The position numbers and the translations under genes were made by a program. This document shows positions 1 to 64,000 of a stretch of DNA of 64,000 nucleotides, piece by piece. This DNA is from Variovorax paradoxus (GTDB lineage: Bacteria > Pseudomonadota > Gammaproteobacteria > Burkholderiales > Burkholderiaceae_C): positions 1,674,001 through 1,738,000 of the forward strand of contig CP063166.1 in NCBI GenBank assembly GCA_016806145.1, read 5' to 3'. Numbering within the stretch: the stretch's first letter is position 1; the number at the start of each line of letters is the position of its first letter. The notes below the pieces were generated by a model that made no database searches, had not been told where the DNA came from, and saw only the letters and a program-made list of their open reading frames with translations.

Positions 1-465
1 CGCCACCGCGCGCGCGAGCGCCACGCGCTGGCGCTGGCCGCCCGAGAGCTCGGCCGGGCGCTTGGCCTCGAGGCCGCCCAGGCGCACCAGGTCGACCAGT
101 TCGCCGACGGCGCGCTTCTCCTCGGCGGGCGCCACGCCGCGGATGCGCAGGCCATAGCCGATGTTGGCCGCCACCGTCATCTGCGGGAACAGCGCGTAGC
201 TCTGGAACACCATGCCCACGCCGCGCTGCTCGACCGGGCGCTGCGTCACGTCCTGGCCGCCGAAGGCGATGCGGCTGCCGGCATCGGGCGTTTCCAGGCC
301 CGCGATCAGCCGCAGCAGCGTGGTCTTGCCGCAGCCCGAGGGGCCGAGCAGCGCCAGCACCTCGCCGGCCTCCACCTGGAGGTCGGTGGGCTGCAGGCCG
401 CGCGTGCCGTCGGCATAGGTCTTGGCGCAGTGGGCGATGTCGATGGGGACGCGTTCAAGTTCCAT
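1..465 (-). CDS. ABC transporter ATP-binding protein (3' part outside window)
   Basis: Energises the importer encoded just upstream, at the inner face of the membrane. The first 155 codons are visible; the frame runs off the window edge. The Walker A motif GPSGCGKT lies at residues 41-48, a Q-loop near FQSYALFP follows, and the signature LSGGQRQRVALARA sits close to the edge. The fold is that of the PotA/FbpC/PhnT group serving polyamine, ferric-iron and 2-aminoethylphosphonate importers. The ATG at 463-465 overlaps the end of the permease gene by 11 nt, so it is the last visible gene of an operon. The substrate cannot be read from this part; Walker B lies outside the window. Confidence 0.93.
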   Translation of the reverse strand, partial: MELERVPIDIAHCAKTYADGTRGLQPTDLQVEAGEVLALLGPSGCGKTTLLRLIAGLETPDAGSRIAFGGQDVTQRPVEQRGVGMVFQSYALFPQMTVAANIGYGLRIRGVAPAEEKRAVGELVDLVRLGGLEAKRPAELSGGQRQRVALARAVA

Positions 466-1255
466 GGCGTTTCTGGATCAGGTGGGCGAGGTATTGCAGG
501 CCCCACAGCACGGGGAGGATGACGGCGAAGAAGACCAGCGTGTAGGCCGAGCCGATCTCGATGCGCATCGAGGCATAGCTGTCGGCCAGGCCCACGGGCA
601 GGGTGCGCGTGAGCGGGGTGTGCAGCATCCAGGTGAGGTTGAACTCGCCCACCGAGAGCGTGAACACCATCAGGCTGCCGGCCACGATGGCGGGGAACAC
701 GGCCGGCACCAGGATGCCCATGAAGCGCTGGCGGAAGCTCGCGCCCAGCGTGCGCGCGGCTTCCTCGAGCGCGAGCAGCTCGTGGCGCTGGAAGGCCGAG
801 CTCACGGTGCGCACCATGAAGGGCAGCGTGAACACGACGTGGCCGACCAGGATGAAGGCGAAGCTCTGGCGGAAGGCCGTGAGCTGGCCGTAGGCGAGGA
901 TCAGCGCGAGCGCGGTCGCCAGGCCCGGCACCGCGACCGGCAGGGTCAGCAGTTCCTCGAAGACATGGGCCGCGCGCGAGCGGCTGCGCGCCAGCGCATA
1001 GGCGCAGGGCACGCCGAGCAGCACGGTGCAGGCGACGCAGGCTGCGGCCAGCGCGAGCGACCAGCCGACGGTGCCGCCGTAGTTCTCCCACACCTCGCCG
1101 AGCCAGCGCAGGGTGAGGCCGCTCTTCAGGCCGGTGCTGTAGTTGTTGACCAGGCCGGCCATCACCGACAGCAGCATCGGCGCGATCATGAACAGGCTCA
1201 CGACCAGCGTGATCGCGAGCAGGAAGGGGGCCTGGGGCCGGGTGTTCGTTCGCAT
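455..1255 (-). CDS. ABC transporter permease, second subunit (PhnV/PotC-like)
   Basis: Inner-membrane permease of 266 aa with about six hydrophobic segments, one at residues 11-33. The cytoplasmic coupling stretch EEAARTLGASFRQRF (EAA loop) is near residue 165 and would dock on the ATPase. Size and order (binding protein, permease, permease, ATPase) fit the PotBC/FbpB/PhnUV superfamily. It starts 7 nt after the preceding permease and overlaps the ATPase gene. Assignment to the 2-aminoethylphosphonate (PhnV) branch is a guess from overall resemblance; iron or polyamine remain possible. Confidence 0.9.
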   Translation of the reverse strand: MRTNTRPQAPFLLAITLVVSLFMIAPMLLSVMAGLVNNYSTGLKSGLTLRWLGEVWENYGGTVGWSLALAAACVACTVLLGVPCAYALARSRSRAAHVFEELLTLPVAVPGLATALALILAYGQLTAFRQSFAFILVGHVVFTLPFMVRTVSSAFQRHELLALEEAARTLGASFRQRFMGILVPAVFPAIVAGSLMVFTLSVGEFNLTWMLHTPLTRTLPVGLADSYASMRIEIGSAYTLVFFAVILPVLWGLQYLAHLIQKRHGT

Positions 1256-1262
1256 GGCGGCC

Positions 1263-2114
1263 TCAGCGTGCGACTGGGTTCGCGCCGAAGCGGCGCGCGG
1301 CGAACAGCACCAGCCAGGTCACGAGGCCGAGCGCGATCGACAGCGAGGCCGCGAGCGCGAAGTTCGCGTAGTTGGTGAACTCGTTGTAGATGGTGATCGG
1401 GATCACCTCGAACTTGCTCGCGAGCGTGAAGGCGGTGCCGAAGGCGCCCATCGAGGTCGCGAACAGGATCGCGCCGCAGGCCAGCGTGGTGGGCGCGAGT
1501 TCGGGCATCCACACGTCGCGCGCCACGCGCAGCCGCGAGGCGCCAAGCGAGCGCGCGGCTTCCTCGAGCTGCAGGTTCATGGCCTCGGCCGCGGCCGCGT
1601 AGGTGGCGATGGCGCGTGGCAGCGAGAAGTACAGGTAGGCCAGGAACAGCCCGAGCAGGCCGTAGGCGAAGGTGATGCGCTCGCCGATCAGGGCGTCGCT
1701 CAGGCTCGCCACCACGCCCTGGCGGCCGCCGAGCAGGATCACGAAGAAGCCGATGATCACGCCCGGAAAGGACAGCGGCAAGGTGAGCAGCGACAGCAGC
1801 ACGCGCCGGCCCCAGAAGGCATGGCGCGCGAGGTAGATGCCCACGGCCGCGCCGAGCACCAGCGTGGCCAGCGTGACCGCCGCCGACAGCAGCACGGTGT
1901 TGGCCATGCTCTGCAGGTAGCGCGCGTCGGTCAGCACGGCGAAGTAGGTGGCCCAGCCCTTGTCGGCGGGCAGCGCGAGCAGCCGCACCACCGGCAGCAG
2001 CCAGAAGGCCGCGAAGAAGGCGGCCGCGGGCAGGGCGCAGGCCAGCAGCCGCCAGCGCGGGGTCCAGACGCCGGAGGCGCCGTCCGAAGGCATCGTGGCG
2101 GTGGCCTGCGTCAT
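1263..2114 (-). CDS. ABC transporter permease, first subunit (PhnU/PotB-like)
   Basis: Inner-membrane permease of 283 aa. A short hydrophilic N-terminus is followed by a first membrane helix at about residues 24-48 and several more. The EAA loop EEAARSLGASRLRVARD lies near residue 185, as expected for the partner of the neighbouring permease. It lies 15 nt after the binding-protein gene and 7 nt before the second permease, so the four transporter genes are one transcription unit. Substrate unknown from sequence. Confidence 0.9.
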   Translation of the reverse strand: MTQATATMPSDGASGVWTPRWRLLACALPAAAFFAAFWLLPVVRLLALPADKGWATYFAVLTDARYLQSMANTVLLSAAVTLATLVLGAAVGIYLARHAFWGRRVLLSLLTLPLSFPGVIIGFFVILLGGRQGVVASLSDALIGERITFAYGLLGLFLAYLYFSLPRAIATYAAAAEAMNLQLEEAARSLGASRLRVARDVWMPELAPTTLACGAILFATSMGAFGTAFTLASKFEVIPITIYNEFTNYANFALAASLSIALGLVTWLVLFAARRFGANPVAR

Positions 2115-2129
2115 CTCATGCGGTTCGGC

Positions 2130-3143
2130 TCAGCGCACTTCCTTCAGGTACTCGTCGGAGAAGGCGCGCTGCGCCGCGGCCATGCGGCCGTAGTCCACGC
2201 TCTTGGCGCGCGCGTAGTCGCTCGCGGGCAGGAACTGGGCCTCGATCTCCTTGGGCATCGCGCCGGCGCGCACCGGGCGCAGGTAGGCCTTGGCCCAGAT
2301 CGCCTGGCCCTCGTCGGACAGCGTGAAGTCCAGCACCTTCTTGGCGTCGGCCGCGTGCGGCGCCTTGGCCACCAGGCTCATCACGTAGGGCACGGCCAGC
2401 GTGCCTTCGCTCGGGATCACGAAGGCGACGTTGGCCTTGTCCTTGTACTTCGCGCGGTAGGCGTTGAAGTCGTAGTCGAGCAGGATCGCGATCTCGCCCG
2501 AGAGCACGCGCGCGTACGAGGTCTGCTTGGGCACGATCGGCTCGTTCTTCTGCAGCGCCTTGAAGTAGTCGATGGCCGGCTTGAAGTTGTCGAGCGTGCC
2601 GCCGCGCGCCTCGTTCACCGCGACCGCGCCGACGTAGCCGACGAAGGCCGAGGCCGGGTCGAGGTAGCCGATCAGGCCCTTGTACTCGGGCTTGAGCAGG
2701 TCGGCCCATGACTTCGGGACCGGCTTGCCCTTGAGCGCGTCGACGTTGACCATGAAGCCCAGCGTGCCCGAGTGGATGGTGAACCAGTTGCCGGCAGGGT
2801 CCTTGAGGCCGTCGGGGATGTCCTTCCAGGCGGCCGGCTTGTAGGGCTCGACCAGGCCGTCCTTGGCGGCCTGCACCGCGAAGGTCACGCCGAGGTAGGT
2901 GACGTCGGCCACCGGGCTGGCCTTCTCGGCCGCCATCTGCGCGAGCGACTGGCCCGAGTTCTTGTTGTCGGGCGGCACGGTGATGCCGGTCTTGGCCTTG
3001 ATTGCCTTCAGCTGGGTGCCCCAGTCGGCCCATTCGGTCGGGCAGTTGTAGCAGATGGCGGTCTGCGCGAAGGCGGCGCTGCCGCCGACGAGCGCGGCGG
3101 CGAGCAGGCCGAGGCGCGCGATGTGGCGCAAGGAAGAGGACAT
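2130..3143 (-). CDS. Periplasmic solute-binding protein of ABC importer
   Basis: 337 aa with a classic Sec signal peptide: basic start, hydrophobic core LLAAALVGG, cleavage after AFA near residue 26. The mature protein looks like family 1 extracellular binding proteins of the iron/polyamine/aminoethylphosphonate cluster (two lobes, long central segment with DPASAFVGY). Mature residues include a CYNC pair that could form a disulfide. It captures the ligand in the periplasm and delivers it to the two permeases encoded next. An AGGAG ribosome site lies 8 nt before the ATG. Preceded by a LacI regulator gene in the same direction. Ligand not determinable by eye. Confidence 0.9.
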   Translation of the reverse strand: MSSSLRHIARLGLLAAALVGGSAAFAQTAICYNCPTEWADWGTQLKAIKAKTGITVPPDNKNSGQSLAQMAAEKASPVADVTYLGVTFAVQAAKDGLVEPYKPAAWKDIPDGLKDPAGNWFTIHSGTLGFMVNVDALKGKPVPKSWADLLKPEYKGLIGYLDPASAFVGYVGAVAVNEARGGTLDNFKPAIDYFKALQKNEPIVPKQTSYARVLSGEIAILLDYDFNAYRAKYKDKANVAFVIPSEGTLAVPYVMSLVAKAPHAADAKKVLDFTLSDEGQAIWAKAYLRPVRAGAMPKEIEAQFLPASDYARAKSVDYGRMAAAQRAFSDEYLKEVR

Positions 3144-3194
3144 GGGAGAAGCTCCTGTGGCGGGGTGGGTTGAAGCGGTCGGGAGAAAAGGGCG

Positions 3195-4214
3195 TCAGGC
3201 GATGTCGCCCGGGTCGCCGTCGGGCGCGGCGGCGCACGATTCGCCGTCGCGGAACACGTGGGGCAGCAGCAGGCTGGCGTCGGCGTCGAGCGCGCCGCCG
3301 CCGGCCATGGCCTGGATCAGCAGCTCGACGCCGTGGCGGCCGATGTCGCTGTTGGGCTGCGCGATGGTGCTGAGCGCGGGCGTGAGGTCCTCGCCGAGCG
3401 CGATGCCGTCGAAGCCGATCACGCTGAGGTCGGCGGGCACGGCCAGGCCGCTGCGGTGCGCGGCGCGGATGCTGCGGATGGCCAGCAGGTCGTTCGAGCA
3501 GACCAGCGCGCTGGGCCGGTGGCGCAACTGCAGCAGCCGCGCGAGCCGGTCGACCGCGCTCTCGACGAAGGGCACCTCGACCAGCGGCTGCGGCTTGAGG
3601 CCCGCGTCGGCCATGCCCTTCTGGTAGCCGCGGTAGCGCTGCTGCGCGCGGTCGGAGGCCGCCAGCGTGCCGCTGACCATCGCGATGCGCCGGTGGCCCA
3701 AGAGCACCAGCCGGGCCACCGCGTCGGCGACGGCGGCCTCGTTGTCGACCGTGACGCAGGGATGCGCGGGATGGCGGTTGTAAGCCAGCACGTAGGGCAC
3801 GCGCTGGGCACGCAGCCGCTCGAGCGCCTTCGAGGTCGAGGGGTTGGAGACCACGAGGATCAGGCCGTCGACATTGCCGGCCAAGAGCATGTGGACCGCG
3901 CGTTCCTCCTCGTCGAGCCTGTAGCCGGTGGTGACGGGAATGATCGCGTAGCCGCCCGCCACGGCCGCCTGCGCGATGCCCTGCAGGCATTCGGCGAAGG
4001 TGGGGTTCAGCAGCGTGGGCAGCACCACGCCGAGCACGCGGCTGCGCTGGGTGCGCAGCGTGCGAGCGCTGGCGTTCGGCAGGTAGTCGAGCTCGCGCGC
4101 CGCGCGCTCGACCAGGTCGCGCGTGGCGCCGCTGACCTTGTCGGGGAAATTGAAGACGCGCGAGACGGTGGCGACGGACACGCCGGCCTTGGCCGCGACT
4201 GCCTGTATGCTCAT
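3195..4214 (-). CDS. LacI-family transcriptional regulator
   Basis: 339 aa. The N-terminal helix-turn-helix (residues 2-25, AVAAKAGVSVATVSRVFN) and hinge helix (LPNASARTL) are typical LacI/GalR; the rest is a periplasmic-binding-like effector domain ending near DGIALGEDLTPALSTI. It probably represses itself and the downstream importer. A perfect palindrome lies 12 nt before its start codon, and no second copy is visible before the binding-protein gene 52 nt downstream, so one operator likely controls all five genes. LacI regulators usually sense sugars or nucleosides, which is a little unexpected beside an iron/polyamine-type importer. Confidence 0.93.
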   Translation of the reverse strand: MSIQAVAAKAGVSVATVSRVFNFPDKVSGATRDLVERAARELDYLPNASARTLRTQRSRVLGVVLPTLLNPTFAECLQGIAQAAVAGGYAIIPVTTGYRLDEEERAVHMLLAGNVDGLILVVSNPSTSKALERLRAQRVPYVLAYNRHPAHPCVTVDNEAAVADAVARLVLLGHRRIAMVSGTLAASDRAQQRYRGYQKGMADAGLKPQPLVEVPFVESAVDRLARLLQLRHRPSALVCSNDLLAIRSIRAAHRSGLAVPADLSVIGFDGIALGEDLTPALSTIAQPNSDIGRHGVELLIQAMAGGGALDADASLLLPHVFRDGESCAAAPDGDPGDIA

Positions 4215-4225
4215 CGGTGGGTGCT

Positions 4226-4241
4226 ATGTAATCGATTACAT
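4226..4241. promoter_or_regulatory. Palindromic LacI-type operator
   Basis: The 16-bp sequence ATGTAATCGATTACAT is a perfect palindrome with the central CG that LacI/GalR operators share, and it lies 12 nt upstream of the lacI-type start codon. It stands out as an AT-rich patch in GC-rich DNA. Autoregulation by the adjacent protein is inference. Confidence 0.75.
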
Positions 4242-4310
4242 TGGACCGCGGCAGTATGACCTCGCCATGACAGCGCGGGATCGATGAAAACCCGTGCGCC
4301 CGAATGCGCG

Positions 4311-4341
4311 AAGGGCGCGCCGGGAATCCCGGCGCGCCCTT
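4311..4341 (-). terminator. Strong hairpin after lspA
   Basis: Perfect 15-bp inverted repeat (AAGGGCGCGCCGGGA and its complement around one base) 28 nt beyond the lspA stop codon. There is no T-run after it on the minus strand (six Ts come before it), so it may stop transcription with help or stabilise the mRNA end. Confidence 0.5.
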
Positions 4342-4368
4342 CAAGGGAGCAAAAAAGACGGTGGGCCG

Positions 4369-4881
4369 CTACTTGCCGCGCCGCACCCTGCGGATCTCGT
4401 CGAGGATCAGGCAGATCGCGCCGAGCGTGATCGCGCTGTCGGCCGCGTTGAAGGCCGGGAAGTACCAGCCGCCCGCGTGGAAGCTCAGGAAGTCCACCAC
4501 GTAGCCGTGCATCATCCGGTCGACCACGTTGCCGATGGCGCCGCCCAGGATGCAGGCCATGGCGAACGAGAACAGCTTCTGGCCCGCGTGCGACTTCAGC
4601 ATCCAGACGATGAACACGGCCGCCGCCACGCCGATGCCGGTGAACAGCCAGCGCTGCCAGCCCGAATGGTCGGCCAGGAACGAGAAGGCCGCGCCCGTGT
4701 TGTGCGCGCGCACGACGTTGAAGAAGCTGGTGACGTAGGTGGCGTCGCCGAGCTTGTAGTAGCCGAGGATCAGCGTCTTGGTGAACTGGTCGATGATCAC
4801 GATGATCAGCGCCAGCGCGAGCCAGGGCCAGATGCCGGTGCCGCGCGAGCGCGAGGCCGAGACGGTGCGGGTGGCGGCCAT
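4369..4881 (-). CDS. lspA: Lipoprotein signal peptidase (signal peptidase II)
   Basis: Inner-membrane aspartyl protease that cleaves prolipoprotein signal peptides before the lipidated cysteine. 170 aa, the usual length, with four hydrophobic segments. Both family blocks are present: [19 protein letters not shown] and [13 protein letters not shown], each carrying one of the two catalytic aspartates. The start codon overlaps the ileS stop by one base (TGATG), so the two are translationally coupled, as in most proteobacteria. Confidence 0.97.
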
Positions 4882-7733
4882 CAGGCGAAGCTCCTCGATT
4901 CGCCGGCGCCGAACAGGTTGCTGGTGCAGCGACCGCAGATCGTCGGATGGGCCGGGTCGTGGCCCACGTCCTCGCGGTAATGCCAGCAGCGCTCGCATTT
5001 CTGCGCCGTGCTCGGCACGACCGCCGTGGCCAGCGCCTCGCCCGCGGCCAGCTCGATCGCCGAGGCGATGAAGACGAACTTCAGGTCCTCGCCGAGCGAA
5101 CCCAGCAGCGCGAAGTCCTCGGCCGGTGCCGTCACGCGCAGGTTGGCCTGCAGCGAGGAGCCGACCTTGCCGTCGGCGCGCACCGTCTCGATTTCCTTGT
5201 TGACCGCGTCGCGGATCTCGCGGATGCGGCCCCACTTGGCGAGCAGGGCTTCGTCGGGCGCGTCGAAGCGGCTGTAGGTCTGGGTGAAGATCGAGTCGCC
5301 GGGCGCGCCGGTGCCGACGAGCTTCCAGGCCTCCTCGGCCGTGAAGCTCAGGAACGGCGCCATCCAGCGCAGCATCGCCTGCGCGATGTGCCACAGCGCG
5401 GTCTGCGCGCTGCGGCGCGCGCGCGAGCCGGGCGCGGTGGTGTAGAGGCGGTCCTTCAGGATGTCGAGGTAGAAGCCGCCGAGGTCTTCCGAGCAGTAGA
5501 TCTGCAGCTTGGCGACCACCGGGTGGAACTCGTACACCTTGTAGTGCGCGAGGATCTCGTCCTGGAACTGCGCGGCGCGCGCGAGCGCGTAGCGGTCGAT
5601 CTCGAACAGCTCCGACAGGGGCAGCGCGTCCTTCGCGACGTCGAAGTCGCTGGTGTTGGCCAGCAGGAAGCGCAGCGTGTTGCGGATGCGGCGGTAGGCG
5701 TCGACCACGCGCGCGAGGATCTTGTCGTCGCCCGCGATGTCGCCCGAATAGTCGCTCGCGGCCACCCACAGGCGGATGATCTCCGAGCCCAGCTTGTTGC
5801 TGATCTCCTGCGGATCGATGCCGTTCTTGAGCGACTTGCTCATCTTGATGCCCTTGGCATCGACGGTGAAGCCGTGCGTGAGCAGGCCCTTGTAGGGCGC
5901 GCGGTCTTCGAGCGCGCAGGCCAGCAGCAGCGACGAGTGGAACCAGCCGCGATGCTGGTCGTGGCCCTCGAGGTAGAGGTCGGCCTCGGGGCCGGTCTCG
6001 TGGTGCACCGTGGGGTGCGTGCCGCGCAGCACGTGATAGAAGGTCGAGCCCGAGTCGAACCACACCTCGAGGATGTCGGTGCTCTTGGTGTAGCTCGGCG
6101 CATCCTCGGCGCCGAGGATCTCTTCGACCGTCACGCGGCTCCAGGCCTCGATGCCGCCCTTCTCGACGATGTCGGCGGCCTGGTCGAGGATCTCCATCGT
6201 GCGCGGATGCAGCTCGCCCGAATCCTTGTGCAGGAAGAACGGGATCGGCACGCCCCAGCTGCGCTGGCGGCTGATGCACCAGTCGGGCCGGCCGGCGATC
6301 ATGTCGTGCAGGCGGGCCTTGCCGTTCTCCGGATAGAAGCTGGTCTCTTCGATCGCGTCGAGCGCGGTCTGGCGCAGCGTCTTGGGCGCCTTGTCCTTGG
6401 TGAACACGCCCTCGCCCTCGTCCATGCGGATGAACCACTGGGCCGCGGCGCGGTAGATCACCGGCGTCTTGTGGCGCCAGCAATGCGGGTAGCTGTGGCT
6501 GATGGTCTCGGTGGTCAGCAGGCGGTTGGCATCGCGCAGCGCGGCGATGATCACCGGCACGGCCTTCCAGATGTTCTGGCCGCCGAACAGCGGGAAATCG
6601 GGCGCGTAGCTGCCGTTGCCCTGCACCGGGTTCAGGATGTCGTCGTAGGCCACGCCATGGGCGACGCAGGAGTTGAAGTCGTCCAGGCCGTAGGCGGGCG
6701 AGGAGTGGACCAGGCCGGTGCCGTCGGTGGCGGTGGCGTAATCGGCCAGGTAGATCGGCGACAGGCGGCGGTAGCCCGCGTCCACGTCGTACAGCGGATG
6801 CTCGAACTCGAGCCCGCCGAGCGCCTCGCCCTTGACGGTGGCGATCACCTTGCCGTCGAGCGCATAGCGCGTCATGCACATCTCGACCAGCGAGGCGGCC
6901 AGGATCAGCAGGCCGCGCTCGGTGTCGACCAGCGCGTACTCGAGCTCGGGATTGAGGTTGAGCGCCTGGTTGGCCGGGATGGTCCAGGCGGTGGTGGTCC
7001 AGATGACCGCGAAGACGTCGCCCAGCGCATCGGGCCGGCCGAAGGCGGCGAGCACCTTCTCGCGCTCGTGCGCCTTGAAGGCCACGTCGATGGTCTGGCT
7101 CTTCTTGTCGGCGTATTCGATCTCGAACTCGGCCAGCGAGGAACCGCAGTCGAAGCACCAGTAGACCGGCTTCAGGCCGCGGTAGACGAAGCCGCGCTCG
7201 ATCACGCGCTTGAACGCGCGCAGCTCGCCGGCCTCGTTGGCGAAGTCCATGGTCTTGTAGGGATGGTCCCATTCGCCCAGCACGCCCAGGCGCTGGAAGT
7301 CGGCCATCTGCTGCGCGATCTGCTCGGTGGCGTAGGCGCGGCTCTTGGCCTGCATCTCGTCGCGGCTCAGGTTGCGGCCGTACTGCTTCTCGATGGCGTT
7401 CTCGATCGGCAGGCCGTGGCAGTCCCAGCCCGGCACGTAGAGCGCGTCGTAGCCCTCGAGCTGGCGCGCCTTGGTGATCATGTCCTTCAGGATCTTGTTC
7501 ACCGCGTGGCCCATGTGGATCTGGCCGTTGGCGTAGGGCGGGCCGTCGTGCAGGATGAACTTGGGCGCGCCGCGGCGGGCCAGGCGCAGGCGGTGGTAGG
7601 TGCCGTGCTCGGCGTCGTTCCATTCCTTGACCCAGCCCGGTTCGCGCTTGGGCAGGTCGCCGCGCATCGGGAAGGGGGTGTCGGGCAGGTTCAGCGTGGA
7701 ACGGTAATCGGTGGGGGCAGCAGCGTCAGACAT
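4881..7733 (-). CDS. ileS: Isoleucyl-tRNA synthetase
   Basis: 950 aa class I synthetase that charges tRNA-Ile and edits mischarged valine. The HIGH-type motif is at the N-terminus ([15 protein letters not shown], near residue 65), KMSKSL is near residue 635, and the editing domain lies between. The C-terminal zinc-finger cysteines are seen in CERCW and CGRC, about 20 residues apart. Located between ribF and lspA, the conserved order. The full length matches the bacterial type with C-terminal zinc domain. Confidence 0.98.
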
Positions 7734-7752
7734 GTTGGGGGTGCGAAACAGT

Positions 7753-7834
7753 GGGCTTCGACAGGCTCAGCCCGAACGGCACAAAGGGCGTCGGTGCGGA
7801 AGAAAAGCCGTTCGCCCTGAGCTTGTCGAAGGGC
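7753..7834. repeat. Inverted REP-like repeat between ribF and ileS
   Basis: Two 28-bp arms, 7753-7780 and 7807-7834, are inverted copies of each other with five mismatches and a 26-bp spacer. The core is CTTCGACAGGCTCAG / CTGAGCTTGTCGAAG. This family of intergenic repeats is common in proteobacterial genomes. A related hairpin occurs at 13045-13070. It lies in the 122-bp gap of the ribF-ileS unit and could act on mRNA processing. Confidence 0.75.
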
Positions 7835-7855
7835 GGCAGCACGGAGCGTGCAGGG

Positions 7856-8893
7856 CTAAATTCGATCGCGCGTGGTCTGGCGGTGGGTTTCTGCGTGGGT
7901 GGATGCAAAGAAGGCACGCGCGTCGCGTCCATCCTTCGCGATGCCCGCGGTGAGGGCTTCGAGGCTGGTGTAGCGCAATTCGTCGTGCAATTTGTGCAGC
8001 AGTTCCACGCGCACGATTTTACCGTAGGCCCCTTCGGCGCCCAGGTGAGAGGGCCACTCGAGGCAGTGGGTCTCGAGCAGGACCCGGCCGGCATTGACGT
8101 CGTTCGGGTCGAGCGAGGGCCGCACGCCGAGGTTGGCGACGCCGGGCAGCGGCCGCTCGGACAGGCCATGCACCAGCACCACGAAGATGCCGCTGGCCGC
8201 GGGTTTCCAGTGCTTGAAGCGCAGGTTGAGGGTGCGGAAGCCGTCGTCCTGCCCCGGTGCCGAAGCGCCGAGCGCGCGGCCCAGCTTGCGCCCGTGCACC
8301 ACGTGGCCCGAGATGGCGTAGGGCCGGCCCAGCAGGGTCTGGGCGTCGGCCATGCGGCCTTCGGCCAGCGCCTCGCGCACGGCCGAGCTCGACACGCGCA
8401 GGCCGTGCACCTCGTAGCTGTTCATGCGCGCGACGTCGAAGCCGCGGGCATCGCCGGCCGCGTCGAGCATGGCGTAGTCGCCCGCGCGCCGGGCGCCGAA
8501 GCGGAAGTCGTCGCCCACCAGCACGTAGCGCGCGCCCAGGCCGTCGACCAGCACGTTCTGGATGAATTCCTCGGGCGACTGCGAAGCGAGCCGGGCATCG
8601 AAGGGCAGCACCACGGTCTGCGCCACGCCGCAGGCGGCCAGCTCGCCGAGCTTGTCGCGCAGCGTGCCGATGCGCGCCGGCGCGAGTTCGGGCTTCTTCG
8701 CGAGCGCGGCGAAATAGTCGCGCGGATGGGGCTCGAAGGTCAGCACGCAGCTCGGCAGGCCGCGTTGCCGCGCCTCGGTCTGCAGGAGCGCCAGCATGGC
8801 CTGGTGGCCGCGGTGGACGCCGTCGAAATTGCCGATGGTCAAGGCGCAGGCCGGAGCCACGCCCGGGTGCCGGAAGCCGCGGAAAACCTGCAT
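7856..8893 (-). CDS. ribF: Bifunctional riboflavin kinase / FAD synthetase
   Basis: 345 aa cytoplasmic enzyme making FMN and FAD from riboflavin. The N-terminal adenylyltransferase half shows LTIGNFDGVHRGH (the GxFDGVHxGH nucleotide-binding motif, near residue 16) and GDDFRFG. A linker SSSAVREAL leads into the flavokinase half with GVANLGVRPSL and a C-terminal EALTAGIAKDGRDAR. The start chosen (MQVFRGFRHP) matches family N-termini; an in-frame ATG 16 codons upstream is less likely. First gene of ribF-ileS-lspA. Confidence 0.96.
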   Translation of the reverse strand: MQVFRGFRHPGVAPACALTIGNFDGVHRGHQAMLALLQTEARQRGLPSCVLTFEPHPRDYFAALAKKPELAPARIGTLRDKLGELAACGVAQTVVLPFDARLASQSPEEFIQNVLVDGLGARYVLVGDDFRFGARRAGDYAMLDAAGDARGFDVARMNSYEVHGLRVSSSAVREALAEGRMADAQTLLGRPYAISGHVVHGRKLGRALGASAPGQDDGFRTLNLRFKHWKPAASGIFVVLVHGLSERPLPGVANLGVRPSLDPNDVNAGRVLLETHCLEWPSHLGAEGAYGKIVRVELLHKLHDELRYTSLEALTAGIAKDGRDARAFFASTHAETHRQTTRDRI

Positions 8894-8952
8894 GGGTGAA
8901 TATCTTTTTGATAGCGCCTGTCGCCCGCCGAATGGGCTCATCAGGCCGTTTT

Positions 8953-8976
8953 GTCACAAAGCCGGTATATTGTGAC
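8953..8976. promoter_or_regulatory. Inverted repeat in ribF/HNH divergent region
   Basis: GTCACAA and TTGTGAC arms (7 bp each, 10-bp spacer) enclose TATATT, a fair -10 element reading toward the HNH gene. This could be a regulator site for either divergent gene. No partner regulator is identifiable. Confidence 0.35.
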
Positions 8977-9061
8977 GCAGTGCGCCGATCCGCGAGGTCG
9001 CCGACGCGCTCCGTGTCCCGGGTCTCTCCGTGTTTCTTTCGTTCTGTCGAGGAGGCGTGTG

Positions 9062-9622
9062 GTGAAGGTCTTGAAGCTGTCGGCCCAAGGGCTGCCCCAG
9101 TCGTGGATTTCGCTCGAACAGGCGGTGATCCACTATGCAGCGGACGAAGTCCGCTGGGAGGCTGGCGGCCAGGTGGCCCTGTTCCGCGGCGGCCACAACG
9201 CGATGACGGGCGAGCAGTCGCAGATTGCCGTCAACAGCATCATCGGCACCAAGGGCGTGCCGCGCATCAACCCCTTCACCCAGCGCCCGGGGCTCACCAA
9301 CAGCAAGCTGTTCGCGCGCGACCGCAACGTGTGCGCCTACTGCGGCGGCCACTTCCACGAAGACGAGCTGACCCGCGAGCACATCATTCCGTTCGCGCAG
9401 CGCGGCATCGACACCTGGATGAACGTGGTCACGGCCTGCAAGCCCTGCAACCACCGCAAGAGCAGCCGCACCCCCGAGCAGGCCAACATGCCGCTCTTGT
9501 ACGCGCCCTACGTGCCCAGCCTCTGGGAGGACTTCATCCTGCGCAACCGCCGCATCCTGGCGGACCAGATGGAATTCCTGATGGCGCACCTGCCGCAGAG
9601 CTCGCGGCTGCACGACAGCTAG
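9062..9622 (+). CDS. HNH endonuclease-fold protein
   Basis: 186 aa. The HNH core runs from about residue 89 to 140: CAYCGGHF (first zinc cysteine pair), REHIIPFAQRG (catalytic His), WMNVVTACKPCNHRK (Asn and second cysteine pair). The zinc-stabilised HNH fold cleaves DNA, but the cellular target is unknown. The GTG start is chosen because GGAGG ends 6 nt before it and the protein becomes homologue-like from there; the frame stays open upstream to 8951. Well conserved as a lone gene in Burkholderiales; no methylase or restriction partner is nearby. Confidence 0.85.
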   Translation: MKVLKLSAQGLPQSWISLEQAVIHYAADEVRWEAGGQVALFRGGHNAMTGEQSQIAVNSIIGTKGVPRINPFTQRPGLTNSKLFARDRNVCAYCGGHFHEDELTREHIIPFAQRGIDTWMNVVTACKPCNHRKSSRTPEQANMPLLYAPYVPSLWEDFILRNRRILADQMEFLMAHLPQSSRLHDS

Positions 9623-9632
9623 CTGGCCGCGT

Positions 9633-10418
9633 TCAGGCCTTCCAGGAAGGCGGGCGCTTCTCGATGAAGGCCTGCACGCCTTCGAGCGCACTCGCATCCA
9701 TCATGTTGCAGGCCATGGTCTGGCTGGCGTCCGCCAGCGCCGGCGCGATGCCCGTTTCGAGCTGCCGGTAGAACAGCGCCTTGCCGAGCGCCAGCGCGGT
9801 GCGCGGCTTGGCGACGATGCTGGCCAGCAGCGCCTCGAGCGCGGCATCGAGCTGGTCCGGCGAGGCCACGCGGTTGACCAGGCCCTTCTCGCGCGCTTCC
9901 TCGGCGCCGATGAATTCGCCGGTGACGAGCATCTCGAAGGCCTCCTTGCGCCCCAGGTTGCGCGACAGCGTGACGCTCGGCGTGGCGCAGAACAGCCCGA
10001 CGTTGACGCCGCTGACCGCGAAGCGCGCCTCGCTCGAGGCCACGGCGAGGTCGCACACCGCCACCAGCTGGCAGCCCGCGGCCGTCGCGATGCCGTGCAC
10101 GCGCGCGATGACGGGCACCGGTAGCCGTTGCAGCGACAGCATCATCTCGCCGCAGCGCGCGAACAGGCGCTGGTAGTAGTCGAGCGCGGGCGCGGCGCGC
10201 ATTTCCTTCAGGTCGTGGCCGGCGCAGAAGGCCTTGCCGGCGCCGGCGATCACGACGGCACGCACCGTGTCGTCGGCCGCGATGCCGGCAATGGCCGTTT
10301 CGAGGGCGCCCAGCATGCCCTCGGACAGCGCATTGAACGCGCCCGGGCGGTTGAGCGTGAGCGTGACCACGCCGCGGGCGTCGCGGGCCTCGAGCACGAA
10401 GGGGGAGCTGTCGTTCAT
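9633..10418 (-). CDS. Enoyl-CoA hydratase/isomerase family protein, ECHDC3-like
   Basis: 261 aa crotonase fold: FCAGHDLKEM binds the CoA thioester and HGIATAAGCQLVAVCDLAVAS forms the oxyanion-hole region. Both glutamates used by classical hydratases are replaced: Q117 stands at the crotonase Glu144 position and G137 at the Glu164 position. This pattern and the segment GVNVGLFCATPSV match the ECHDC3 subfamily rather than FadB-type hydratases. Simple hydratase activity is therefore doubtful. It follows an esterase gene by 17 nt, in a stretch of acyl-CoA metabolism genes on the same strand. Confidence 0.9.
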   Translation of the reverse strand: MNDSSPFVLEARDARGVVTLTLNRPGAFNALSEGMLGALETAIAGIAADDTVRAVVIAGAGKAFCAGHDLKEMRAAPALDYYQRLFARCGEMMLSLQRLPVPVIARVHGIATAAGCQLVAVCDLAVASSEARFAVSGVNVGLFCATPSVTLSRNLGRKEAFEMLVTGEFIGAEEAREKGLVNRVASPDQLDAALEALLASIVAKPRTALALGKALFYRQLETGIAPALADASQTMACNMMDASALEGVQAFIEKRPPSWKA

Positions 10419-10435
10419 CGCATGCCGCCTTTTCT

Positions 10436-11815
10436 TCAGTAGGTCAGTTCCAGCACCGTGACATGGCCCTTGACCGCGGGCCAGGTGAGCCCCGTGAGGC
10501 GCTCGCCATTGAACTCGCCCGTGACCGCGCGCTGCGGCTCGGAGCCCGTCTCGCGCAGGCGCGAGCTCGACACGCCGGCTCCCTTGGGCGGCACCCCTGC
10601 CGGCGGGCTCTTGCCGTCGAAGCGCATGGTGTCGCGCTGCGCGTCGAAATAGCCGCGCGGCCGCGTGAAGACGGCGACTGCGTTGGCGCTGCCGTCGGCC
10701 GGCACGATCGGGTCGAGCCGCAGGTTCACGAGGCTGCTGCCGCGCGGGAACGGGCTGCGGTAGACGTGGGTGACGCTGGCCTGCGTGTCGAGCACGAATT
10801 CGTAGGCCGCATCGGGGCGCGCGCTGAAGGGCCCCCAGCGGCCGTCGGCACCGACGGTCTTGCGGTGCACGGGCTCGCCGAGCCGCCGGCCGGTGGCCGG
10901 ATCGACCGCGTACACCAGCACTTGCGCGCCGGCCAGCGACTGGTTCTCCGCGCCGATCGCGCGGCCGTCGAGCACCACGTTGGCCTCGCGCGCGATCTCC
11001 AGGCTGCGCGGCGCCTCGCCGGTGAGGAACCGCCAGGTCGCCGCGAAGGCCGCGGGCGAGAACGAGGTCTCGCGGTGGTCCACGCGCGGCAGCACGGTGT
11101 TGGTCGCGCCCTTGAGCGCCGGGCCGTCGAAGCCGATGTTCGTCGGCTTGCCGGGCGAGCCGATCCACAGGCCGTCGGGCTGGGCGTACTTGTCGTTGTT
11201 GTCCGAGCGCAGCGTCAGCCACTTCACGCCCGGCGTCACCTCGTCGCCGTTCGGGCCCTTGGGCGCGTTGAGCTGCCGCATGAAGGGCGACAGCCCCGAG
11301 AACTCGTTGTTCTCGCGCAGGCCCGGCACGGCCCAGATGCCGTGCGCCGGGTTGCCGCCGAGCACCACGTGGCTGACGACGGCCGCGCCGCCGCCGTTCT
11401 GCACGTAGTTGCGGATGGTGTTGCCGCCGCGCGAGTTGCCGATCAGCACGACCCGGGTCGCGCCGGTGGCGCGCAGCACCTGCTCGACCTTTTCCTTGAG
11501 GAAGGCGGCCGATTCCGCCGTGGAGCTGCGCCCGGCCTGGGCCACGGCGTCGTCGTCGCGCGCCAGCGGCAGGGGCTGGTCGAAGGCGAACAGTCGCGCG
11601 CGCGGCCAGCCGTTCGACTCGAAGCGCCAGAGCGTGGTCTGCCACAGCGCGGCCGAGTCGCCGTTGCCGTGCACGAAGACGATGGGCGGGCGGTCGGCGA
11701 GCGAGGGCATGGCGGTCGGCGCATTGGCGCAGGCGGTCAACAGGAGGGCGGGGGAGGCGAGCAGCCCGGCGAGGACCGGCGGCGCGCCGAGGAGGAGGGT
11801 GCGGCGGGATGGCAT
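10436..11815 (-). CDS. Secreted alpha/beta hydrolase (lipase/esterase-like)
   Basis: 459 aa. The N-terminus has an arginine pair and a hydrophobic stretch ending LLLTACANA, consistent with export, possibly as a lipoprotein (LLTAC). The hydrolase part begins PIVFVHGNGDSAALW and has the nucleophile elbow GNSRGGN near residue 130. After about residue 270 a beta-rich region follows (VLVYAVDPATGRRLG, carboxypeptidase-like or C2-like), which many polyester- or lipid-acting esterases carry. Substrate unknown; a role in external ester breakdown feeding the neighbouring acyl-CoA enzymes is inference. Confidence 0.8.
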   Translation of the reverse strand: MPSRRTLLLGAPPVLAGLLASPALLLTACANAPTAMPSLADRPPIVFVHGNGDSAALWQTTLWRFESNGWPRARLFAFDQPLPLARDDDAVAQAGRSSTAESAAFLKEKVEQVLRATGATRVVLIGNSRGGNTIRNYVQNGGGAAVVSHVVLGGNPAHGIWAVPGLRENNEFSGLSPFMRQLNAPKGPNGDEVTPGVKWLTLRSDNNDKYAQPDGLWIGSPGKPTNIGFDGPALKGATNTVLPRVDHRETSFSPAAFAATWRFLTGEAPRSLEIAREANVVLDGRAIGAENQSLAGAQVLVYAVDPATGRRLGEPVHRKTVGADGRWGPFSARPDAAYEFVLDTQASVTHVYRSPFPRGSSLVNLRLDPIVPADGSANAVAVFTRPRGYFDAQRDTMRFDGKSPPAGVPPKGAGVSSSRLRETGSEPQRAVTGEFNGERLTGLTWPAVKGHVTVLELTY

Positions 11816-11856
11816 GGTCGTTCTTCGTGGTTGCGTTGCGGGGGCCGTTCCGAATG

Positions 11857-11889
11857 AAAAACGCCCGCCGGCGCGAAGGCGGGCGGGCG
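11857..11889 (-). terminator. Rho-independent terminator after acyl-CoA dehydrogenase
   Basis: On the minus strand CGCCCGCCCGCCTTCGCGCC folds onto GGCGGGCG, followed by TTTTT. It sits 24 nt past the stop of the gene at 11914-13029 and separates the dehydrogenase pair from the esterase-crotonase pair. Confidence 0.8.
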
Positions 11890-11913
11890 CTGGATGCTAA
11901 GAGAAAAGCACCG

Positions 11914-13029
11914 TCAGGCGAAGACGCCGGCCGTGTCCTGCATGCGCGCCGACACCTCGCCCAGGTGGTGGAAGCTGTCGCCGAAGCTCATCTCGAGCTG
12001 CGTGAGCTTGCGGAAGTAGTGGCTGCCGATGTATTCGTCGGTCACGCCGATGCCGCCGTGCAGCTGCACCGAGTTCTGGCCCACGAAGCGCATCGACACG
12101 CCGAGCTGGTACTTGGCGCGCGCCAGCGCCTGGCGCCGCTCGGCCGCGGGGGCGTTGAGCTTGAGCGTGGCGTAGTAGCTCATCGAGCGCGCGAGCTCGA
12201 GCTGCATCTTCATGTCGGCGACGCGGTGGCGCAGCGCCTGGAAGCTCGAGATGACCACGCCGAACTGCTTGCGCTGGTTCATGTAGTCGACCGTCACGTC
12301 CACCGTCTTGTCGAGCACGCCCACCGCTTCGGCGCAGGTGGCGGCGATGCCGACGTCGACCGCGTACTCGAGGGCCGCGAGGCCGTCGGCCGTGACCAGC
12401 GTGGCGTCGGCCTTGTCGAACACCACCTCGGCGGCGCGGCTGCCGTCCTGCGTGCCGTAGCCGCGCGCTTCCACGCCGCTGGCGCTGCGCTCGACCAGGA
12501 ACAGGGCGATCTTGCCGTCGGCCTGGGCGGGCACGAGGTAGGCATCGGCCTGGTCGCCGATGGCCACCAGGCTCTTGGCGCCGGTCAGGCTCCAGCTCTC
12601 GCCGGCCTTCACGGCCTTGGCTTCGCAGACGTCGAGGCGGTAGCGCGCCTTGCGCTCCTGGTAGGCCAGCACCACGATGGCCTCGCCGCCCGCGATGCGC
12701 GGCAGCCAGGCCTTCTTGAGCGCCTCGCCCGCATAGCCGCCGAGCACGGCGCCGGCGATCAGCGTCTGCGCGAAGGGCTCGAGCACGATGCCGCGGCCCA
12801 GCTCTTCCATCACGACCATGCCGGCCACCGGGCCCATGCCCAGGCCGCCGTCGTCTTCGGAGATGTAGAGGCCGCCGAGGCCGAGTTCGGCCAGTTCGTC
12901 CCATGCCTCGCGCGAGAAGCCGCCCTTGGCTTCGATGCCGCGGCGGCGCTCGAAGTCATAGCCCTTGTCGACCCATTTGCGGACGGCGTCGCGCAGTTGT
13001 TCCTGGTCGTCGGTGAAATTGAAGTCCAT
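11914..13029 (-). CDS. Acyl-CoA dehydrogenase, small-subunit type (PimD-like)
   Basis: 371 aa flavoprotein fold opening MDFNFTDDQEQLRDAV. The usual FAD signature block is degenerate (LAYQERKARYRLD in place of a SEPxAGSD segment), as in the small subunit of pimeloyl-CoA dehydrogenase-type pairs. The C-terminal part retains QLHGGIGVTDEY. It is 37 nt downstream of a second dehydrogenase, and the two probably form a heteromer oxidising a dicarboxylyl- or medium/long-chain acyl-CoA. The substrate is inferred from the pairing only. Confidence 0.88.
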   Translation of the reverse strand: MDFNFTDDQEQLRDAVRKWVDKGYDFERRRGIEAKGGFSREAWDELAELGLGGLYISEDDGGLGMGPVAGMVVMEELGRGIVLEPFAQTLIAGAVLGGYAGEALKKAWLPRIAGGEAIVVLAYQERKARYRLDVCEAKAVKAGESWSLTGAKSLVAIGDQADAYLVPAQADGKIALFLVERSASGVEARGYGTQDGSRAAEVVFDKADATLVTADGLAALEYAVDVGIAATCAEAVGVLDKTVDVTVDYMNQRKQFGVVISSFQALRHRVADMKMQLELARSMSYYATLKLNAPAAERRQALARAKYQLGVSMRFVGQNSVQLHGGIGVTDEYIGSHYFRKLTQLEMSFGDSFHHLGEVSARMQDTAGVFA

Positions 13030-13044
13030 GTGTGATCTCCGTTT

Positions 13045-13070
13045 GTCCTGAGCCTGGTCGAAGGGCTCAG
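13045..13070. repeat. REP-like hairpin overlapping a stop codon
   Basis: CTGAGCC and GGCTCAG arms enclose TGGTCGAAG, the same CTGAGC..GTCGAAGG core as the repeat at 7753-7834. It fills the 37-bp gap between the two dehydrogenase genes, and its right arm contains the stop codon of the upstream gene. Confidence 0.6.
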
Positions 13071-14248
13071 CCCAGAACCGTCTGCGCGACGATGTTGCGT
13101 TGCACTTCGTTCGAGCCGCCGTAGATGGTGGTCTTGCGCATGTTGAAGAAGGTCGACGACAGCGGCGCGAGCGCCGGGTTGCCGCCCGGGAAGTTGCCTT
13201 GCCAGCCGGCGGCCATGGCTTCGCGGATCAGCGGCAGCGCATACGGGCCGCCCGCGAGCATCATCAGTTCGCTGTAGCGCTGCTGGATCTCGCTGCCGCG
13301 GATCTTGAGCAGGCCGGCCACGTCGAGCGAGTTCTTGCCCGAGGTGGCGGCCGAGAGCACGCGCAGCACCATCATCTCGAGCGCGACGATGTCGACCTCG
13401 AGCCTGGCGATCTCGTCGCGGAAGCGCGCGTCGTCGTACACGCCCTCGGTCTTCGCGATGCGCTTGAGGCGCTCGAGCTCGCGCTTGGCGCGGTTGACGT
13501 CGGCGATGTTGGTGCGCTCGTGCGAGAGCAGGTGCTTGGCGTAGGTCCAGCCCTTGTTCTCCTCGCCGATCAGGTTCTCGGCCGGCACCTCGACGTTGTC
13601 GAAGAACACCTCGTTGACCTCGTGGCCGCCGTCGAGCAGCTTGATCGGGCGCACGGTGACGCCGGGCGACTTCATGTCGAGCAGCAGGAAGCTGATGCCG
13701 GTCTGGGGCTTGCCCTCGCTGCTGGTGCGCACGAGGTTGAACATCCAGTCGCCGTACTGGCCGAGCGTGGTCCAGGTCTTCTGGCCGTTGACGATGTACT
13801 TGTCGCCCTGGCGTTCGGCCTTGGTCTTGAGCGAGGCGAGGTCGGAGCCCGAGCCCGGTTCGCTGTAGCCCTGGCTCCACCAGACCTCGCCGCTGGCGAT
13901 GCCGGGCAGGAAGCGCTTCTGCTGCTCGGGGTTGCCGAAGGCCATGATGACCGGGGCCACCATCACCGGGCCGAAGGGCACGATGCGCGGCGCGCCGGCC
14001 AGCGCGGTTTCTTCCTCGAACAGGTGGCGCTGCACGGCGGTCCAGCCGGGACCGCCGAATTCCTTGGGCCAGCCGTAGCCCAGCCAGCCCTTCTTGCCGA
14101 GGATCTTGGCCCAGGTCTGCATATCGTCGCGCGTGAGTTCCAGCGCGTTGTGGACCTTGGTGGAGATCTCCTTGGGAAGGTTTTCTTTGACCCATGCGCG
14201 AATCTCTTCGCGGAACTGCTGTTCTTCGGGCGTGAAGCTCAAATCCAT
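13067..14248 (-). CDS. Acyl-CoA dehydrogenase, large-subunit type (PimC-like)
   Basis: 393 aa, opening MDLSFTPEEQQFREEIRAWV. It carries the FAD/substrate signature QGYSEPGSGSDLASLKTKA near residue 127 and the later NVEVPAENLIGEENKGW. C-terminal YGGSNEVQRNIVAQTVLG is the standard dehydrogenase ending. First gene of the pair with the PimD-like gene. The ATG at 14246-14248 is preferred over upstream in-frame codons because the family N-terminus begins there. Divergent from purN with 185 bp between. Confidence 0.92.
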   Translation of the reverse strand: MDLSFTPEEQQFREEIRAWVKENLPKEISTKVHNALELTRDDMQTWAKILGKKGWLGYGWPKEFGGPGWTAVQRHLFEEETALAGAPRIVPFGPVMVAPVIMAFGNPEQQKRFLPGIASGEVWWSQGYSEPGSGSDLASLKTKAERQGDKYIVNGQKTWTTLGQYGDWMFNLVRTSSEGKPQTGISFLLLDMKSPGVTVRPIKLLDGGHEVNEVFFDNVEVPAENLIGEENKGWTYAKHLLSHERTNIADVNRAKRELERLKRIAKTEGVYDDARFRDEIARLEVDIVALEMMVLRVLSAATSGKNSLDVAGLLKIRGSEIQQRYSELMMLAGGPYALPLIREAMAAGWQGNFPGGNPALAPLSSTFFNMRKTTIYGGSNEVQRNIVAQTVLG

Positions 14249-14433
14249 GCGTGCCTCGCTGTGTTGATCGTCGGTGCACCGCAGACGCGGCGTGTCTCCG
14301 GAGCCACGAGTTTTAGCACGGTCGTGCTGCAAATCGCTGTCCGCGCGGCGACAAGTCTGTGTGCGCGGACCTCGCGCGGCAAGGGGCGGGCCGGAAAAGG
14401 GCAGCTTGGCGGGCACGGATAATCCCGCCTCCC

Positions 14434-15030
14434 ATGAAGAACATCGTGATCCTGATCTCCGGCGGCGGCTCCAACATGGAGGCCATCGTGCGCGCCGCGG
14501 CGCGCGACCGCTGGGCCGAGCGTTTCGGCGCGCGCGTCGCCGCCGTCGTCAGCAACAAGGCGGAGGCGGGCGGCCTGGCGCTGGCCCGGGCGCAGGGCAT
14601 CGCGACCGCGGTGGTGCCGCACAAGGATTTCGAGAGCCGCGAAGCCTTCGACCAGGCGCTCGCCGCGGCGGTCGACGCGCATGCGCCGGCGCTGGTGGTG
14701 CTGGCGGGCTTCATGCGCATCCTGACGCCCGGCTTCGTCGAGCGCTATGCCGGGCGGCTGGTGAACATCCACCCCTCGCTGCTGCCGGCCTTCCCGGGCC
14801 TGCACACCCACCAGCGCGCGATCGACGCGGGCTGCAAGGTGGCGGGCGTCACGGTGCACCAGGTCACGACCGAGCTCGACCATGGCCCGATCCTGGCGCA
14901 GGCCGTGGTGCCGGTGCTGCCCGACGACACGGCGGCGACGCTCGCCGGCCGGGTGCTTGCCCAGGAGCACCAGTTGTATCCACGCGCCATTGCCCAGTGG
15001 CTGATGGATACATCAGGACACAATCCTTAA
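14434..15030 (+). CDS. purN: Phosphoribosylglycinamide formyltransferase (GAR transformylase)
   Basis: 198 aa cytoplasmic enzyme of purine synthesis that formylates GAR using 10-formyl-THF. Hallmarks are ISGGGSNMEAI near the N-terminus (phosphate loop), the catalytic block LVNIHPSLLPAFPG with Asn-His and Ser, and HQVTTELDHGPILAQ with the catalytic Asp. Length is normal. It stands alone upstream of a small lipoprotein gene. Confidence 0.97.
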   Translation: MKNIVILISGGGSNMEAIVRAAARDRWAERFGARVAAVVSNKAEAGGLALARAQGIATAVVPHKDFESREAFDQALAAAVDAHAPALVVLAGFMRILTPGFVERYAGRLVNIHPSLLPAFPGLHTHQRAIDAGCKVAGVTVHQVTTELDHGPILAQAVVPVLPDDTAATLAGRVLAQEHQLYPRAIAQWLMDTSGHNP

Positions 15031-15067
15031 AGAACTTGTTTATATTCGCGGGTTTTCGGGAGTCGCA

Positions 15068-15382
15068 GTGAAAACCCAATCGCTACTGTCCACGATCGCC
15101 GGTGCCGCCCTGATGGCCGGCTGCGCCGCTCCGGCCCCGCCGCCGCCCGCCGCGCCGGCGCCGCCGCCCGCCCCGGTGTTCCAGTGCGGTGCCGACGGTG
15201 CCCGTTTCGCCGTGGGTCAGCAGCTCACGCCGCAGCTCGAAGCCGCCGCCAAGGTGCGCGCGGGCGCCGGCACGGTGCGCGTGCTCAGGCCTGGCGACGC
15301 CGCGACCACCGAACTCGATGGCGGGCGCCTGAACCTCGACGTCGACGCCCGCAACCGGGTGACGGACGTCCGCTGCGGCTGA
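15068..15382 (+). CDS. Peptidase inhibitor I78-family lipoprotein
   Basis: 104 aa with a lipobox LMAGC, lipidated at Cys19, then an Ala/Pro linker of about 18 residues. The globular part from Cys39 to the final Cys-Gly shows the I78 inhibitor pattern: QCGADGARFAVGQ, VRVLRPGDAATTELDGGRLN and a terminal Cys. I78 proteins inhibit serine proteases; here it would sit anchored in the periplasm, with the long linker giving reach. Start is GTG; weak ribosome site GGGA. An M48 peptidase gene lies 370 bp downstream, but I78 inhibitors are not known to act on metallopeptidases. Confidence 0.82.
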   Translation: MKTQSLLSTIAGAALMAGCAAPAPPPPAAPAPPPAPVFQCGADGARFAVGQQLTPQLEAAAKVRAGAGTVRVLRPGDAATTELDGGRLNLDVDARNRVTDVRCG

Positions 15383-15443
15383 GCGTCCCGATTCATTCGA
15401 ACGGACGGCGAAGCGGCGAGGCAGGATGAGCGCCGGCGCCCGT

Positions 15444-15683
15444 TCAGCCGTCGATCCGCGCGAAGCGCGGCTGCACGCGGCCGTCGATGTCCACGGTTTC
15501 GCCGAACATCGCGGCCGGGCGCACCCACAGGCCGCGGGCGCCGTAGAGCGCGCGGTAGAGCGTCATCGGTTCCAGGGTCTCGCTGTGGCGCACGGTGCCC
15601 AGCACCTCGTATTCCCCGCCCTTGTAGTGGCGGTAGCGGCCCGGCGGGGTTTCGATCAGGGGCGGCAGGTCGTCGTCGGTCAC
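15444..15683 (-). CDS. DUF1653 domain protein
   Basis: 79 aa. The motif PGRYRHYKGGEYEVLGTVRHSETLEP followed by YRALYG and WVRPAAMF is the DUF1653 signature (PGxYRHYKGxxYxVL), reported here in two parts. Small soluble beta-rich protein of unknown function. Transcribed toward the I78 lipoprotein gene, 61 bp away. Confidence 0.88.
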   Translation of the reverse strand: MTDDDLPPLIETPPGRYRHYKGGEYEVLGTVRHSETLEPMTLYRALYGARGLWVRPAAMFGETVDIDGRVQPRFARIDG

Positions 15684-15753
15684 GGGGTCGTTTCTTTCTT
15701 AGTCAGGAGTCGGGGCCGTCGGCAGGCATGCCGGGGCCGGCGGAAGTACCGGA

Positions 15754-17607
15754 ATGGATCGCGCTGACTTTGTCCACCTCGTCCGGCTCAGCGAGCATGC
15801 CAGCGCACAGGACAGCGCGCGCTACCGCCGCGGCGTGGCGGCGTTCGCGGCCCTGGGCTATCTGTGGGTGCTGGCCTGCCTCGGGCTGGCGATGGGGCTG
15901 ATCGTCTGGGTCGCCGTGTCGCTCGGCGATGGCGGGTTCAGCGTCTCGCGCGGCTGGCTGCTGCTGTTCGGGCTGGGCCTGCTGTGGGCCACGGTGCGCG
16001 CGCTGTGGGTGCGCTTCGACGAGCCGGACGGCCTGGAGCTCTCGCGCGAGGACGCGCCCCAGCTGTTCGAGGCGCTCGACCGCATCCGCGGCAAGATCAA
16101 GGGGCCGCCGGTCCATCACGTCTACCTCGACGACGATTTCAACGCCAGCATCCGCCAGGTGCCGCGCTTCGGGCTCTTCGGCGGCGCGGTCAATTCGCTG
16201 AGCATCGGGCTGCCGCTCTTGATGATGCTCGACCGGCGGCGGCTGCTGTCGGTGCTCGCGCACGAGTACGGCCACCTGCGCGGCAACCACGGCAAGCTCA
16301 GCGCCTGGATCTACCGCACGCGGCTGTCGTGGCTCAAGCTCGACGCCAACCTGCAGCGCAACGAAGGCGTGATGGCGATCGTCTCGCAGGCCTTCTTCCG
16401 CTGGTACTTTCCGCGCTTCGCGGCCAAGACCTTCGCGCTCGCGCGGCAGGACGAGTACGAGGCCGACCGCATCTCGGGCCGGCTGCTCGGCACCTCGGTC
16501 GCGGCCGCGGCGCTGACCGAGATCTCGATCAAGGCCAGCTGGTACGCCAACGAGTTCTGGCCCTGGCACTGGGCCCGGGCCGAGCGCGAGCCGCTGCCGC
16601 CGGGGCCGTTCGCGGGGCTGCGCGAATGCGTCGCGACGCCGCCGGGACCGGAGTTCGCGCGCCAGGCGCTGCGCGAGGCGATGCGCCGCGTCAGCGACCT
16701 GGAAGACACCCACCCGGTGCTGCGTGACCGGCTCGAGGCGCTGCGCCAGAAGGCGACGGTGCCGGCCTGGTCGAAGCGGCCGGCGCTCGAGATGCTGGTC
16801 GACGGCCCGCGCTGGATCGCGCACTTCGACGCCCAGTGGCGCCAGGCCCATGCCGCCGACTGGAAGCAGCACCACGCGCATCGCTCGCGCATCCGCGAGC
16901 GCATCGCGGTGCTGGCGGCGCGCGGCGAGCGCAACACGCCCGACGAATGGGTCGAATGGGCCGATGCCGAGCGTCGCCTCGACACCTCGGCGCCGGTGCG
17001 CGAGCACTACGAGCGCGCGCTGCGGATCGCGCCCGAACATCCGGGCGCGTTGCGCGGCCTGGCGCAGATGATTCCGCCGACCGAGCGCGAGGCGCGGCTC
17101 GCGGTGCTCGAGCGGCTGCACGAATCGGGCGCCGCCAGCCGCTGGTGGGCGGCGCGCAATGCGGTGGCGGTGCTCGAGAACCCCGATGCCGGTCCGCACG
17201 ACGAGGCGGGCCTCAAGCACTGGCGCGGCCGCCTGAAGGAGGCCGAGGAGGCCGAGGCGCGCGCGTGGGAGGAACTGACCGAGACGCCGTGCTTCGCCCA
17301 GATCGGCCGCCACGACCTCAACGCGCACGAGCTCGACGAACTGCGGGCCGACCTCGTGCGCAACCTGCCGGTGTCGCGCGCCTGGCTGGTGCGCAAGAAC
17401 CTGCGCGAGTTTCCGTGGCGGCGCGCCTTCGTCGTCTTCGTCGAGCTGCCGGGGCTGGACGACGAGGAGCGCTGGCAGCTGTGCCGCCAGCTCGAGCAGA
17501 CGCTGAGCCTGCCCGGCGTGGCGCTGGTGCTGTGGGCCGGGCATTCGCCGACGCTGGAGGACATCGAGCGGCAGGCTTTCGGCGCCGTCTGGACACGCGG
17601 AGCCTGA
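15754..17607 (+). CDS. M48-family membrane metallopeptidase with long C-terminal extension
   Basis: 617 aa. Two membrane helices (about residues 31-57 and 66-84) precede a zinc-protease domain with HEYGH at 170-174 and a downstream QDEYEADR glutamate as third ligand, as in HtpX/Oma1-type M48 enzymes. The protease core ends around residue 340. The remaining ~280 residues include a TPR-like stretch (EHYERALRIAPEHPGALRGL) and a charged tail of unclear fold. Likely acts on membrane or misfolded proteins at the inner membrane; the extension may recruit substrate (inference). Confidence 0.88.
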   Translation: MDRADFVHLVRLSEHASAQDSARYRRGVAAFAALGYLWVLACLGLAMGLIVWVAVSLGDGGFSVSRGWLLLFGLGLLWATVRALWVRFDEPDGLELSREDAPQLFEALDRIRGKIKGPPVHHVYLDDDFNASIRQVPRFGLFGGAVNSLSIGLPLLMMLDRRRLLSVLAHEYGHLRGNHGKLSAWIYRTRLSWLKLDANLQRNEGVMAIVSQAFFRWYFPRFAAKTFALARQDEYEADRISGRLLGTSVAAAALTEISIKASWYANEFWPWHWARAEREPLPPGPFAGLRECVATPPGPEFARQALREAMRRVSDLEDTHPVLRDRLEALRQKATVPAWSKRPALEMLVDGPRWIAHFDAQWRQAHAADWKQHHAHRSRIRERIAVLAARGERNTPDEWVEWADAERRLDTSAPVREHYERALRIAPEHPGALRGLAQMIPPTEREARLAVLERLHESGAASRWWAARNAVAVLENPDAGPHDEAGLKHWRGRLKEAEEAEARAWEELTETPCFAQIGRHDLNAHELDELRADLVRNLPVSRAWLVRKNLREFPWRRAFVVFVELPGLDDEERWQLCRQLEQTLSLPGVALVLWAGHSPTLEDIERQAFGAVWTRGA

Positions 17608-17635
17608 GGTCGACGGCGGCTGAGACAATCGGGGC

Positions 17636-18907
17636 ATGCACCCCAAAGCCCTGTTGGAGGCCACCGCCGATCTGGTCGGCCTGGTCCTGAAATTCGATCA
17701 CCCCGCCGACCAGGTGGTTTCGCGCTTCTTTCGCGACCACCGCGAGTTCGGTCCGCGCGAGCGCGCCACCCTGGCCGAGACGGTCTACACCGTGCTGCGC
17801 AAGAAGCTGCTGTTCGATCACCTCTCGCCCTCGGGCAGCGGCCCGAAGGAACGCCGGATGGCGATCCTGGGCTTCCACGGCCCGCGCGACTTCCTCAAGA
17901 GCGCGCTCAACGACACCGAGAAGCGCTGGCTCGACAACTGCGACGCCGTCAGCGAGGACGACCTGCTCGAACGCCATCGCCACAACCTGCCCGAATGGCT
18001 GGTGGCACCGCTCAAGAGCCAGCTCGGCGACGGTTTCTGGCCGCTGGTCCGGAGCCTGCAGCAGCCGGCGCCGCTCGATCTGCGCGTCAATTCCCTCCAT
18101 GACAAGCGGGCCGATGTGAAGGCGGAGCTTGCCAAGGCTGCTATCAAATCGGAAGCAACGCCGTATTCGCCCTGGGGCCTGCGCCTCGAAGGCAAGCCCG
18201 CGCTGACCAAGCTCGACGCCTTCGTGCGCGGCGCCATCGAGGTGCAGGACGAGGGTTCGCAGCTGCTCGCGCTGCTGCTGGACGCCAAGCGCGGCGAGAT
18301 GGTGGTCGATTTCTGCGCGGGCGCCGGCGGCAAGACGCTGGCGATCGGCGCGGGCATGCGCAACACCGGGCGGCTCTACGCCTTCGACACCTCGGCGCAC
18401 CGCCTCGATGCGCTCAAGCCGCGGCTGGCGCGCAGCAAGCTCTCCAACGTGCATCCGGCCGCCATCGCGCACGAGCGCGACGACCGCGTGAAGCGGCTCG
18501 CGGGCAAGATCGACCGGGTTCTGGTCGATGCGCCCTGCTCGGGGCTCGGGACGCTGCGGCGCAATCCGGACCTCAAATGGCGCCAATCGGCCAAATCGGT
18601 GGAGGAACTGACCGTGAAGCAGGCGGCGATCCTGCAGAGCGCGGCCCGGCTGGTGAAGTCGGGCGGGCGGCTGGTCTACGCCACCTGCAGCGTGTTGCCC
18701 GAGGAGAACGAGGCCATCGCGGAGGCTTTCGGCGCCGCGAATCCCGATTTCGTGCCCGTGGACGCGGCGGAACTGCTGCAGGGCCTCAAGGTGGAGCAGG
18801 GCGACAGCCTGGTCGCGGGCGGTGCCGACGGACGGCGCTACCTGCGGCTGTGGCCCCACCTGCACGCCACCGACGGTTTCTTTGCCGCCGTGTGGAACCG
18901 CAAATAG
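17636..18907 (+). CDS. RsmB/NOP-family RNA (cytosine-C5) methyltransferase
   Basis: 423 aa. The SAM-binding region DFCAGAGGKTLAIGAGM is near residue 225. Catalytic motif IV is VDAPCSGLGTLRRNPDLKW and motif VI is YATCSVLPEENE, giving the two active-site cysteines of m5C RNA methyltransferases. The N-terminal ~130 residues resemble the NusB-like accessory domain of RsmB. The target (16S rRNA or another RNA) is not shown by sequence, so no symbol is given. It lies 28 bp after the M48 gene and may be cotranscribed. Confidence 0.9.
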   Translation: MHPKALLEATADLVGLVLKFDHPADQVVSRFFRDHREFGPRERATLAETVYTVLRKKLLFDHLSPSGSGPKERRMAILGFHGPRDFLKSALNDTEKRWLDNCDAVSEDDLLERHRHNLPEWLVAPLKSQLGDGFWPLVRSLQQPAPLDLRVNSLHDKRADVKAELAKAAIKSEATPYSPWGLRLEGKPALTKLDAFVRGAIEVQDEGSQLLALLLDAKRGEMVVDFCAGAGGKTLAIGAGMRNTGRLYAFDTSAHRLDALKPRLARSKLSNVHPAAIAHERDDRVKRLAGKIDRVLVDAPCSGLGTLRRNPDLKWRQSAKSVEELTVKQAAILQSAARLVKSGGRLVYATCSVLPEENEAIAEAFGAANPDFVPVDAAELLQGLKVEQGDSLVAGGADGRRYLRLWPHLHATDGFFAAVWNRK

Positions 18908-19041
18908 GTACGGCGCTCCAAAGTAAGGGTAAATCTGCGCAAACCATGGGGTGAAAGGTGAGTGATTCCTGACCCCCGGCCCTAAAATTGCGAGTTACTA
19001 GACAAGCCGCACCTTCGTGCGGTTATGGAGTACCTGACTCA

Positions 19042-20256
19042 ATGTTGCTTCCTGACTCCGCCATCCTGAGTGCGGCCATCGACTGGCTCGGAAACGGCCT
19101 GTGGGATCTCACCTGGTGGCAGATCGTGCTGTACACGCTCGTCACCACGCACATCACGATCGCCGCCGTGACGATCTTCCTGCACCGGACGCAAACGCAC
19201 CGGGCGATGGACCTCGGCCCGATCCCGTCGCATTTCTTCCGCTTCTGGCTCTGGATCGGCACCGGCATGGTGACGAAGGAGTGGGTCGCGATCCACCGCA
19301 AGCACCACGCCAAGTGCGAGAGCGAGGAAGATCCGCACAGCCCGCAGGTCAAGGGCATCGAGGAAGTGCTCTGGCGCGGCGCCGAGCTCTACCGCGCGGA
19401 GTCGAAGAACAAGGAAACGATGGAGCGCTACGGTCACGGCACGCCCGACGACTGGATCGAGCGCAACCTGTATTCGCGCTACAGCTGGCAGGGCGTGGGC
19501 CTGATGCTGGTGCTCAACCTGGCGCTGTTCGGCACGCTCGGCATGGCCGTGTGGGCGGTCCAGATGCTGTGGATCCCGATCACCGCCGCCGGCATCATCA
19601 ACGGCATCGGCCACTACTGGGGCTACCGCAACTTCGAGGCGCCCGACGCCAGCCGCAACATCATGCCCTGGGGCCTGATCATCGGCGGCGAAGAGCTGCA
19701 CAACAACCACCACACCTATCCGACCTCGGCCAAGTTCTCGGTCAAGAAGTACGAGTTCGACATCGGCTGGATCTACATCCAGATGATGCAGAAGATCGGC
19801 TGGGCCAAGGTCAAGAAGGTGCCGCCGAAGATGCTGATCGGCGACATCCAGCCCGTGGCTAACGAGAAGACGCTCGAGGCCGTGATCGCCAACCGCTACG
19901 AGGTGATGGCCGGTTTCGCGCGCGAGATGCGCCGCGCCACGCAAGAGGAAATCGCCGCGCTCAAGAGCAAGGGCGCCGACCTCTCGGCACTGAAGGCCGC
20001 CAAGCGCTGGATGCACCGCGACGACGACAAGGTGCCCGCGTCGGCCCGCTCGCACGTGGTGCAGGCCCGTGCCGCCCACCCGGTGCTCGACAAGATGGCG
20101 ACCATGCGCGAAGAGCTGCGCCAGCTCTGGCTCAACACCTCGCACTCGCGCGAGCAGCTGGCGGCCGACCTGGCGGCCTGGTGCCATCGCGCGGAGGCCA
20201 GCGGCATCGCGGGCCTGCGTGAGTTCTCGACACGGCTGCGCTCGGCGCGCGCCTGA
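19042..20256 (+). CDS. Membrane fatty acid desaturase with transposase-like C-terminal tail
   Basis: 404 aa. Three histidine boxes of the delta-9 acyl desaturase type bind the di-iron centre: H48RTQTH53, H85RKHH89 and H220NNHH224. Hydrophobic segments lie near 25-47, 66-84 and 150-190. It introduces a double bond into membrane acyl chains. After about residue 290 the protein continues with a soluble tail of some 110 residues. The end of that tail (ELRQLWLNTSHSREQLAADL, WCHRAEASGIAGL) resembles the C-terminus of ISL3-type transposases. The start is the ATG following a small hairpin (CCGCACCTTCGTGCGG). Terminator downstream. Confidence 0.9.
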   Translation: MLLPDSAILSAAIDWLGNGLWDLTWWQIVLYTLVTTHITIAAVTIFLHRTQTHRAMDLGPIPSHFFRFWLWIGTGMVTKEWVAIHRKHHAKCESEEDPHSPQVKGIEEVLWRGAELYRAESKNKETMERYGHGTPDDWIERNLYSRYSWQGVGLMLVLNLALFGTLGMAVWAVQMLWIPITAAGIINGIGHYWGYRNFEAPDASRNIMPWGLIIGGEELHNNHHTYPTSAKFSVKKYEFDIGWIYIQMMQKIGWAKVKKVPPKMLIGDIQPVANEKTLEAVIANRYEVMAGFAREMRRATQEEIAALKSKGADLSALKAAKRWMHRDDDKVPASARSHVVQARAAHPVLDKMATMREELRQLWLNTSHSREQLAADLAAWCHRAEASGIAGLREFSTRLRSARA

Positions 20257-20276
20257 GAGGCCTTTCTCTCCATCGA

Positions 20277-20303
20277 AAAGCCGGCCTCATGGCCGGCTTT
20301 TTT
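20277..20303 (+). terminator. Terminator of the desaturase gene
   Basis: AAGCCGGCC, loop TCAT, GGCCGGCTT, then a run of Ts; 21 nt beyond the stop codon. Confidence 0.9.
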
Positions 20304-20345
20304 GTGCGCGTCGTATTTGCCTGTCGATGGAAATTCCGGGCAAAT

Positions 20346-20378
20346 AAAAAAGCCCGCGGCTTGCGCTGCGGGCTTTTT
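20346..20378 (-). terminator. Terminator of rpmB-rpmG
   Basis: AAAAAGCCCGC and GCGGGCTTTTT arms around a 10-nt loop. On the minus strand it ends the ribosomal protein unit and, being symmetric, also works on the plus strand. Confidence 0.88.
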
Positions 20379-20397
20379 AGAAAGAATTCAGACTGAA

Positions 20398-20571
20398 TTA
20401 CTTCAGCTTGATTTCCTTGTATTCGACGTGCTTGCGTGCCTTCGGGTCGAACTTCATGATCGACATCTTTTCAGGCATCGTCTTCTTGTTCTTGCTGGTC
20501 GTGTAGAAGTGGCCGGTACCCGCGGTGGATTCCAGCTTGATCTTTTCGCGTCCGCCTTTGCTCGTTGCCAT
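20398..20571 (-). CDS. rpmG: 50S ribosomal protein L33
   Basis: 57 aa, basic: begins [20 protein letters not shown], contains [15 protein letters not shown] and ends YKEIKLK. This is the cysteine-free (zinc-independent) L33 form, the usual type in Burkholderiales. It follows rpmB by 11 nt, forming the standard L28-L33 operon. Confidence 0.98.
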
Positions 20572-20582
20572 GATTCAGCTCC

Positions 20583-20816
20583 TTAAGCTTGGCCGCGTGC
20601 GCGCAGGTCTGCGAGCACGGCGTCGATGCCGTTCTTGTCGATCAGGCGCAGGGCAGCGCTCGAAACACGCAGGCGAACCCAGCGGTTTTCCGTTTCGACC
20701 CAGAAACGACGGTATTGCAGGTTCGGCAGGAACCGGCGCTTGGTTTTGTTGTTGGCGTGGGAAACGTTGTTTCCCACCATCGGGCCCTTGCCCGTGACTT
20801 CACATACGCGTGCCAT
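20583..20816 (-). CDS. rpmB: 50S ribosomal protein L28
   Basis: 77 aa: starts [20 protein letters not shown], then [12 protein letters not shown] and [16 protein letters not shown]. Large-subunit protein near the exit tunnel. Single Cys, so a zinc-free form. Leads rpmB-rpmG, preceded by a long leader of about 150 nt and a consensus -10 element. Confidence 0.98.
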
Positions 20817-20970
20817 GAGGACACTCTTTCTTGAACAGCTGGCACCGGCTCGACAGCAGTGGCCGAGGGTGTTTTGCAGCTTGACCTCGCCAGAAACGGG
20901 TGGCGGTACCCCGGATTGCCGCTGAGCCAGCCCTTCATAGAAGGAAGGCGCGATTTCGGCAAAGCCTCGG

Positions 20971-20976
20971 ATTATA
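20971..20976 (-). promoter_or_regulatory. -10 element of the rpmB promoter
   Basis: Perfect TATAAT on the minus strand about 155 nt before the rpmB ATG. No good -35 hexamer is seen at 17 nt, so promoter strength and exact start are uncertain. Confidence 0.45.
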
Positions 20977-21019
20977 GCCCTTTTGGCGGACCTGCAGGGA
21001 AGTCGAAGCCGAGCCCATG

Positions 21020-21044
21020 AAAAAGGCGGGCACCAGGCCCGCCT
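21020..21044 (-). terminator. Terminator of trxB
   Basis: Minus strand: AAGGCGGGC, loop CTGGT, GCCCGCCTTTTT; 20 nt past the trxB stop. Confidence 0.85.
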
Positions 21045-21063
21045 TGTCGAGGAGCGTGGCGGC

Positions 21064-22053
<990 letters not shown>

Positions 22054-22211
22054 TCAGCGTGTACATTTTGAGGGTGGTAGCGATACATGGGGAGTATCGC
22101 CGCTCGGATCAACCACCGAGTGCACGGTGTTTTCAATGCGCGCGATTGTAGTAATCCATCGGCGCGCCGATGGCCCGACCGCAGGAGCGCGCGGTACCAG
22201 GGATTGAATGA

Positions 22212-22886
22212 ATGTCGATGCTGTCCAACCTTGAATTGCTCCGGCGCGTTCCGCTGTTCGCGTCGCTGACTCCTTCACAATCCGCAAGCATTGCGGACGC
22301 GATCATCAAGAAGCGCTTCAAGCGCGCGGAGGTCGTGGTCGAGCAGGGCAAGAAGTCCGACGCGCTCTACATCATCCTGACCGGGCGGGCGCGCGTGACC
22401 AGCGCCGACAGCCGCGGCCGCGAGGTCATCCTCGCCACGCTGCATCCCGGCGACTATCTGGGCGAGATGAGCCTGATCGACGACGAGCCGCACTCGGCCA
22501 CCGTGCGCACCGAGATCCAGTGCGACGTGCTGATGCTGGGCCGCGAAGCCTTCGCGCGCTGCCTGCCCGAGAACTCCTCGATGGCCTACAACATCATGCG
22601 CGGCCTGGTGCAGCGCCTGCGCCATGCCGACCGCAAGATCGAGTCGCTCGCGCTGATGGACGTCTACGGCCGCGTCGCGCGCTCGCTGCTCGAGTTCGCG
22701 GTCGACGACGGTGCCGGCAACCTCAAGGTGCGCGAGAAGATCTCGCGCCAGGACCTCGCGAAGATGGTCGGTGCCTCGCGCGAGATGGTGAGCCGCGTGA
22801 TGAAGGATCTCGAGGAGCGCGGTTTCGTGCAGACCCTCGAGGACGGCTCGATGATCGTCAAGGAGCGCCTGCTGTCGCTGGCCTGA
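22212..22886 (+). CDS. Crp/Fnr-family transcriptional regulator
   Basis: 224 aa. The cyclic-nucleotide-binding-like jelly roll occupies residues 10-120 (LYIILTGRARVTSAD, LHPGDYLGEMSLIDDEPHSATV). The winged helix-turn-helix at 165-200 (ISRQDLAKMVGASREMVSRV) is Crp-like, with E-x-x-S-R recognition residues. No N-terminal cysteine cluster, so it is not an oxygen-sensing FNR. The PhosphoSugar loop lacks the typical E-RTAT arrangement of CRP but keeps GEMSL; the ligand is uncertain. Placed between trxB and ftsK as in related genomes. Confidence 0.9.
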   Translation: MSMLSNLELLRRVPLFASLTPSQSASIADAIIKKRFKRAEVVVEQGKKSDALYIILTGRARVTSADSRGREVILATLHPGDYLGEMSLIDDEPHSATVRTEIQCDVLMLGREAFARCLPENSSMAYNIMRGLVQRLRHADRKIESLALMDVYGRVARSLLEFAVDDGAGNLKVREKISRQDLAKMVGASREMVSRVMKDLEERGFVQTLEDGSMIVKERLLSLA

Positions 22887-22921
22887 GCCGGCACGGGGCG
22901 TGAAAGAAGGTGTGAGCGAAA

Positions 22922-22946
22922 CTGCCGCGGCCCGCGGACGCGGCAG
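22922..22946 (+). terminator. Hairpin after the Crp/Fnr gene
   Basis: CTGCCGCG and CGCGGCAG arms with a 9-nt loop 35 nt past the stop. No T-run directly after, so termination is only suggested. Confidence 0.35.
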
Positions 22947-23021
22947 AATAGCCGCGGCCCTTTTCGTTGTAGTGTTCGTGCCGCCAGACCCGCATCCTGC
23001 CGGTCTGGCCGCCAGTATTTC

Positions 23022-25451
23022 ATGACCTATTCGCTCAATACGCTTCACTCTTCCACGGCCGGCGAAGGTGCGCCCGTGCGTGTGCGGGCCATGCGCTTCG
23101 CCCACGAGATCACCCTGATCGCCGGTTTCGCGGCGCTGCTGTTCTGGCTGCTCGCCATGCTGAGCTTCACGCCCTCCGATGCCGCCTGGTCGACCTCGGG
23201 CACCGGCGGAGAGATCAAGAACTGGGGCGGCCGCATCGGCGCCTGGGTGGCCGACGGCAGCTACTTCCTGGCCGGCTATTCGGTCTGGTGGTGTCTGGCG
23301 GCCGGGCTGCGCGCCTGGCTGTCCTCGCTCGCGAGCTGGATGCGCGGCGGCGAGGACGGGCCCCATGGCGATCCCGTGCCGCGCGGCCGCTTCAACCGCA
23401 GCCGCCTGGCCTTCTGGTTCGGGCTCGTGCTGCTGCTGTGCGCGAGCACCATGCTCGAATGGTCGCGCCTGTACCGGCTCGAATCGCACCTGCCCGGCTC
23501 GGGCGGCGGCGCCATCGGGCTGCTGGTCGGTCCCGCGAGCGTGCGCTGGATGGGCTTCACCGGCTCCGCGCTGGTGGCCATCGCCGGCGGCGTGATCGGT
23601 TCGGCGCTGGTGTTCCGCTTCTCCTGGAGCCAGATCGCCGAGCGCATCGGCGCGCGCGTGTATTCGCTGTTCGAATCGCGCCGCGAGAAGCGCGAGGTCG
23701 CCGCCGACATCGCGCTGGGCAAGAAGGCCGTGCGCGAGCGCCGCGCCGAGGTCGACGACGAGCCGGCCTACACGCCGCGCGGCACCATCGAACCCTCGAT
23801 CGACGGCGAGCAGCCCGCCACCGCGCCCGACATGGACGACCTGCGCATCGAGCCGCGCGCCAAGCGCCGCCCCGCGTCGCCGCCGGTGCAGATCGAGCCC
23901 GCGATGACCGAGGTGCCCAAGAGCGACCGTGTCGCCAAGGAGCGCCAGAAGCCGCTGTTCAAGGAGCTGCCCGACAACAAGCTGCCGCAGGTCGACCTGC
24001 TCGATGCGGCGCAGGCGCGCCAGGAGACCGTCTCCTCCGACACGCTCGAGATGACCTCGCGCATGATCGAGAAGAAGCTCAAGGACTTCGGCGTCGAGGT
24101 GCGCGTCGTGCTCGCCTCGCCCGGCCCGGTCATCACGCGCTACGAGATCGAGCCCGCCACCGGCGTCAAGGGCTCGCAGATCGTCAACCTCGCGAAGGAC
24201 CTCGCGCGGTCGCTCTCGCTGGTGTCGATCCGCGTGGTCGAGACCATCCCCGGCAAAAACTACATGGCGCTCGAACTGCCGAACGCCAAGCGCCAGTCGA
24301 TCAAGCTCAGCGAGATCCTCGGCTCGCAGATCTACAACGAGGGCAAGTCGATGCTCACGATGGGTCTGGGCAAGGACATCATCGGCAACCCCGTGGTCGC
24401 CGACCTCGCGAAGATGCCGCACGTGCTGGTGGCCGGTACCACCGGCTCGGGCAAGTCGGTGGGTATCAACGCGATGATCCTGAGCCTGCTCTACAAGGCC
24501 GAGGCGCGCGATGTGCGCCTGCTCATGATCGACCCGAAGATGCTGGAAATGTCGGTCTACGAAGGCATTCCGCATTTGCTCGCGCCCGTGGTCACCGACA
24601 TGCGCCAGGCCGCGCACGGCCTCAACTGGTGCGTGGCCGAGATGGAGCGCCGCTACAAGCTCATGAGCAAGCTCGGCGTGCGCAACCTCGCGGGCTATAA
24701 CACCAAGATCGACGAGGCCAAGGCGCGCGAGGAGTTCATCTACAACCCCTTCAGCCTCACGCCCGACGATCCCGAGCCGCTGCGCCGCGAGCCGCACATC
24801 GTGGTCGTGATCGACGAACTCGCCGACCTGATGATGGTGGTCGGCAAGAAGATCGAAGAGCTGATCGCCCGCCTCGCGCAGAAGGCGCGCGCCGCCGGCA
24901 TCCACCTGATCCTGGCCACGCAGCGGCCCAGCGTCGACGTGATCACCGGCCTGATCAAGGCCAACATCCCGACCCGCATCGCGTTCCAGGTCTCGAGCAA
25001 GATCGACAGCCGCACCATCCTCGACCAGATGGGCGCCGAGGCGCTGCTCGGCATGGGCGACATGCTCTACATGCCCAGCGGCACCGGCCTGCCGGTCCGC
25101 GTGCACGGCGCCTTCGTGAGCGACGAGGAAGTGCACCGCGTGGTGGCCTATCTCAAGAGCCAGGGCGAGCCCGACTACATCGAGGGCGTGCTCGAAGGCG
25201 GCACGGTCGATGGCGACGGTGACGGCGATCTGCTCGGCGGTGGCGATGCCGAGAAGGACCCGATGTACGACCAGGCGGTCGAGGTCGTGCTCAAGAACCG
25301 CAAGGCCAGCATCTCGCTGGTGCAGCGCCACCTGAAGATCGGCTACAACCGCGCGGCGCGGCTGGTCGAGGACATGGAGAAGGCCGGCCTCGTGAGCGCC
25401 ATGAGCGGCAGCGGCCAGCGCGAGATCCTCGTGCCCGCGCGCGCCGAGTAG
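23022..25451 (+). CDS. ftsK: DNA translocase FtsK
   Basis: 809 aa. N-terminal membrane region with four helices (first at about 27-50) anchors it at the division septum, followed by a charged linker (about 200-330). The RecA-like motor carries Walker [11 protein letters not shown] near residue 470 and Walker [12 protein letters not shown]. The last ~65 residues form the winged-helix gamma domain ([21 protein letters not shown]) that reads KOPS and contacts XerD. It pumps terminal DNA and activates dimer resolution. Standard length for the short-linker form; lolA follows. Confidence 0.97.
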
Positions 25452-25606
25452 GCGCGCCCACGCGCTCCCGCGCCCATCCCGTTACGTGTTGAGATACGGC
25501 TTGCACAAGCTCGCTGCCCATTGCAAATCTTCATCAAGCCCTACAAGGGCGGTCATGGCCGCCGGGGTAAGGTCGATGCGGTGTTCAGCTTCGAAGGTTT
25601 GAAAAA

Positions 25607-26245
25607 ATGAAGATTCGTCCCTGGCTGCTCGCCGGCCTTCTCCTCGCGTGCGGCGCCCATGCATGGGCCGGCGGCATGGAAAGCCTCGAGGCTTTCGTCA
25701 AGTCCGCCAAGTCCGGCCGCGCCGACTTCACCCAGACCGTGACCGCGCCGCCGCGCGACGGCCAGGCCGGCCGCGTGAAGACCTCCAGCGGCACCTTCGA
25801 ATTCCAGCGGCCCGGCCGCTTCAAGTTCGACTACAAGAAGCCCTTCGCGCAGAGCATCGTGGCCGACGGCAAGACGCTGTGGCTCTACGACGCCGACCTG
25901 AACCAGGTCACGCAGCGCGCGCAGGTGCAGGCCCTGGGTTCGACGCCCGCGGCCCTGATCGCCGCCGCGCCCGACCTGCGCGCGCTGCAGGCCGACTTCG
26001 CGCTCGAAGCGGGACCGGAACGCGACGGCCTGCAATGGGTCAAGGCCACGCCGAAGAACAAGGACGGCCAGCTGCAGAACGTGCAGGTCGGCTTCCAGGG
26101 CGATGCGCTCGCGGCGCTCGAGATCCTCGACAGCTTCGGCCAGCGCTCGGTGCTCAAGTTCAGCAAGGTCGAGGTCAATCCCGCGCTGCCCGCCGCCACT
26201 TTCGACTTCAAGGTGCCCACCGGCGCGGACGTCGTCAAGCAGTAA
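25607..26245 (+). CDS. lolA: Outer-membrane lipoprotein carrier protein
   Basis: 212 aa periplasmic chaperone that ferries lipoproteins from LolCDE to LolB. Signal peptide with cleavage after AWA near residue 21. The mature protein has FTQTV and the GTFEFQRPGRFKFDYKKP block, the LolA signature, and ends in a beta strand. Between ftsK and rarA, a conserved ftsK-lolA-rarA order. Confidence 0.95.
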   Translation: MKIRPWLLAGLLLACGAHAWAGGMESLEAFVKSAKSGRADFTQTVTAPPRDGQAGRVKTSSGTFEFQRPGRFKFDYKKPFAQSIVADGKTLWLYDADLNQVTQRAQVQALGSTPAALIAAAPDLRALQADFALEAGPERDGLQWVKATPKNKDGQLQNVQVGFQGDALAALEILDSFGQRSVLKFSKVEVNPALPAATFDFKVPTGADVVKQ

Positions 26246-26273
26246 TCCCACCTCTCACCCGAACGTTTCGTCC

Positions 26274-27566
26274 TTGGCCGTCAGCTCGCATCAACCCCTG
26301 GCCGAGCGCCTGCGTCCGCGCACGCTCGGCGAAGTCATCGGCCAGCAGCACCTGCTCGGCCCCGGCATGGCGCTGCGCATCGCCTTCGAGTCGGGCCAGC
26401 CGCACTCGTGCATCCTCTGGGGCCCGCCCGGTACCGGCAAGACCACCATCGCGCGCCTGATGGCCGACGCCTTCGATGCGCAGTTCCTGAGCATCAGCGC
26501 GGTGCTCGGCGGCGTGAAGGACATCCGCGAGGCGGTCGAGCGCGCGACCGCGGCGCGCGACGGGCTCGAGCAGCGGCGCACCATCGTCTTCGTCGACGAA
26601 GTGCATCGCTTCAACAAGAGCCAGCAGGACGCCTTCCTGCCGCACGTCGAGTCGGGGCTCTTCACCTTCATCGGCGCCACCACCGAGAACCCTTCGTTCG
26701 AGGTCAACTCGGCGCTGCTCTCGCGGGCCGCCGTCTATGTGCTGCAGTCGCTCGGCGAGGCCGACCTCAAGCAGATCGTCGCGAAGGCGCAGGCCATCGA
26801 CGCATTGCCCGCCATCGAGGACGCTGCGCTCGATCGGCTGATCGCCTATGCCGACGGCGATGCGCGCCGGCTGCTCAACACGCTCGAGACGCTGGCCGTC
26901 GCGGCGCGCGCCGAGAAGCTCGAGGCCATCGGCGACGAATGGCTGCTGCGCGTGCTCGGCGAGCGCATGCGGCGCTACGACAAGGGCGGCGAGCAGTTCT
27001 ACGACACCATCAGCGCGCTGCACAAATCGGTGCGCGGCAGCGATCCCGATGCCGCGCTCTACTGGTTCGTGCGCATGCTCGACGGCGGCGCCGACCCGCG
27101 CTACATGGCGCGCCGGCTGGTGCGCATGGCGAGCGAGGACATCGGCCTGGCCGACCCGCGCGCGCTGCGGCTCGCGCTCGACGCGGCCGAAGTCTACGAG
27201 CGCCTGGGCACGCCCGAGGGCGAACTCGCGCTGGCCCAGTGCGTGGTCTATCTCGCGATGGCGCCGAAGTCGAACGCGGTCTACACGGCCTACAACGCGG
27301 TGCGCGCGCTGGTCAAGAAGGACAGCACGCGGCCCGTGCCCATGCATCTGCGCAACGCCCCGACCAAGCTCATGAAGGAGCTCGACTACGGCAAGGGCTA
27401 CCGCTACGCGCACGACGAGGAGGGTGGTTTCGCGGCCGGCGAGCAGTACCTGCCCGACGGCCTGCAGGGCCAGGTCTTCTACGAACCGGTCGATCGCGGA
27501 CTCGAGATCCGCATCGGCGAGAAGCTGCGCGAACTGCGGCGCCGAAACGCTGAACAGGGCGACTGA
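26274..27566 (+). CDS. rarA: Replication-associated recombination protein A (AAA+ ATPase)
   Basis: 430 aa. QPLAERLRPRTLGEVIGQ at the N-terminus, Walker A GPPGTGKTT near residue 52, Walker B VFVDEVHRFNKSQQD, sensor ATTENPSFE, and C-terminal tetramerisation region YRYAHDEEGGFAAGEQYLP. It acts at stalled forks with SSB. The start is set at TTG 26274, just before the conserved segment; no ATG or GTG lies in a suitable place after the lolA stop. A short N-terminus compared with the 447-aa E. coli protein. Confidence 0.94.
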   Translation: MAVSSHQPLAERLRPRTLGEVIGQQHLLGPGMALRIAFESGQPHSCILWGPPGTGKTTIARLMADAFDAQFLSISAVLGGVKDIREAVERATAARDGLEQRRTIVFVDEVHRFNKSQQDAFLPHVESGLFTFIGATTENPSFEVNSALLSRAAVYVLQSLGEADLKQIVAKAQAIDALPAIEDAALDRLIAYADGDARRLLNTLETLAVAARAEKLEAIGDEWLLRVLGERMRRYDKGGEQFYDTISALHKSVRGSDPDAALYWFVRMLDGGADPRYMARRLVRMASEDIGLADPRALRLALDAAEVYERLGTPEGELALAQCVVYLAMAPKSNAVYTAYNAVRALVKKDSTRPVPMHLRNAPTKLMKELDYGKGYRYAHDEEGGFAAGEQYLPDGLQGQVFYEPVDRGLEIRIGEKLRELRRRNAEQGD

Positions 27567-27696
27567 TACGCCCTTGCGGCGTGCACGCAAGACGTGCATG
27601 GATACAAGCGCAAAGCGCATGACGTCAGCGGGTAAACCCCCGTCGATGCGCACCAAATCGGCGCTGACCCGTGACTACAATCCCGCCCACTAAATC

Positions 27697-27725
27697 GCCG
27701 GCCACCACATGCTGGCTGGTTTTTT
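27697..27725 (+). terminator. Hairpin with T-run in the livH leader
   Basis: GCCGGCCACC pairs with GCTGGCTGGT (two G-T pairs, one mismatch) and is followed by TTTTTT. It lies 131 nt after rarA and 83 nt before livH. A TACAAT box sits about 20 nt upstream, so it may act in the liv leader rather than as the rarA terminator. The rest of the 241-bp gap shows only a small GC hairpin. Confidence 0.6.
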
Positions 27726-27807
27726 GCTTGTGAAGCCAAGGCGCCAAACCGGTGCCACGGTGGGTGAATGGCACCCCGCAACGGTGCAACACAGAGGAAT
27801 CTTCTTT

Positions 27808-28737
27808 ATGGACATTTTGCTGCAGCAGATCATCAACGGTCTGGTTCTCGGCAGCATGTACGCCTTGATAGCCTTGGGCTACACCATGGTGTACGGCATC
27901 ATCAATCTGATCAATTTCGCGCACGGTGAAGTGCTCATGGTGGGGGCGCTCACGAGCTGGTCCATCATCGGGCTCATGCAGTCGTCGATGCCCGGCACGC
28001 CGGGCTGGCTGATATTGATCATCGCGCTGATCATCGCGTGCGTCGTCGCGGCCACGCTGAACTTCGTGATCGAGAAGGTCGCCTACCGGCCGCTGCGCAA
28101 CTCGCCCAAGCTCGCACCGCTGATCACCGCCATCGGCATGTCGATCCTGCTGCAGACGCTGGCGATGATCATCTGGAAGCCCACCAACAAGGCCTACCCG
28201 ACCCTGCTGCCCTCGGACCCCATCCACATCGCCGGCGCCGTCATCTCGCCGACGCAGGTGATGATCCTCGGCGTCACGGCCGTCTCGCTGGCCATCCTCA
28301 TGTGGCTGGTCAATTACACGAAGCTCGGCCGCGCGATGCGCGCCACCGCCGAGAACCCGCGCGTGGCCGCGCTGATGGGCATCCGCCCCGACATGGTCAT
28401 CTCGGCCACCTTCATCATCGGTGCCGTGCTCGCGGCCATCGCGGGCGTCATGTACGCCTCCAACTACGGCATCGCGCAGCACGCCATGGGCTTTTTGCCC
28501 GGCCTCAAGGCCTTCACCGCGGCCGTGTTCGGCGGCATCGGCAACCTCGCGGGCGCGGTCGTCGGCGGCCTGCTGCTGGGGCTCATCGAAGCCATCGGCT
28601 CGGGCTACATCGGCACCCTCACCGGTGGCGTGCTCGGCAGCAACTACAGCGACATCTTCGCGTTCATCGTGCTGATCGTGATGCTCACGCTGCGCCCGGC
28701 CGGCCTGCTCGGCGAACGCGTGGCCGATCGCGCCTGA
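27808..28737 (+). CDS. livH: Branched-chain amino acid ABC transporter permease LivH
   Basis: 309 aa inner-membrane permease with about eight helices. It opens with LLQQIINGLVLGSMYALIAL and contains NFAHGEVLMVGA, both typical for LivH, and the coupling segment GRAMRATAENPRVAALMGI. Pairs with LivM to import leucine, isoleucine and valine or related amides. First gene of livHMGF; no livJ/K binding protein is present here. The ATG at 27808 has GAGG upstream. Confidence 0.95.
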   Translation: MDILLQQIINGLVLGSMYALIALGYTMVYGIINLINFAHGEVLMVGALTSWSIIGLMQSSMPGTPGWLILIIALIIACVVAATLNFVIEKVAYRPLRNSPKLAPLITAIGMSILLQTLAMIIWKPTNKAYPTLLPSDPIHIAGAVISPTQVMILGVTAVSLAILMWLVNYTKLGRAMRATAENPRVAALMGIRPDMVISATFIIGAVLAAIAGVMYASNYGIAQHAMGFLPGLKAFTAAVFGGIGNLAGAVVGGLLLGLIEAIGSGYIGTLTGGVLGSNYSDIFAFIVLIVMLTLRPAGLLGERVADRA

Positions 28738-28751
28738 AGGAGCTTGCCATC

Positions 28752-29960
28752 ATGAAGAACAGCAAGAACCTCGCGCTCTACCTGGTCGGCGTCATCGCCG
28801 TGCTCGCGCTGCCGCTGCTGCTGCAAAGCCAGGGCAACGCCTGGGTGCGCATCGCCGACATCGCACTGCTCTACGTGCTGCTCGCACTGGGCCTGAACAT
28901 CGTGGTCGGCTACGCCGGCCTGCTCGACCTGGGCTACGTCGCCTTCTTCGCGGTCGGCGCCTACCTCTACGCCCTCATGGGCTCGGGCCACCTGTCGGAG
29001 ACCTTCGAGTGGTTCAAGGCCACCTTCCCGAACGGCCTGCACACCTCGCTGCTGATCGTGATACCGCTGGCCTTCGTGTTCGCGGCGCTGCTCGGCGTGC
29101 TGCTGGGTGCGCCCACGCTCAAGCTGCGCGGCGACTACCTCGCGATCGTCACGCTGGGCTTCGGTGAAATCATCCGCGTGTTCCTGAACAACCTCGACCA
29201 GCCGATCAACATCACGAACGGTCCCAAGGGCATCACCTCGATCGACTCGATCAAGTTCTGGGGCCTGGACCTGGGCAAGGCCTGGAAGTTCGACGGCTTC
29301 ACCATCTCCTCGGTCACGCTGTACTACTACCTGTTCCTCGCACTGGTGGTGGTCACCATCGTGATCTCGCACCGCCTGCAGGTCTCGCGCATCGGCCGCG
29401 CCTGGATGGCGATCCGCGAGGACGAGATCGCCGCCAAGGCGATGGGCATCAACACCCGCAACATGAAGCTGCTGGCCTTCGGCATGGGCGCGAGCTTCGG
29501 CGGCGTGTCGGGTTCCATGTTCGCGGCCTTCCAGGGCTTCGTCTCGCCCGAGTCGTTCAGCCTCATGGAGTCGGTGATGATCGTCGCCATGGTCGTGCTC
29601 GGCGGCATCGGCCACCTGCCCGGCGTGATCCTGGGTGCCGTGCTGCTGGCGGCCCTGCCCGAGGTGCTGCGCTATGTCGCCGGCCCGCTGCAGGCGCTGA
29701 CCGACGGGCGCCTCGACGCTTCCATCCTGCGCCAGCTGTTCATCGCGCTGGCCATGATCGTCATCATGCTGGTGCGCCCGCGCGGCCTGTGGCCCTCGCC
29801 CGAGCACGGCAAGACGCTCCAGCGCAAGGGCGGCGTGCCGGTCGATCCGGCCCATGCCGCCGTGGCGCCGGGCTCGCTGCAGACCCACGCACCGGGCGTC
29901 GACACCCCGGCCGACGAGCTGCCCGGTGCGGCCTCGCGTCCCATGTCGATCAATCCGTGA
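28752..29960 (+). CDS. livM: Branched-chain amino acid ABC transporter permease LivM
   Basis: 402 aa, eight to nine membrane helices. Contains GLNIVVGYAGLLDLGYVAFFAVGAY and the coupling block GRAWMAIREDEIAAKAMGIN, in two separate regions, as in LivM. A hydrophilic tail of about 50 residues after LVRPRGLWPSPEHG is Pro/Ala rich. Starts 14 nt after livH. Confidence 0.95.
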   Translation: MKNSKNLALYLVGVIAVLALPLLLQSQGNAWVRIADIALLYVLLALGLNIVVGYAGLLDLGYVAFFAVGAYLYALMGSGHLSETFEWFKATFPNGLHTSLLIVIPLAFVFAALLGVLLGAPTLKLRGDYLAIVTLGFGEIIRVFLNNLDQPINITNGPKGITSIDSIKFWGLDLGKAWKFDGFTISSVTLYYYLFLALVVVTIVISHRLQVSRIGRAWMAIREDEIAAKAMGINTRNMKLLAFGMGASFGGVSGSMFAAFQGFVSPESFSLMESVMIVAMVVLGGIGHLPGVILGAVLLAALPEVLRYVAGPLQALTDGRLDASILRQLFIALAMIVIMLVRPRGLWPSPEHGKTLQRKGGVPVDPAHAAVAPGSLQTHAPGVDTPADELPGAASRPMSINP

Positions 29961-29977
29961 GCGAGGAGACGCATCCC

Positions 29978-30754
29978 ATGAGCAAGGCAGACACCATCCT
30001 CGACGTTCGCGGCATCTCCAAGCGCTTCGGCGGCCTGCAGGCCCTGTCCGACGTCGGCATCACCATCCAGCGCGGCCAGGTCTATGGCCTGATCGGCCCT
30101 AACGGCGCCGGCAAGACCACCTTCTTCAACGTCATCACCGGGCTCTACACGCCCGACAGCGGCAGCTTCGAGCTCGCCGGCAAGCCCTACCAGCCCACGG
30201 CCGTGCACGAGGTGGCCAAGGCCGGCATCGCGCGCACCTTCCAGAACATCCGCCTGTTCGCCGAGATGACGGCGCTCGAGAACGTGATGGTCGGTCGCCA
30301 CATCCGCACCCGCTCCGGCGTGGTCGGCGCGATGCTGCGCACCAGTTCCTTCAAGGCCGAAGAGAAAGCCATTGCGCAACGCGCGCAGGAACTGCTCGAC
30401 TACGTGGGCATCGGCAAGTTCGCCGACTACAAGGCGCGCACCCTGAGCTACGGCGACCAGCGCCGCCTGGAGATCGCGCGCGCCCTGGCCACCGACCCGC
30501 AGCTCATCGCGCTGGACGAGCCCGCGGCCGGCATGAACATGACCGAGAAGGTCCAGCTGCGCGAGCTGATCGACCGCATCCGCCGCGACGACCGCACGAT
30601 CCTGATCATCGAGCACGACGTGAAGCTGATCATGGGCCTGTGCGATCGCGTCACGGTGCTCGACTACGGCAAGCAGATCGCTGAAGGCACGCCGGCGGAC
30701 GTACAGAAGAACGAAAAGGTGATCGAGGCTTACCTCGGCACCGGAGGACATTGA
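29978..30754 (+). CDS. livG: Branched-chain amino acid ABC transporter ATPase LivG
   Basis: 258 aa. Walker A GPNGAGKTT near residue 42; LivG-specific segment GIARTFQNIRLFAEMTALEN; LSYGDQRRLEIARALAT signature; Walker B LIALDEPAAGMN; His-loop IIEHDVKLIMG. One of two ATPases driving LivHM. Starts 17 nt after livM behind a GAGGAG site and ends one base before livF. Confidence 0.96.
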   Translation: MSKADTILDVRGISKRFGGLQALSDVGITIQRGQVYGLIGPNGAGKTTFFNVITGLYTPDSGSFELAGKPYQPTAVHEVAKAGIARTFQNIRLFAEMTALENVMVGRHIRTRSGVVGAMLRTSSFKAEEKAIAQRAQELLDYVGIGKFADYKARTLSYGDQRRLEIARALATDPQLIALDEPAAGMNMTEKVQLRELIDRIRRDDRTILIIEHDVKLIMGLCDRVTVLDYGKQIAEGTPADVQKNEKVIEAYLGTGGH

Positions 30755-30755
30755 G

Positions 30756-31532
30756 ATGAGCGCAGCAGTGCAAACCCAAGAGGAAGTCGCGGCGGGCGCT
30801 TCGCAACGCAAGGCCGCGGGCAAGGTGTTGCTCAAGGTCAGCGGCCTGAAGGTGGGCTATGGCGGCATCCAGGCCGTCAAGGGCGTGGACTTCGAGGTCC
30901 GCGAGGGCGAGCTGGTCTCGCTGATCGGCTCCAACGGCGCGGGCAAGACCACCACCATGAAGGCGATCACCGGCACGCTGCCCGCGGGCGCGGGCGACAT
31001 CGAGTTCCTGGGCCGCAGCATCAAGGGGCGCGGCGCCTGGGACCTGGTGGGCGAGGGCCTGGTGATGGTGCCCGAGGGCCGCGGCGTGTTCACGCGCATG
31101 ACGATCACCGAGAACCTGCAGATCGGCGCCTACATCCGCAAGGACAAGGCCGGCATCGCGAGCGACATGGAGCGCGTGTTCGTGACCTTCCCGCGGCTGC
31201 GCGAGCGCAAGGACCAGCTGGCCGGCACGATGTCGGGCGGCGAGCAGCAGATGCTGGCCATGGGCCGCGCGCTGATGGCGCGCCCCAAGGTGCTGCTGCT
31301 GGACGAACCCACCATGGGCCTGTCGCCGATCATGTGCGACAAGATCTTCGAGGTGGTGCAGGCCGTGGCCGCGCAGGGCGTGACCATCCTGCTGGTCGAG
31401 CAGAACGCCAACCGCGCGCTGCAGCTGGCCGACCGCGGCTACGTGATGGAGTCGGGCCTGATCACCATGTCGGGCGATGCCAAGGGGCTGCTGAGCGATC
31501 CGAAGGTGCGTGCGGCGTACCTGGGCGAGTAG
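30756..31532 (+). CDS. livF: Branched-chain amino acid ABC transporter ATPase LivF
   Basis: 258 aa with an N-terminal extension of about 22 residues before the core KVLLKVSGLKVGYGG. Walker A GSNGAGKTT; EGRGVFTRMTITENL, typical of LivF; signature MSGGEQQMLAMGRALM; Walker B VLLLDEPTMGLSP. Last gene of the operon, followed by a terminator-like hairpin. Confidence 0.96.
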   Translation: MSAAVQTQEEVAAGASQRKAAGKVLLKVSGLKVGYGGIQAVKGVDFEVREGELVSLIGSNGAGKTTTMKAITGTLPAGAGDIEFLGRSIKGRGAWDLVGEGLVMVPEGRGVFTRMTITENLQIGAYIRKDKAGIASDMERVFVTFPRLRERKDQLAGTMSGGEQQMLAMGRALMARPKVLLLDEPTMGLSPIMCDKIFEVVQAVAAQGVTILLVEQNANRALQLADRGYVMESGLITMSGDAKGLLSDPKVRAAYLGE

Positions 31533-31562
31533 GCGGCACGGCGGGCCTTTCGAGGCCACGCC

Positions 31563-31600
31563 AAAAAAAGGGCGGCGGTGCGAGGCACCGGCCGCCCTTT
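31563..31600. terminator. Shared terminator between livF and a convergent Bug gene
   Basis: AAAGGGCGGC and GCCGCCCTTT arms with GGTGC/GCACC inside. Seven Ts follow on the minus strand, so it serves the minus-strand gene best and livF more weakly. Confidence 0.8.
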
Positions 31601-31617
31601 GTCTTGTGGGTGCGAGC

Positions 31618-32601
31618 TCAGTCGACCTTCGCGCCCGTGGCCTTCACCACCTGCTCGTACTTGCCGAGCTCGCTCTTCATGAAGGCGCCGAACTGCGCGG
31701 GCGTGCTGGCCACCGGCTCCGCCAGCAGCAGCGCGAAGCGCGACTTCGTCTCCGGCGCGTTCAGCGCATCGACGAAGGCATGGTTGAGCTTGGCGATCAC
31801 GTCCGGCGGCGTATGGGCCGGCGCGACCAGGCCCCACCAGGTGTCGATCGAGAAGTCCTTGAGCGTGTCCGACACCGGCGGCACCTCGGGCAGGGCGCTG
31901 CTGCGCTGCAGGGTGGTCACGGCGATCGCCTTGAGCTTGCCCGAGCGGATGTTGGGCGCGGCGGTGGCGAGGTTGTCGAAGTTGAAGTCGACCTGGCCCG
32001 ACACCAGCGCGAGTTGCGCCGGGTTGCCGCCGTTGTAGGGGATGTGCACCGCGAAGATGCCGGCCGCCTTCTTGAACATCTCGCCCGCCAGATGGCCGGC
32101 GCTGCCGTTGCCGCCGCTGCCGTAGTTGAGCTTGCCGGGGTTGGCCCGGGCGTAGGCGATCAGGTCCTTGAGCGTGGCGATCTTCAGGCGCTGCGCGGTC
32201 TCGGCGTTCATCACCAGCACGTTGGGCACGCGGACCATCTGCGTGATCGGCGCGAAGTCGGTCGCCGCGTTGAACGGCATCTTGCTGTAGAGCCAGGGGT
32301 TCACCGCATTGGTGGCGGTGGCCGCGATGCCGATGGTCAGGCCGTCGGGCGCGGCCTTGGCGACGATGTCGGCGCCGATGTTGCCGCCCGCGCCGGGCTT
32401 GTTGTCGATGATCACCGGGCCGCCGAGCGTGTCGCGCACGCGTTCGGCCAGCGCGCGCGCCGTCACGTCGATGGGGCCGCCGGCCGCGTAGGGCACGACG
32501 AGGCGGATCGGGCGCTGCTGCTGGGCCAGGACGGGGGCGCCGGTAGCCAGGGCGAGCGTGGAGAGGGCGAGGGTGCCGAGGAAGGTCTTGCGGGTTGTCA
32601 T
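31618..32601 (-). CDS. Bug-family (TctC) tripartite tricarboxylate receptor
   Basis: 327 aa periplasmic solute receptor. Signal peptide with cleavage after VLA near residue 26. Bug hallmarks: RPIRLVVPYAAGGPIDVTAR near the mature start, ENKPGAGG-like IDNKPGAGGNIGAD, and VHIPYNGGNPAQLALVSGQ. No TctA/TctB membrane genes lie nearby, so it is an orphan receptor that must share a permease or act in sensing. Ligands of this family are carboxylates. Confidence 0.92.
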   Translation of the reverse strand: MTTRKTFLGTLALSTLALATGAPVLAQQQRPIRLVVPYAAGGPIDVTARALAERVRDTLGGPVIIDNKPGAGGNIGADIVAKAAPDGLTIGIAATATNAVNPWLYSKMPFNAATDFAPITQMVRVPNVLVMNAETAQRLKIATLKDLIAYARANPGKLNYGSGGNGSAGHLAGEMFKKAAGIFAVHIPYNGGNPAQLALVSGQVDFNFDNLATAAPNIRSGKLKAIAVTTLQRSSALPEVPPVSDTLKDFSIDTWWGLVAPAHTPPDVIAKLNHAFVDALNAPETKSRFALLLAEPVASTPAQFGAFMKSELGKYEQVVKATGAKVD

Positions 32602-32674
32602 GCCCCGGATTGTCGGCGCGCCGCGCGGCGCTTGCAGCGTGGCTATCCCTAGCCGGTGCGCCGGGCCACCGGCT

Positions 32675-33739
32675 TCAGGGCAGTGCCTTGTCGGCCTCGG
32701 TGGTGAACGCGTCGGCGAAGAACTCTTCCTCAGGCAGGCCCGCGAGCGCCACGTAGTCGCGCTTGGCCGAGTCGACCACGATCGGCGCGCCACAGGCATA
32801 GACCTGGTGGCCCGAAAGGTCGGCGAAGTCTTCCAGCACCGCGGCATGGACGAAGCCGGTGCGGCCGGTCCAGTTGTCCTCGGGCGTGGCATTGGAGATC
32901 ACGGGCACGTAGCGCAGGTTCGACATTTGCGCGAGCTGCTCGCGCACCCAGTCGTCCATGTAGAGGTCCTCGGGCCGGCGGCCGCCCCAGTAGAGCGTGG
33001 CGGGGCGGTCGATGGCCTTGAACTTCATGTGCTCGAGCAGCGCCTTGATCGGCGCGAAGCCCGTGCCCGAGGCCAGCAGGATCATCGGCTTGTCGGAATC
33101 CTCGCGCAGGAAGAAGCTGCCGTAAGGACCCTCGATGCGCAGGATCTCCTTCTCCTTCATGGTGAGGAACACGTGATCGGTGAACTTGCCACCCGGCAGG
33201 TGGCGCAGGTGCAGTTCGATGCCGGTGCCCGGCTCGCCCAGCGTGTGCGGCGCATTGGCCATCGAGTAGCTGCGGCGCGCGCCGTCGCGCAGGATGAATT
33301 CCACGTACTGCCCCGCGTAGAACTGCAGCGGCTCGCCGGCCGGCAGTTGCAGCCGCACCTGCATCACGTCGTGCGACTTGCGCGCGAGCGCGAGCACCCG
33401 CACCGGCATCTTGCGGATCGGGTGGGCGCCGGCCTCGGTCACCTGGCGCGATTCGAGCACCACGTCGCTGCGCGCGCGGGCGCAGCAGGTCAGCACGAAG
33501 CCCGCGAGTTGCTCTTCCGCGCTCAGCGCCTTGCTCTGGTGCGGGCCGAGCTCGACCTCGCCCGAGAGCTTGCGGCACTTGCACGAGCCGCAGGCGCCGT
33601 CCTTGCAGCCATACGGCAGGCCGATGCCCTGGCGGATGCCGGCAGCGAGGATGGTTTCGTCGCCTTGGGCCACGAAATGGCGGCCGCTGGGTTCGACGGT
33701 GATGGAAAAGCCCGCCTCATGCGGCGCTGCAACAGTCAT
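32675..33739 (-). CDS. 2Fe-2S ferredoxin/FAD-NAD(P)H reductase (CDP-glucoseen reductase-like)
   Basis: 354 aa electron-transfer protein. The N-terminal plant-type ferredoxin domain has cysteines 45, 50, 53 and 85 (GCKDGACGSCKC ... LTCCA). A FAD domain follows with RRSYSMANAP, then an NAD domain with LLASGTGFAPIKALLEHM and C-terminal VYACGAPIVV. The layout matches AscD/E3-type reductases and the reductase parts of multicomponent oxygenases. No oxygenase or CDP-sugar gene is adjacent, so the partner is unknown. Divergent from the epimerase-like gene with only 31 bp between. Confidence 0.88.
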   Translation of the reverse strand: MTVAAPHEAGFSITVEPSGRHFVAQGDETILAAGIRQGIGLPYGCKDGACGSCKCRKLSGEVELGPHQSKALSAEEQLAGFVLTCCARARSDVVLESRQVTEAGAHPIRKMPVRVLALARKSHDVMQVRLQLPAGEPLQFYAGQYVEFILRDGARRSYSMANAPHTLGEPGTGIELHLRHLPGGKFTDHVFLTMKEKEILRIEGPYGSFFLREDSDKPMILLASGTGFAPIKALLEHMKFKAIDRPATLYWGGRRPEDLYMDDWVREQLAQMSNLRYVPVISNATPEDNWTGRTGFVHAAVLEDFADLSGHQVYACGAPIVVDSAKRDYVALAGLPEEEFFADAFTTEADKALP

Positions 33740-33770
33740 CGGTATTCTTCGGCTTGGATCAGCCCGTTAC

Positions 33771-34739
33771 ATGGGGGCTGAAAAAGAAAAGGGAACCCGA
33801 ATTTTGCCTTCAATCCATAGCCCCTCCGGCGCGCTGCCGGCGCGCTTCCGCCGAGCGCGCCTTTTGATCGTCGGCTGCGGCGACGTCGGCCAGCGCGTGG
33901 CGCGCGATCTGCGCGGGCGCGTGTCGCTGGTGGCGCTCACCTCCTCGGCCGAGCGCGTGCCCGACCTGCGGTCCGCGGGCATCCGGCCGCTGATCGGCAA
34001 TCTCGACGATCCCAAGACCCTGCGCCGCCTGTCGGCGCTGGGCACGCGCGTGCTGCACCTGGCGCCGCCGCCGCGCGACAGCGGCTCGGCCTGGTGGCGC
34101 GACCAGCGCACCGCGGCGCTGGTGCGCGCGCTGCGGCTGCGTGCGCTGCCCGATGCGCTGGTCTACGGCTCGACCAGCGGCGTCTACGGCGATTGCGGCG
34201 GCGCGCGCGTGAGCGAGACCCGCACCGTGCGCCCCGACACGCCGCGCAGCCACCGGCGCGTCGATGCCGAGCGCGCCGTGCGCTGGTTCGGCCGCAGCAC
34301 GGGCGTGCGCGCCAGCATCCTGCGCATCCCGGGCATCTATGCGCCCGACCGCGAAGGCGGCACGCCGCGCCAGCGGCTGCAGCGCGGCACCCCGGTGCTG
34401 CGGCGCGAGGACGACGTCTACACCAGCCACATCCATGCCGACGACCTCGCGCGCGCCTGCATCGCGGCGCTGTTCCGCGGTCGGCCGCAGCGCATCGTGC
34501 ATGCTTCGGACGACACCGAGCTGCGCATGGGCGACTACATCGACCTCGCGGCCGACCTCTACGGCATGCCGCGCCCGCCGCGGGTGGCGCGCGAGGAGGC
34601 CGAACGTCAGCTGCCGCTGCAGCTGCTGAGCTTCATGGGCGAATCGCGCCGGCTCGACAACACGCGGCTCAAGCGCGAGCTGCGCGTGCGGCTCGCGCAT
34701 CCGACGGTGCATACCGGGCTGCGCGAGAACGCCGGCTAG
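33771..34739 (+). CDS. NAD(P)-binding epimerase/dehydratase-like protein
   Basis: 322 aa. Rossmann start RLLIVGCGDVGQRVARDL near residue 30, then YGSTSGVYGDCGG where a Tyr lies near the usual SDR active site, and PGIYAPDRE. Similar to extended-SDR proteins of the YeeZ group, whose function is not settled. The last 4 nt overlap the end of the convergent TonB receptor gene (CTAG shared by both stops). The start chosen lies after the promoter space; a later start near the Rossmann strand is possible. Confidence 0.82.
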   Translation: MGAEKEKGTRILPSIHSPSGALPARFRRARLLIVGCGDVGQRVARDLRGRVSLVALTSSAERVPDLRSAGIRPLIGNLDDPKTLRRLSALGTRVLHLAPPPRDSGSAWWRDQRTAALVRALRLRALPDALVYGSTSGVYGDCGGARVSETRTVRPDTPRSHRRVDAERAVRWFGRSTGVRASILRIPGIYAPDREGGTPRQRLQRGTPVLRREDDVYTSHIHADDLARACIAALFRGRPQRIVHASDDTELRMGDYIDLAADLYGMPRPPRVAREEAERQLPLQLLSFMGESRRLDNTRLKRELRVRLAHPTVHTGLRENAG

Positions 34740-37258
34740 AACTTGTACTGCAGCTTCAGCCACGCATTGCGCGGCGTGCCTTCGGTGTAGCCGTTGTAGC
34801 CGCCGAGCCCCGCGTAGTAGCGCTTGCCGCCGAGGTTCTCGATGTTGAGGCTCGCGCTCAGCTGCCGGCTGAACTCGTAGCGCGCCATCAGGCCGATCAG
34901 CGTCACGCTGCCCTGGGTGGCGCGGCCGAGGCCGTAGCTCTCGTCGAAGTAGATGCCGTTCTGGTAGCTCAGGCTGCCGCCCAGCGTGAGCCGGCTCCAG
35001 TCGCCGGGCAGGCGGTAGCTGGTCGAGATGCGCAGCATGCGGCGCGGCAGGGCGGTGTTGAGCAGCGCGCCTTCGGCATCGCGCTTGGCGTTGTAGGTGT
35101 AGCCGCCCATGAGCTGCCAGCCCTTCGCGAGTTCGCCCGACACCGTGGCCTCGAAGCCCTTGGTGCGCGCGCCCTTCACGGCGCGCATCGGAATCGTGCC
35201 GTCCGCCAGCGGCGGTGCGCCGGGGATCTCCACCGCCAGGTTGTCTTCCTCGGTGCGGAACACCGCGAAGCTGGTGTTGAGCCTGCCGTCGAGGTGCTCG
35301 CCCTTCAGGCCCAGCTCGATGTTGTGGCCGCGCTTCGGATCGAGCACGTTGTTGTTCGTGTCCTTGGACGTGTTGGGCTGGAAGATGTCGGTGTAGCTCG
35401 CATAGGCCGAGAACGCCCGGCTCAGGTCGTAGACCACGCCCACGTAGGGCGTGAACACGCCGTTCTCGCGCTGCAGCGGCGTGTCGGTGGTGCTCTGGAC
35501 GCCATCGGCCCAGTTGGTCGACGTGCCCCGGTTGCGGTACCAGGTGACCCGGCCGCCGACGATGACGGCCAGCTCGTCGGTCGGCCGCAGTCGCACCGAG
35601 CCGTAGAGCGCGCGCTGCTGCGTCTGCTCGCCGAAGCGGAAGTTCGGGTGGATGAACGCGGGCCGCGGCGCGGCCGCGATGCCGTAGAGCGCGACCGGCA
35701 CCTGGTCCGAGCCCTCGGGGCTCGCGCTGCTGCCGAACACCGAGTAGCTGTAGCGGTTCACGTTGAGGCCGAAGCTGGCCTGGTGCGTGCGGCCGAACAG
35801 CTCGAAGGGCCCGGTGGCATAGAGGTCGAACGACTTGTTGCGGCCCTTGGCCGGGTTGTAGCCGCGGTCGAGCACGCCCTCCTGGGTCAGCGGATCGAAG
35901 GTCGAGGGATAGAGCCAGAGGTCGCCGCCGGCGCGCTCGCGCTGGTTCTTCACGCTGGCCGCCTCGGCCTTCACGCGCCAGCCGTTGTCCAGCCGGTGCT
36001 CGAGGTTCAGGAACACGCGATCGGTGGTCATGTTCCAGTAGCTCCAGGGTGCGCTGGAGTTGAAGGACACGGGCAGCCGCGTGCGCGAGCCGTCGGCGTA
36101 GAACAGCGGCGACTGTCCGAAGTTGGCTCCCGTGATCGCGTTCTTCTGGTATTCGTAGCCCAGCGCCACCGTCGTGCGCGGCGCGATGTCGGCCTCGACC
36201 ACGCCGTAGAACAAGTCCTGCCGGCGCTGCTTGTCGTCGGTGAAGGTGTCGCCGTCGGAGCGCGAGGCCACCACGCGCCCGCGCAGCGTGCCCGCCTCGT
36301 TGAGCTTGCCGCCGATGTCCGCCTCGGCGCCGTAGCGGTTCCACGAGCCGAAGCCGCCCTGCACGTAGCCCGACAGCTCGGTGGTGGGCCGCTTGCGCAC
36401 CAGGTTGATCGAACCGCCCGGCGTGCCCACGCCGTTGAGCAGGCCGGCCGCGCCGCGCACGACCTCCACGCGGTCGTACATCGCGGTGCCGACCATGCTC
36501 GGCTCGCCGGCCACGCTGGCGAAGGCCAGCGTCGGGATGCCGTCGATCATCTGGCTCAGCTCGAAGCCGCGCGAGGTGAAGCTCACGCGCTCGTCGAGCC
36601 GGTCGGCGACGATGCCCGGCGTCTGGCGCAGCACGTCGTCGAGCGAGACCAGGTTCTGGTCCTCGATCTGCTGGCGCGTGACCACGCTGACCGATTGCGG
36701 CGTCTGGCGCAGCGTCAGGTCCATGCGCGTGCCGGCGCCGGTGATCCGGGCGGTGTAGGAGCCCGTGCCCTCGGTGGTGGCGCTGGCGTCGGTCGGCGCG
36801 GTCACGGTGACGGGCGCGAGTTCGCCGGCGCCGGCGTCCTGCGCCGGCCGCTGCACGACGAAGCCGCCTTCGGAGCGGCGCGCGACCAGCCCGCTGCCGG
36901 CCAGTACCCGCGTCAGCGCCTGTTCGACGCTGAGGGCACCGCTGAGCGCGGGCGCGCCGCGGCCTGCCACCAGGGCCGGGCTGAACAGCACCTGCATGCG
37001 GGCCTGCTGGCCGATCTGCGTGAGGGCCTGGCCCAGCGTGCCGGCCTCGACCCGGAACGTGACCACGGGCGTGGCCTGAGCCTGCGCGTGGACCGCGGCC
37101 GGGCCGGCGAACAGGGCCGCCAGCACGAGGGCCAGCGCCCCCTGGCGTGCGGATGGCGGCAACGAACCGGACGGCGGGCCGGGGTGGCGCGCCGAAGTTG
37201 CGCCCCCGATGGCGCGGGCGACGCGGGCGGCGCGGGTGGCGGTGCCACGGACTGTCAT
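34736..37258 (-). CDS. TonB-dependent siderophore receptor with signalling domain
   Basis: 840 aa outer-membrane transporter. A long leader ends near residue 60 (AAVHAQA), followed by a secretin/TonB short N-terminal (STN) signalling domain at about 65-117 (FRVEAGTLGQALTQIGQQA). The plug (TPQSVSVVTRQQIEDQNL; VEVVRGAAGLLNGVGTPGG) and a 22-strand barrel end in the terminal Phe. The STN domain marks a receptor that signals to the FecR/FecI pair encoded just upstream. Probable substrate: a ferric siderophore of the FpvA/FoxA kind; exact ligand unknown. Confidence 0.94.
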   Translation of the reverse strand: MTVRGTATRAARVARAIGGATSARHPGPPSGSLPPSARQGALALVLAALFAGPAAVHAQAQATPVVTFRVEAGTLGQALTQIGQQARMQVLFSPALVAGRGAPALSGALSVEQALTRVLAGSGLVARRSEGGFVVQRPAQDAGAGELAPVTVTAPTDASATTEGTGSYTARITGAGTRMDLTLRQTPQSVSVVTRQQIEDQNLVSLDDVLRQTPGIVADRLDERVSFTSRGFELSQMIDGIPTLAFASVAGEPSMVGTAMYDRVEVVRGAAGLLNGVGTPGGSINLVRKRPTTELSGYVQGGFGSWNRYGAEADIGGKLNEAGTLRGRVVASRSDGDTFTDDKQRRQDLFYGVVEADIAPRTTVALGYEYQKNAITGANFGQSPLFYADGSRTRLPVSFNSSAPWSYWNMTTDRVFLNLEHRLDNGWRVKAEAASVKNQRERAGGDLWLYPSTFDPLTQEGVLDRGYNPAKGRNKSFDLYATGPFELFGRTHQASFGLNVNRYSYSVFGSSASPEGSDQVPVALYGIAAAPRPAFIHPNFRFGEQTQQRALYGSVRLRPTDELAVIVGGRVTWYRNRGTSTNWADGVQSTTDTPLQRENGVFTPYVGVVYDLSRAFSAYASYTDIFQPNTSKDTNNNVLDPKRGHNIELGLKGEHLDGRLNTSFAVFRTEEDNLAVEIPGAPPLADGTIPMRAVKGARTKGFEATVSGELAKGWQLMGGYTYNAKRDAEGALLNTALPRRMLRISTSYRLPGDWSRLTLGGSLSYQNGIYFDESYGLGRATQGSVTLIGLMARYEFSRQLSASLNIENLGGKRYYAGLGGYNGYTEGTPRNAWLKLQYKF

Positions 37259-37350
37259 GCTTTCTCCTCCAGGTAAGACAAGGTGCTTACCTGTCTAGAC
37301 GTGCCAGTCGCGCGCACCCGAATGCCGGGCCGAAAAAATAATCGAGCGGC

Positions 37351-38385
37351 TCAGGAGCGGCGCGCGGCGCCGATCGACACCGCGCCGTCCGGCTGCCAGT
37401 GCAGCTGCACGCCGGGGAGCAGGTCGGGCAGCGCGCGCAGGAAGGCGTCGGGGCGGCGCAGGTCGATGGTTCCGGACACCAGCAGCGTGCCGGCCGCGCC
37501 GTCGAGCGTTACCGCGCCCGTGCGGTAACGCGCCAGCTTCTCGAGCACGCGCGCCAGCGGCTCCGCCTCGACGATCAGGATGCCGTCGCGCCAGCTGCCG
37601 ACCGCGTCGGCGGCACCCTGGACGACCACCGGCTCGGCCGACTTGCCGGCCGCCAGGTCGATGCTGGCCGTGTCGCCGGCACCCAGTTCGCGTTCGACGC
37701 CGGGCCGCGCCATGTCGGGCGTCAGGGCCACGCGTCCGCTCTTCACGCCCACCTGCAGCAGCGTGGGCAGCGCCAGCACGTTGAACTCGGTGCCGATGTC
37801 GCGGATGCGCGCCGTGCCCGAGACCACGGCGAAGGGACGGCGGTCCTCGCCGATCTCGAAAAAGGCCTCGCCGCGCTCCAGCCGCACTTCGCGCCGGGCC
37901 AGGGTGTAGTGCACGGCCAGCCGGGTGCCGACGTTGGCGCGGATGCGGGTGCCGTCGGCCAGCACGAGCTGCCGCACCTCGCGCGGACCGTTGGCGAGGG
38001 CCTGCGACTCGACGGGAATGTGCTGGTAGCCGGCCCAGCCGGCCAGTGCGAGGACGGCGCAGGCGGCGAACGCGGCGGCGCCCCATTGCCAGGCCGGGCG
38101 TGTCGGCGTGGAGCGCGCGCGGACCGGGGCGCGGGCGAGGGCGGGGCTCGGCACCGGCTGGCGCGCGGCGGCCGGCAACTGCGCCATGTCGCGCCATACC
38201 GCCTGGAGCTGCGCGTACTCGCGCGCATGGTCGGGCGAGGCCGCGAGCCAGGCCTCGAACGCCGCCTGCTCGCGCGCCGGCAGCGCGCGGTGCTGCTGGC
38301 GGAAGAACCAGTCGAGCGCCTGGGCTTCCACCGCGGTGGGCGGCGCGCCGTCGTCCGGCGCCTGGGGGTGGGGCTGACTGGTCAT
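37351..38385 (-). CDS. FecR-type anti-sigma/signal transducer
   Basis: 344 aa inner-membrane protein linking the receptor to the sigma factor. The cytoplasmic N-terminal domain (DUF4880; ALDWFFRQQHRALPAREQAAF) binds sigma. One membrane helix at about 100-117 is followed by the periplasmic FecR domain (LVLADGTRIRANVGTRLAV, FFEIGEDRRPFAVVSGTA). A C-terminal STN-like part contacts the receptor. Overlaps fecI by 4 nt (ATGA); 92 bp before the receptor gene. Confidence 0.93.
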   Translation of the reverse strand: MTSQPHPQAPDDGAPPTAVEAQALDWFFRQQHRALPAREQAAFEAWLAASPDHAREYAQLQAVWRDMAQLPAAARQPVPSPALARAPVRARSTPTRPAWQWGAAAFAACAVLALAGWAGYQHIPVESQALANGPREVRQLVLADGTRIRANVGTRLAVHYTLARREVRLERGEAFFEIGEDRRPFAVVSGTARIRDIGTEFNVLALPTLLQVGVKSGRVALTPDMARPGVERELGAGDTASIDLAAGKSAEPVVVQGAADAVGSWRDGILIVEAEPLARVLEKLARYRTGAVTLDGAAGTLLVSGTIDLRRPDAFLRALPDLLPGVQLHWQPDGAVSIGAARRS

Positions 38386-38912
38386 GCGTCGCGCGGCGGC
38401 GTGGGGTCGCCCTGCACCTGCCGCTTGCAGTGCAGCAGCGCGAGCTGGAGATGGCGTTCGACCATGCGCACGGAGATGTTCATGCGGCGCGCGATCGCTT
38501 CATGCGGCAGTTCCTCGAAGCGGTAGAGCAGGAAAGCCTCGCGCTGCTTCTCGGGCAGGCCGTCGATGGCCCGTTGCAGCAGCGCCAGGCGCTGGCGCGC
38601 CTCGGCGCGTTCCTCGGGCTGCCAGGAGGAGGGCGCAGCCGGCTCGTCCGCGGGCCCGGCGTCGTCGTCCGGGCGAAGCGGAGCGGGGTCGGCACGTTCG
38701 GAGAACACCGCGTTGCGCACCTTCTCCGCGCGCCAGTGGTCGCGCAGGACGTTCTGCGCCACCTTGCGCAGGAAGGCACGGGGCTGTTCGACGGAATGCT
38801 GGAGCGCCAACACGCGGGCATAGCTTTCCTGCAGTGCATCGGCAGCCACCTCGCGGTCGTTGACCGTGCGGAGGCAGAAGTTCAGCAGTTCTCTGTAATA
38901 GCGCGCGGGCAC
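38382..38912 (-). CDS. FecI-type ECF sigma factor
   Basis: 176 aa from the chosen GTG. Region 2 spans about residues 5-70 (YYRELLNFCLRTVNDREVAA, FLRKVAQNVLRDHW) and region 4 about 115-165 (AIDGLPEKQREAFLLYRFEE, IARRMNISVRMVERHL). It directs RNA polymerase to the siderophore receptor gene on a signal relayed by FecR. The frame is open further upstream, but GTG at 38912 directly precedes the conserved region and has GGAA in front; this start is not certain. Iron control would normally involve Fur; no clear Fur box is visible. Confidence 0.88.
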   Translation of the reverse strand: MPARYYRELLNFCLRTVNDREVAADALQESYARVLALQHSVEQPRAFLRKVAQNVLRDHWRAEKVRNAVFSERADPAPLRPDDDAGPADEPAAPSSWQPEERAEARQRLALLQRAIDGLPEKQREAFLLYRFEELPHEAIARRMNISVRMVERHLQLALLHCKRQVQGDPTPPRDA

Positions 38913-39006
38913 ATCGATTCCAGCCAGGGAAATTGCAGGAATCCTTCTCGAATCGAGATGTGGCGGCGGCTGGATCTGAAGCGCGAGGCGGACGGATTGG
39001 GGCCGG

Positions 39007-39012
39007 ATTATA
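39007..39012 (-). promoter_or_regulatory. -10 element upstream of the fecI-type gene
   Basis: Perfect TATAAT on the minus strand about 95 nt before the fecI start, in the gap after tRNA-Leu. The -35 region is poor, as expected for a regulated promoter. Confidence 0.4.
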
Positions 39013-39080
39013 GAAACGCACCGCGAGTGCGCGGTGGTTCGGATGCGAAGGCGCAAGCCGGGAGATGTCGCTGCCGTGTG

Positions 39081-39165
39081 TGGTGCCCGGGGCCGGAATC
39101 GAACCGGCACGCCTTGCGGCGGGGGATTTTGAGTCCCCTGCGTCTACCAATTTCACCACCCGGGC
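39081..39165 (-). tRNA. tRNA-Leu (anticodon CAA)
   Basis: 85 nt with encoded CCA. Acceptor GCCCGGG pairs with CCCGGGC; anticodon arm GGGGA-CTCAAAA-TCCCC gives CAA; a long variable arm CGCCGCAAGGCG marks a class II tRNA; the T-arm is GCCGGTTCGATTCCGGC. Reads UUG codons. Confidence 0.97.
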
Positions 39166-39294
39166 ACGGCAGGAAGGAAGCCCAAAATTATGGCACAGTG
39201 GAATGATGAACCGTCCAAAAGCTCCTTCTTTCGCATATCCGCTACCCTCCGGGGCGGAATCCAGCGCCTCCCGCGCGGCAGACCGGACGCAGTC

Positions 39295-40203
39295 ATGACC
39301 CACAAGTACCCCACCATCGAAGACGCCATCGGCCGCACGCCGCTGGTGGCGCTGCAGCGCATCAACGCCGAAGAGAACGCGCGGCGCAACAACGTGATCC
39401 TCGGCAAGCTCGAGGGCAACAACCCCGCCGGTTCGGTCAAGGACCGCCCGGCGCTCTCGATGATCAAGCGCGCCGAGGAGCGCGGCGAGATCAAGCCCGG
39501 CGACACGCTGATCGAGGCCACCTCGGGCAACACCGGCATCGCGCTCGCGATGGCCGCGGCCATCAAGGGCTACCACATGGTCCTGATCATGCCGGAGGAC
39601 CTCTCGATCGAACGCGCCCAGACCATGAAGGCCTTCGGCGCCGAGCTCGTGCTCACGCCCAAGAGCGGCGGCATGGAATACGCGCGCGACCTCGCCGAGC
39701 AGATGGTGGCGCAGGGCAAGGGCCGCGTGCTCGACCAGTTCGCCAACCCCGACAACCCGCGCATCCACTACGAGACCACGGGCCCCGAGATCTGGGCCGA
39801 CACGCAGGGCAAGGTCACGCACTTCGTGAGTGCCATGGGCACCACCGGCACCATCACCGGCGTGTCGCGCTTCCTCAAGGAGAAGAACCCCGCGATCCGC
39901 ATCGTCGGCGCGCAGCCGGCCGAGGGCTCGCGCATCCCGGGCATCCGCAAGTGGCCGGCCGAATACCTGCCGAAGATCTTCGACCCGAGCCGCGTCGACC
40001 AGGAGATCAACGTGAGCCAGGACGATGCCGAGGAGATGTGCCGGCGCCTCGCGCGCGAAGAGGGCATCTTCGGCGGCATCTCGGCCGCCGGCGCGCTGTG
40101 GGCCGCGCTGCAGGTCGCCAACACGGTCGAGAACGCCACCATCGTGTTCGTGGTCTGCGACCGCGGCGACCGCTACCTGTCGACCGGCGTCTTCCCCGCC
40201 TGA
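39295..40203 (+). CDS. cysM: Cysteine synthase B (O-acetylserine sulfhydrylase)
   Basis: 302 aa PLP enzyme joining O-acetylserine with sulfide or thiosulfate. PLP lysine in NPAGSVKDRPAL near residue 46; substrate loop EATSGNTGIALA; phosphate-binding GTTGTITGVSRFL. The length and the segment RKWPAEYLPKIFDPSRVD distinguish CysM from CysK. ATG at 39295 begins the family-like MTHKYPTIEDAIG. Confidence 0.95.
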   Translation: MTHKYPTIEDAIGRTPLVALQRINAEENARRNNVILGKLEGNNPAGSVKDRPALSMIKRAEERGEIKPGDTLIEATSGNTGIALAMAAAIKGYHMVLIMPEDLSIERAQTMKAFGAELVLTPKSGGMEYARDLAEQMVAQGKGRVLDQFANPDNPRIHYETTGPEIWADTQGKVTHFVSAMGTTGTITGVSRFLKEKNPAIRIVGAQPAEGSRIPGIRKWPAEYLPKIFDPSRVDQEINVSQDDAEEMCRRLAREEGIFGGISAAGALWAALQVANTVENATIVFVVCDRGDRYLSTGVFPA

Positions 40204-40278
40204 TGCCAGCACCCCGGTGCGCCACGCGGCGCGCCGGCGGTTCCCCGGAACGAGACAAGAAAGAACAAGAGCCACCCC

Positions 40279-40863
40279 ATGCCCCATCCCAAGTTCTGCC
40301 AGGTCTGCGCCACGCCACTCGAATGGATCGCGCTGATGGAAGACGGCGGCCCCAAGGAGCGCCTGCGCTGCCCCAACTGCGGCCATACGCACTGGAACAA
40401 TCCGACGCCGGTGCTCGCGGCCATCGTCGAGTACCGCGGCCAGGTGCTGCTGGCGCGCAACGCGGCCTGGCCCGGCAAGATGTTCGCGCTGATCACCGGC
40501 TTCATGGAGGCCGGCGAGACGCCCGAGGAAGGCATCGCGCGCGAGGTCAAGGAAGAGACCAACCTCGACGTGAGCGCCACCAAGATCGTCGGCGCCTACG
40601 ACTTCCAGCGCATGAACCAGGTCATCATCGCCTACCACGTGGTGGCCGATGGCGAGGTCAAGCTCTCGCCCGAACTGGTCGACTACCGCCTCTACGACCT
40701 GCCCGACCTCAAGTGCTGGCCCGCCGGCACCGGCTACGCGCTGGCCGACTGGCTGCGCACGCGCGGCCACGAGCCGGTGTTCTTCACCGCGGCCGAGAAC
40801 GAGGAACGCCGTCGCGGCCTCGACCTGCCGCCCGCCGATCCGCCGCCGGGCAAGGGAGCCTGA
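40279..40863 (+). CDS. Nudix hydrolase with N-terminal zinc ribbon
   Basis: 194 aa. Zinc-ribbon cysteines in FCQVCATPLE and LRCPNCGHTHW precede the Nudix box GFMEAGETPEEGIAREVKEE near residue 75-97. The zinc-ribbon/Nudix layout recalls NudC-type NADH pyrophosphatases, but the protein is shorter and lacks the SQPWPFPxS segment, so the substrate is open. Two bases separate it from tusA. Confidence 0.9.
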   Translation: MPHPKFCQVCATPLEWIALMEDGGPKERLRCPNCGHTHWNNPTPVLAAIVEYRGQVLLARNAAWPGKMFALITGFMEAGETPEEGIAREVKEETNLDVSATKIVGAYDFQRMNQVIIAYHVVADGEVKLSPELVDYRLYDLPDLKCWPAGTGYALADWLRTRGHEPVFFTAAENEERRRGLDLPPADPPPGKGA

Positions 40864-40865
40864 CC

Positions 40866-41093
40866 ATGGACGTCGACCGCGAAATCGACACCCGCGGGCT
40901 CAACTGCCCGCTGCCCATCCTCAAGGCCAAGAAGTCGCTCAACGACATGGCCAGCGGCCAGCTGCTGCGCGTGGTCTCGACCGACCCCGGCTCGGTGCGC
41001 GACTTCCAGGCCTTCGCGCGGCAGACCGGCAATGCGCTGATGGAGCAGCAGACGGTCGGCACCGACTTCATCCATGTGCTGAAGCGGCGCTGA
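40866..41093 (+). CDS. TusA-family sulfur carrier protein
   Basis: 75 aa with the active-site motif DTRGLNCPLPILKAKK; Cys14 of CPxP carries the persulfide. Could supply sulfur for tRNA thiolation or other thio-cofactors. It lies directly after the Nudix gene and near cysM, so a sulfur-related unit is plausible. Confidence 0.93.
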   Translation: MDVDREIDTRGLNCPLPILKAKKSLNDMASGQLLRVVSTDPGSVRDFQAFARQTGNALMEQQTVGTDFIHVLKRR

Positions 41094-41122
41094 GGCCGCG
41101 CGCGACACGGCATCGAAAAAGC

Positions 41123-41154
41123 AAAAAAGGCCGGGAATCGCTCCCCGGCCTTTT
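41123..41154. terminator. Bidirectional terminator between tusA-like gene and galU
   Basis: AAAAAAGGCCGGG and CCCGGCCTTTT arms around an 8-nt loop, between convergent genes; six Ts on the minus strand, four on the plus. Confidence 0.85.
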
Positions 41155-41172
41155 GATTTGGAGTGACCCGGC

Positions 41173-42063
41173 TCAGAGCTTCAAGCTCTTGAGGTACTCG
41201 CGGAACTGGCCGCCGACCTCGGGATGCGCGAGCGCGAGCTCGACGCTGGCCTGCAGGAAGCCTTCCTTGCTGCCGCAGTCGTAGCGCACGCCCTTGTAGG
41301 AATAGGCGTAGACCGATTCCTTCTTCATCAGCGCGGCGATGCCGTCGGTGAGCTGGATCTCGCCGCCCGCGCCCTTGGGCTGCTGGCGGATCTCGGCGAA
41401 CACGCCGGGCGTGAGGATGTATCGGCCGGCCACGCCCAGGCGCGAGGGGGCATCCTCGGGCTTCGGCTTCTCGACCATGCGGTTGACCTTGACCAGGCCG
41501 TCCTCGACGGCGTCGCCGGCCACGATGCCGTAGCGCTTCACATGCTCGAGCGGCACTTCCTGCACCGCCAGCAGCGAGCCGCCAAGGCGCGCGAAGGCGG
41601 CGGTCATCTGGGCCAGCACCGGTTCGCCGCCCGTGGGGCCGACCATCAGGTCGTCGGCCAGCAGCACGGCGAAGGGCTCGTTGCCCACCAGGTGCTCGGC
41701 GCACAGCACCGCATGGCCCAGGCCCAGCATGCGCGGCTGGCGCACGTAGGAACAGGTCATGTCGTCGGGCATCACCGAGCGCGCGATGTTCAGCAGCGCG
41801 TCCTTGCCGCTGGCCTCGAGCTGGCTTTCGAGCTCGTAGGCGGTGTCGTAGTGGTCCTCGATCGCGCGCTTGTTGCGGCCGGTCACGAAGATCATGTCGC
41901 GGATGCCCGCGGCATAGGCTTCCTCGACCGCGTACTGGATCAGGGGCTTGTCGACCACCGGCAGCATTTCCTTGGGCTGGGCCTTGGTGGCCGGCAGGAA
42001 GCGGGTGCCGAAGCCTGCAACGGGGAATACGGCCTTGCGGATGCGCGTCGGGGAGGTGGACAT
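41173..42063 (-). CDS. galU: UTP-glucose-1-phosphate uridylyltransferase
   Basis: 296 aa. Nucleotide-binding start [55 protein letters not shown]. Makes UDP-glucose for polysaccharide and lipid A sugars. Usual length. Alone, between the terminator and valS. Confidence 0.97.
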
Positions 42064-42209
42064 GGGCAATTCGGTGTCGGTTCGTTCAGGAAGAAGGAAG
42101 GAGTGAGGGCCGCCAGGGCCGTCCGGAACTGCGGCGGCGGAACCGGTCCGCCGCCTGGCCGATTCTGCACCGGCCAGCCATCCTACCGGGCTGCGGAGAA
42201 GCCCGTATG

Positions 42210-45119
42210 TCAGCCGAGGCGCACAAGCTGGTCGCGCAGGCGTTCCAGCGTGGCCGTGAAGTCGGCCAGGCGCTTGCGCTCCTGCTCGATCACGGCCGGT
42301 GGCGCCTTGGCGACGAAGGACTCGTTGCCGAGCTTCCCGTTGACCTTGGCGATCTCGCCCTCGATGCGAGCAATTTCCTTGCCGATGCGCACGCGCTCGG
42401 CCGCCTTGTCGATCTCCATGTGCAGGCACAGGCGGGCATTGCCGACCACGGCCACCGGCGCGGCCTCGGCGGCCGCCGCCCAGGCCGCCTCGTCGTCGAA
42501 CACGCGCACCTCCTTGAGCTTGGCCAGCGCCTGCAGCACCGGCGCGGCCTCGCGCAGGAAGGCGGCGCCCTCGGCGTCGTCGGCCACCGCATAGAGCGGC
42601 AGCCGCATCGCGGGCGAGACGTTCATCTCGCCGCGCAGGGTGCGGCAGCCGTCCACCAGCGCCTTGAGTCGCGCCACGTAGGCCTCGGCGGCCTCGTCGA
42701 TGCGCTCGGGCTGGCTCAGCGGATAGGCCGCCACCATCACCGATTCGCCCGTGCGGCCGGCCACCGGCGCGACCTTCTGCCACAACTCTTCCGTGATGAA
42801 CGGGATCACCGGATGCGCGAGGCGCAGCAGGGTCTCGAGCGTGCGGATCAGCGTGCGGCGCGTGGCGCGCTTCTGGGCGTCGTCGCCGGTCTGGATCTGC
42901 ACCTTGGCGATCTCGAGGTACCAGTCGCAGAACTCGTCCCAGGCGAACTGGTAGATCGCGTTGGCGACGTTGTCGAGCCGGTACTCCTCGAAGCCCTTGG
43001 CGACCTCGGCCTCGACGCGCTGCAGCTGCGAGACGATCCAGTAGTCGGCGCGGCTGAACTTCAGGTAGCCGTGCGCGGGACCGCCGACCTTGCACTCCTC
43101 CTTCGTGTGCTCCTTGAGGCCGCAGTCCTGGCCCTCGCAGTTCATCAGCACGAAGCGGGTGGCGTTCCAGAGCTTGTTGCAGAAGTTGCGGTAGCCCTCG
43201 CAGCGCTTGCTGTCGAAGTTGATGCTGCGGCCCAGCGAGGCCAGCGAGGCGAAGGTGAAGCGCAGCGCGTCGGCGCCGAATGCCGGGATGCCCTCGGGGA
43301 ATTCCTTCTGCGTGTTCTTGCGCACCGTGGGCGCGGTCTCGGGCTTGCGCAGGCCCTGGGTGCGCTTGTCGAGCAGCTCGGGCAGCTCGATGCCGTCGAT
43401 CAGGTCGACCGGGTCGAGCACGTTGCCCTCGGACTTGCTCATCTTCTTGCCCTGCGCGTCGCGCACCAGGCCGTGGATGTAGACGTCCTTGAACGGCACG
43501 CGGCCGGTGAAGTGCTTGGTCATCATGATCATCCGGGCGACCCAGAAGAAGATGATGTCGTAGCCGGTGACCAGCACGCTCGAGGGCAGGTAGAGGTTGT
43601 AGTCGCTCGTGGGCTCGGTGCCCTGGTTGGGCCAGCCCAGCGTCGAGAACGGGAACAGGGCCGCGGAGAACCAGGTGTCGAGCACGTCCTCCTCGCGGCG
43701 CAGCGTCTTGCCGGGCGCTTGCGCCTGGGCTTCCTCCTCGCTGCGCGCGACGTAGACCTTGCCCTCGTCGTCGTACCAGGCCGGGATCTGGTGGCCCCAC
43801 CAGAGCTGGCGCGAGATGGTCCAGTCCTGGATGTTCTCCATCCAGTGGTTGTAGGTGTTGATCCAGTTCTCGGGCACGAAGCGCACCTCGCCCGAGCGCA
43901 CCACGTCGATCGCCTTCTGCGCGATCGACTGGCCGTCGGCGCCGGGCTTGGTCATGGCCACGTACCACTGGTCGGTCAGCATCGGCTCGACGATGGCGCC
44001 GGTGCGCGCGCAGCGCGGCACCATCAGCTTGTGCTTCTTGGTCTCGACCAGCAGGCCCAGCGCGTCGAGGTCGGCCACCACGGCCTTGCGCGCCACGAAG
44101 CGGTCGAGGCCGCGGTACTTCTCGGGCGCGTTGTCGTTGACGGTCGCGTCGAGCGTGAGGATGCCGATGGTCTCGAGCTGGTGGCGCTGGCCGACCGCAT
44201 AGTCGTTGTAGTCGTGCGCGGGCGTGACCTTCACCACGCCGGTGCCGAAGGCCTTGTCGACGTAGTCGTCGGCGATCACCGGGATCAGCCGGTCGACCAG
44301 CGGCAGGCGCACCTGCTTGCCGATCAGCGCCTTGTAGCGTTCGTCTTCCGGGTGGACCATCACGGCCGTGTCGCCGAGCATGGTCTCGGGCCGGGTCGTG
44401 GCCACCGTGAGCGTGCCCGAGCCGTCCGCCAGCGGGTAGGCGATGTGCCAGAGCCAGCCGTCCTCTTCCTCGCTCTCGACCTCGAGGTCGCTCACGGCGG
44501 TCTTGAGCGTCGGGTCCCAGTTCACCAGGCGCTTGCCGCGGTAGATCAGGCCTTCTTCGTAGAGCTTGACGAAGGTGTCCATCACCACGGGCGAGAGCTT
44601 CTCGTCCATGGTGAAGTATTCGCGGCTCCAGTCGACGGTGTCGCCCATGCGGCGCATCTGCTGGGTGATGGTGTTGCCGCTGCGTTCCTTCCACTCCCAG
44701 ACCTTGGCGATGAAGTTCTTGCGCGCTTCCTGCGGCGTCGGGCCCATCTCGTGGCGGCTGATGTTCTGCGCCTGCAGCTGGCGCTCGACCACGATCTGGG
44801 TCGCGATGCCCGCGTGGTCGGTGCCCGGCAGCCACAGCGTGTTGTCGCCCTTCATGCGGTGGTAGCGCGTGAGGCTGTCCATGATCGTCTGGTTGAACGC
44901 ATGGCCCATGTGCAGCGTGCCCGTGACGTTGGGCGGCGGCAGCTGGATCGAGAACGCGCCGGCGTCGGCCTTGGGCTTCCCGGTGCCGCGCCAGCCCGCG
45001 TGCGCGTAGCCGCGCTTTTCCCATTCGGGACCCCAATGCGCCTCGAGGGCCGCGGGTTCGAACGATTTGGAAAGGCTCTCGAGGCCGGGTTGGGCGGTGG
45101 GTGTGGTGGGTTCGCTCAT
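42210..45119 (-). CDS. valS: Valyl-tRNA synthetase
   Basis: 969 aa class I synthetase. HIGH motif [15 protein letters not shown] near residue 55; [12 protein letters not shown] near residue 560; editing domain between. The C-terminal ~65 residues form the coiled coil that clamps tRNA ([19 protein letters not shown]). The start is the ATG giving [12 protein letters not shown]; an in-frame upstream codon gives only low-complexity residues. Divergent from yaaA. Confidence 0.97.
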
Positions 45120-45250
45120 GGGGGCTTGGGGGCAATGCGGCCATGGCGCCGGTACGCAGGTCGTACGGGCCGCGGGCCGCGCGGGGGCAGGGAAGGTCGG
45201 CGATTTTACCGGCGCCGCAAGGGGCGGGCGGGCCAACAGATAATTCCGCG

Positions 45251-46036
45251 ATGCTGTTTCTGCTCTCTCCCGCCAAGTCGCTCGACTACGACACCCCGGT
45301 CCCCGCCGAAGTCCCCGCCACCCAACCCCATTTCGAGAGCCCGAAGGGCCCCTCGGTCGAACTGATCAAGCTGCTGCGCGAGAAGTCGCCGCAGCAGATC
45401 TCCGAGCTGATGCGCCTGTCGGACAAGCTCTCCGCGCTCAACGTGGCGCGCTATGCCGCCTGGCGTCCCAAGAGCACCGAGCAGAACGCCCGCCAGGCCG
45501 CCTTCGCCTTCGATGGCGACGTCTACGGCGGCCTCGACGCGCGCTCGCTCACGCCCGCGCAACTGGACTGGGCGCAGGACCACGTCTGCATCCTCAGCGG
45601 CCTGTACGGCGTGCTGCGCCCGCTCGACCGGCTGCAGCCCTACCGGCTCGAGATGGGCACCGCGCTGGCCAACCGGCACGGCAAGGACCTCTATGCCTTC
45701 TGGGGCACGCGCATCGCCGAACACCTCAACGAGCGGCTGGCGGCCGACCGCACGCCGGTGGTGATCAACGCCGCCTCGCAGGAGTACTTCCGCGCGGTCG
45801 ACACCAAGGCACTGAAGGCGCGTGTGGTCGAATGCGTGTTCGAGGAGTGGAAGGGCGACCGCTACAAGGTCATCAGCTTCTTCGCCAAGCGCGCGCGCGG
45901 CCTGCTGGCGCGCTGGGCCGTGCTGCATCGCGTGGCCACGCCCAAGGCGCTGGAAAAATTCGATCTCGAGGGTTATGGTTTCGACGCCCAGGTGTCCACG
46001 GCCGAACGGCTGGTCTTCAGGAGAAAACTCGTATGA
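45251..46036 (+). CDS. yaaA: Peroxide stress protein YaaA
   Basis: 261 aa. Begins [16 protein letters not shown] and contains [20 protein letters not shown] and NAASQEYF, the YaaA/DUF328 signatures. The E. coli protein lowers free iron and limits DNA damage under peroxide stress. Followed 40 bp later by a 2OG-iron oxygenase gene. Confidence 0.95.
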
Positions 46037-46076
46037 ATGATGTGAGGGAAGCAGGCGAGGCAACCGGAGCGCGCGC

Positions 46077-46922
46077 ATGACGCAGGCGGTGAGTCCCGAA
46101 CTGCGCGACTGGCTGGTGAGCCAGCTCGCGGCCGGCCATTCGGTGCCCGCGCTGCGCGCCTCGATGCGCGCGGCCGGCTGGCACGATGCCGCCACCGACA
46201 TCGCGCTGGCCCAGCTCGAGGCCGGCTTTCCCGAGTCCAGGGCCGCGTCGGCACTGCCGCCGCGCACCTCGATGCCGGGCCCCGACCTCGAGGGTTCGCC
46301 GCTGTACATCGACGTGGGCGACCGCCGCGTGCAGGTGCTGCAGACCATGAAGCATCCGCGCGTGATCGTGTTCGGCAACCTGCTGTCGGCCGAGGAGTGC
46401 GAGGCGCTGATCGCGGCCGCGCGCGTGCGGCTCGCGCGCTCGCTCACGGTCGAGACCAAGACCGGCGGCGAGGTGCTCAACGTGGACCGCACCAGCGAAG
46501 GCATGTTCTTCGAGCGCGGCGAGAACGAGACCGTGCGGCAACTCGAGCAGCGCCTGGCGCTGCTGCTGCGCTGGCCGCTCGAGTTCGGCGAGGGCCTGCA
46601 GATCCTGCGCTACGCGCCCGGCGCGCAGTACCGGCCGCACTACGACTACTTCGATCCCGGCGAGCCCGGCACGCCCACCATCCTCAAGCGCGGCGGCCAG
46701 CGCGTCGCCACGCTGGTGATGTACCTGCAGGAGCCCGAGAAGGGCGGCGCCACCACCTTCCCCGACGTCGGCCTCGAGGTCGCGCCGGTGCGCGGCACCG
46801 GCGTGTTCTTCAGCTACGACCATCCCGATCCCGCCACCCGCACGCTGCACGGCGGCGCGCCCGTGGTCGCGGGCGAGAAGTGGGTCGCCACCAAGTGGCT
46901 GCGCGAACGCGAGTTCCGCTAG
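46077..46922 (+). CDS. Prolyl 4-hydroxylase-like 2-oxoglutarate/Fe(II) oxygenase
   Basis: 281 aa. The C-terminal P4Hc domain has iron ligands in YRPHYDYF (H-x-D near residue 187) and RTLHGGAPV (His near 258) and the 2-oxoglutarate lysine in GEKWVATKW. An N-terminal ~65 residues (ELRDWLVSQLAAGHSVPALR) form a helical pair seen in bacterial relatives. Likely hydroxylates proline in a protein target; target unknown. Confidence 0.9.
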   Translation: MTQAVSPELRDWLVSQLAAGHSVPALRASMRAAGWHDAATDIALAQLEAGFPESRAASALPPRTSMPGPDLEGSPLYIDVGDRRVQVLQTMKHPRVIVFGNLLSAEECEALIAAARVRLARSLTVETKTGGEVLNVDRTSEGMFFERGENETVRQLEQRLALLLRWPLEFGEGLQILRYAPGAQYRPHYDYFDPGEPGTPTILKRGGQRVATLVMYLQEPEKGGATTFPDVGLEVAPVRGTGVFFSYDHPDPATRTLHGGAPVVAGEKWVATKWLREREFR

Positions 46923-46944
46923 CCCGCAACGCAAGAAAGCCACG

Positions 46945-47841
46945 ATGAAGGTCCAGGCCAACGGATTGCAGATCGAAGTCGACGACACCGGCGGCGAGGG
47001 CCGGCCGGTGATCCTGCTGGTGATGGGCCTGGGCATGCAGCTCGTGGCCTGGCCGCGCGATTTCGTGCAGCCGCTGGTCGACGCCGGCTTTCGCGTGGTG
47101 CGCCACGACAACCGCGACATCGGCCTGAGCGAAGGCTTCGACCACAAGGGCGTGGGCAACATCGTCTGGGAGAGCATCCGGCTGCGCCTGGGCCTGCCGG
47201 TGCGCTCGGCCTACACGCTGCAGGACATGGCGGCCGATTCGCTCGGCGTGCTCGACGCGCTGGGCATCGCGCAGGCGCACGTGGTCGGCGCCTCGATGGG
47301 CGGCATGATCGCGCAGCGCATGGCGGCGACCGCGCCCGATCGCGTGCAAAGCCTCGTGAGCATCATGAGCTCGAGCGGCGCGCGCGGCCTGCCGGGTCCG
47401 CGCCGCGAGGTGGCCGCGATGCTGCTGCGCCGCCCGCTGGGCCGCGGCGAGGACCAGCTGATCGCGCACAGCATCCGCCTGCTGCGCCTGATCCAGAGCC
47501 CGGCCTATCCGCAGACCGACGAGGCGCTGGCCGAGCGCCTGCGCTTTTCCATGCGCCGCGCCTACCATCCGGCCGGCATGTTCCGCCAGATGCTCGCCAT
47601 CGGCGCCGACACCGAGCGCCCCGCGCTGCTGGCCCGCATCCAGTGCCCGACCCTGGTGCTGCACGGCGAGCCCGACGCGCTGGTGCCCATCGCCTGCGGC
47701 CAGGACACGGCACGCCGCATTCCCGGCGCGCAGTTCGTGCCCATCCCCGGCATGGGCCACGACCTCCCGCCCGAGGTCTGCGCCATCCTCGCAAGACACA
47801 TCGTCCCGTTCCTGAACGCGACGCCATCCCGCCATCCATGA
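46945..47841 (+). CDS. Alpha/beta hydrolase
   Basis: 298 aa. [14 protein letters not shown] forms the oxyanion region, nucleophile elbow [10 protein letters not shown] near residue 115, Asp in HGEPDALVP, His in [10 protein letters not shown]: a complete Ser-Asp-His triad. Resembles the group of aclacinomycin methylesterase-like hydrolases ([13 protein letters not shown] segment). Substrate unknown. The stop overlaps the queF start (ATGA). Confidence 0.9.
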
Positions 47842-48716
47842 GCCACGACGCCAACAACACCCCCAACCCCAACACGCCCGAGCAGTCCCAGCTCGGCCGC
47901 GCCTCGGCCTACGCCGACCGCTACGACCCCACGCTGCTGTTCCCGATCGCGCGCGCCACCCAGCGCGAGGCCATGGGCATCGCGGCCGGCGCCTTGCCCT
48001 TCTTCGGCGCCGACCTCTGGACCGCCTTCGAGCTGAGCTGGCTCAACCCGCGCGGCAAGCCGCAGCTCGCGATCGCGCACTTCACCGTGCCCTGCGAAAC
48101 GCCCAACATCATCGAGAGCAAGTCCTTCAAGCTCTACCTCAACAGCTTCAACAACACCGCCTTCGTCGACGCCGAGGCCGTGCGCGAACGCCTGCGCACC
48201 GACCTGGCCGAGGCGCTGTGGCGCGGCAGCGACCGCGCGGCGGGCATCGGCGTGAAGCTGGTCGCGCCCGAGCTGTTCGACCGCGAGCCGGTGCACGAGC
48301 TCGACGGCCTGGACCTCGATCGGCTCGACATCGAGTGCACCCACTACCAGCCCGCGCCCGAGCTGCTCTCGAGCGATGCCACGCAGCTGCCGGTGACCGA
48401 GACGCTGACCAGCCGGCTGCTCAAGAGCAACTGCCTGGTCACGGGCCAGCCCGACTGGGGCAGCGTGCAGATCCGCTACAGCGGCCCGCCCATCGACCAG
48501 GCCGGGCTGCTCGCCTACATCGTGAGCTTTCGCAACCACAACGAATTCCACGAGCCCTGTGCCGAGCGCATGTTCACCGACATCTGGAAGCACTGCCACC
48601 CGACCAAGCTCACGGTGTACGCGCGCTACACGCGGCGCGGCGGGCTCGACATCAACCCGTTTCGCACCAGCTGGCCGCAGGCGCTGCCGGCCAACGTGCG
48701 CACGGCGCGCCAGTAG
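47838..48716 (+). CDS. queF: NADPH-dependent 7-cyano-7-deazaguanine reductase
   Basis: 292 aa, long E. coli-type form with two tandem T-fold halves. Reduces preQ0 to preQ1 in queuosine synthesis. [15 protein letters not shown] is the QueF motif binding [19 protein letters not shown] carries the catalytic Cys; [13 protein letters not shown] follows. Translationally coupled to the preceding hydrolase by a 4-nt overlap. Other queuosine genes are not nearby. Confidence 0.96.
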
Positions 48717-48801
48717 TCGGACCGGTGTCGCCGAAGTTTTTTGAAGATTTTTTGGCCCGGATTCGAGAACTGCGTTTTTGGGGCATATAATCTGAGGCTT
48801 C

Positions 48802-48877
48802 GCGGGAATAGCTCAGTTGGTAGAGCGCAACCTTGCCAAGGTTGAGGTCGAGAGTTCGAGACTCTTTTCCCGCTCCA
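48802..48877 (+). tRNA. tRNA-Gly (anticodon GCC)
   Basis: 76 nt with encoded CCA. Acceptor GCGGGAA pairs with TTCCCGC; D-arm AGCTCAGTTGGTAGAGC; anticodon stem CAACC-TTGCCAA-GGTTG gives GCC; T-arm GAGAGTTCGAGACTC. A TATAAT (48785-48790) about 12 nt upstream is its likely -10. Confidence 0.97.
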
Positions 48878-48937
48878 AATTTTTGCTTCTTCGATGGGTC
48901 CGCAAGACCCGCCGCAGAACGCAAGCGAAGACGAAAG

Positions 48938-48972
48938 AAAAGGCCGCTGTCCCCAGCGGCCTTTTTCTTTTT
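48938..48972 (+). terminator. Terminator after tRNA-Gly
   Basis: AAAGGCCGCTG, loop TCC, CCAGCGGCCTTT, then a T-rich run TTCTTTTT; 60 nt after the tRNA. Confidence 0.88.
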
Positions 48973-49021
48973 CCGCGGCCGCTCGCGAGGGGCGCCCCGG
49001 CCCGTGTGGCATCCTGCCCGC

Positions 49022-49909
49022 ATGACCCCCGACACCCGCTCGCTGCGCCTGTTCGTGGCCGTGGCCGACCACGGCAGCATCAGCGAGGGCGCCAAGCGCT
49101 GCCACCTCGCGCTCGCGGCCGCGAGCAAGCGCATCTCGGACCTCGAGGCGCGCGCGCGGCTGCCGCTGCTGGTGCGCCATGCGCGCGGCGTCACGCTCAC
49201 GTCGGCGGGCCATGGCCTGTTGCTGCATGCGCGCGCAGTGCTCTCGGCCATGGACCGGCTCGGTGCCGAGCTCGACGACTTCCAGAACGGCGTGGCGGGC
49301 GTGGTGAGCATCACGGCCAATGCCTCGACCATCGCGCAGTTCCTGCCGGCGCAGATCGGCTCCTTCCTGCGTCTGCATCCGGTGCTCAAGATCGACCTGC
49401 AGGAGCGCGCGAGCACGGAAGTGGTGAAGGCGGTGCAGGCCGGCCTGGCCGACATCGGCGTGATCGAGGGCAACACGCCGGCCGATCCGCTCGAATGCCT
49501 GCCCTACCGCAGCGACGAACTCGCCGTGGTGGTGGCGCGCGACCATCCGCTGGGCCGGCGCAAGCGCATCGGCGCGGACGAGGTGCTGCGCCACGAGCAC
49601 ATCGTGGTGCGCGAAGGCACGGCGCTGCACCGCGTGTTGCTGAGCGCCGCGCTCGAGGCGCAGCTGCCGCTCAAGGTGCGCATGCAGGTCGGCAGCTTCG
49701 ACATGGTGTGCCGCATGGTGGAGCAGGGCGTGGGCATCGGCGTGCTGCCCTATGCGGCGATCCTGCCGCAGCTGCAGATCCTCAAGCTGCGCTGCCTCAA
49801 GCTCGACGCGCCCTGGGCCATGCGGCGCCACCTGCTGTGCGTGCGCCGGCAGCAGGACCTGACCGCGGCCGCGCGCTCGGTGCTGGAACATCTGAGCCGG
49901 CCCGACTGA
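49022..49909 (+). CDS. LysR-family transcriptional regulator
   Basis: 295 aa. N-terminal winged helix-turn-helix (LRLFVAVADHGSISEGAKRC, ASKRISDLEA) and effector domain with QAGLADIGVIEG and VEQGVGIGVLPYAAI. Probably controls the three to four metabolic genes that follow in the same direction, unlike the common divergent arrangement. The effector is likely an organic acid linked to these enzymes (inference). Confidence 0.92.
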   Translation: MTPDTRSLRLFVAVADHGSISEGAKRCHLALAAASKRISDLEARARLPLLVRHARGVTLTSAGHGLLLHARAVLSAMDRLGAELDDFQNGVAGVVSITANASTIAQFLPAQIGSFLRLHPVLKIDLQERASTEVVKAVQAGLADIGVIEGNTPADPLECLPYRSDELAVVVARDHPLGRRKRIGADEVLRHEHIVVREGTALHRVLLSAALEAQLPLKVRMQVGSFDMVCRMVEQGVGIGVLPYAAILPQLQILKLRCLKLDAPWAMRRHLLCVRRQQDLTAAARSVLEHLSRPD

Positions 49910-50010
49910 AGCACGAGGCTTCGCGCCGCGCGAAGCCTCGCTCCCGCCAAAAACGAATTGTTCTCCACCGGGGCGCGCGCAAAGATGCGCGCACAACGAA
50001 GGAGACAATT

Positions 50011-51165
50011 TTGAAGATCGTTCGCGTCAGCGCCACGCCGCTGAACATTCCCGTCGCCATCGACGTGCTGGGGCTCGACAAGAAGACCTCGCTCTCGCTG
50101 TGCCTGACCGAGATCGAGACCGACACCGGTCTCGTCGGACACGGCATGACCGCCATCACCGAGGAGGAGATCATCGCCGCCGCGGTGCGCGAGGTGGCGG
50201 GCCCGGCGCTGATCGGCGAGGACCCGATGGCCACCGAGCGCCTGTGGGACAAGCTCTACTGGCTGCTCTCGCCGCGCGGCCAGACCGGCTACGCGAGCCA
50301 TGCCATCGCCGCGCTCGACATCGCGCTGTGGGACCTGAAGGCGAGGGCGCTGGGCCAGCCGCTGTGGCGCCTGCTCGGCGGCGCGCGCGCCAGGGTGCCG
50401 GTGTATGCGACCTTCGGCTTCGGCTTCTTCGAGCGCGACCAGCTCGCGGCCGCCGCCAAGCTGTGGGTAGAGCAGGGCTTTCGCCGCCTGAAGATGACCG
50501 TCGGCGGCCATGCGCTCGCGCGCCGCGACGAGCCGCGGCCGATCGACGAGGTGATCGCCGAGGACGTGCGCCGCGTCGCCGCGGTGCGCGAGGCGGTCGG
50601 TCCCGAGGTGAAGCTCTATGTCGACGCCAACTGCGGCCTCGACCTGTTCCATGCGAGCGAGCTCGCGCGCCGCATCGAGCCCTACGGCATCAGCTTCTTC
50701 GAGGAGCCGCTGACGCAGAACGACGTGCGCCAGATGGCCCAGTTGCGCGCGCGCACGAGCATCCCGCTGGCCTGCGGGCAGAACGAGGGCCTGGCCTTCC
50801 GCTTCCGCGACCTGCTGGTGAACCAGGCGGCCGATGTGCTGCAGCCCAACGTGACGATCTCGGGCGGCTATTCGCAGTGCCTGAAGATCGCGGGCATGGC
50901 GCAGGCCTTCAACGTGCCGATCGACAACGGCGGCGCCTGGCCCTTCCACAACATGCACCTGCATGCGGGGGTGTCGAACGGCGGGCTGGTCGAGTACCAC
51001 TACGTGGCGGTGAAGATGCTGGAACAGATCTTCGACGGCCTGCCGGTGCCCGATCAGGGCTGGCTCACGCTGCCCGAGACACCGGGCCTGGGTTTCGCGC
51101 CCAATGCCGAGCGCGTGCGCGAACTCGCGAAGCTGCCGACCTCGCGCGGCAAGGGCAAGGCCTGA
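50011..51165 (+). CDS. Mandelate racemase/muconate lactonizing (enolase superfamily) enzyme
   Basis: 384 aa. Capping domain at 1-125, then a TIM barrel with metal-ligand blocks VDANCG (D205) and FFEEPL (E231/E232), and a C-terminal His-rich loop WPFHNMHLHAG. Two positions differ from textbook members: the K-x-K pair reads K161-M-T163, and the third ligand block reads CGQNEG where GEN is usual. It abstracts an alpha proton of a carboxylate, but racemisation, dehydration or cycloisomerisation cannot be told apart. TTG start with AAGGAG 6 nt before it. Bug receptor gene 3 nt downstream. Confidence 0.88.
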   Translation: MKIVRVSATPLNIPVAIDVLGLDKKTSLSLCLTEIETDTGLVGHGMTAITEEEIIAAAVREVAGPALIGEDPMATERLWDKLYWLLSPRGQTGYASHAIAALDIALWDLKARALGQPLWRLLGGARARVPVYATFGFGFFERDQLAAAAKLWVEQGFRRLKMTVGGHALARRDEPRPIDEVIAEDVRRVAAVREAVGPEVKLYVDANCGLDLFHASELARRIEPYGISFFEEPLTQNDVRQMAQLRARTSIPLACGQNEGLAFRFRDLLVNQAADVLQPNVTISGGYSQCLKIAGMAQAFNVPIDNGGAWPFHNMHLHAGVSNGGLVEYHYVAVKMLEQIFDGLPVPDQGWLTLPETPGLGFAPNAERVRELAKLPTSRGKGKA

Positions 51166-51168
51166 ACG

Positions 51169-52176
51169 ATGAAGACGACAAGACCCACGATCCCTCACCC
51201 GCGTCGTCTGGCATTGCGCGCCGCAACCATCCTCGGCCTCGCGGGCCTGCTCGCGGCGCCCATGGCCTGGGCCCAGAAGTACCCCGACAAGCCGATCCGC
51301 CTCATCGTCGGCTATTCGGCCGGCGGCGGTGTCGATGCCGTGGCGCGCCTGTTGAGCGCGCGCCTGCCCGCGGTGCTGGGCCAGCAGGTGCTGGTGGAGA
51401 ACCGCACCGGTGCCACCGGCCTCATCGCGGCCGACTTCGTCGCCAAGGCGCCGGCCGATGGCTACACGCTGATGATGGGCGACAGCGCCCTGCTGATCGC
51501 CAAGCTGCTGCAGCCGAAGATCGCGATCGACCCGCTCACCAGCTTCAAACCGGTGGCCGGTGCCTTCGTCTCGCCGCTGATGATCGTCACGGGCAACGAC
51601 TTCCCCGCGAAGACGCCAGCGGAATTCGTCGCCCAGCTCAAGGCGAACCCGGGCCGCTTCTCCTTCGCGACCTCGGGCGTGGGCACGGTGCAGCACCTGG
51701 GCTTCGAGATGCTCAAGCAGTCCACCGGCAGTTTCGTGGTGCATGTGCCGTACCGCGGCGCCGCGCAGATCGTGCCCGACGTGATCGGCGGCCAGGTGCC
51801 GATCGGCGTGGTCAGCGCCACGGCGGCGATGGCGCAGTCCAAGGCCGGCAAGTTGCGCGCGGTGGCGTTGATGAACAGCGCGAAGCTCGAAGGGGCCGAG
51901 AGCATTGCCCCACTGGCCGATGCGCTGCCGGGGTTCGATGTGGCGCCGCGCATCTTCGTGCTTGCACCTGCTGGAACGCCCAACGAGATCGTCGAGCGGT
52001 TCTCCGCCGCCGTGAAGACGGTGCTCGACGCGCCTGATGCTGGAACTGCCGCGGCGGCGCAGGGGACCTTGCGGGCCTATGCAACGTCGGCGCAGCTTGG
52101 CAAGGACATGGCCGAGGAGACGGTGCGGTGGAAACGCATCATCACCGAGCAGCGGATCGTGGCTGATGGGGGGTGA
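51169..52176 (+). CDS. Bug-family (TctC) carboxylate receptor
   Basis: 335 aa periplasmic receptor. Extended leader with Arg-rich start and cleavage after AWA near residue 35. Motifs: KPIRLIVGYSAGGGVDAVAR, VENRTGATGLIAAD, VHVPYRGAAQIVPDVIGGQ. It begins 3 nt after the enolase-superfamily gene, so it should bind that enzyme's substrate or a precursor. No TctAB permease here. Confidence 0.92.
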   Translation: MKTTRPTIPHPRRLALRAATILGLAGLLAAPMAWAQKYPDKPIRLIVGYSAGGGVDAVARLLSARLPAVLGQQVLVENRTGATGLIAADFVAKAPADGYTLMMGDSALLIAKLLQPKIAIDPLTSFKPVAGAFVSPLMIVTGNDFPAKTPAEFVAQLKANPGRFSFATSGVGTVQHLGFEMLKQSTGSFVVHVPYRGAAQIVPDVIGGQVPIGVVSATAAMAQSKAGKLRAVALMNSAKLEGAESIAPLADALPGFDVAPRIFVLAPAGTPNEIVERFSAAVKTVLDAPDAGTAAAAQGTLRAYATSAQLGKDMAEETVRWKRIITEQRIVADGG

Positions 52177-52192
52177 TTTTTTGTCCGGGGCG

Positions 52193-52426
52193 GGCTCCCG
52201 CCGACGGGGTACTCCCCTCCGCGAATGTCCCCCGCCTTCGGCTCCTCCTTTATTTCGCTGCGGGGAGTACCCCATCGGCGTGAGCCTGGACGCGGCGGTC
52301 GTTAGCCGCTGGCACCACCGCTGCGCCCACGTGCACAGGGCAGTGGGTGCTTCCCGCAGCGAAATAAAGGAGGAGGCCGCAGGCCGGGGGACATTCGCGG
52401 AGGGAAGTACCCGCTGTCCTGTGCAC
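52193..52426. repeat. Two inverted stem-loop repeat units
   Basis: Unit 1 (52193-52286) and unit 2 (52331-52426) are opposite-facing copies sharing a core of about 45 bp with TCCGCGAATGTCCCCCG and CCTTTATTTCGCTGCGGG. Each unit is closed by its own 25-bp stem: 52193-52217 with 52262-52286 (two mismatches), and 52331-52355 with 52402-52426 (three mismatches, all G-U compatible). Outer stem sequences differ between units while pairing is kept. They fill most of the 285-bp gap between the Bug gene and the decarboxylase gene; nothing else is seen there. Confidence 0.8.
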
Positions 52427-52461
52427 GCGCCCCCGGCCCAAAACCGTATGAAACCGAAGAA

Positions 52462-53169
52462 ATGAACCAACAACACCTGGGCCTCATAGTCCCCCCCAAA
52501 GCCGGCCAAGTCCCCATCGACGGCCCGCTTCTCTACGGCGACCGCATCCGCTTCAGCGCACGCGGCCTGGGCCTCGGAGAAATCTCCACCCGCGGCTACA
52601 CCGAAGTCATCGACTCGGTGATCGACAAGGCACTGGAACTCAAGGAGGAGGGCGTCGGCGCCATCTCGCTCATGGGCACCTCGCTGAGTTTCTTCCGTGG
52701 CGCCGCCTTCAACCGGCAACTCGAAGTCGAGATGTCGCGTGCCACCGGCCTGCCGTGCACCACCATGAGCAACGCCATCGTCGAAGGACTGCGCAGCCTC
52801 GGCGTGAAGCGCGTCGCCGTGGCCACCGCCTACATCGACGAGGTCAACTTGCAGCTGCGGCGCTACCTCGAACAGTGCGACTTCGAACCGCTGGCCGTCG
52901 AAGGCCTGTCGATCTTCGATGTGCAGGCGGTCGGCCAGGTCGGCACGCAGGTGCTCGTGGACCTGGGTCGCCGCGTGTTCGAAGCACGGCCCGGCGCCGA
53001 TGGCATCCTCATCTCCTGCGGCGGACTCGTCACGCTCGATGCCGTGCGCGAACTCGAGTCGATGCTGAAGGTGCCCGTGGTCTCGAGTTCTCCCGCGGGC
53101 TTTCGCGACTTGGTGCGAAAGGCCGGGCTCGATGCGCGCTCGCCGGGCAACGGCCGCCTGTTCGATTGA
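52462..53169 (+). CDS. Arylmalonate decarboxylase homologue (Asp/Glu racemase superfamily)
   Basis: 235 aa, close in length and sequence to the cofactor-free arylmalonate decarboxylase of Bordetella bronchiseptica (240 aa). All residues known for its catalysis are in place with an offset of two: G72-T73-S74 and Y124 of the dioxyanion hole, and C186-G187-G188 (SCGGLVTLD) with the single proton-donating Cys. G72 where racemases have a second Cys argues for decarboxylation, not racemisation. It would remove one carboxylate of an alpha-substituted malonate stereospecifically. Maleate isomerase is a more distant alternative. Follows the Bug gene across a repeat-filled gap. Confidence 0.85.
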   Translation: MNQQHLGLIVPPKAGQVPIDGPLLYGDRIRFSARGLGLGEISTRGYTEVIDSVIDKALELKEEGVGAISLMGTSLSFFRGAAFNRQLEVEMSRATGLPCTTMSNAIVEGLRSLGVKRVAVATAYIDEVNLQLRRYLEQCDFEPLAVEGLSIFDVQAVGQVGTQVLVDLGRRVFEARPGADGILISCGGLVTLDAVRELESMLKVPVVSSSPAGFRDLVRKAGLDARSPGNGRLFD

Positions 53170-53311
53170 ACGGCGAACGCGCGCATCTCGCATCGTCTCG
53201 CCTCGCTTCGGACATGTCCTGCACAGGGACGCGCTGCGGTCTTTCCGTCGCGGTCATCGAAGGGATTCAGTCTGCTGTCCATTCCCTGAAACCATCCTGG
53301 AGGACAGCACC

Positions 53312-53491
53312 ATGGCAGACGACCTGAGCCAACGCGGGCAACCCGACCGCTCGCGCATCAACGTGAACGAGGCGCACGAGATGCGCTACTGGACCCAGAC
53401 CCTGGGCGTCACCGAGGCGCAGCTGCGCTCGGCGGTCGCGGCCGCCGGCGTCGAGGTCAAGGACGTGCGGACCTACCTCGGCAAGCCTTGA
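53312..53491 (+). CDS. DUF3606 domain protein
   Basis: 59 aa. RSRINVNEAHEMRYWTQTLG and TEAQLRSAVAAAGVEVKDVR are the DUF3606 pattern: a small helical protein common in Burkholderiales and often stress-linked; function unknown. Ribosome site GGAGGA 7 nt before the ATG. Confidence 0.9.
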   Translation: MADDLSQRGQPDRSRINVNEAHEMRYWTQTLGVTEAQLRSAVAAAGVEVKDVRTYLGKP

Positions 53492-53680
53492 GCGCGAGTG
53501 AGCAAGAACCTGCGTAGGCAGGTTCCTACACCCGGGCGGCGAGGCGCGGCCGATACTCTGTCGCTTGCCTCGCACCGGGACATTTCCCTTGAACCTCCCC
53601 CTCTTCATCGCCTCTCCTTCCGGCCCGATCTCCGGGCATCGCCATCCACATGCCGCCCCCGCGGCTGGAGCCGCGGCGCG

Positions 53681-54358
53681 ATGAAGAGCTCTCCCGGAGC
53701 CCGCAGCTGGATCGCCGCCGGCGTGCGCCATGAACTCCTGACCCGTGCCTTGCCCGCGCTGCGCCACGACATGGCGGCGCCGGTGTCGGTGATCCGCATG
53801 GCGCTGCTCATGCTCAAGCGCCAGCTTGCCGCTGAAACCATCGATCGTGCCGTCAGCGAGGAACGCATGGGCCTGGTCGATGGCCAGGTGTCCGAACTGG
53901 TCGAAGGCATCCGCTCGTTGCGCGACTGGGAACTGGCGACTACCGACGACGGCATCACGCGCGCCGCGCTCGTGGCGCGCTGCGTCGCGCTGATGCGCGC
54001 CGCCTTCGACCTGCATGGCGTGTCGCTCGAGGTGGACGATGCGCTCGGCGCCGGCGAGGATGACAAGCGCTGGCCCGCGGCGGCCGCGCTGCGCTATCTG
54101 TTCCTCGGCGCGCTCGGCTACCTGCACGACGGCGCGCCGGAAGCCGGCGCGATCCGCATCGAGGCCGACGGTGCCGAAGGCCTGCGCTTCGCGGCGCTGC
54201 CGCGCGAGGCCAGTGCCGCCAATCCGGTGCTCGACGCGCACCGCGCGCCGCGCGCGCTGGCCATCGACGCCATCGCGCTGCAGAGCCTGGCCGAAGACCT
54301 CGGCTACCGCATCGCGCTCGAGCGCGACAGCGTGCGCTTCTCGCTCGGCGCGGGCTGA
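53681..54358 (+). CDS. Degenerate histidine-kinase-like protein
   Basis: 225 aa, not clearly assignable. Residues 27-38 read LRHDMAAPVSVI, a good match to the H-box of sensor kinases (H29-D-x3-P34), followed by an amphipathic helix pair ending near residue 85. The second half (ALRYLFLGALGYLHDGAPEA, IRIEADGAEGLRF) resembles the start of a kinase ATPase domain, but the Asn of the N-box and all glycine boxes are absent. No sensor or membrane segment. The frame is open upstream to 53498, but that part is low complexity. The last 55 bp overlap the convergent topoisomerase gene. Confidence 0.6.
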   Translation: MKSSPGARSWIAAGVRHELLTRALPALRHDMAAPVSVIRMALLMLKRQLAAETIDRAVSEERMGLVDGQVSELVEGIRSLRDWELATTDDGITRAALVARCVALMRAAFDLHGVSLEVDDALGAGEDDKRWPAAAALRYLFLGALGYLHDGAPEAGAIRIEADGAEGLRFAALPREASAANPVLDAHRAPRALAIDAIALQSLAEDLGYRIALERDSVRFSLGAG

Positions 54359-55608
54359 ACACGCGGCCGCGCGGGAGCGGCCTTGCGCACGGCCAGCGGC
54401 GCGTGCTTCGATTTTTCCGACGATGTCGTCGGGCCCGATACGGGCTTCGCGCTCTTGCGCTGCCGCGTCGCGGCCTGCAGTTCGCGCCGATGCGCCTGCA
54501 AAAAATCCAGCAAACGCCGCTCCGCCGCATGCAGCCCGCGCGAGGGTCGCGCGCTGCGGCGCCCCGCGATGCGTTCGAGCAGGGCCGACGCCGCATCGGC
54601 CTCGGTGCTCGCGAGCGCGCTGCCCAGCGACAGCACCGCGGGATGCACATAGGCCTTCTTGCAGACCGCGGGCGTGTTGCCGAGCTGGCGCGCCACGGTC
54701 GCGAGGATGTCCTTCGCGGTGTAGCGGCTGCCGTCCGAGGCGACCCGGCCCGGCTCGCAGGCCAGCCGCGTGAGCTCGAGCGCCTGCACCGTGCCGTGCC
54801 AGGTGCGGAAGTCCTTGGCGGTGAAGCGCTCGCCCTCCAGGCCCTTCTGGCCCTCGACCACCTCGCCGAGGTAGTCGTTGACGTCGGTCGACGAGACGCT
54901 GTGCGGCTCGCCGTCCTCGCCCACGTACTGGAACAGCGCCTGTCCCGGCAACTGCTGGCAGCCGCGCACGATCTTCGCCACGCGCGGGTCCTCGAGCGTG
55001 GCCTCGTGCATCACGCCGCTCTTGCCGCGGAAGCGCAGCTGCAGCGCCGCGCCCTTTACCGCCGCATGCCGGTTGCGCAGCGTCGTGAGGCCGTAGGAAC
55101 CGTTGCTGCTCGCGTACTCCTCGTTGCCCACGCGCATCAGCGTGGTGTCGAGCAGCCGCACCAGCGCGGCCAGCACCTGCGCCCGGGCCGGCGCGCCCGT
55201 GACCTTGCCGGCCTGCAGGTCGCGCTGCACCCGCGCGCGGATGCGCGGCAGCGCGCGCGCGAAAGCCTCGAGCCGGTCGAACTTGGTCTCGTCCTTCAGC
55301 GCGCGCCAGTCGGCGTGGTAGCGGTACTGCTTGCGGCCGCGCGCATCGAGGCCGGTGGCCTGCAGGTGGCCGTTGGGCAGCGGGCAGATCCACACGTCGT
55401 CGTAGGCCGGCGGTATCGCCAGCATGCGGATGCGCGAGAGCTCGTCCACGTCGCGCACCCACTGGCCGCGCGCGTCGCGGTAGCGGAACTTCGCGCCGTG
55501 CCGCAGGCGCCGGATGCCCGGCATGTCGGGGTTCACGTAGACCAGCCCGTTCGCAATCGGCGTGGGCTTGGACGGAGGCCGTCTCGCGGAGGATGCTGTG
55601 TCCGGCAT
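54304..55608 (-). CDS. DNA topoisomerase IB
   Basis: 434 aa poxvirus/bacterial type IB enzyme relaxing supercoils through a 3'-phosphotyrosine. N-terminal domain with RYRDARGQWVRD and AIPPAYDDVWICP; catalytic part with RVGNEEYASSNGSYGLTTL, the lysine in RFRGKSGVMHEA, the FRTWHGT arginine and histidine, and the nucleophile in CKKAYVHP (Tyr near residue 318). The C-terminus has about 50 extra basic residues after the family core. ATG at 55606-55608 is preferred; the frame remains open upstream. Confidence 0.92.
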   Translation of the reverse strand: MPDTASSARRPPSKPTPIANGLVYVNPDMPGIRRLRHGAKFRYRDARGQWVRDVDELSRIRMLAIPPAYDDVWICPLPNGHLQATGLDARGRKQYRYHADWRALKDETKFDRLEAFARALPRIRARVQRDLQAGKVTGAPARAQVLAALVRLLDTTLMRVGNEEYASSNGSYGLTTLRNRHAAVKGAALQLRFRGKSGVMHEATLEDPRVAKIVRGCQQLPGQALFQYVGEDGEPHSVSSTDVNDYLGEVVEGQKGLEGERFTAKDFRTWHGTVQALELTRLACEPGRVASDGSRYTAKDILATVARQLGNTPAVCKKAYVHPAVLSLGSALASTEADAASALLERIAGRRSARPSRGLHAAERRLLDFLQAHRRELQAATRQRKSAKPVSGPTTSSEKSKHAPLAVRKAAPARPRVQPAPSEKRTLSRSSAMR

Positions 55609-55741
55609 GGTGGTTGCGTGGTGTAGACAAGCCTGTTGTGCCAGCGCCGACAATGCGCGGCTGTAGGACGCCGCGAGCGCCGCCGGTGCGATGGCCGCGC
55701 TTGCGTGTCCTGCCCTCATCCTCGAATCCACGGAGTCCCCC

Positions 55742-56794
55742 ATGCCGTCTTCCTCCTCCCTGTGCTTCGCCCGACTCTCGGCACTGGCCGCCGCCGTGCT
55801 GCTGGCCGGTGCCGCCAGCGCCGCCACCATGCCGCCCGCGCCCGGCGCCGAAGCCCGCGCCGAACTGCCTGTGAAGGTGAAGGTGTTCGTCGCCGCCATG
55901 TTCGAGATCGGCCAGAACACCGGCGACCGCGCGGGCGAGTTTCAGCACTGGTACGAGCGCTACTGGAAGGGCGCGAAGCCGATGGCCGTGCCCGGTGCGC
56001 TGCAGCCCGTCTACTGCAATGCCGACGGCGTCTGCGGCGCGGTGCTCGGCATGGGCAAGGTCAATTCCTCGGCCTCGATGCAGGCGATCCTCTTGAACCC
56101 GCAGTTCGATTTCTCGCAGGCCTACTACGTGATCTCGGGCGTGGCCGGCACGCCGCCCTCGCGCGGCACTATCGGCGAGGTGAGCTGGGCCACCTGGCTG
56201 GTCGACTACGACCTCGGCCACCGCTGGGCGCCCGAGGAGAACCAGCCCGGCGAGCCCACATTCATGCCGCGCAAGGGCTATGAGTCGTACCGCCGCTTCA
56301 AGCTCAACCCCGAGCTCGTCGGCTGGGCCATGAAGCTCACGGCCGACACGCCGCTCAAGGATTCGGAATCGGCGCGCGGCTACCGGCTGCGCTATCCCGA
56401 TGCCGCGGCGCGCCGCGCGCCCTTCGTCGGCACCGGCACCCACATGACGGGCGACACCTTCTTCCACGGCCCCGGCATGTCGAACCAGGCGCAGTACATC
56501 GCGAAGCTCTATGGCGCCGACGACTACGTGATCACCGAGATGGAAGCCGCCGCGATCACGCTCGTGATCCAGCGCACCCACGGCACCGACCGCGTGATGA
56601 GCCTGCGCGGCGCGGTCAACTTCGACCAGGGCAATCCCAACGAGACCACCTTGCAGCACCTCGACCCCGCGCCCGGCGAAACGGCCGGCGGCTTCGCCGA
56701 GACGGCGGAGAACATCGCGCTGGTGGGCACGCGCGTGGTCGACCACATCGTGGCGAACTGGGGGCAGTGGCAGGGCGGCGTGCCGCGGCCCTGA
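55742..56794 (+). CDS. Purine nucleoside permease (NUP) family protein
   Basis: 350 aa. Signal peptide (LAAAVLLAGAASA, cleavage near residue 28), so it is exported. The mature part KVKVFVAAMFEIGQNTGDRAGEFQ, VISGVAGTPPSRGTIGEV and TEMEAAAITLVIQR fits the NUP family, which resembles nucleoside phosphorylases in fold. Despite the family name it has no membrane helices, so a periplasmic nucleoside-binding or phosphorylase-like role is more likely than transport. Confidence 0.82.
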   Translation: MPSSSSLCFARLSALAAAVLLAGAASAATMPPAPGAEARAELPVKVKVFVAAMFEIGQNTGDRAGEFQHWYERYWKGAKPMAVPGALQPVYCNADGVCGAVLGMGKVNSSASMQAILLNPQFDFSQAYYVISGVAGTPPSRGTIGEVSWATWLVDYDLGHRWAPEENQPGEPTFMPRKGYESYRRFKLNPELVGWAMKLTADTPLKDSESARGYRLRYPDAAARRAPFVGTGTHMTGDTFFHGPGMSNQAQYIAKLYGADDYVITEMEAAAITLVIQRTHGTDRVMSLRGAVNFDQGNPNETTLQHLDPAPGETAGGFAETAENIALVGTRVVDHIVANWGQWQGGVPRP

Positions 56795-56811
56795 GACATA
56801 AGCGGCCGCGC

Positions 56812-57498
56812 TCAGGGCGCCGGCTGAAGATGCCAGGTCACCGTGAAGTCGAACGGCGTCCAGCGGCTGACCGTCACGCCCGCACGGCGCAGGCCGCGGC
56901 CGGTCCAGGTGTTGCAGGTCTCGAACAGGTGGTAGGCGCCGTTGGCTTCGTAGAAGGCGTCCTGGGCGTTGTAGTGCGCGCCCGCGATGGGCGTCGCCTG
57001 GCCCGCGGGCAGGGTGCTTCGCACATGCTCGATCAGTCGCAGGTACTGCGGCATCGACAGCGGCAGCCGGAACGCGCCGGCGCCGAACTGGTCGCGCCGC
57101 AGGTAGCTCACGTGCAGCAGCGAGCGGTTGCGGCCCGACAGCGCACCCAGCGCGCGTGTGGCCGTGAGGTCGGCCCAGGTCGGCGTGTGCAGGTAGAACT
57201 CGCGGTCGCCCCAGCCCAGCGCCACGTAGTCGGCACCGGGCGGCACGGCCGGGAAGTCGGCGAGCGGGAACAGCTTGCGCCAATCGATCAGCGTCGAGCG
57301 CACCGGGAACACGTAGTCGGTGTGCACGCCGTTGCTCAGCACCCAGGCCTCGACGTAGGGCGTTTCCGGCGCGCTGGTCTTCGCATGGCTGGGCCAGAAC
57401 ACCAGCGCGAACGCCGTTCCCGCATAAAGCCCGACCAGCGCCACGAGGCCGAGCAACAGCAGCGAGAAGCGGCGCAGCCAGCGTGCGACGAAGGCCAT
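56812..57498 (-). CDS. DUF2459 (TIGR02117) membrane-anchored protein
   Basis: 228 aa with one N-terminal membrane helix (about 10-35). Motifs VLSNGVHTDYVFPV, WGDREFYLHTPTW, FETCNTWTGRGLRRAGV. The conserved His and Cys residues suggest a papain-like/NlpC-like hydrolase fold (inference); such proteins often lie near polyhydroxyalkanoate or lipid genes. 4 nt before dinB on the same strand. Confidence 0.85.
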   Translation of the reverse strand: MAFVARWLRRFSLLLLGLVALVGLYAGTAFALVFWPSHAKTSAPETPYVEAWVLSNGVHTDYVFPVRSTLIDWRKLFPLADFPAVPPGADYVALGWGDREFYLHTPTWADLTATRALGALSGRNRSLLHVSYLRRDQFGAGAFRLPLSMPQYLRLIEHVRSTLPAGQATPIAGAHYNAQDAFYEANGAYHLFETCNTWTGRGLRRAGVTVSRWTPFDFTVTWHLQPAP

Positions 57499-57502
57499 GC
57501 CG

Positions 57503-58747
57503 TCAGAACAGCGAGGCCGTGGCCGACTCGGGCGCGGTGGCCGGGCGCTGCGTGCCGCCGGCCGGTGCCAGCGCCTCGGGGCTGCCCGCGCGCGCCAGTG
57601 CGCCCACGCGCACGCCCAAGAGGCGCAGCGGCCGTTCGAGCGGCACGCGCTTCAGGCACAGGCCGCCGGTGCGGCGGATGGTCTTCGCGTCGTCGGTGAA
57701 GCGGTCGATGGTCTGGTCGCGCGTGGCGATCTTGAAGTCGTCGTAGCGCAGCTTGATGCCGATGGTCTTGCCCACGTAGCCCTTGCGCCGCAGGTCCTCG
57801 GCGACCTTCTCGCACAGCCGCGTGAAGATCTCGCCGAGTTCCGCGCGGTCGCGCACCGCATGCAGGTCGCGCTCGAAGGTGGTCTCGCGGCTCATCGAGA
57901 CCGGCTCGCTCTCGGTCACCACCGGGCGGTCGTCGCGGCCCCACGCCACCTCGTGCATCCAGACGCCGGTGGACTTGCCGAAGTTGTCGATCAGCCAGCC
58001 GCGCTCGCAGGCCGCGAGCTGGCCGATGGTCTCGATGCCCAGGCGCTTGAGCTTCTCGTCGGCCTTGGGCCCGATGCCGTTGACCTTGCGGCAGGGCAGC
58101 GGCCAGATGCGGGTCTCGATGTCGTCCTGGTAGACCACCGAGATGCCGTTGGGCTTGTCGAATTCGCTCGCCATCTTGGCGATCAGCTTGTTGGGCGCCA
58201 CGCCGATCGAGCAGGTCAGGCCGGTGGCCTGGAAGATCGATTTCTGGATCAGCCGCGCCAGCGTGCGCCCGCCCTCGCGCTGGCCGCCGGGCACCTCGGT
58301 GAAGTCGATGTAGACCTCGTCCACGCCGCGGTCCTCCATCAGCGGCGCGATGTCGGTGATGATCGACTTGAAGCCGCGCGAGTACTTGCGGATCTCCTCG
58401 AAGTCCACCGGCAGCAGGATCGCCTGCGGGCACAGCTTGGCGGCCTTCATGAGCCCCATGGCCGAGCCCACGCCGAACTGCCGCGCCGGGTAGGTGGCGG
58501 TGGTGATCACGCCGCGACCCACGTAGTCCTTGAGCCGCGCGAAGGCATCGACCGGAATGTCGGCCAGCGTGCCGCCGGGCGGCAGGCGGCTGATGGCTTC
58601 GTCCACGCTGCGCCGGCCGCCGCCGATCACCACCGGCAGTCCCTTGAGCTGCGGATAGCGCAGCAGCTCGACCGACGCGTAGAAGGCGTCCATGTCGAGG
58701 TGGGCGATGCGGCGGATCGGGGGGGTGGCGGCGGGCTTGGAACTCAC
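57503..58747 (-). CDS. dinB: DNA polymerase IV (Y-family)
   Basis: 414 aa translesion polymerase. HLDMDAFYASVE (first metal Asp) is near residue 17 and DRGVDEVYIDFTEV (the DE pair) near residue 108. Helix-hairpin-helix CRKVNGIGPKADEKLKRLGI and the little-finger domain follow. The C-terminus TASLF resembles a weak beta-clamp peptide. The GTG start gives a 17-residue lead before the first motif and is the only good start there. Insert YSRGFKSIITDIAPLMED is normal for the family. Confidence 0.93.
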   Translation of the reverse strand: MSSKPAATPPIRRIAHLDMDAFYASVELLRYPQLKGLPVVIGGGRRSVDEAISRLPPGGTLADIPVDAFARLKDYVGRGVITTATYPARQFGVGSAMGLMKAAKLCPQAILLPVDFEEIRKYSRGFKSIITDIAPLMEDRGVDEVYIDFTEVPGGQREGGRTLARLIQKSIFQATGLTCSIGVAPNKLIAKMASEFDKPNGISVVYQDDIETRIWPLPCRKVNGIGPKADEKLKRLGIETIGQLAACERGWLIDNFGKSTGVWMHEVAWGRDDRPVVTESEPVSMSRETTFERDLHAVRDRAELGEIFTRLCEKVAEDLRRKGYVGKTIGIKLRYDDFKIATRDQTIDRFTDDAKTIRRTGGLCLKRVPLERPLRLLGVRVGALARAGSPEALAPAGGTQRPATAPESATASLF

Positions 58748-58865
58748 GGTAACGATTGTCTCGCGCTGCGCCGATGTTCGCCCGGGCCGGCGCAGCGTGC
58801 AAGAATGCATCGGAATCTCAAGCCCCCACGAGGGCCATGAACACGTTCTAGGAAAGGAATGCGCC

Positions 58866-59714
58866 ATGGGTGACGACGAGGAAGGCGGCCTCTCGGTCGC
58901 GCTGACGCCGGTGCAGCTGGCGGCGGTGCTCGGTGGCGAGGACGTGCCCGAGTCGGCGAGCCTCAGCAACCGGCTCTGGGGCACCGCGGCGCTGGTCGGC
59001 GGCGTGCTCGAGCTGGTCGGCGCGGGCGTGCTGTGCGTCGCGCCCGAGCCCACCATGGCGAGCAAGGTCGGCTGCGTGGTGCTCGGCGCCCACGGCAGCG
59101 ACGTCACCGCCACCGCCGCGCGCCAGGTCTGGACCGGCCGCTCGCAGCGCACCGCCACCTCCATGACGGCCGATGCCGCCGCGCAGGCCATGGGCGCCTC
59201 GCCCGAGACCGGCGCGCAGGTGGGACTCGCGGTCGATGTCGCGGTGCCGCTGTTCGTGGCCGGCGGCCTCGCCGCATCGCGCGTCATCGCGGTGCGCGCG
59301 AGCCGCTTCAAGCTCGAACCCGTGCGCCTCATCGAGCACGAGGGCGTGGCCGGCTCCAAGGCCGGCGGCCACACCATCCGCGAACACGTCGGCAAGTCGG
59401 CGCAGGACCTGTTCGGCCGCTTCGCGAAGAAGCCCAGCCTGCAGAAGTCGTCGTCCTTCTTCGACCTCGCCACCGCCGAGTCGGCCATCAGCCAGACGGT
59501 GCGCGCCAATGCGCGCGCGATCCGCGCCTGGTCGCGCTCGGCGCAGGTGGGCTCCAAGCCCATGGCGTTCGAGCACGACATCGGCACCGTGGTCGGCATC
59601 GGCGTGCAGCGCGGCAGCACGGCCGTGAGCCAGCTCACCAAGGTGCGCGTGACGCTCAACATGCGCGCCTACAACGGCAAGCCCTTCTACATCCTCACCG
59701 CCCATCCGTTCTGA
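58866..59714 (+). CDS. Polymorphic toxin with RNase A-like C-terminal domain
   Basis: 282 aa. Residues 1-150 form a small export/pretoxin part with two glycine-rich hydrophobic segments (about 37-60 and 117-143). From about 160 the sequence fits the bacterial RNase A-like CDI toxin domain: GGHTIREHVGKS, R185, SSSFFDLATAESAI, AIRAWSR, and the terminal FYILTAHP. H174, R185, T278 and H280 have the spacing of the catalytic residues recalled for the Yersinia kristensenii toxin, with His in place of the last Tyr. No Sec signal, VgrG, PAAR or CdiB gene nearby. Ribosome site GGAAAGGA 7 nt upstream. The next gene is the likely antidote. Confidence 0.82.
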   Translation: MGDDEEGGLSVALTPVQLAAVLGGEDVPESASLSNRLWGTAALVGGVLELVGAGVLCVAPEPTMASKVGCVVLGAHGSDVTATAARQVWTGRSQRTATSMTADAAAQAMGASPETGAQVGLAVDVAVPLFVAGGLAASRVIAVRASRFKLEPVRLIEHEGVAGSKAGGHTIREHVGKSAQDLFGRFAKKPSLQKSSSFFDLATAESAISQTVRANARAIRAWSRSAQVGSKPMAFEHDIGTVVGIGVQRGSTAVSQLTKVRVTLNMRAYNGKPFYILTAHPF

Positions 59715-59737
59715 CAGTCAGCACAACAAGACCCACG

Positions 59738-60016
59738 ATGCGATTCGAACTGATCGACCACTTGACCAAGGTCTATTTCGGCCAGGATGCCGACATCCTC
59801 TTCGGCGAGACCGGCGCCGAGATCATGGCCTCGTACCGCGAATCGAGCACCCCGGCCGAACTGGCCGCGCTGCGTGCCGAGATCGCCGACTACCGGGGCT
59901 CGCACGACGACGTCGAGGCCGCGTTCGCGCGCGACTTCGAGCGCGACTACCTGCCCGAGGATTTCGGCCGCACGGCGGCGGAGTTCTTCGACCGCGTGCT
60001 GGCGGCGGTGCAGTAG
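59738..60016 (+). CDS. Probable CdiI-type immunity protein
   Basis: 92 aa, acidic, helical: DHLTKVYFGQDADILFG at the start and TAAEFFDRVLAAV at the end fit the CdiI_2-like immunity family. It starts 23 nt after the toxin gene in the same direction, the usual toxin-immunity order. It would bind and block the RNase A-like domain in the producer's cytoplasm. The gene ends 15 nt before the convergent TRAP gene, without a visible terminator. Confidence 0.75.
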   Translation: MRFELIDHLTKVYFGQDADILFGETGAEIMASYRESSTPAELAALRAEIADYRGSHDDVEAAFARDFERDYLPEDFGRTAAEFFDRVLAAVQ

Positions 60017-60031
60017 CACCCGCGGCTTCGC

Positions 60032-61546
60032 TCAGGGCGATTCGGTCGCGGGCACGCCGTCGGCCGGGTCGGGCGGCGGGGCCATCTCGCGCATCAGGCG
60101 GTCGGCCGCCTCGGGGTCCATCGGCGCCTGCCCGGGTGCCGCCGTCTCGGGCGCGTCGCGCAGCCAGTGCGTGCTGACGGGCCAGGCCATCGCCGCGGCC
60201 AGCACCAGCGCGAGCAGCGCGAGATAGGGCGCCAGCGCGAGCGCCACCGCGCGCAGCGGCGGGCGCGGCACGGTCTGCCCGCGCGCGAGCACGAGCGCAT
60301 AGCCGAAGGGCGGCAGCAGGAAGCCGGCCTGCAGCACCAGCAGCGCGAGCGTCGCGATCCAGGCCGCATCGGGGAGCTGCGCGAGCACCGGCGGCATCAC
60401 GATCGGCACCACCAGGAAGATCAGCTCGAAGGCATCGAGCACGAAGGCGCAGGCCAGCAGGATGGCGAGCACCGCGCCCAGGCCGAGCATCGGATGGCCC
60501 TGCAGCGCGAGCATCAGCCGCATGACCAGCGCATCGGTGCCGAAGCCGCGCAGCAGCAGCGAGAAGGTGGTGGCCGCGACCAGCAGCGCATAGAGCGCGC
60601 CGGTCAGCGCCATCGCGTCGTCGAGCACCTGGCGCAGCAGCTCCGCGCGCAGCATCTGGCCCGAGACCAGTCCCCAGCCCAGCAGCAGCATGCAGGCGGT
60701 GGCGGCGCCTTCGACCGGCCGCACGCGGCCGAGCGCGATCAGCACCAGCAGCGAGCCGATCACGGGCGGCACGATCGACAGTGTCCAGCGCTGCGCGCGC
60801 GTGAGCGGCTCGCGCGTGGCGGGCGTGGCCGGCACGGCGGGGCGAGCGCGGCGCGCGCTCCAGGCGGCGATCGCGAGCCAGCCGACGAACAGCGCCGCGG
60901 CCGGCAGCAGCGCGGCCTGCAGGATGTCCTGCGTGTTGACGATGCGTTCGGCCGCGGCGCCCGGCAGGCCCAGGCCGCGCGCCATGTTCACGCCCTCGGT
61001 GTGGGCACGCAGCATCGCGTCGGCGAGCAGCAGCAGGACCAGCGAGGGCGGCACGATCACGCCGAGCGTGCCGGTCACCGCCACCAGCGCCGTGCGGCGC
61101 GGGGCCGACAGTCCTTCGCGCGCCCAGCTCTCGCCCGCGGTGCGCGCCAGCGTGAGCAGGCTCGCGCCGACCGAGCCGTTCATCGGCGCCAGCAACAGGC
61201 CGAGCGCCATGCCCGCGATCTCGGCCGCCGCGCGCGGCGCGATGCGCGCGAGCAGGCGGCGCAGGCCCTCGTACAGGTGCTGCGCGAGCGCGAGCCGGTT
61301 GAGCAGCGCGCCCACCAGTGCATAGAGCGCGAGCGCCTGCAGCAGGTCGTGCTCGAGCAGGCCGACGATGCGCCACGGCAGGTTCTGCAGCAGCGCCATG
61401 TCGAAGGCGCCGAGCGCGAGGCCCGCCACCGCGCCGAGCGTGGACACGCCGAGCAGCACCGCGTAGGTGGGCCAGCCCGTGCTCATCATCAGCGCGAGCG
61501 CCACCGCGAGCAGCGCGAGACCGAGCCAGCCGCTGCCGGCGCTCAT
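60032..61546 (-). CDS. TRAP transporter large permease (DctM-type)
   Basis: 504 aa with about 12-13 membrane helices and a hydrophilic C-terminal tail (PMDPEAADRLMREMAPPPD). LAPMNGSVGASLLTLART, VTGTLGVIVPPSLVLLLLAD (the PPS motif) and LACAFVLDAFELIFLVVPIV are DctM features; the DAFELIF form is seen in the subgroup importing mannitol/chloroaromatic- or keto-acid-type compounds. The start overlaps the end of the small permease reading frame by 4 nt (ATGA). No binding protein (DctP) is visible downstream. Confidence 0.9.
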   Translation of the reverse strand: MSAGSGWLGLALLAVALALMMSTGWPTYAVLLGVSTLGAVAGLALGAFDMALLQNLPWRIVGLLEHDLLQALALYALVGALLNRLALAQHLYEGLRRLLARIAPRAAAEIAGMALGLLLAPMNGSVGASLLTLARTAGESWAREGLSAPRRTALVAVTGTLGVIVPPSLVLLLLADAMLRAHTEGVNMARGLGLPGAAAERIVNTQDILQAALLPAAALFVGWLAIAAWSARRARPAVPATPATREPLTRAQRWTLSIVPPVIGSLLVLIALGRVRPVEGAATACMLLLGWGLVSGQMLRAELLRQVLDDAMALTGALYALLVAATTFSLLLRGFGTDALVMRLMLALQGHPMLGLGAVLAILLACAFVLDAFELIFLVVPIVMPPVLAQLPDAAWIATLALLVLQAGFLLPPFGYALVLARGQTVPRPPLRAVALALAPYLALLALVLAAAMAWPVSTHWLRDAPETAAPGQAPMDPEAADRLMREMAPPPDPADGVPATESP

Positions 61547-62036
61547 CGCGCGCGCCTCCAAGGCCAGGCCTGCCAGAGCTCGAGCGCCGCCTGCAGCGCG
61601 AGCAGCACGGCGAGCAGCAGCAGCGCGATCTTGACCATGAAGTAGCCCGCGTTGAAGGTGTCGGGAAAGCGCTCGAGCGCCGCCACCGAGCCCAGCACCG
61701 GCCGCGCCGACACGGCCACCAGGAACAGCGCCCACGGCAGCACGCACAGCGCGGCACCGGCGCGGCGCCAGCGCGCGGGGCTGCCCGCGGCGAGGTCGGG
61801 CCGCGCCACCAGGTGCGCGCCGCGCCGCCCGCGTGCCGCAGCGCCACCGCCACGTAGAGCGCGAACAGCCACTGCGCGAGGTCGTTGGCCTGCGTCGGTC
61901 CGAAGCCGGCCCCGGCGAGATCGCGCAGCGGCCACTGCAGGAACAGCAGCAGCGCGATCGCCAGCGCCAGCGGCATCGCCAGCCAGTCGAGGCGGTCGAG
62001 CAGACGGGTGGCGAGGCAGGCGTCGGGCGGCGTCAT
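61543..62036 (-). pseudogene. TRAP transporter small permease (DctQ-type), frameshifted
   Basis: The first ~72 codons (from MTPPDACLATRLLDRLDWLA, with helices LALAIALLLF and QWLFALYVAVAL) are in one frame. The rest (GAHLVARPDLAAGSPARW, LPWALFLVAVSA, FMVKIALLLLAVLLAL) continues in another. The switch lies in a GC run at about 61817-61838 and needs one missing base. Joined, the product is a normal ~164-aa DctQ with four helices. Either a true inactivating deletion or a sequencing error. Confidence 0.82.
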
Positions 62037-62129
62037 GGCGAGCGACGCTAGTTCCCGAACCTGACCAGCACCTGCGGCGTGGCGGGGCAATGCTTGCGCC
62101 GCCCCACGGCCCGGGCCATCATCCGCCCC

Positions 62130-62690
62130 ATGCAAACCGTCGCTTCCATCCTCTGGCGCAGGCTCGACGTTCCGGGCCACGATGCCTGCCGTCTCGAACG
62201 CAATGCCAGCGCCTGGCAGCTCGACGGCGCCTCGGCCTTCCGCGCCGAGGACGGCCGCGTGGCGCAGCTGCACTACCGCGTGCGCTGCGACCTGCACTGG
62301 CATGCGCAGTGGGGCACGGTGCGCGGCTGGCTCGGCGACAGCACGGTCGACCTCTCGATCACGCGCGACGCGCAGGGCCGCTGGAAGCTCAACGACGAGC
62401 CGGTGCCCGATCTCTCGCACTGCGTCGACCTCGACCTGGGCTTCACGCCCGCGACCAACCTGCTGCAGCTGCGCCGCCTCAGCCTGTCGGACGGCGAGGG
62501 CGCCGACGCGCCCGCGGCCTGGATCGACCTCGACGGCGGCAGCCTCGGCGAGCTGATGCAGCGCTACGAGCGCCGCGGCGACAACGCCTACCGTTACGTG
62601 GCGAAGCGCTTCGACTACGAGGCGGTGCTCGGCGTCACGGCCGACGGCTTCGTGCACGACTATCCGGGGCTCTGGGTCGCCGAAACCTGA
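62130..62690 (+). CDS. Putative glycolipid-binding family protein
   Basis: 186 aa. SILWRRLDVPGHDACRLER, GWLGDSTVDLSI, WKLNDEPVPDLSHCVDLDLG and YPGLWVAE match the glycolipid-binding domain family (PF06475), an all-beta soluble protein represented by PA1994. Function not established. Divergent from the TRAP unit with 93 bp between. Confidence 0.87.
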   Translation: MQTVASILWRRLDVPGHDACRLERNASAWQLDGASAFRAEDGRVAQLHYRVRCDLHWHAQWGTVRGWLGDSTVDLSITRDAQGRWKLNDEPVPDLSHCVDLDLGFTPATNLLQLRRLSLSDGEGADAPAAWIDLDGGSLGELMQRYERRGDNAYRYVAKRFDYEAVLGVTADGFVHDYPGLWVAET

Positions 62691-62717
62691 GTGCCCCGCC
62701 GGCCGCGCGATGCGGCC

Positions 62718-63713
62718 TCAATCGAACTGCGAGCGATCCCCCGCCACCAGCGCCCGGTTGCGCCGCCGGTCCAGCGCGATCTCGCGCGCGAAGTCCTCGC
62801 TGCTGCCGCCGGCCGGCAGGTTGTAGGCCTCGCGCAGCCGAAGCCGCAGCGTCTCGCCGCGCAGCAGGCGCTGGATCTCGGCGTTGAGCCGCTGCACCAC
62901 GGGCTGCGGCGTGTGCGCCGGCGCGAACAGGCCGAACAGCGAATCGCGGTTGGCGCGTTCGTAGCCGAGCTCGGCGAGCGTGGGCACATCGGGCAGGGCC
63001 TCGATGCGGCGCGGCGCGCCGACCGCGAGCGCCTGGAAGCGGCCGTTCTCGATGTACTGCAGCTGCTGCGCCGCGACGTTGGTCGACAGCACCTCGAACT
63101 GGCCGCTCAGCGCGTCGTTGAGCTGCGGGCCGCCGCCCTGGTAGGGGATGTGCGTGATGTCGGTGCGGCTCTGCACCCGCACCTGCGCGAGCACCAGGTG
63201 GCCGATGGTGGCCACGCCCGAGCTGGCCCAGCGCACCGCGCCCGGCTGGGCGCGCGCCTGCGCGATCAGGTCGCCGAAGCCGCGGCCGGTGAAGGCCTGG
63301 GTGCCGACCACCAGCACCGGCGTGCGCATCAGGCTGGCCACCGGCACGAAGGCGCGCAGCGGGTCGTAGGCCACGCGCGCGAGCAGCGGATGCAAGGTGA
63401 GCGGGCTGATGGCCGAGAAGGCCAGCGTGTGGCCGTCGGGCGCGGCGCGCGCGAGCGCGTCCATGCCCACGCTGCCGCCGGCGCCGGGCCGGTTCTCGAT
63501 CAGCACCGGCACGCCGAGCGACTGCGCCAGCGGCTCGGCCAGCACGCGCGCCATGCCGTCGCTGACGCCGCCCGGCGGGTAGACCACGATCAGCCGCACC
63601 GGCCGGCTGGGCCAGGTCGGTGCCGCGCCGGCGCGCGACACGCCCAGCGCGGCAAGGCCGACGAAGGACGCGCCCGCGCCGAGCAGCACGCGGCGATGCA
63701 AAGGCCGCGTCAT
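62718..63713 (-). CDS. Bug-family (TctC) carboxylate receptor
   Basis: 331 aa periplasmic receptor. Leader with RRVLLGAGASF (twin arginine followed by a hydrophobic core) and cleavage near GAA, residue 31. Motifs RPVRLIVVYPPGGVSDGMAR, IENRPGAGGSVGMD, THIPYQGGGPQLNDALSGQ. The start overlaps the end of a LysR gene by 4 nt (ATGA), so regulator and receptor are cotranscribed. Confidence 0.92.
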   Translation of the reverse strand: MTRPLHRRVLLGAGASFVGLAALGVSRAGAAPTWPSRPVRLIVVYPPGGVSDGMARVLAEPLAQSLGVPVLIENRPGAGGSVGMDALARAAPDGHTLAFSAISPLTLHPLLARVAYDPLRAFVPVASLMRTPVLVVGTQAFTGRGFGDLIAQARAQPGAVRWASSGVATIGHLVLAQVRVQSRTDITHIPYQGGGPQLNDALSGQFEVLSTNVAAQQLQYIENGRFQALAVGAPRRIEALPDVPTLAELGYERANRDSLFGLFAPAHTPQPVVQRLNAEIQRLLRGETLRLRLREAYNLPAGGSSEDFAREIALDRRRNRALVAGDRSQFD

Positions 63714-64000
63714 GGCCGGCCCTTCGCGTCGCCGGCCGCGAGGCCGCGCAGCAGCGCGGCGAAGCGGCGCGCGGGCAGGTTGTCCTCGTCGGCGCGCGAC
63801 ACCAGCGTGAGCGGCGCGTCGAGCGCGCCGCCGTCGGCCAGCGGCGCATAGGCGATCGCATGCGCGTGCACGCCGGTCATCGAGGCCGGCACCACCGACA
63901 GCCCGACACCCGCGGCCACGAGGTTGAGGTTGGTCATCATGCGTTCGACCTCGGCCACCACGCGCGGGCGCAGGCCCTTGGCATGGCACAGCGCGAGCAG
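63710..64000 (-). CDS. LysR-family regulator, C-terminal part (5' end outside window)
   Basis: About 96 codons of the effector-binding domain, with NLVAAGVGLSVVPASM as the typical LysR segment and a C-terminal ARRFAALLRGLAAG. The DNA-binding part lies beyond the window. Coupled to the Bug receptor by ATGA overlap. Confidence 0.82.
   Translation of the reverse strand: MLALCHAKGLRPRVVAEVERMMTNLNLVAAGVGLSVVPASMTGVHAHAIAYAPLADGGALDAPLTLVSRADEDNLPARRFAALLRGLAAGDAKGRP

What the first reader, a model, noticed from the sequence alone, without database searches (positions are those of the whole stretch)
58866..60016. Orphan RNase A-like polymorphic toxin with adjacent immunity gene
The 282-aa protein joins a short hydrophobic N-terminal module to a C-terminal domain with the bacterial RNase A-like (CdiA-CT) pattern. 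H174 and R185 are 11 residues apart, and T278 is followed two residues later by H280. This is the spacing I recall for the catalytic residues of the Yersinia kristensenii CDI toxin, but with His replacing Tyr at the last position. A 92-aa CdiI-like gene follows 23 nt later. No VgrG, PAAR, Hcp or CdiB gene is in the window, so how it is delivered is open. An 850-bp toxin of this size with its own two membrane segments may be a free-standing T6SS cargo or an intracellular defence toxin.
Basis: partly seen in the sequence, partly recalled or inferred. Interest (0 to 1): 0.75.

Follow-up and report, generated by a model that had tools for sequence, protein, structure and literature searches.

The report
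Orphan type VI RNase A toxin
This soil-bacterium gene pair most likely encodes an RNA-cutting toxin fired into rival bacteria by the type VI secretion machine, with its antidote; relatives show that its killing half is swapped between strains while its membrane-loving front half stays much the same.

Summary
P0001 (58866-59714, 282 aa) ends in an RNase A-like toxin domain (PF18431, 5e-35; PDB 5e3e). The next gene (59738-60016) is CdiI_2 immunity (7e-19). The catalytic positions align as claimed: H174, R185 and T278 are invariant in the 30 family members aligned. Position 280 is His, Tyr or Phe (14/9/7).

All 22 toxin-bearing Variovorax (of 91 searched) have TssC, but their toxin genes are orphans beside dinB.

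The N-terminal module is a remote relative of DUF4225, a T6SS effector domain that lyses cells from the periplasm.

In Variovorax the C-terminal half is exchanged behind a conserved N-terminus: His/Tyr changes number 5 on the dinB tree, 1 on the C-terminal tree. The eight Tyr-type genomes have no CdiI_2 match; an unknown convergent gene follows their toxin. Two genomes keep the immunity gene without an intact toxin.

Verdict: a real toxin-immunity pair, a new variant of a known kind. Toxicity, secretion and binding are untested.

The parts
58866..59714 (+). Toxin gene, 282 aa: N-terminal DUF4225-like hydrophobic module (about residues 16-135) plus C-terminal RNase A-like domain (residues 168-281)
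   Evidence: Pfam RNAse_A_bac 5.4e-35; PDB 5e3e_B 3e-11; Foldseek 5e3e_B 2e-7; N-module vs DUF4225 profile-profile probability 92%
58866..59291 (+). N-terminal module (residues 1-142), conserved while the C-terminal half is exchanged; hydrophobic stretches at residues 39-57 and 117-135
   Evidence: alignment A1, hydropathy, trees
59367..59708 (+). RNase A-like toxin domain (residues 168-281); H174 (59385-59387), R185 (59418-59420), T278 (59697-59699), H280 (59703-59705)
   Evidence: H174, R185 and T278 invariant in 30 of 30, position 280 H14/Y9/F7
59738..60016 (+). Immunity gene, 92 aa, CdiI_2 family
   Evidence: Pfam CdiI_2 6.6e-19; 5e3e_A 6.7e-4
57503..58753 (-). dinB-like DNA polymerase IV gene (name by sequence, no family scan), the constant left neighbour of the cassette in 22 of 22 Variovorax loci
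60032..61747 (-). TRAP transporter large-subunit-like gene (name by sequence, no family scan; start not refined), one of the genes that follow dinB in toxin-less genomes

Best explanation
The two genes are a T6SS cargo effector and its immunity protein. The 282-aa effector is carried by a type VI apparatus, plausibly inside or on Hcp, into a neighbouring bacterium. Its hydrophobic DUF4225-like N-terminal module serves loading and/or passage of the inner membrane. Its RNase A-like C-terminal domain then cuts RNA, with H174 as base, R185 stabilising, and T278/H280 at the place of RNase A's second histidine. The 92-aa CdiI_2 protein blocks that active site in kin. The cassette sits as an orphan island between dinB and a transporter region, and strains diversify it by exchanging the C-terminal half, with or without a CdiI_2 gene. 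Shown here: families, catalytic alignment, T6SS linkage in relatives, C-terminal exchange, orphan immunity genes. Inferred: secretion, RNA cleavage, immunity, and the role of the N-module.
For: PF18431 and CdiI_2 over cut-off; all four active-site positions align to 5e3e. TssC in 22 of 22 toxin-bearing against 49 of 69 other Variovorax (hypergeometric p = 0.0018, not corrected for relatedness). G000 itself has 3 TssC, 5 Hcp and 10 VgrG matches. All 9 intact non-Variovorax copies that I looked at are followed by a CdiI-type gene: 4 by Pfam (L035, L037, L146, L147), 4 by the record's annotation (L036, L039, L041, L185), 1 by similarity alone (G194). C-terminal exchange: His/Tyr label changes 5 on the dinB, 3 on the N-module and 1 on the C-terminal tree (FastTree, midpoint root, no support values used); L028 against L030 is 94-100% identical in DNA through most of dinB (from 6750) and the N-module, 56-68% in the C-terminal half. 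Orphan CdiI_2 at the dinB site in G037 and G047.
Against: No experiment. All 22 Variovorax copies lie beside dinB; in G000 the nearest VgrG is about 68 kb away. The Pantoea, G194 and G898 copies have no T6SS gene in the stretches seen (the print for G898 was cut in part). The T6SS-linked copies are three records from two lineages. The Hcp of R. tumorigenes and G1065 matches only 2 of the 4 G000 Hcp tested, at about 20% identity. Pfam found no T6SS marker domain in the protein itself. The second hydrophobic stretch is weak in the T6SS-linked copies: one stretch over 1.6 in R. tumorigenes and G1065, two in the window and Pantoea proteins. The T6SS co-occurrence is not phylogenetically corrected.
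Confidence: 0.75

Rival explanations
1. The effector carries two activities: the DUF4225-like module itself damages the envelope from the periplasm, and the RNase domain is a second warhead.
For: The N-module is related to DUF4225 by profile-profile comparison (probability 92%; 30 decoys at most 0.3%, 8 control families at most 0.7%). A DUF4225 protein encoded next to hcp lyses E. coli from the periplasm (PMC9765294, passages).
Against: The DUF4225 effector studied has a separate immunity protein with three predicted transmembrane helices; in G1065 the toxin is followed by a CdiI_2 gene and then vgrG, with hcp directly in front, and the R. tumorigenes CdiI has no hydrophobic stretch. Identity to DUF4225 is 12%.
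Confidence: 0.2
2. Intracellular toxin-antitoxin or anti-phage defence module that is never secreted.
For: Two-gene cassette in an orphan position in Variovorax.
Against: No PADLOC match for either protein; no match in the phage collection; linkage to hcp and vgrG in relatives; orphan immunity genes and repeated C-terminal exchange.
Confidence: 0.1
3. CDI (CdiA/CdiB) toxin fragment or orphan CdiA-CT module.
For: Toxin and immunity domains are those of the Y. kristensenii CDI pair.
Confidence: 0.03
4. In the Tyr-type loci, which lack CdiI_2, the convergent 233-aa gene ('conv') is an alternative immunity protein and stays behind as orphan immunity in His-type loci.
For: It lies about 20-30 nt behind the toxin stop in 8 of 8 Tyr-type loci, and occurs at the dinB site in 18 of 22 toxin loci (one a remnant) but in 0 of 40 toxin-less dinB loci read. 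The Tyr-type C-terminal domain is under strong purifying selection (median pairwise dN/dS 0.05) although no CdiI_2 match was found in any of the 8 genomes.
Against: No Pfam or NCBIfam family, PDB sequence or fold match (the fold model is of low confidence); opposite strand; the conv tree is not congruent with the His/Tyr split (4 changes); conv is in two pieces in Tyr-type G004; a Tyr-type toxin in G1065 has CdiI_2 instead; remote paralogues (30-32%) lie elsewhere in 8 genomes, and in the 6 read no toxin is among the neighbouring reading frames printed.
Confidence: 0.35

Closest known systems
CdiA-CT/CdiI of Yersinia kristensenii (PDB 5e3e; PF18431 / CdiI_2)
   Same: Toxin domain and immunity family; H, R and T catalytic positions
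   Different: Not on a CdiA; a short N-terminal module instead; His replaces Tyr at the last active-site position in this genome
DUF4225 T6SS effectors on hcp modules (V. parahaemolyticus, PMC9765294, passages read)
   Same: N-module remotely homologous (probability 92%); hcp lies one gene away or directly in front in the T6SS-linked relatives
   Different: The DUF4225 effector studied is lytic in the periplasm and has transmembrane immunity; here the module is fused in front of an RNase domain with CdiI_2 immunity
Ribocin RbcN of P. aeruginosa (PMC13189344, passages read) and MafB2-CT of Neisseria (PMC9970974, passages read)
   Same: Bacterial RNase A-fold nucleases; Ribocin needs the equivalent H, T and Y
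   Different: Much more divergent sequences (RbcN 15% identical to CdiA-CT of Y. kristensenii, as that paper states); other delivery and targets
T6SS nuclease effectors of Serratia with a 'CdiA-CT' domain (PMC12165300, one passage read)
   Same: A CdiA-CT-type nuclease domain listed among T6SS effectors
   Different: The passage does not say which CdiA-CT family is meant; not compared here

Membership tests
RNase A-like bacterial toxin domain (PF18431) | Match over the curated score | tested here: met
   121.1 bits vs cut-off 27
RNase A-like bacterial toxin domain (PF18431) | Active-site His, Arg, Thr, Tyr | tested here: inconclusive
   H174, R185, T278 present and invariant in 30 of 30; the Tyr position is His here, Tyr or Phe in relatives
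RNase A-like bacterial toxin domain (PF18431) | RNA cleavage | not testable with these tools
   needs an assay
CdiI_2 immunity protein (PF18593) | Match over the curated score, next to the toxin gene | tested here: met
   68.9 bits vs 26.7; start 23 nt behind the toxin stop
CdiI_2 immunity protein (PF18593) | Neutralises the cognate toxin | not testable with these tools
   needs co-expression
CDI system | CdiA with secretion and repeat regions | tested here: not met
   282-aa protein, only RNAse_A_bac found
CDI system | CdiB transporter gene | not tested
   no search made
T6SS cargo effector | Gene linked to T6SS genes | tested here: inconclusive
   met for homologues in 3 records; not met for the Variovorax copies, which are orphans
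T6SS cargo effector | Host carries a T6SS | tested here: met
   TssC in 22 of 22 toxin-bearing Variovorax
T6SS cargo effector | T6SS-dependent secretion and killing | not testable with these tools
   needs competition assays
DUF4225 (PF13988) | Match to the Pfam model | tested here: not met
   no hit at E <= 1; only profile-profile similarity, so a relative, not a member

The most novel reading that the evidence does not exclude
A DUF4225-derived membrane module, lytic when it is the toxin, has been turned into a built-in carrier: T6SS leaves the effector in the periplasm and the module takes the fused RNase across the inner membrane. Behind this conserved carrier, strains exchange RNase A-type warheads, including a His form with a two-histidine active site as in vertebrate RNase A and a Tyr form protected by an immunity protein of a new kind (conv).
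Probability: 0.25. Interest if true: 0.78.

Novelty: new variant of a known kind. Interest (0 to 1): 0.52.

Why it matters
[quoted passage not shown] The Variovorax dinB site is a natural experiment: one conserved N-terminus, repeatedly exchanged C-termini, orphan immunity genes, and eight genomes that keep a conserved toxin without its usual immunity gene. The natural His/Tyr/Phe variation at the second active-site position allows a direct comparison of catalytic solutions.

Tried and rejected
Structure prediction gave low confidence (toxin pLDDT 48, conv 55.5). Only the 5e3e match of the toxin is usable; the conv fold search gave nothing at E <= 0.001. LexA control of the toxin from the dinB intergenic region was considered and not supported: of the 22 intergenic regions, 4 hold a site with two mismatches to CTGT-N8-ACAG and none a better one (motif recalled). 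Conv as a partner travelling with the Tyr C-terminus: not clearly so. Conv paralogues elsewhere gave no toxin context in the 6 of 8 read. Searches for the toxin in phages were empty. DUF4225 in a 140-genome sample of the class found nothing, control genomes included, so it was repeated around G1036 (25 of 109 genomes). The two other CdiI_2 genes of the genus (G025, G039) gave no obvious toxin partner by eye. The N-module had no PDB sequence relative. Batot et al. 2017, the primary 5e3e paper, is not held; its residues are taken from review passages.

Degraded copies: Pantoea records L038 and L040 hold broken relatives; they were described from the annotation only and left out of the 9 intact copies and of the 30-member alignment. 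The second intact copy of Pantoea plasmid pPag2 (L185) is not in the 30-member alignment either. Of the 12 plasmid records, 7 were opened.

Full report
What is there. The window holds a 282-aa gene (58866-59714 +) and, 23 nt behind it, a 92-aa gene (59738-60016 +). Pfam finds RNAse_A_bac over residues 168-281 of the first (5.4e-35) and CdiI_2 over the second (6.6e-19), both far over the curated cut-offs. Sequence comparison with the PDB returns the Y. kristensenii CdiA-CT/CdiI pair 5e3e for both (3e-11 and 6.7e-4). The predicted model is poor overall (mean pLDDT 48), but its only fold matches at E <= 0.001 are two chains of 5e3e (best 2e-7).

Catalytic variation. In the 30 family members aligned (22 Variovorax, 3 Pantoea, 2 R. 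tumorigenes, G194, G898, G1065) H174, R185 and T278 are invariant; position 280 is His in 14 (all Variovorax), Tyr in 9 and Phe in 7. The wider PF18431 family was not counted. A MafB2 paper places Thr276/Tyr278 of the Yersinia toxin at RNase A's His119 (PMC9970974, passages). The window protein therefore probably carries a histidine at or next to the second-histidine place of RNase A; this is inference. Ribocin needs the equivalent H, T and Y (PMC13189344, passages).

Distribution in Variovorax. Full-length relatives occur in 22 of 91 genus genomes searched, plus a 37-aa remnant in G037; none of the 59 other genomes of that search has one. The seven title-bearing copies are all Variovorax. All 22 lie beside dinB. 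Of dinB loci without the toxin I read 40 (34 of the 69 toxin-less genomes, and 6 of 9 genus genomes not searched with the toxin). In 36 of 40 dinB is followed by an nlpC-like, TRAP or 'duf' gene (names by sequence), genes that also flank the cassette. Two of these 36 (G037, G047) keep a CdiI_2 gene in between, without the toxin.

Exchange of the C-terminal half. Fourteen genomes have the His type with CdiI_2 directly behind; eight have the Tyr type. On trees from dinB, from the N-module and from the C-terminal half, the His/Tyr label changes 5, 3 and 1 times (FastTree, midpoint root, support not used). Loci L028 (His) and L030 (Tyr) are 94-100% identical in DNA through most of dinB (from 6750) and the N-module, 56-68% in the C-terminal half. 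This is the cassette exchange known for polymorphic toxins, at a fixed site. Second CdiI_2 genes follow further down in G017 and G024.

Tyr type without CdiI_2. The CdiI_2 search found no match in any of the eight Tyr-type genomes, yet their C-terminal domain is strongly conserved (median pairwise dN/dS 0.05, against 0.26 for the His type). Behind them, about 20-30 nt from the toxin stop and on the opposite strand, lies a 233-aa gene ('conv') of no known family. It sits at the dinB site in 18 of 22 toxin loci (one a remnant), in 0 of 40 toxin-less dinB loci read, in 0 of 300 genomes of an order sample and in no plasmid record. The window, L002, L003 and L006 lack it. Eight other Variovorax carry 30-32% paralogues elsewhere (6 read). 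Conv as alternative immunity is a hypothesis; that conv is in two pieces in Tyr-type G004 and that its tree does not follow the His/Tyr split (4 changes) speak against it. In G1065 a Tyr-type toxin does have CdiI_2, so Tyr as such does not require another immunity.

Delivery. It is rare: the N-module profile found 2 of 369 genomes of the class sample and 5 of 397 of the phylum sample, own genome included. In R. tumorigenes the order is tssB-tssA | tssH-hcp-198 aa-toxin-CdiI-vgrG. In G1065 it is tssC-tssA | tssH-hcp-toxin-CdiI_2-vgrG-DUF2169-Tox-PAAR-like/Ntox15, with Hcp, toxin, CdiI_2, VgrG and the last two confirmed by Pfam (TssC, TssA and TssH there named by sequence). In Pantoea, G194 and G898 no T6SS gene was seen nearby (the print for G898 was cut in part). 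All 22 toxin-bearing Variovorax have TssC against 49 of 69 others (p = 0.0018 without correction for relatedness). G000 has 3 TssC, 10 VgrG and 5 Hcp matches, the nearest VgrG about 68 kb away. The Hcp of the T6SS-linked relatives matches only 2 of 4 tested G000 Hcp, at about 20%, so which Hcp would carry the toxin is open.

The N-terminal module. The profile search also found, weakly (1.7e-5), a protein of G1036 that Pfam calls DUF4225. Profile-profile comparison of 11 N-modules with 24 DUF4225 proteins gives probability 92% over 108 columns (score 48.7). Thirty shuffled or reversed decoys score at most 14.0. Eight natural control families reach at most 0.7% probability. Half-sets give 94% and 50%, and Variovorax-only N-modules 90%. 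DUF4225 was shown, for one protein encoded beside hcp, to be an antibacterial T6SS effector lytic from the periplasm (PMC9765294, passages). The module is thus related to a known T6SS effector domain, not a member by the Pfam test.

Literature. Searches for 'RNase A-like' or 'RNase A superfamily' together with T6SS returned 1 and 5 papers; none of their titles names a T6SS RNase A effector, and I read passages of two of the six, PMC9086364 and PMC3482391. One Serratia survey lists 'CdiA-CT' among nuclease domains of T6SS effectors without saying which CdiA-CT family (PMC12165300, one passage), so CdiA-CT-type nucleases in T6SS effectors are not new as such. PF18431 and PF18593 are in no held paper. 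A paper on tumorigenes-clade Ti plasmids has no 'T6SS', 'effector' or 'immunity' in its text, though it uses 'type VI' 37 times (listing; those places not read). The primary 5e3e paper is not held. The library holds open-licence papers only, so novelty in print is not proven.

Verdict. The finding is real and correctly read. It is a polymorphic toxin-immunity pair, most likely a T6SS cargo effector, with an N-module and an exchange pattern that make it a new variant of a known kind.

Noticed in passing
L029 8862-9560 (-) and 17 further toxin loci: A convergent 233-aa gene of no known family was found at the dinB site only together with the toxin (0 of 40 toxin-less sites read); remote paralogues sit in another Variovorax locus with IclR- and TctC-like neighbours (by eye).
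   Followed up: partly
L072 470-745, L082 473-748: Orphan CdiI_2 immunity genes directly beside dinB in two Variovorax genomes (G047, G037) without the toxin there; G037 also has a 37-aa toxin remnant elsewhere (L023, L103).
   Followed up: yes
L037 8859-9521: The R. tumorigenes immunity protein is 220 aa and looks like two CdiI_2 modules in tandem (by eye; Pfam matched residues 7-91 only).
   Followed up: no
L035 12492-13754; L039 9175-10437: Pantoea plasmid copies lie a few kb from umuC, while the Variovorax copies lie beside dinB: two error-prone polymerases near the same toxin family, perhaps coincidence.
   Followed up: no
window 54304-55920 (-): The reading frame looks like a bacterial type IB DNA topoisomerase (by eye, no family scan).
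   Followed up: no
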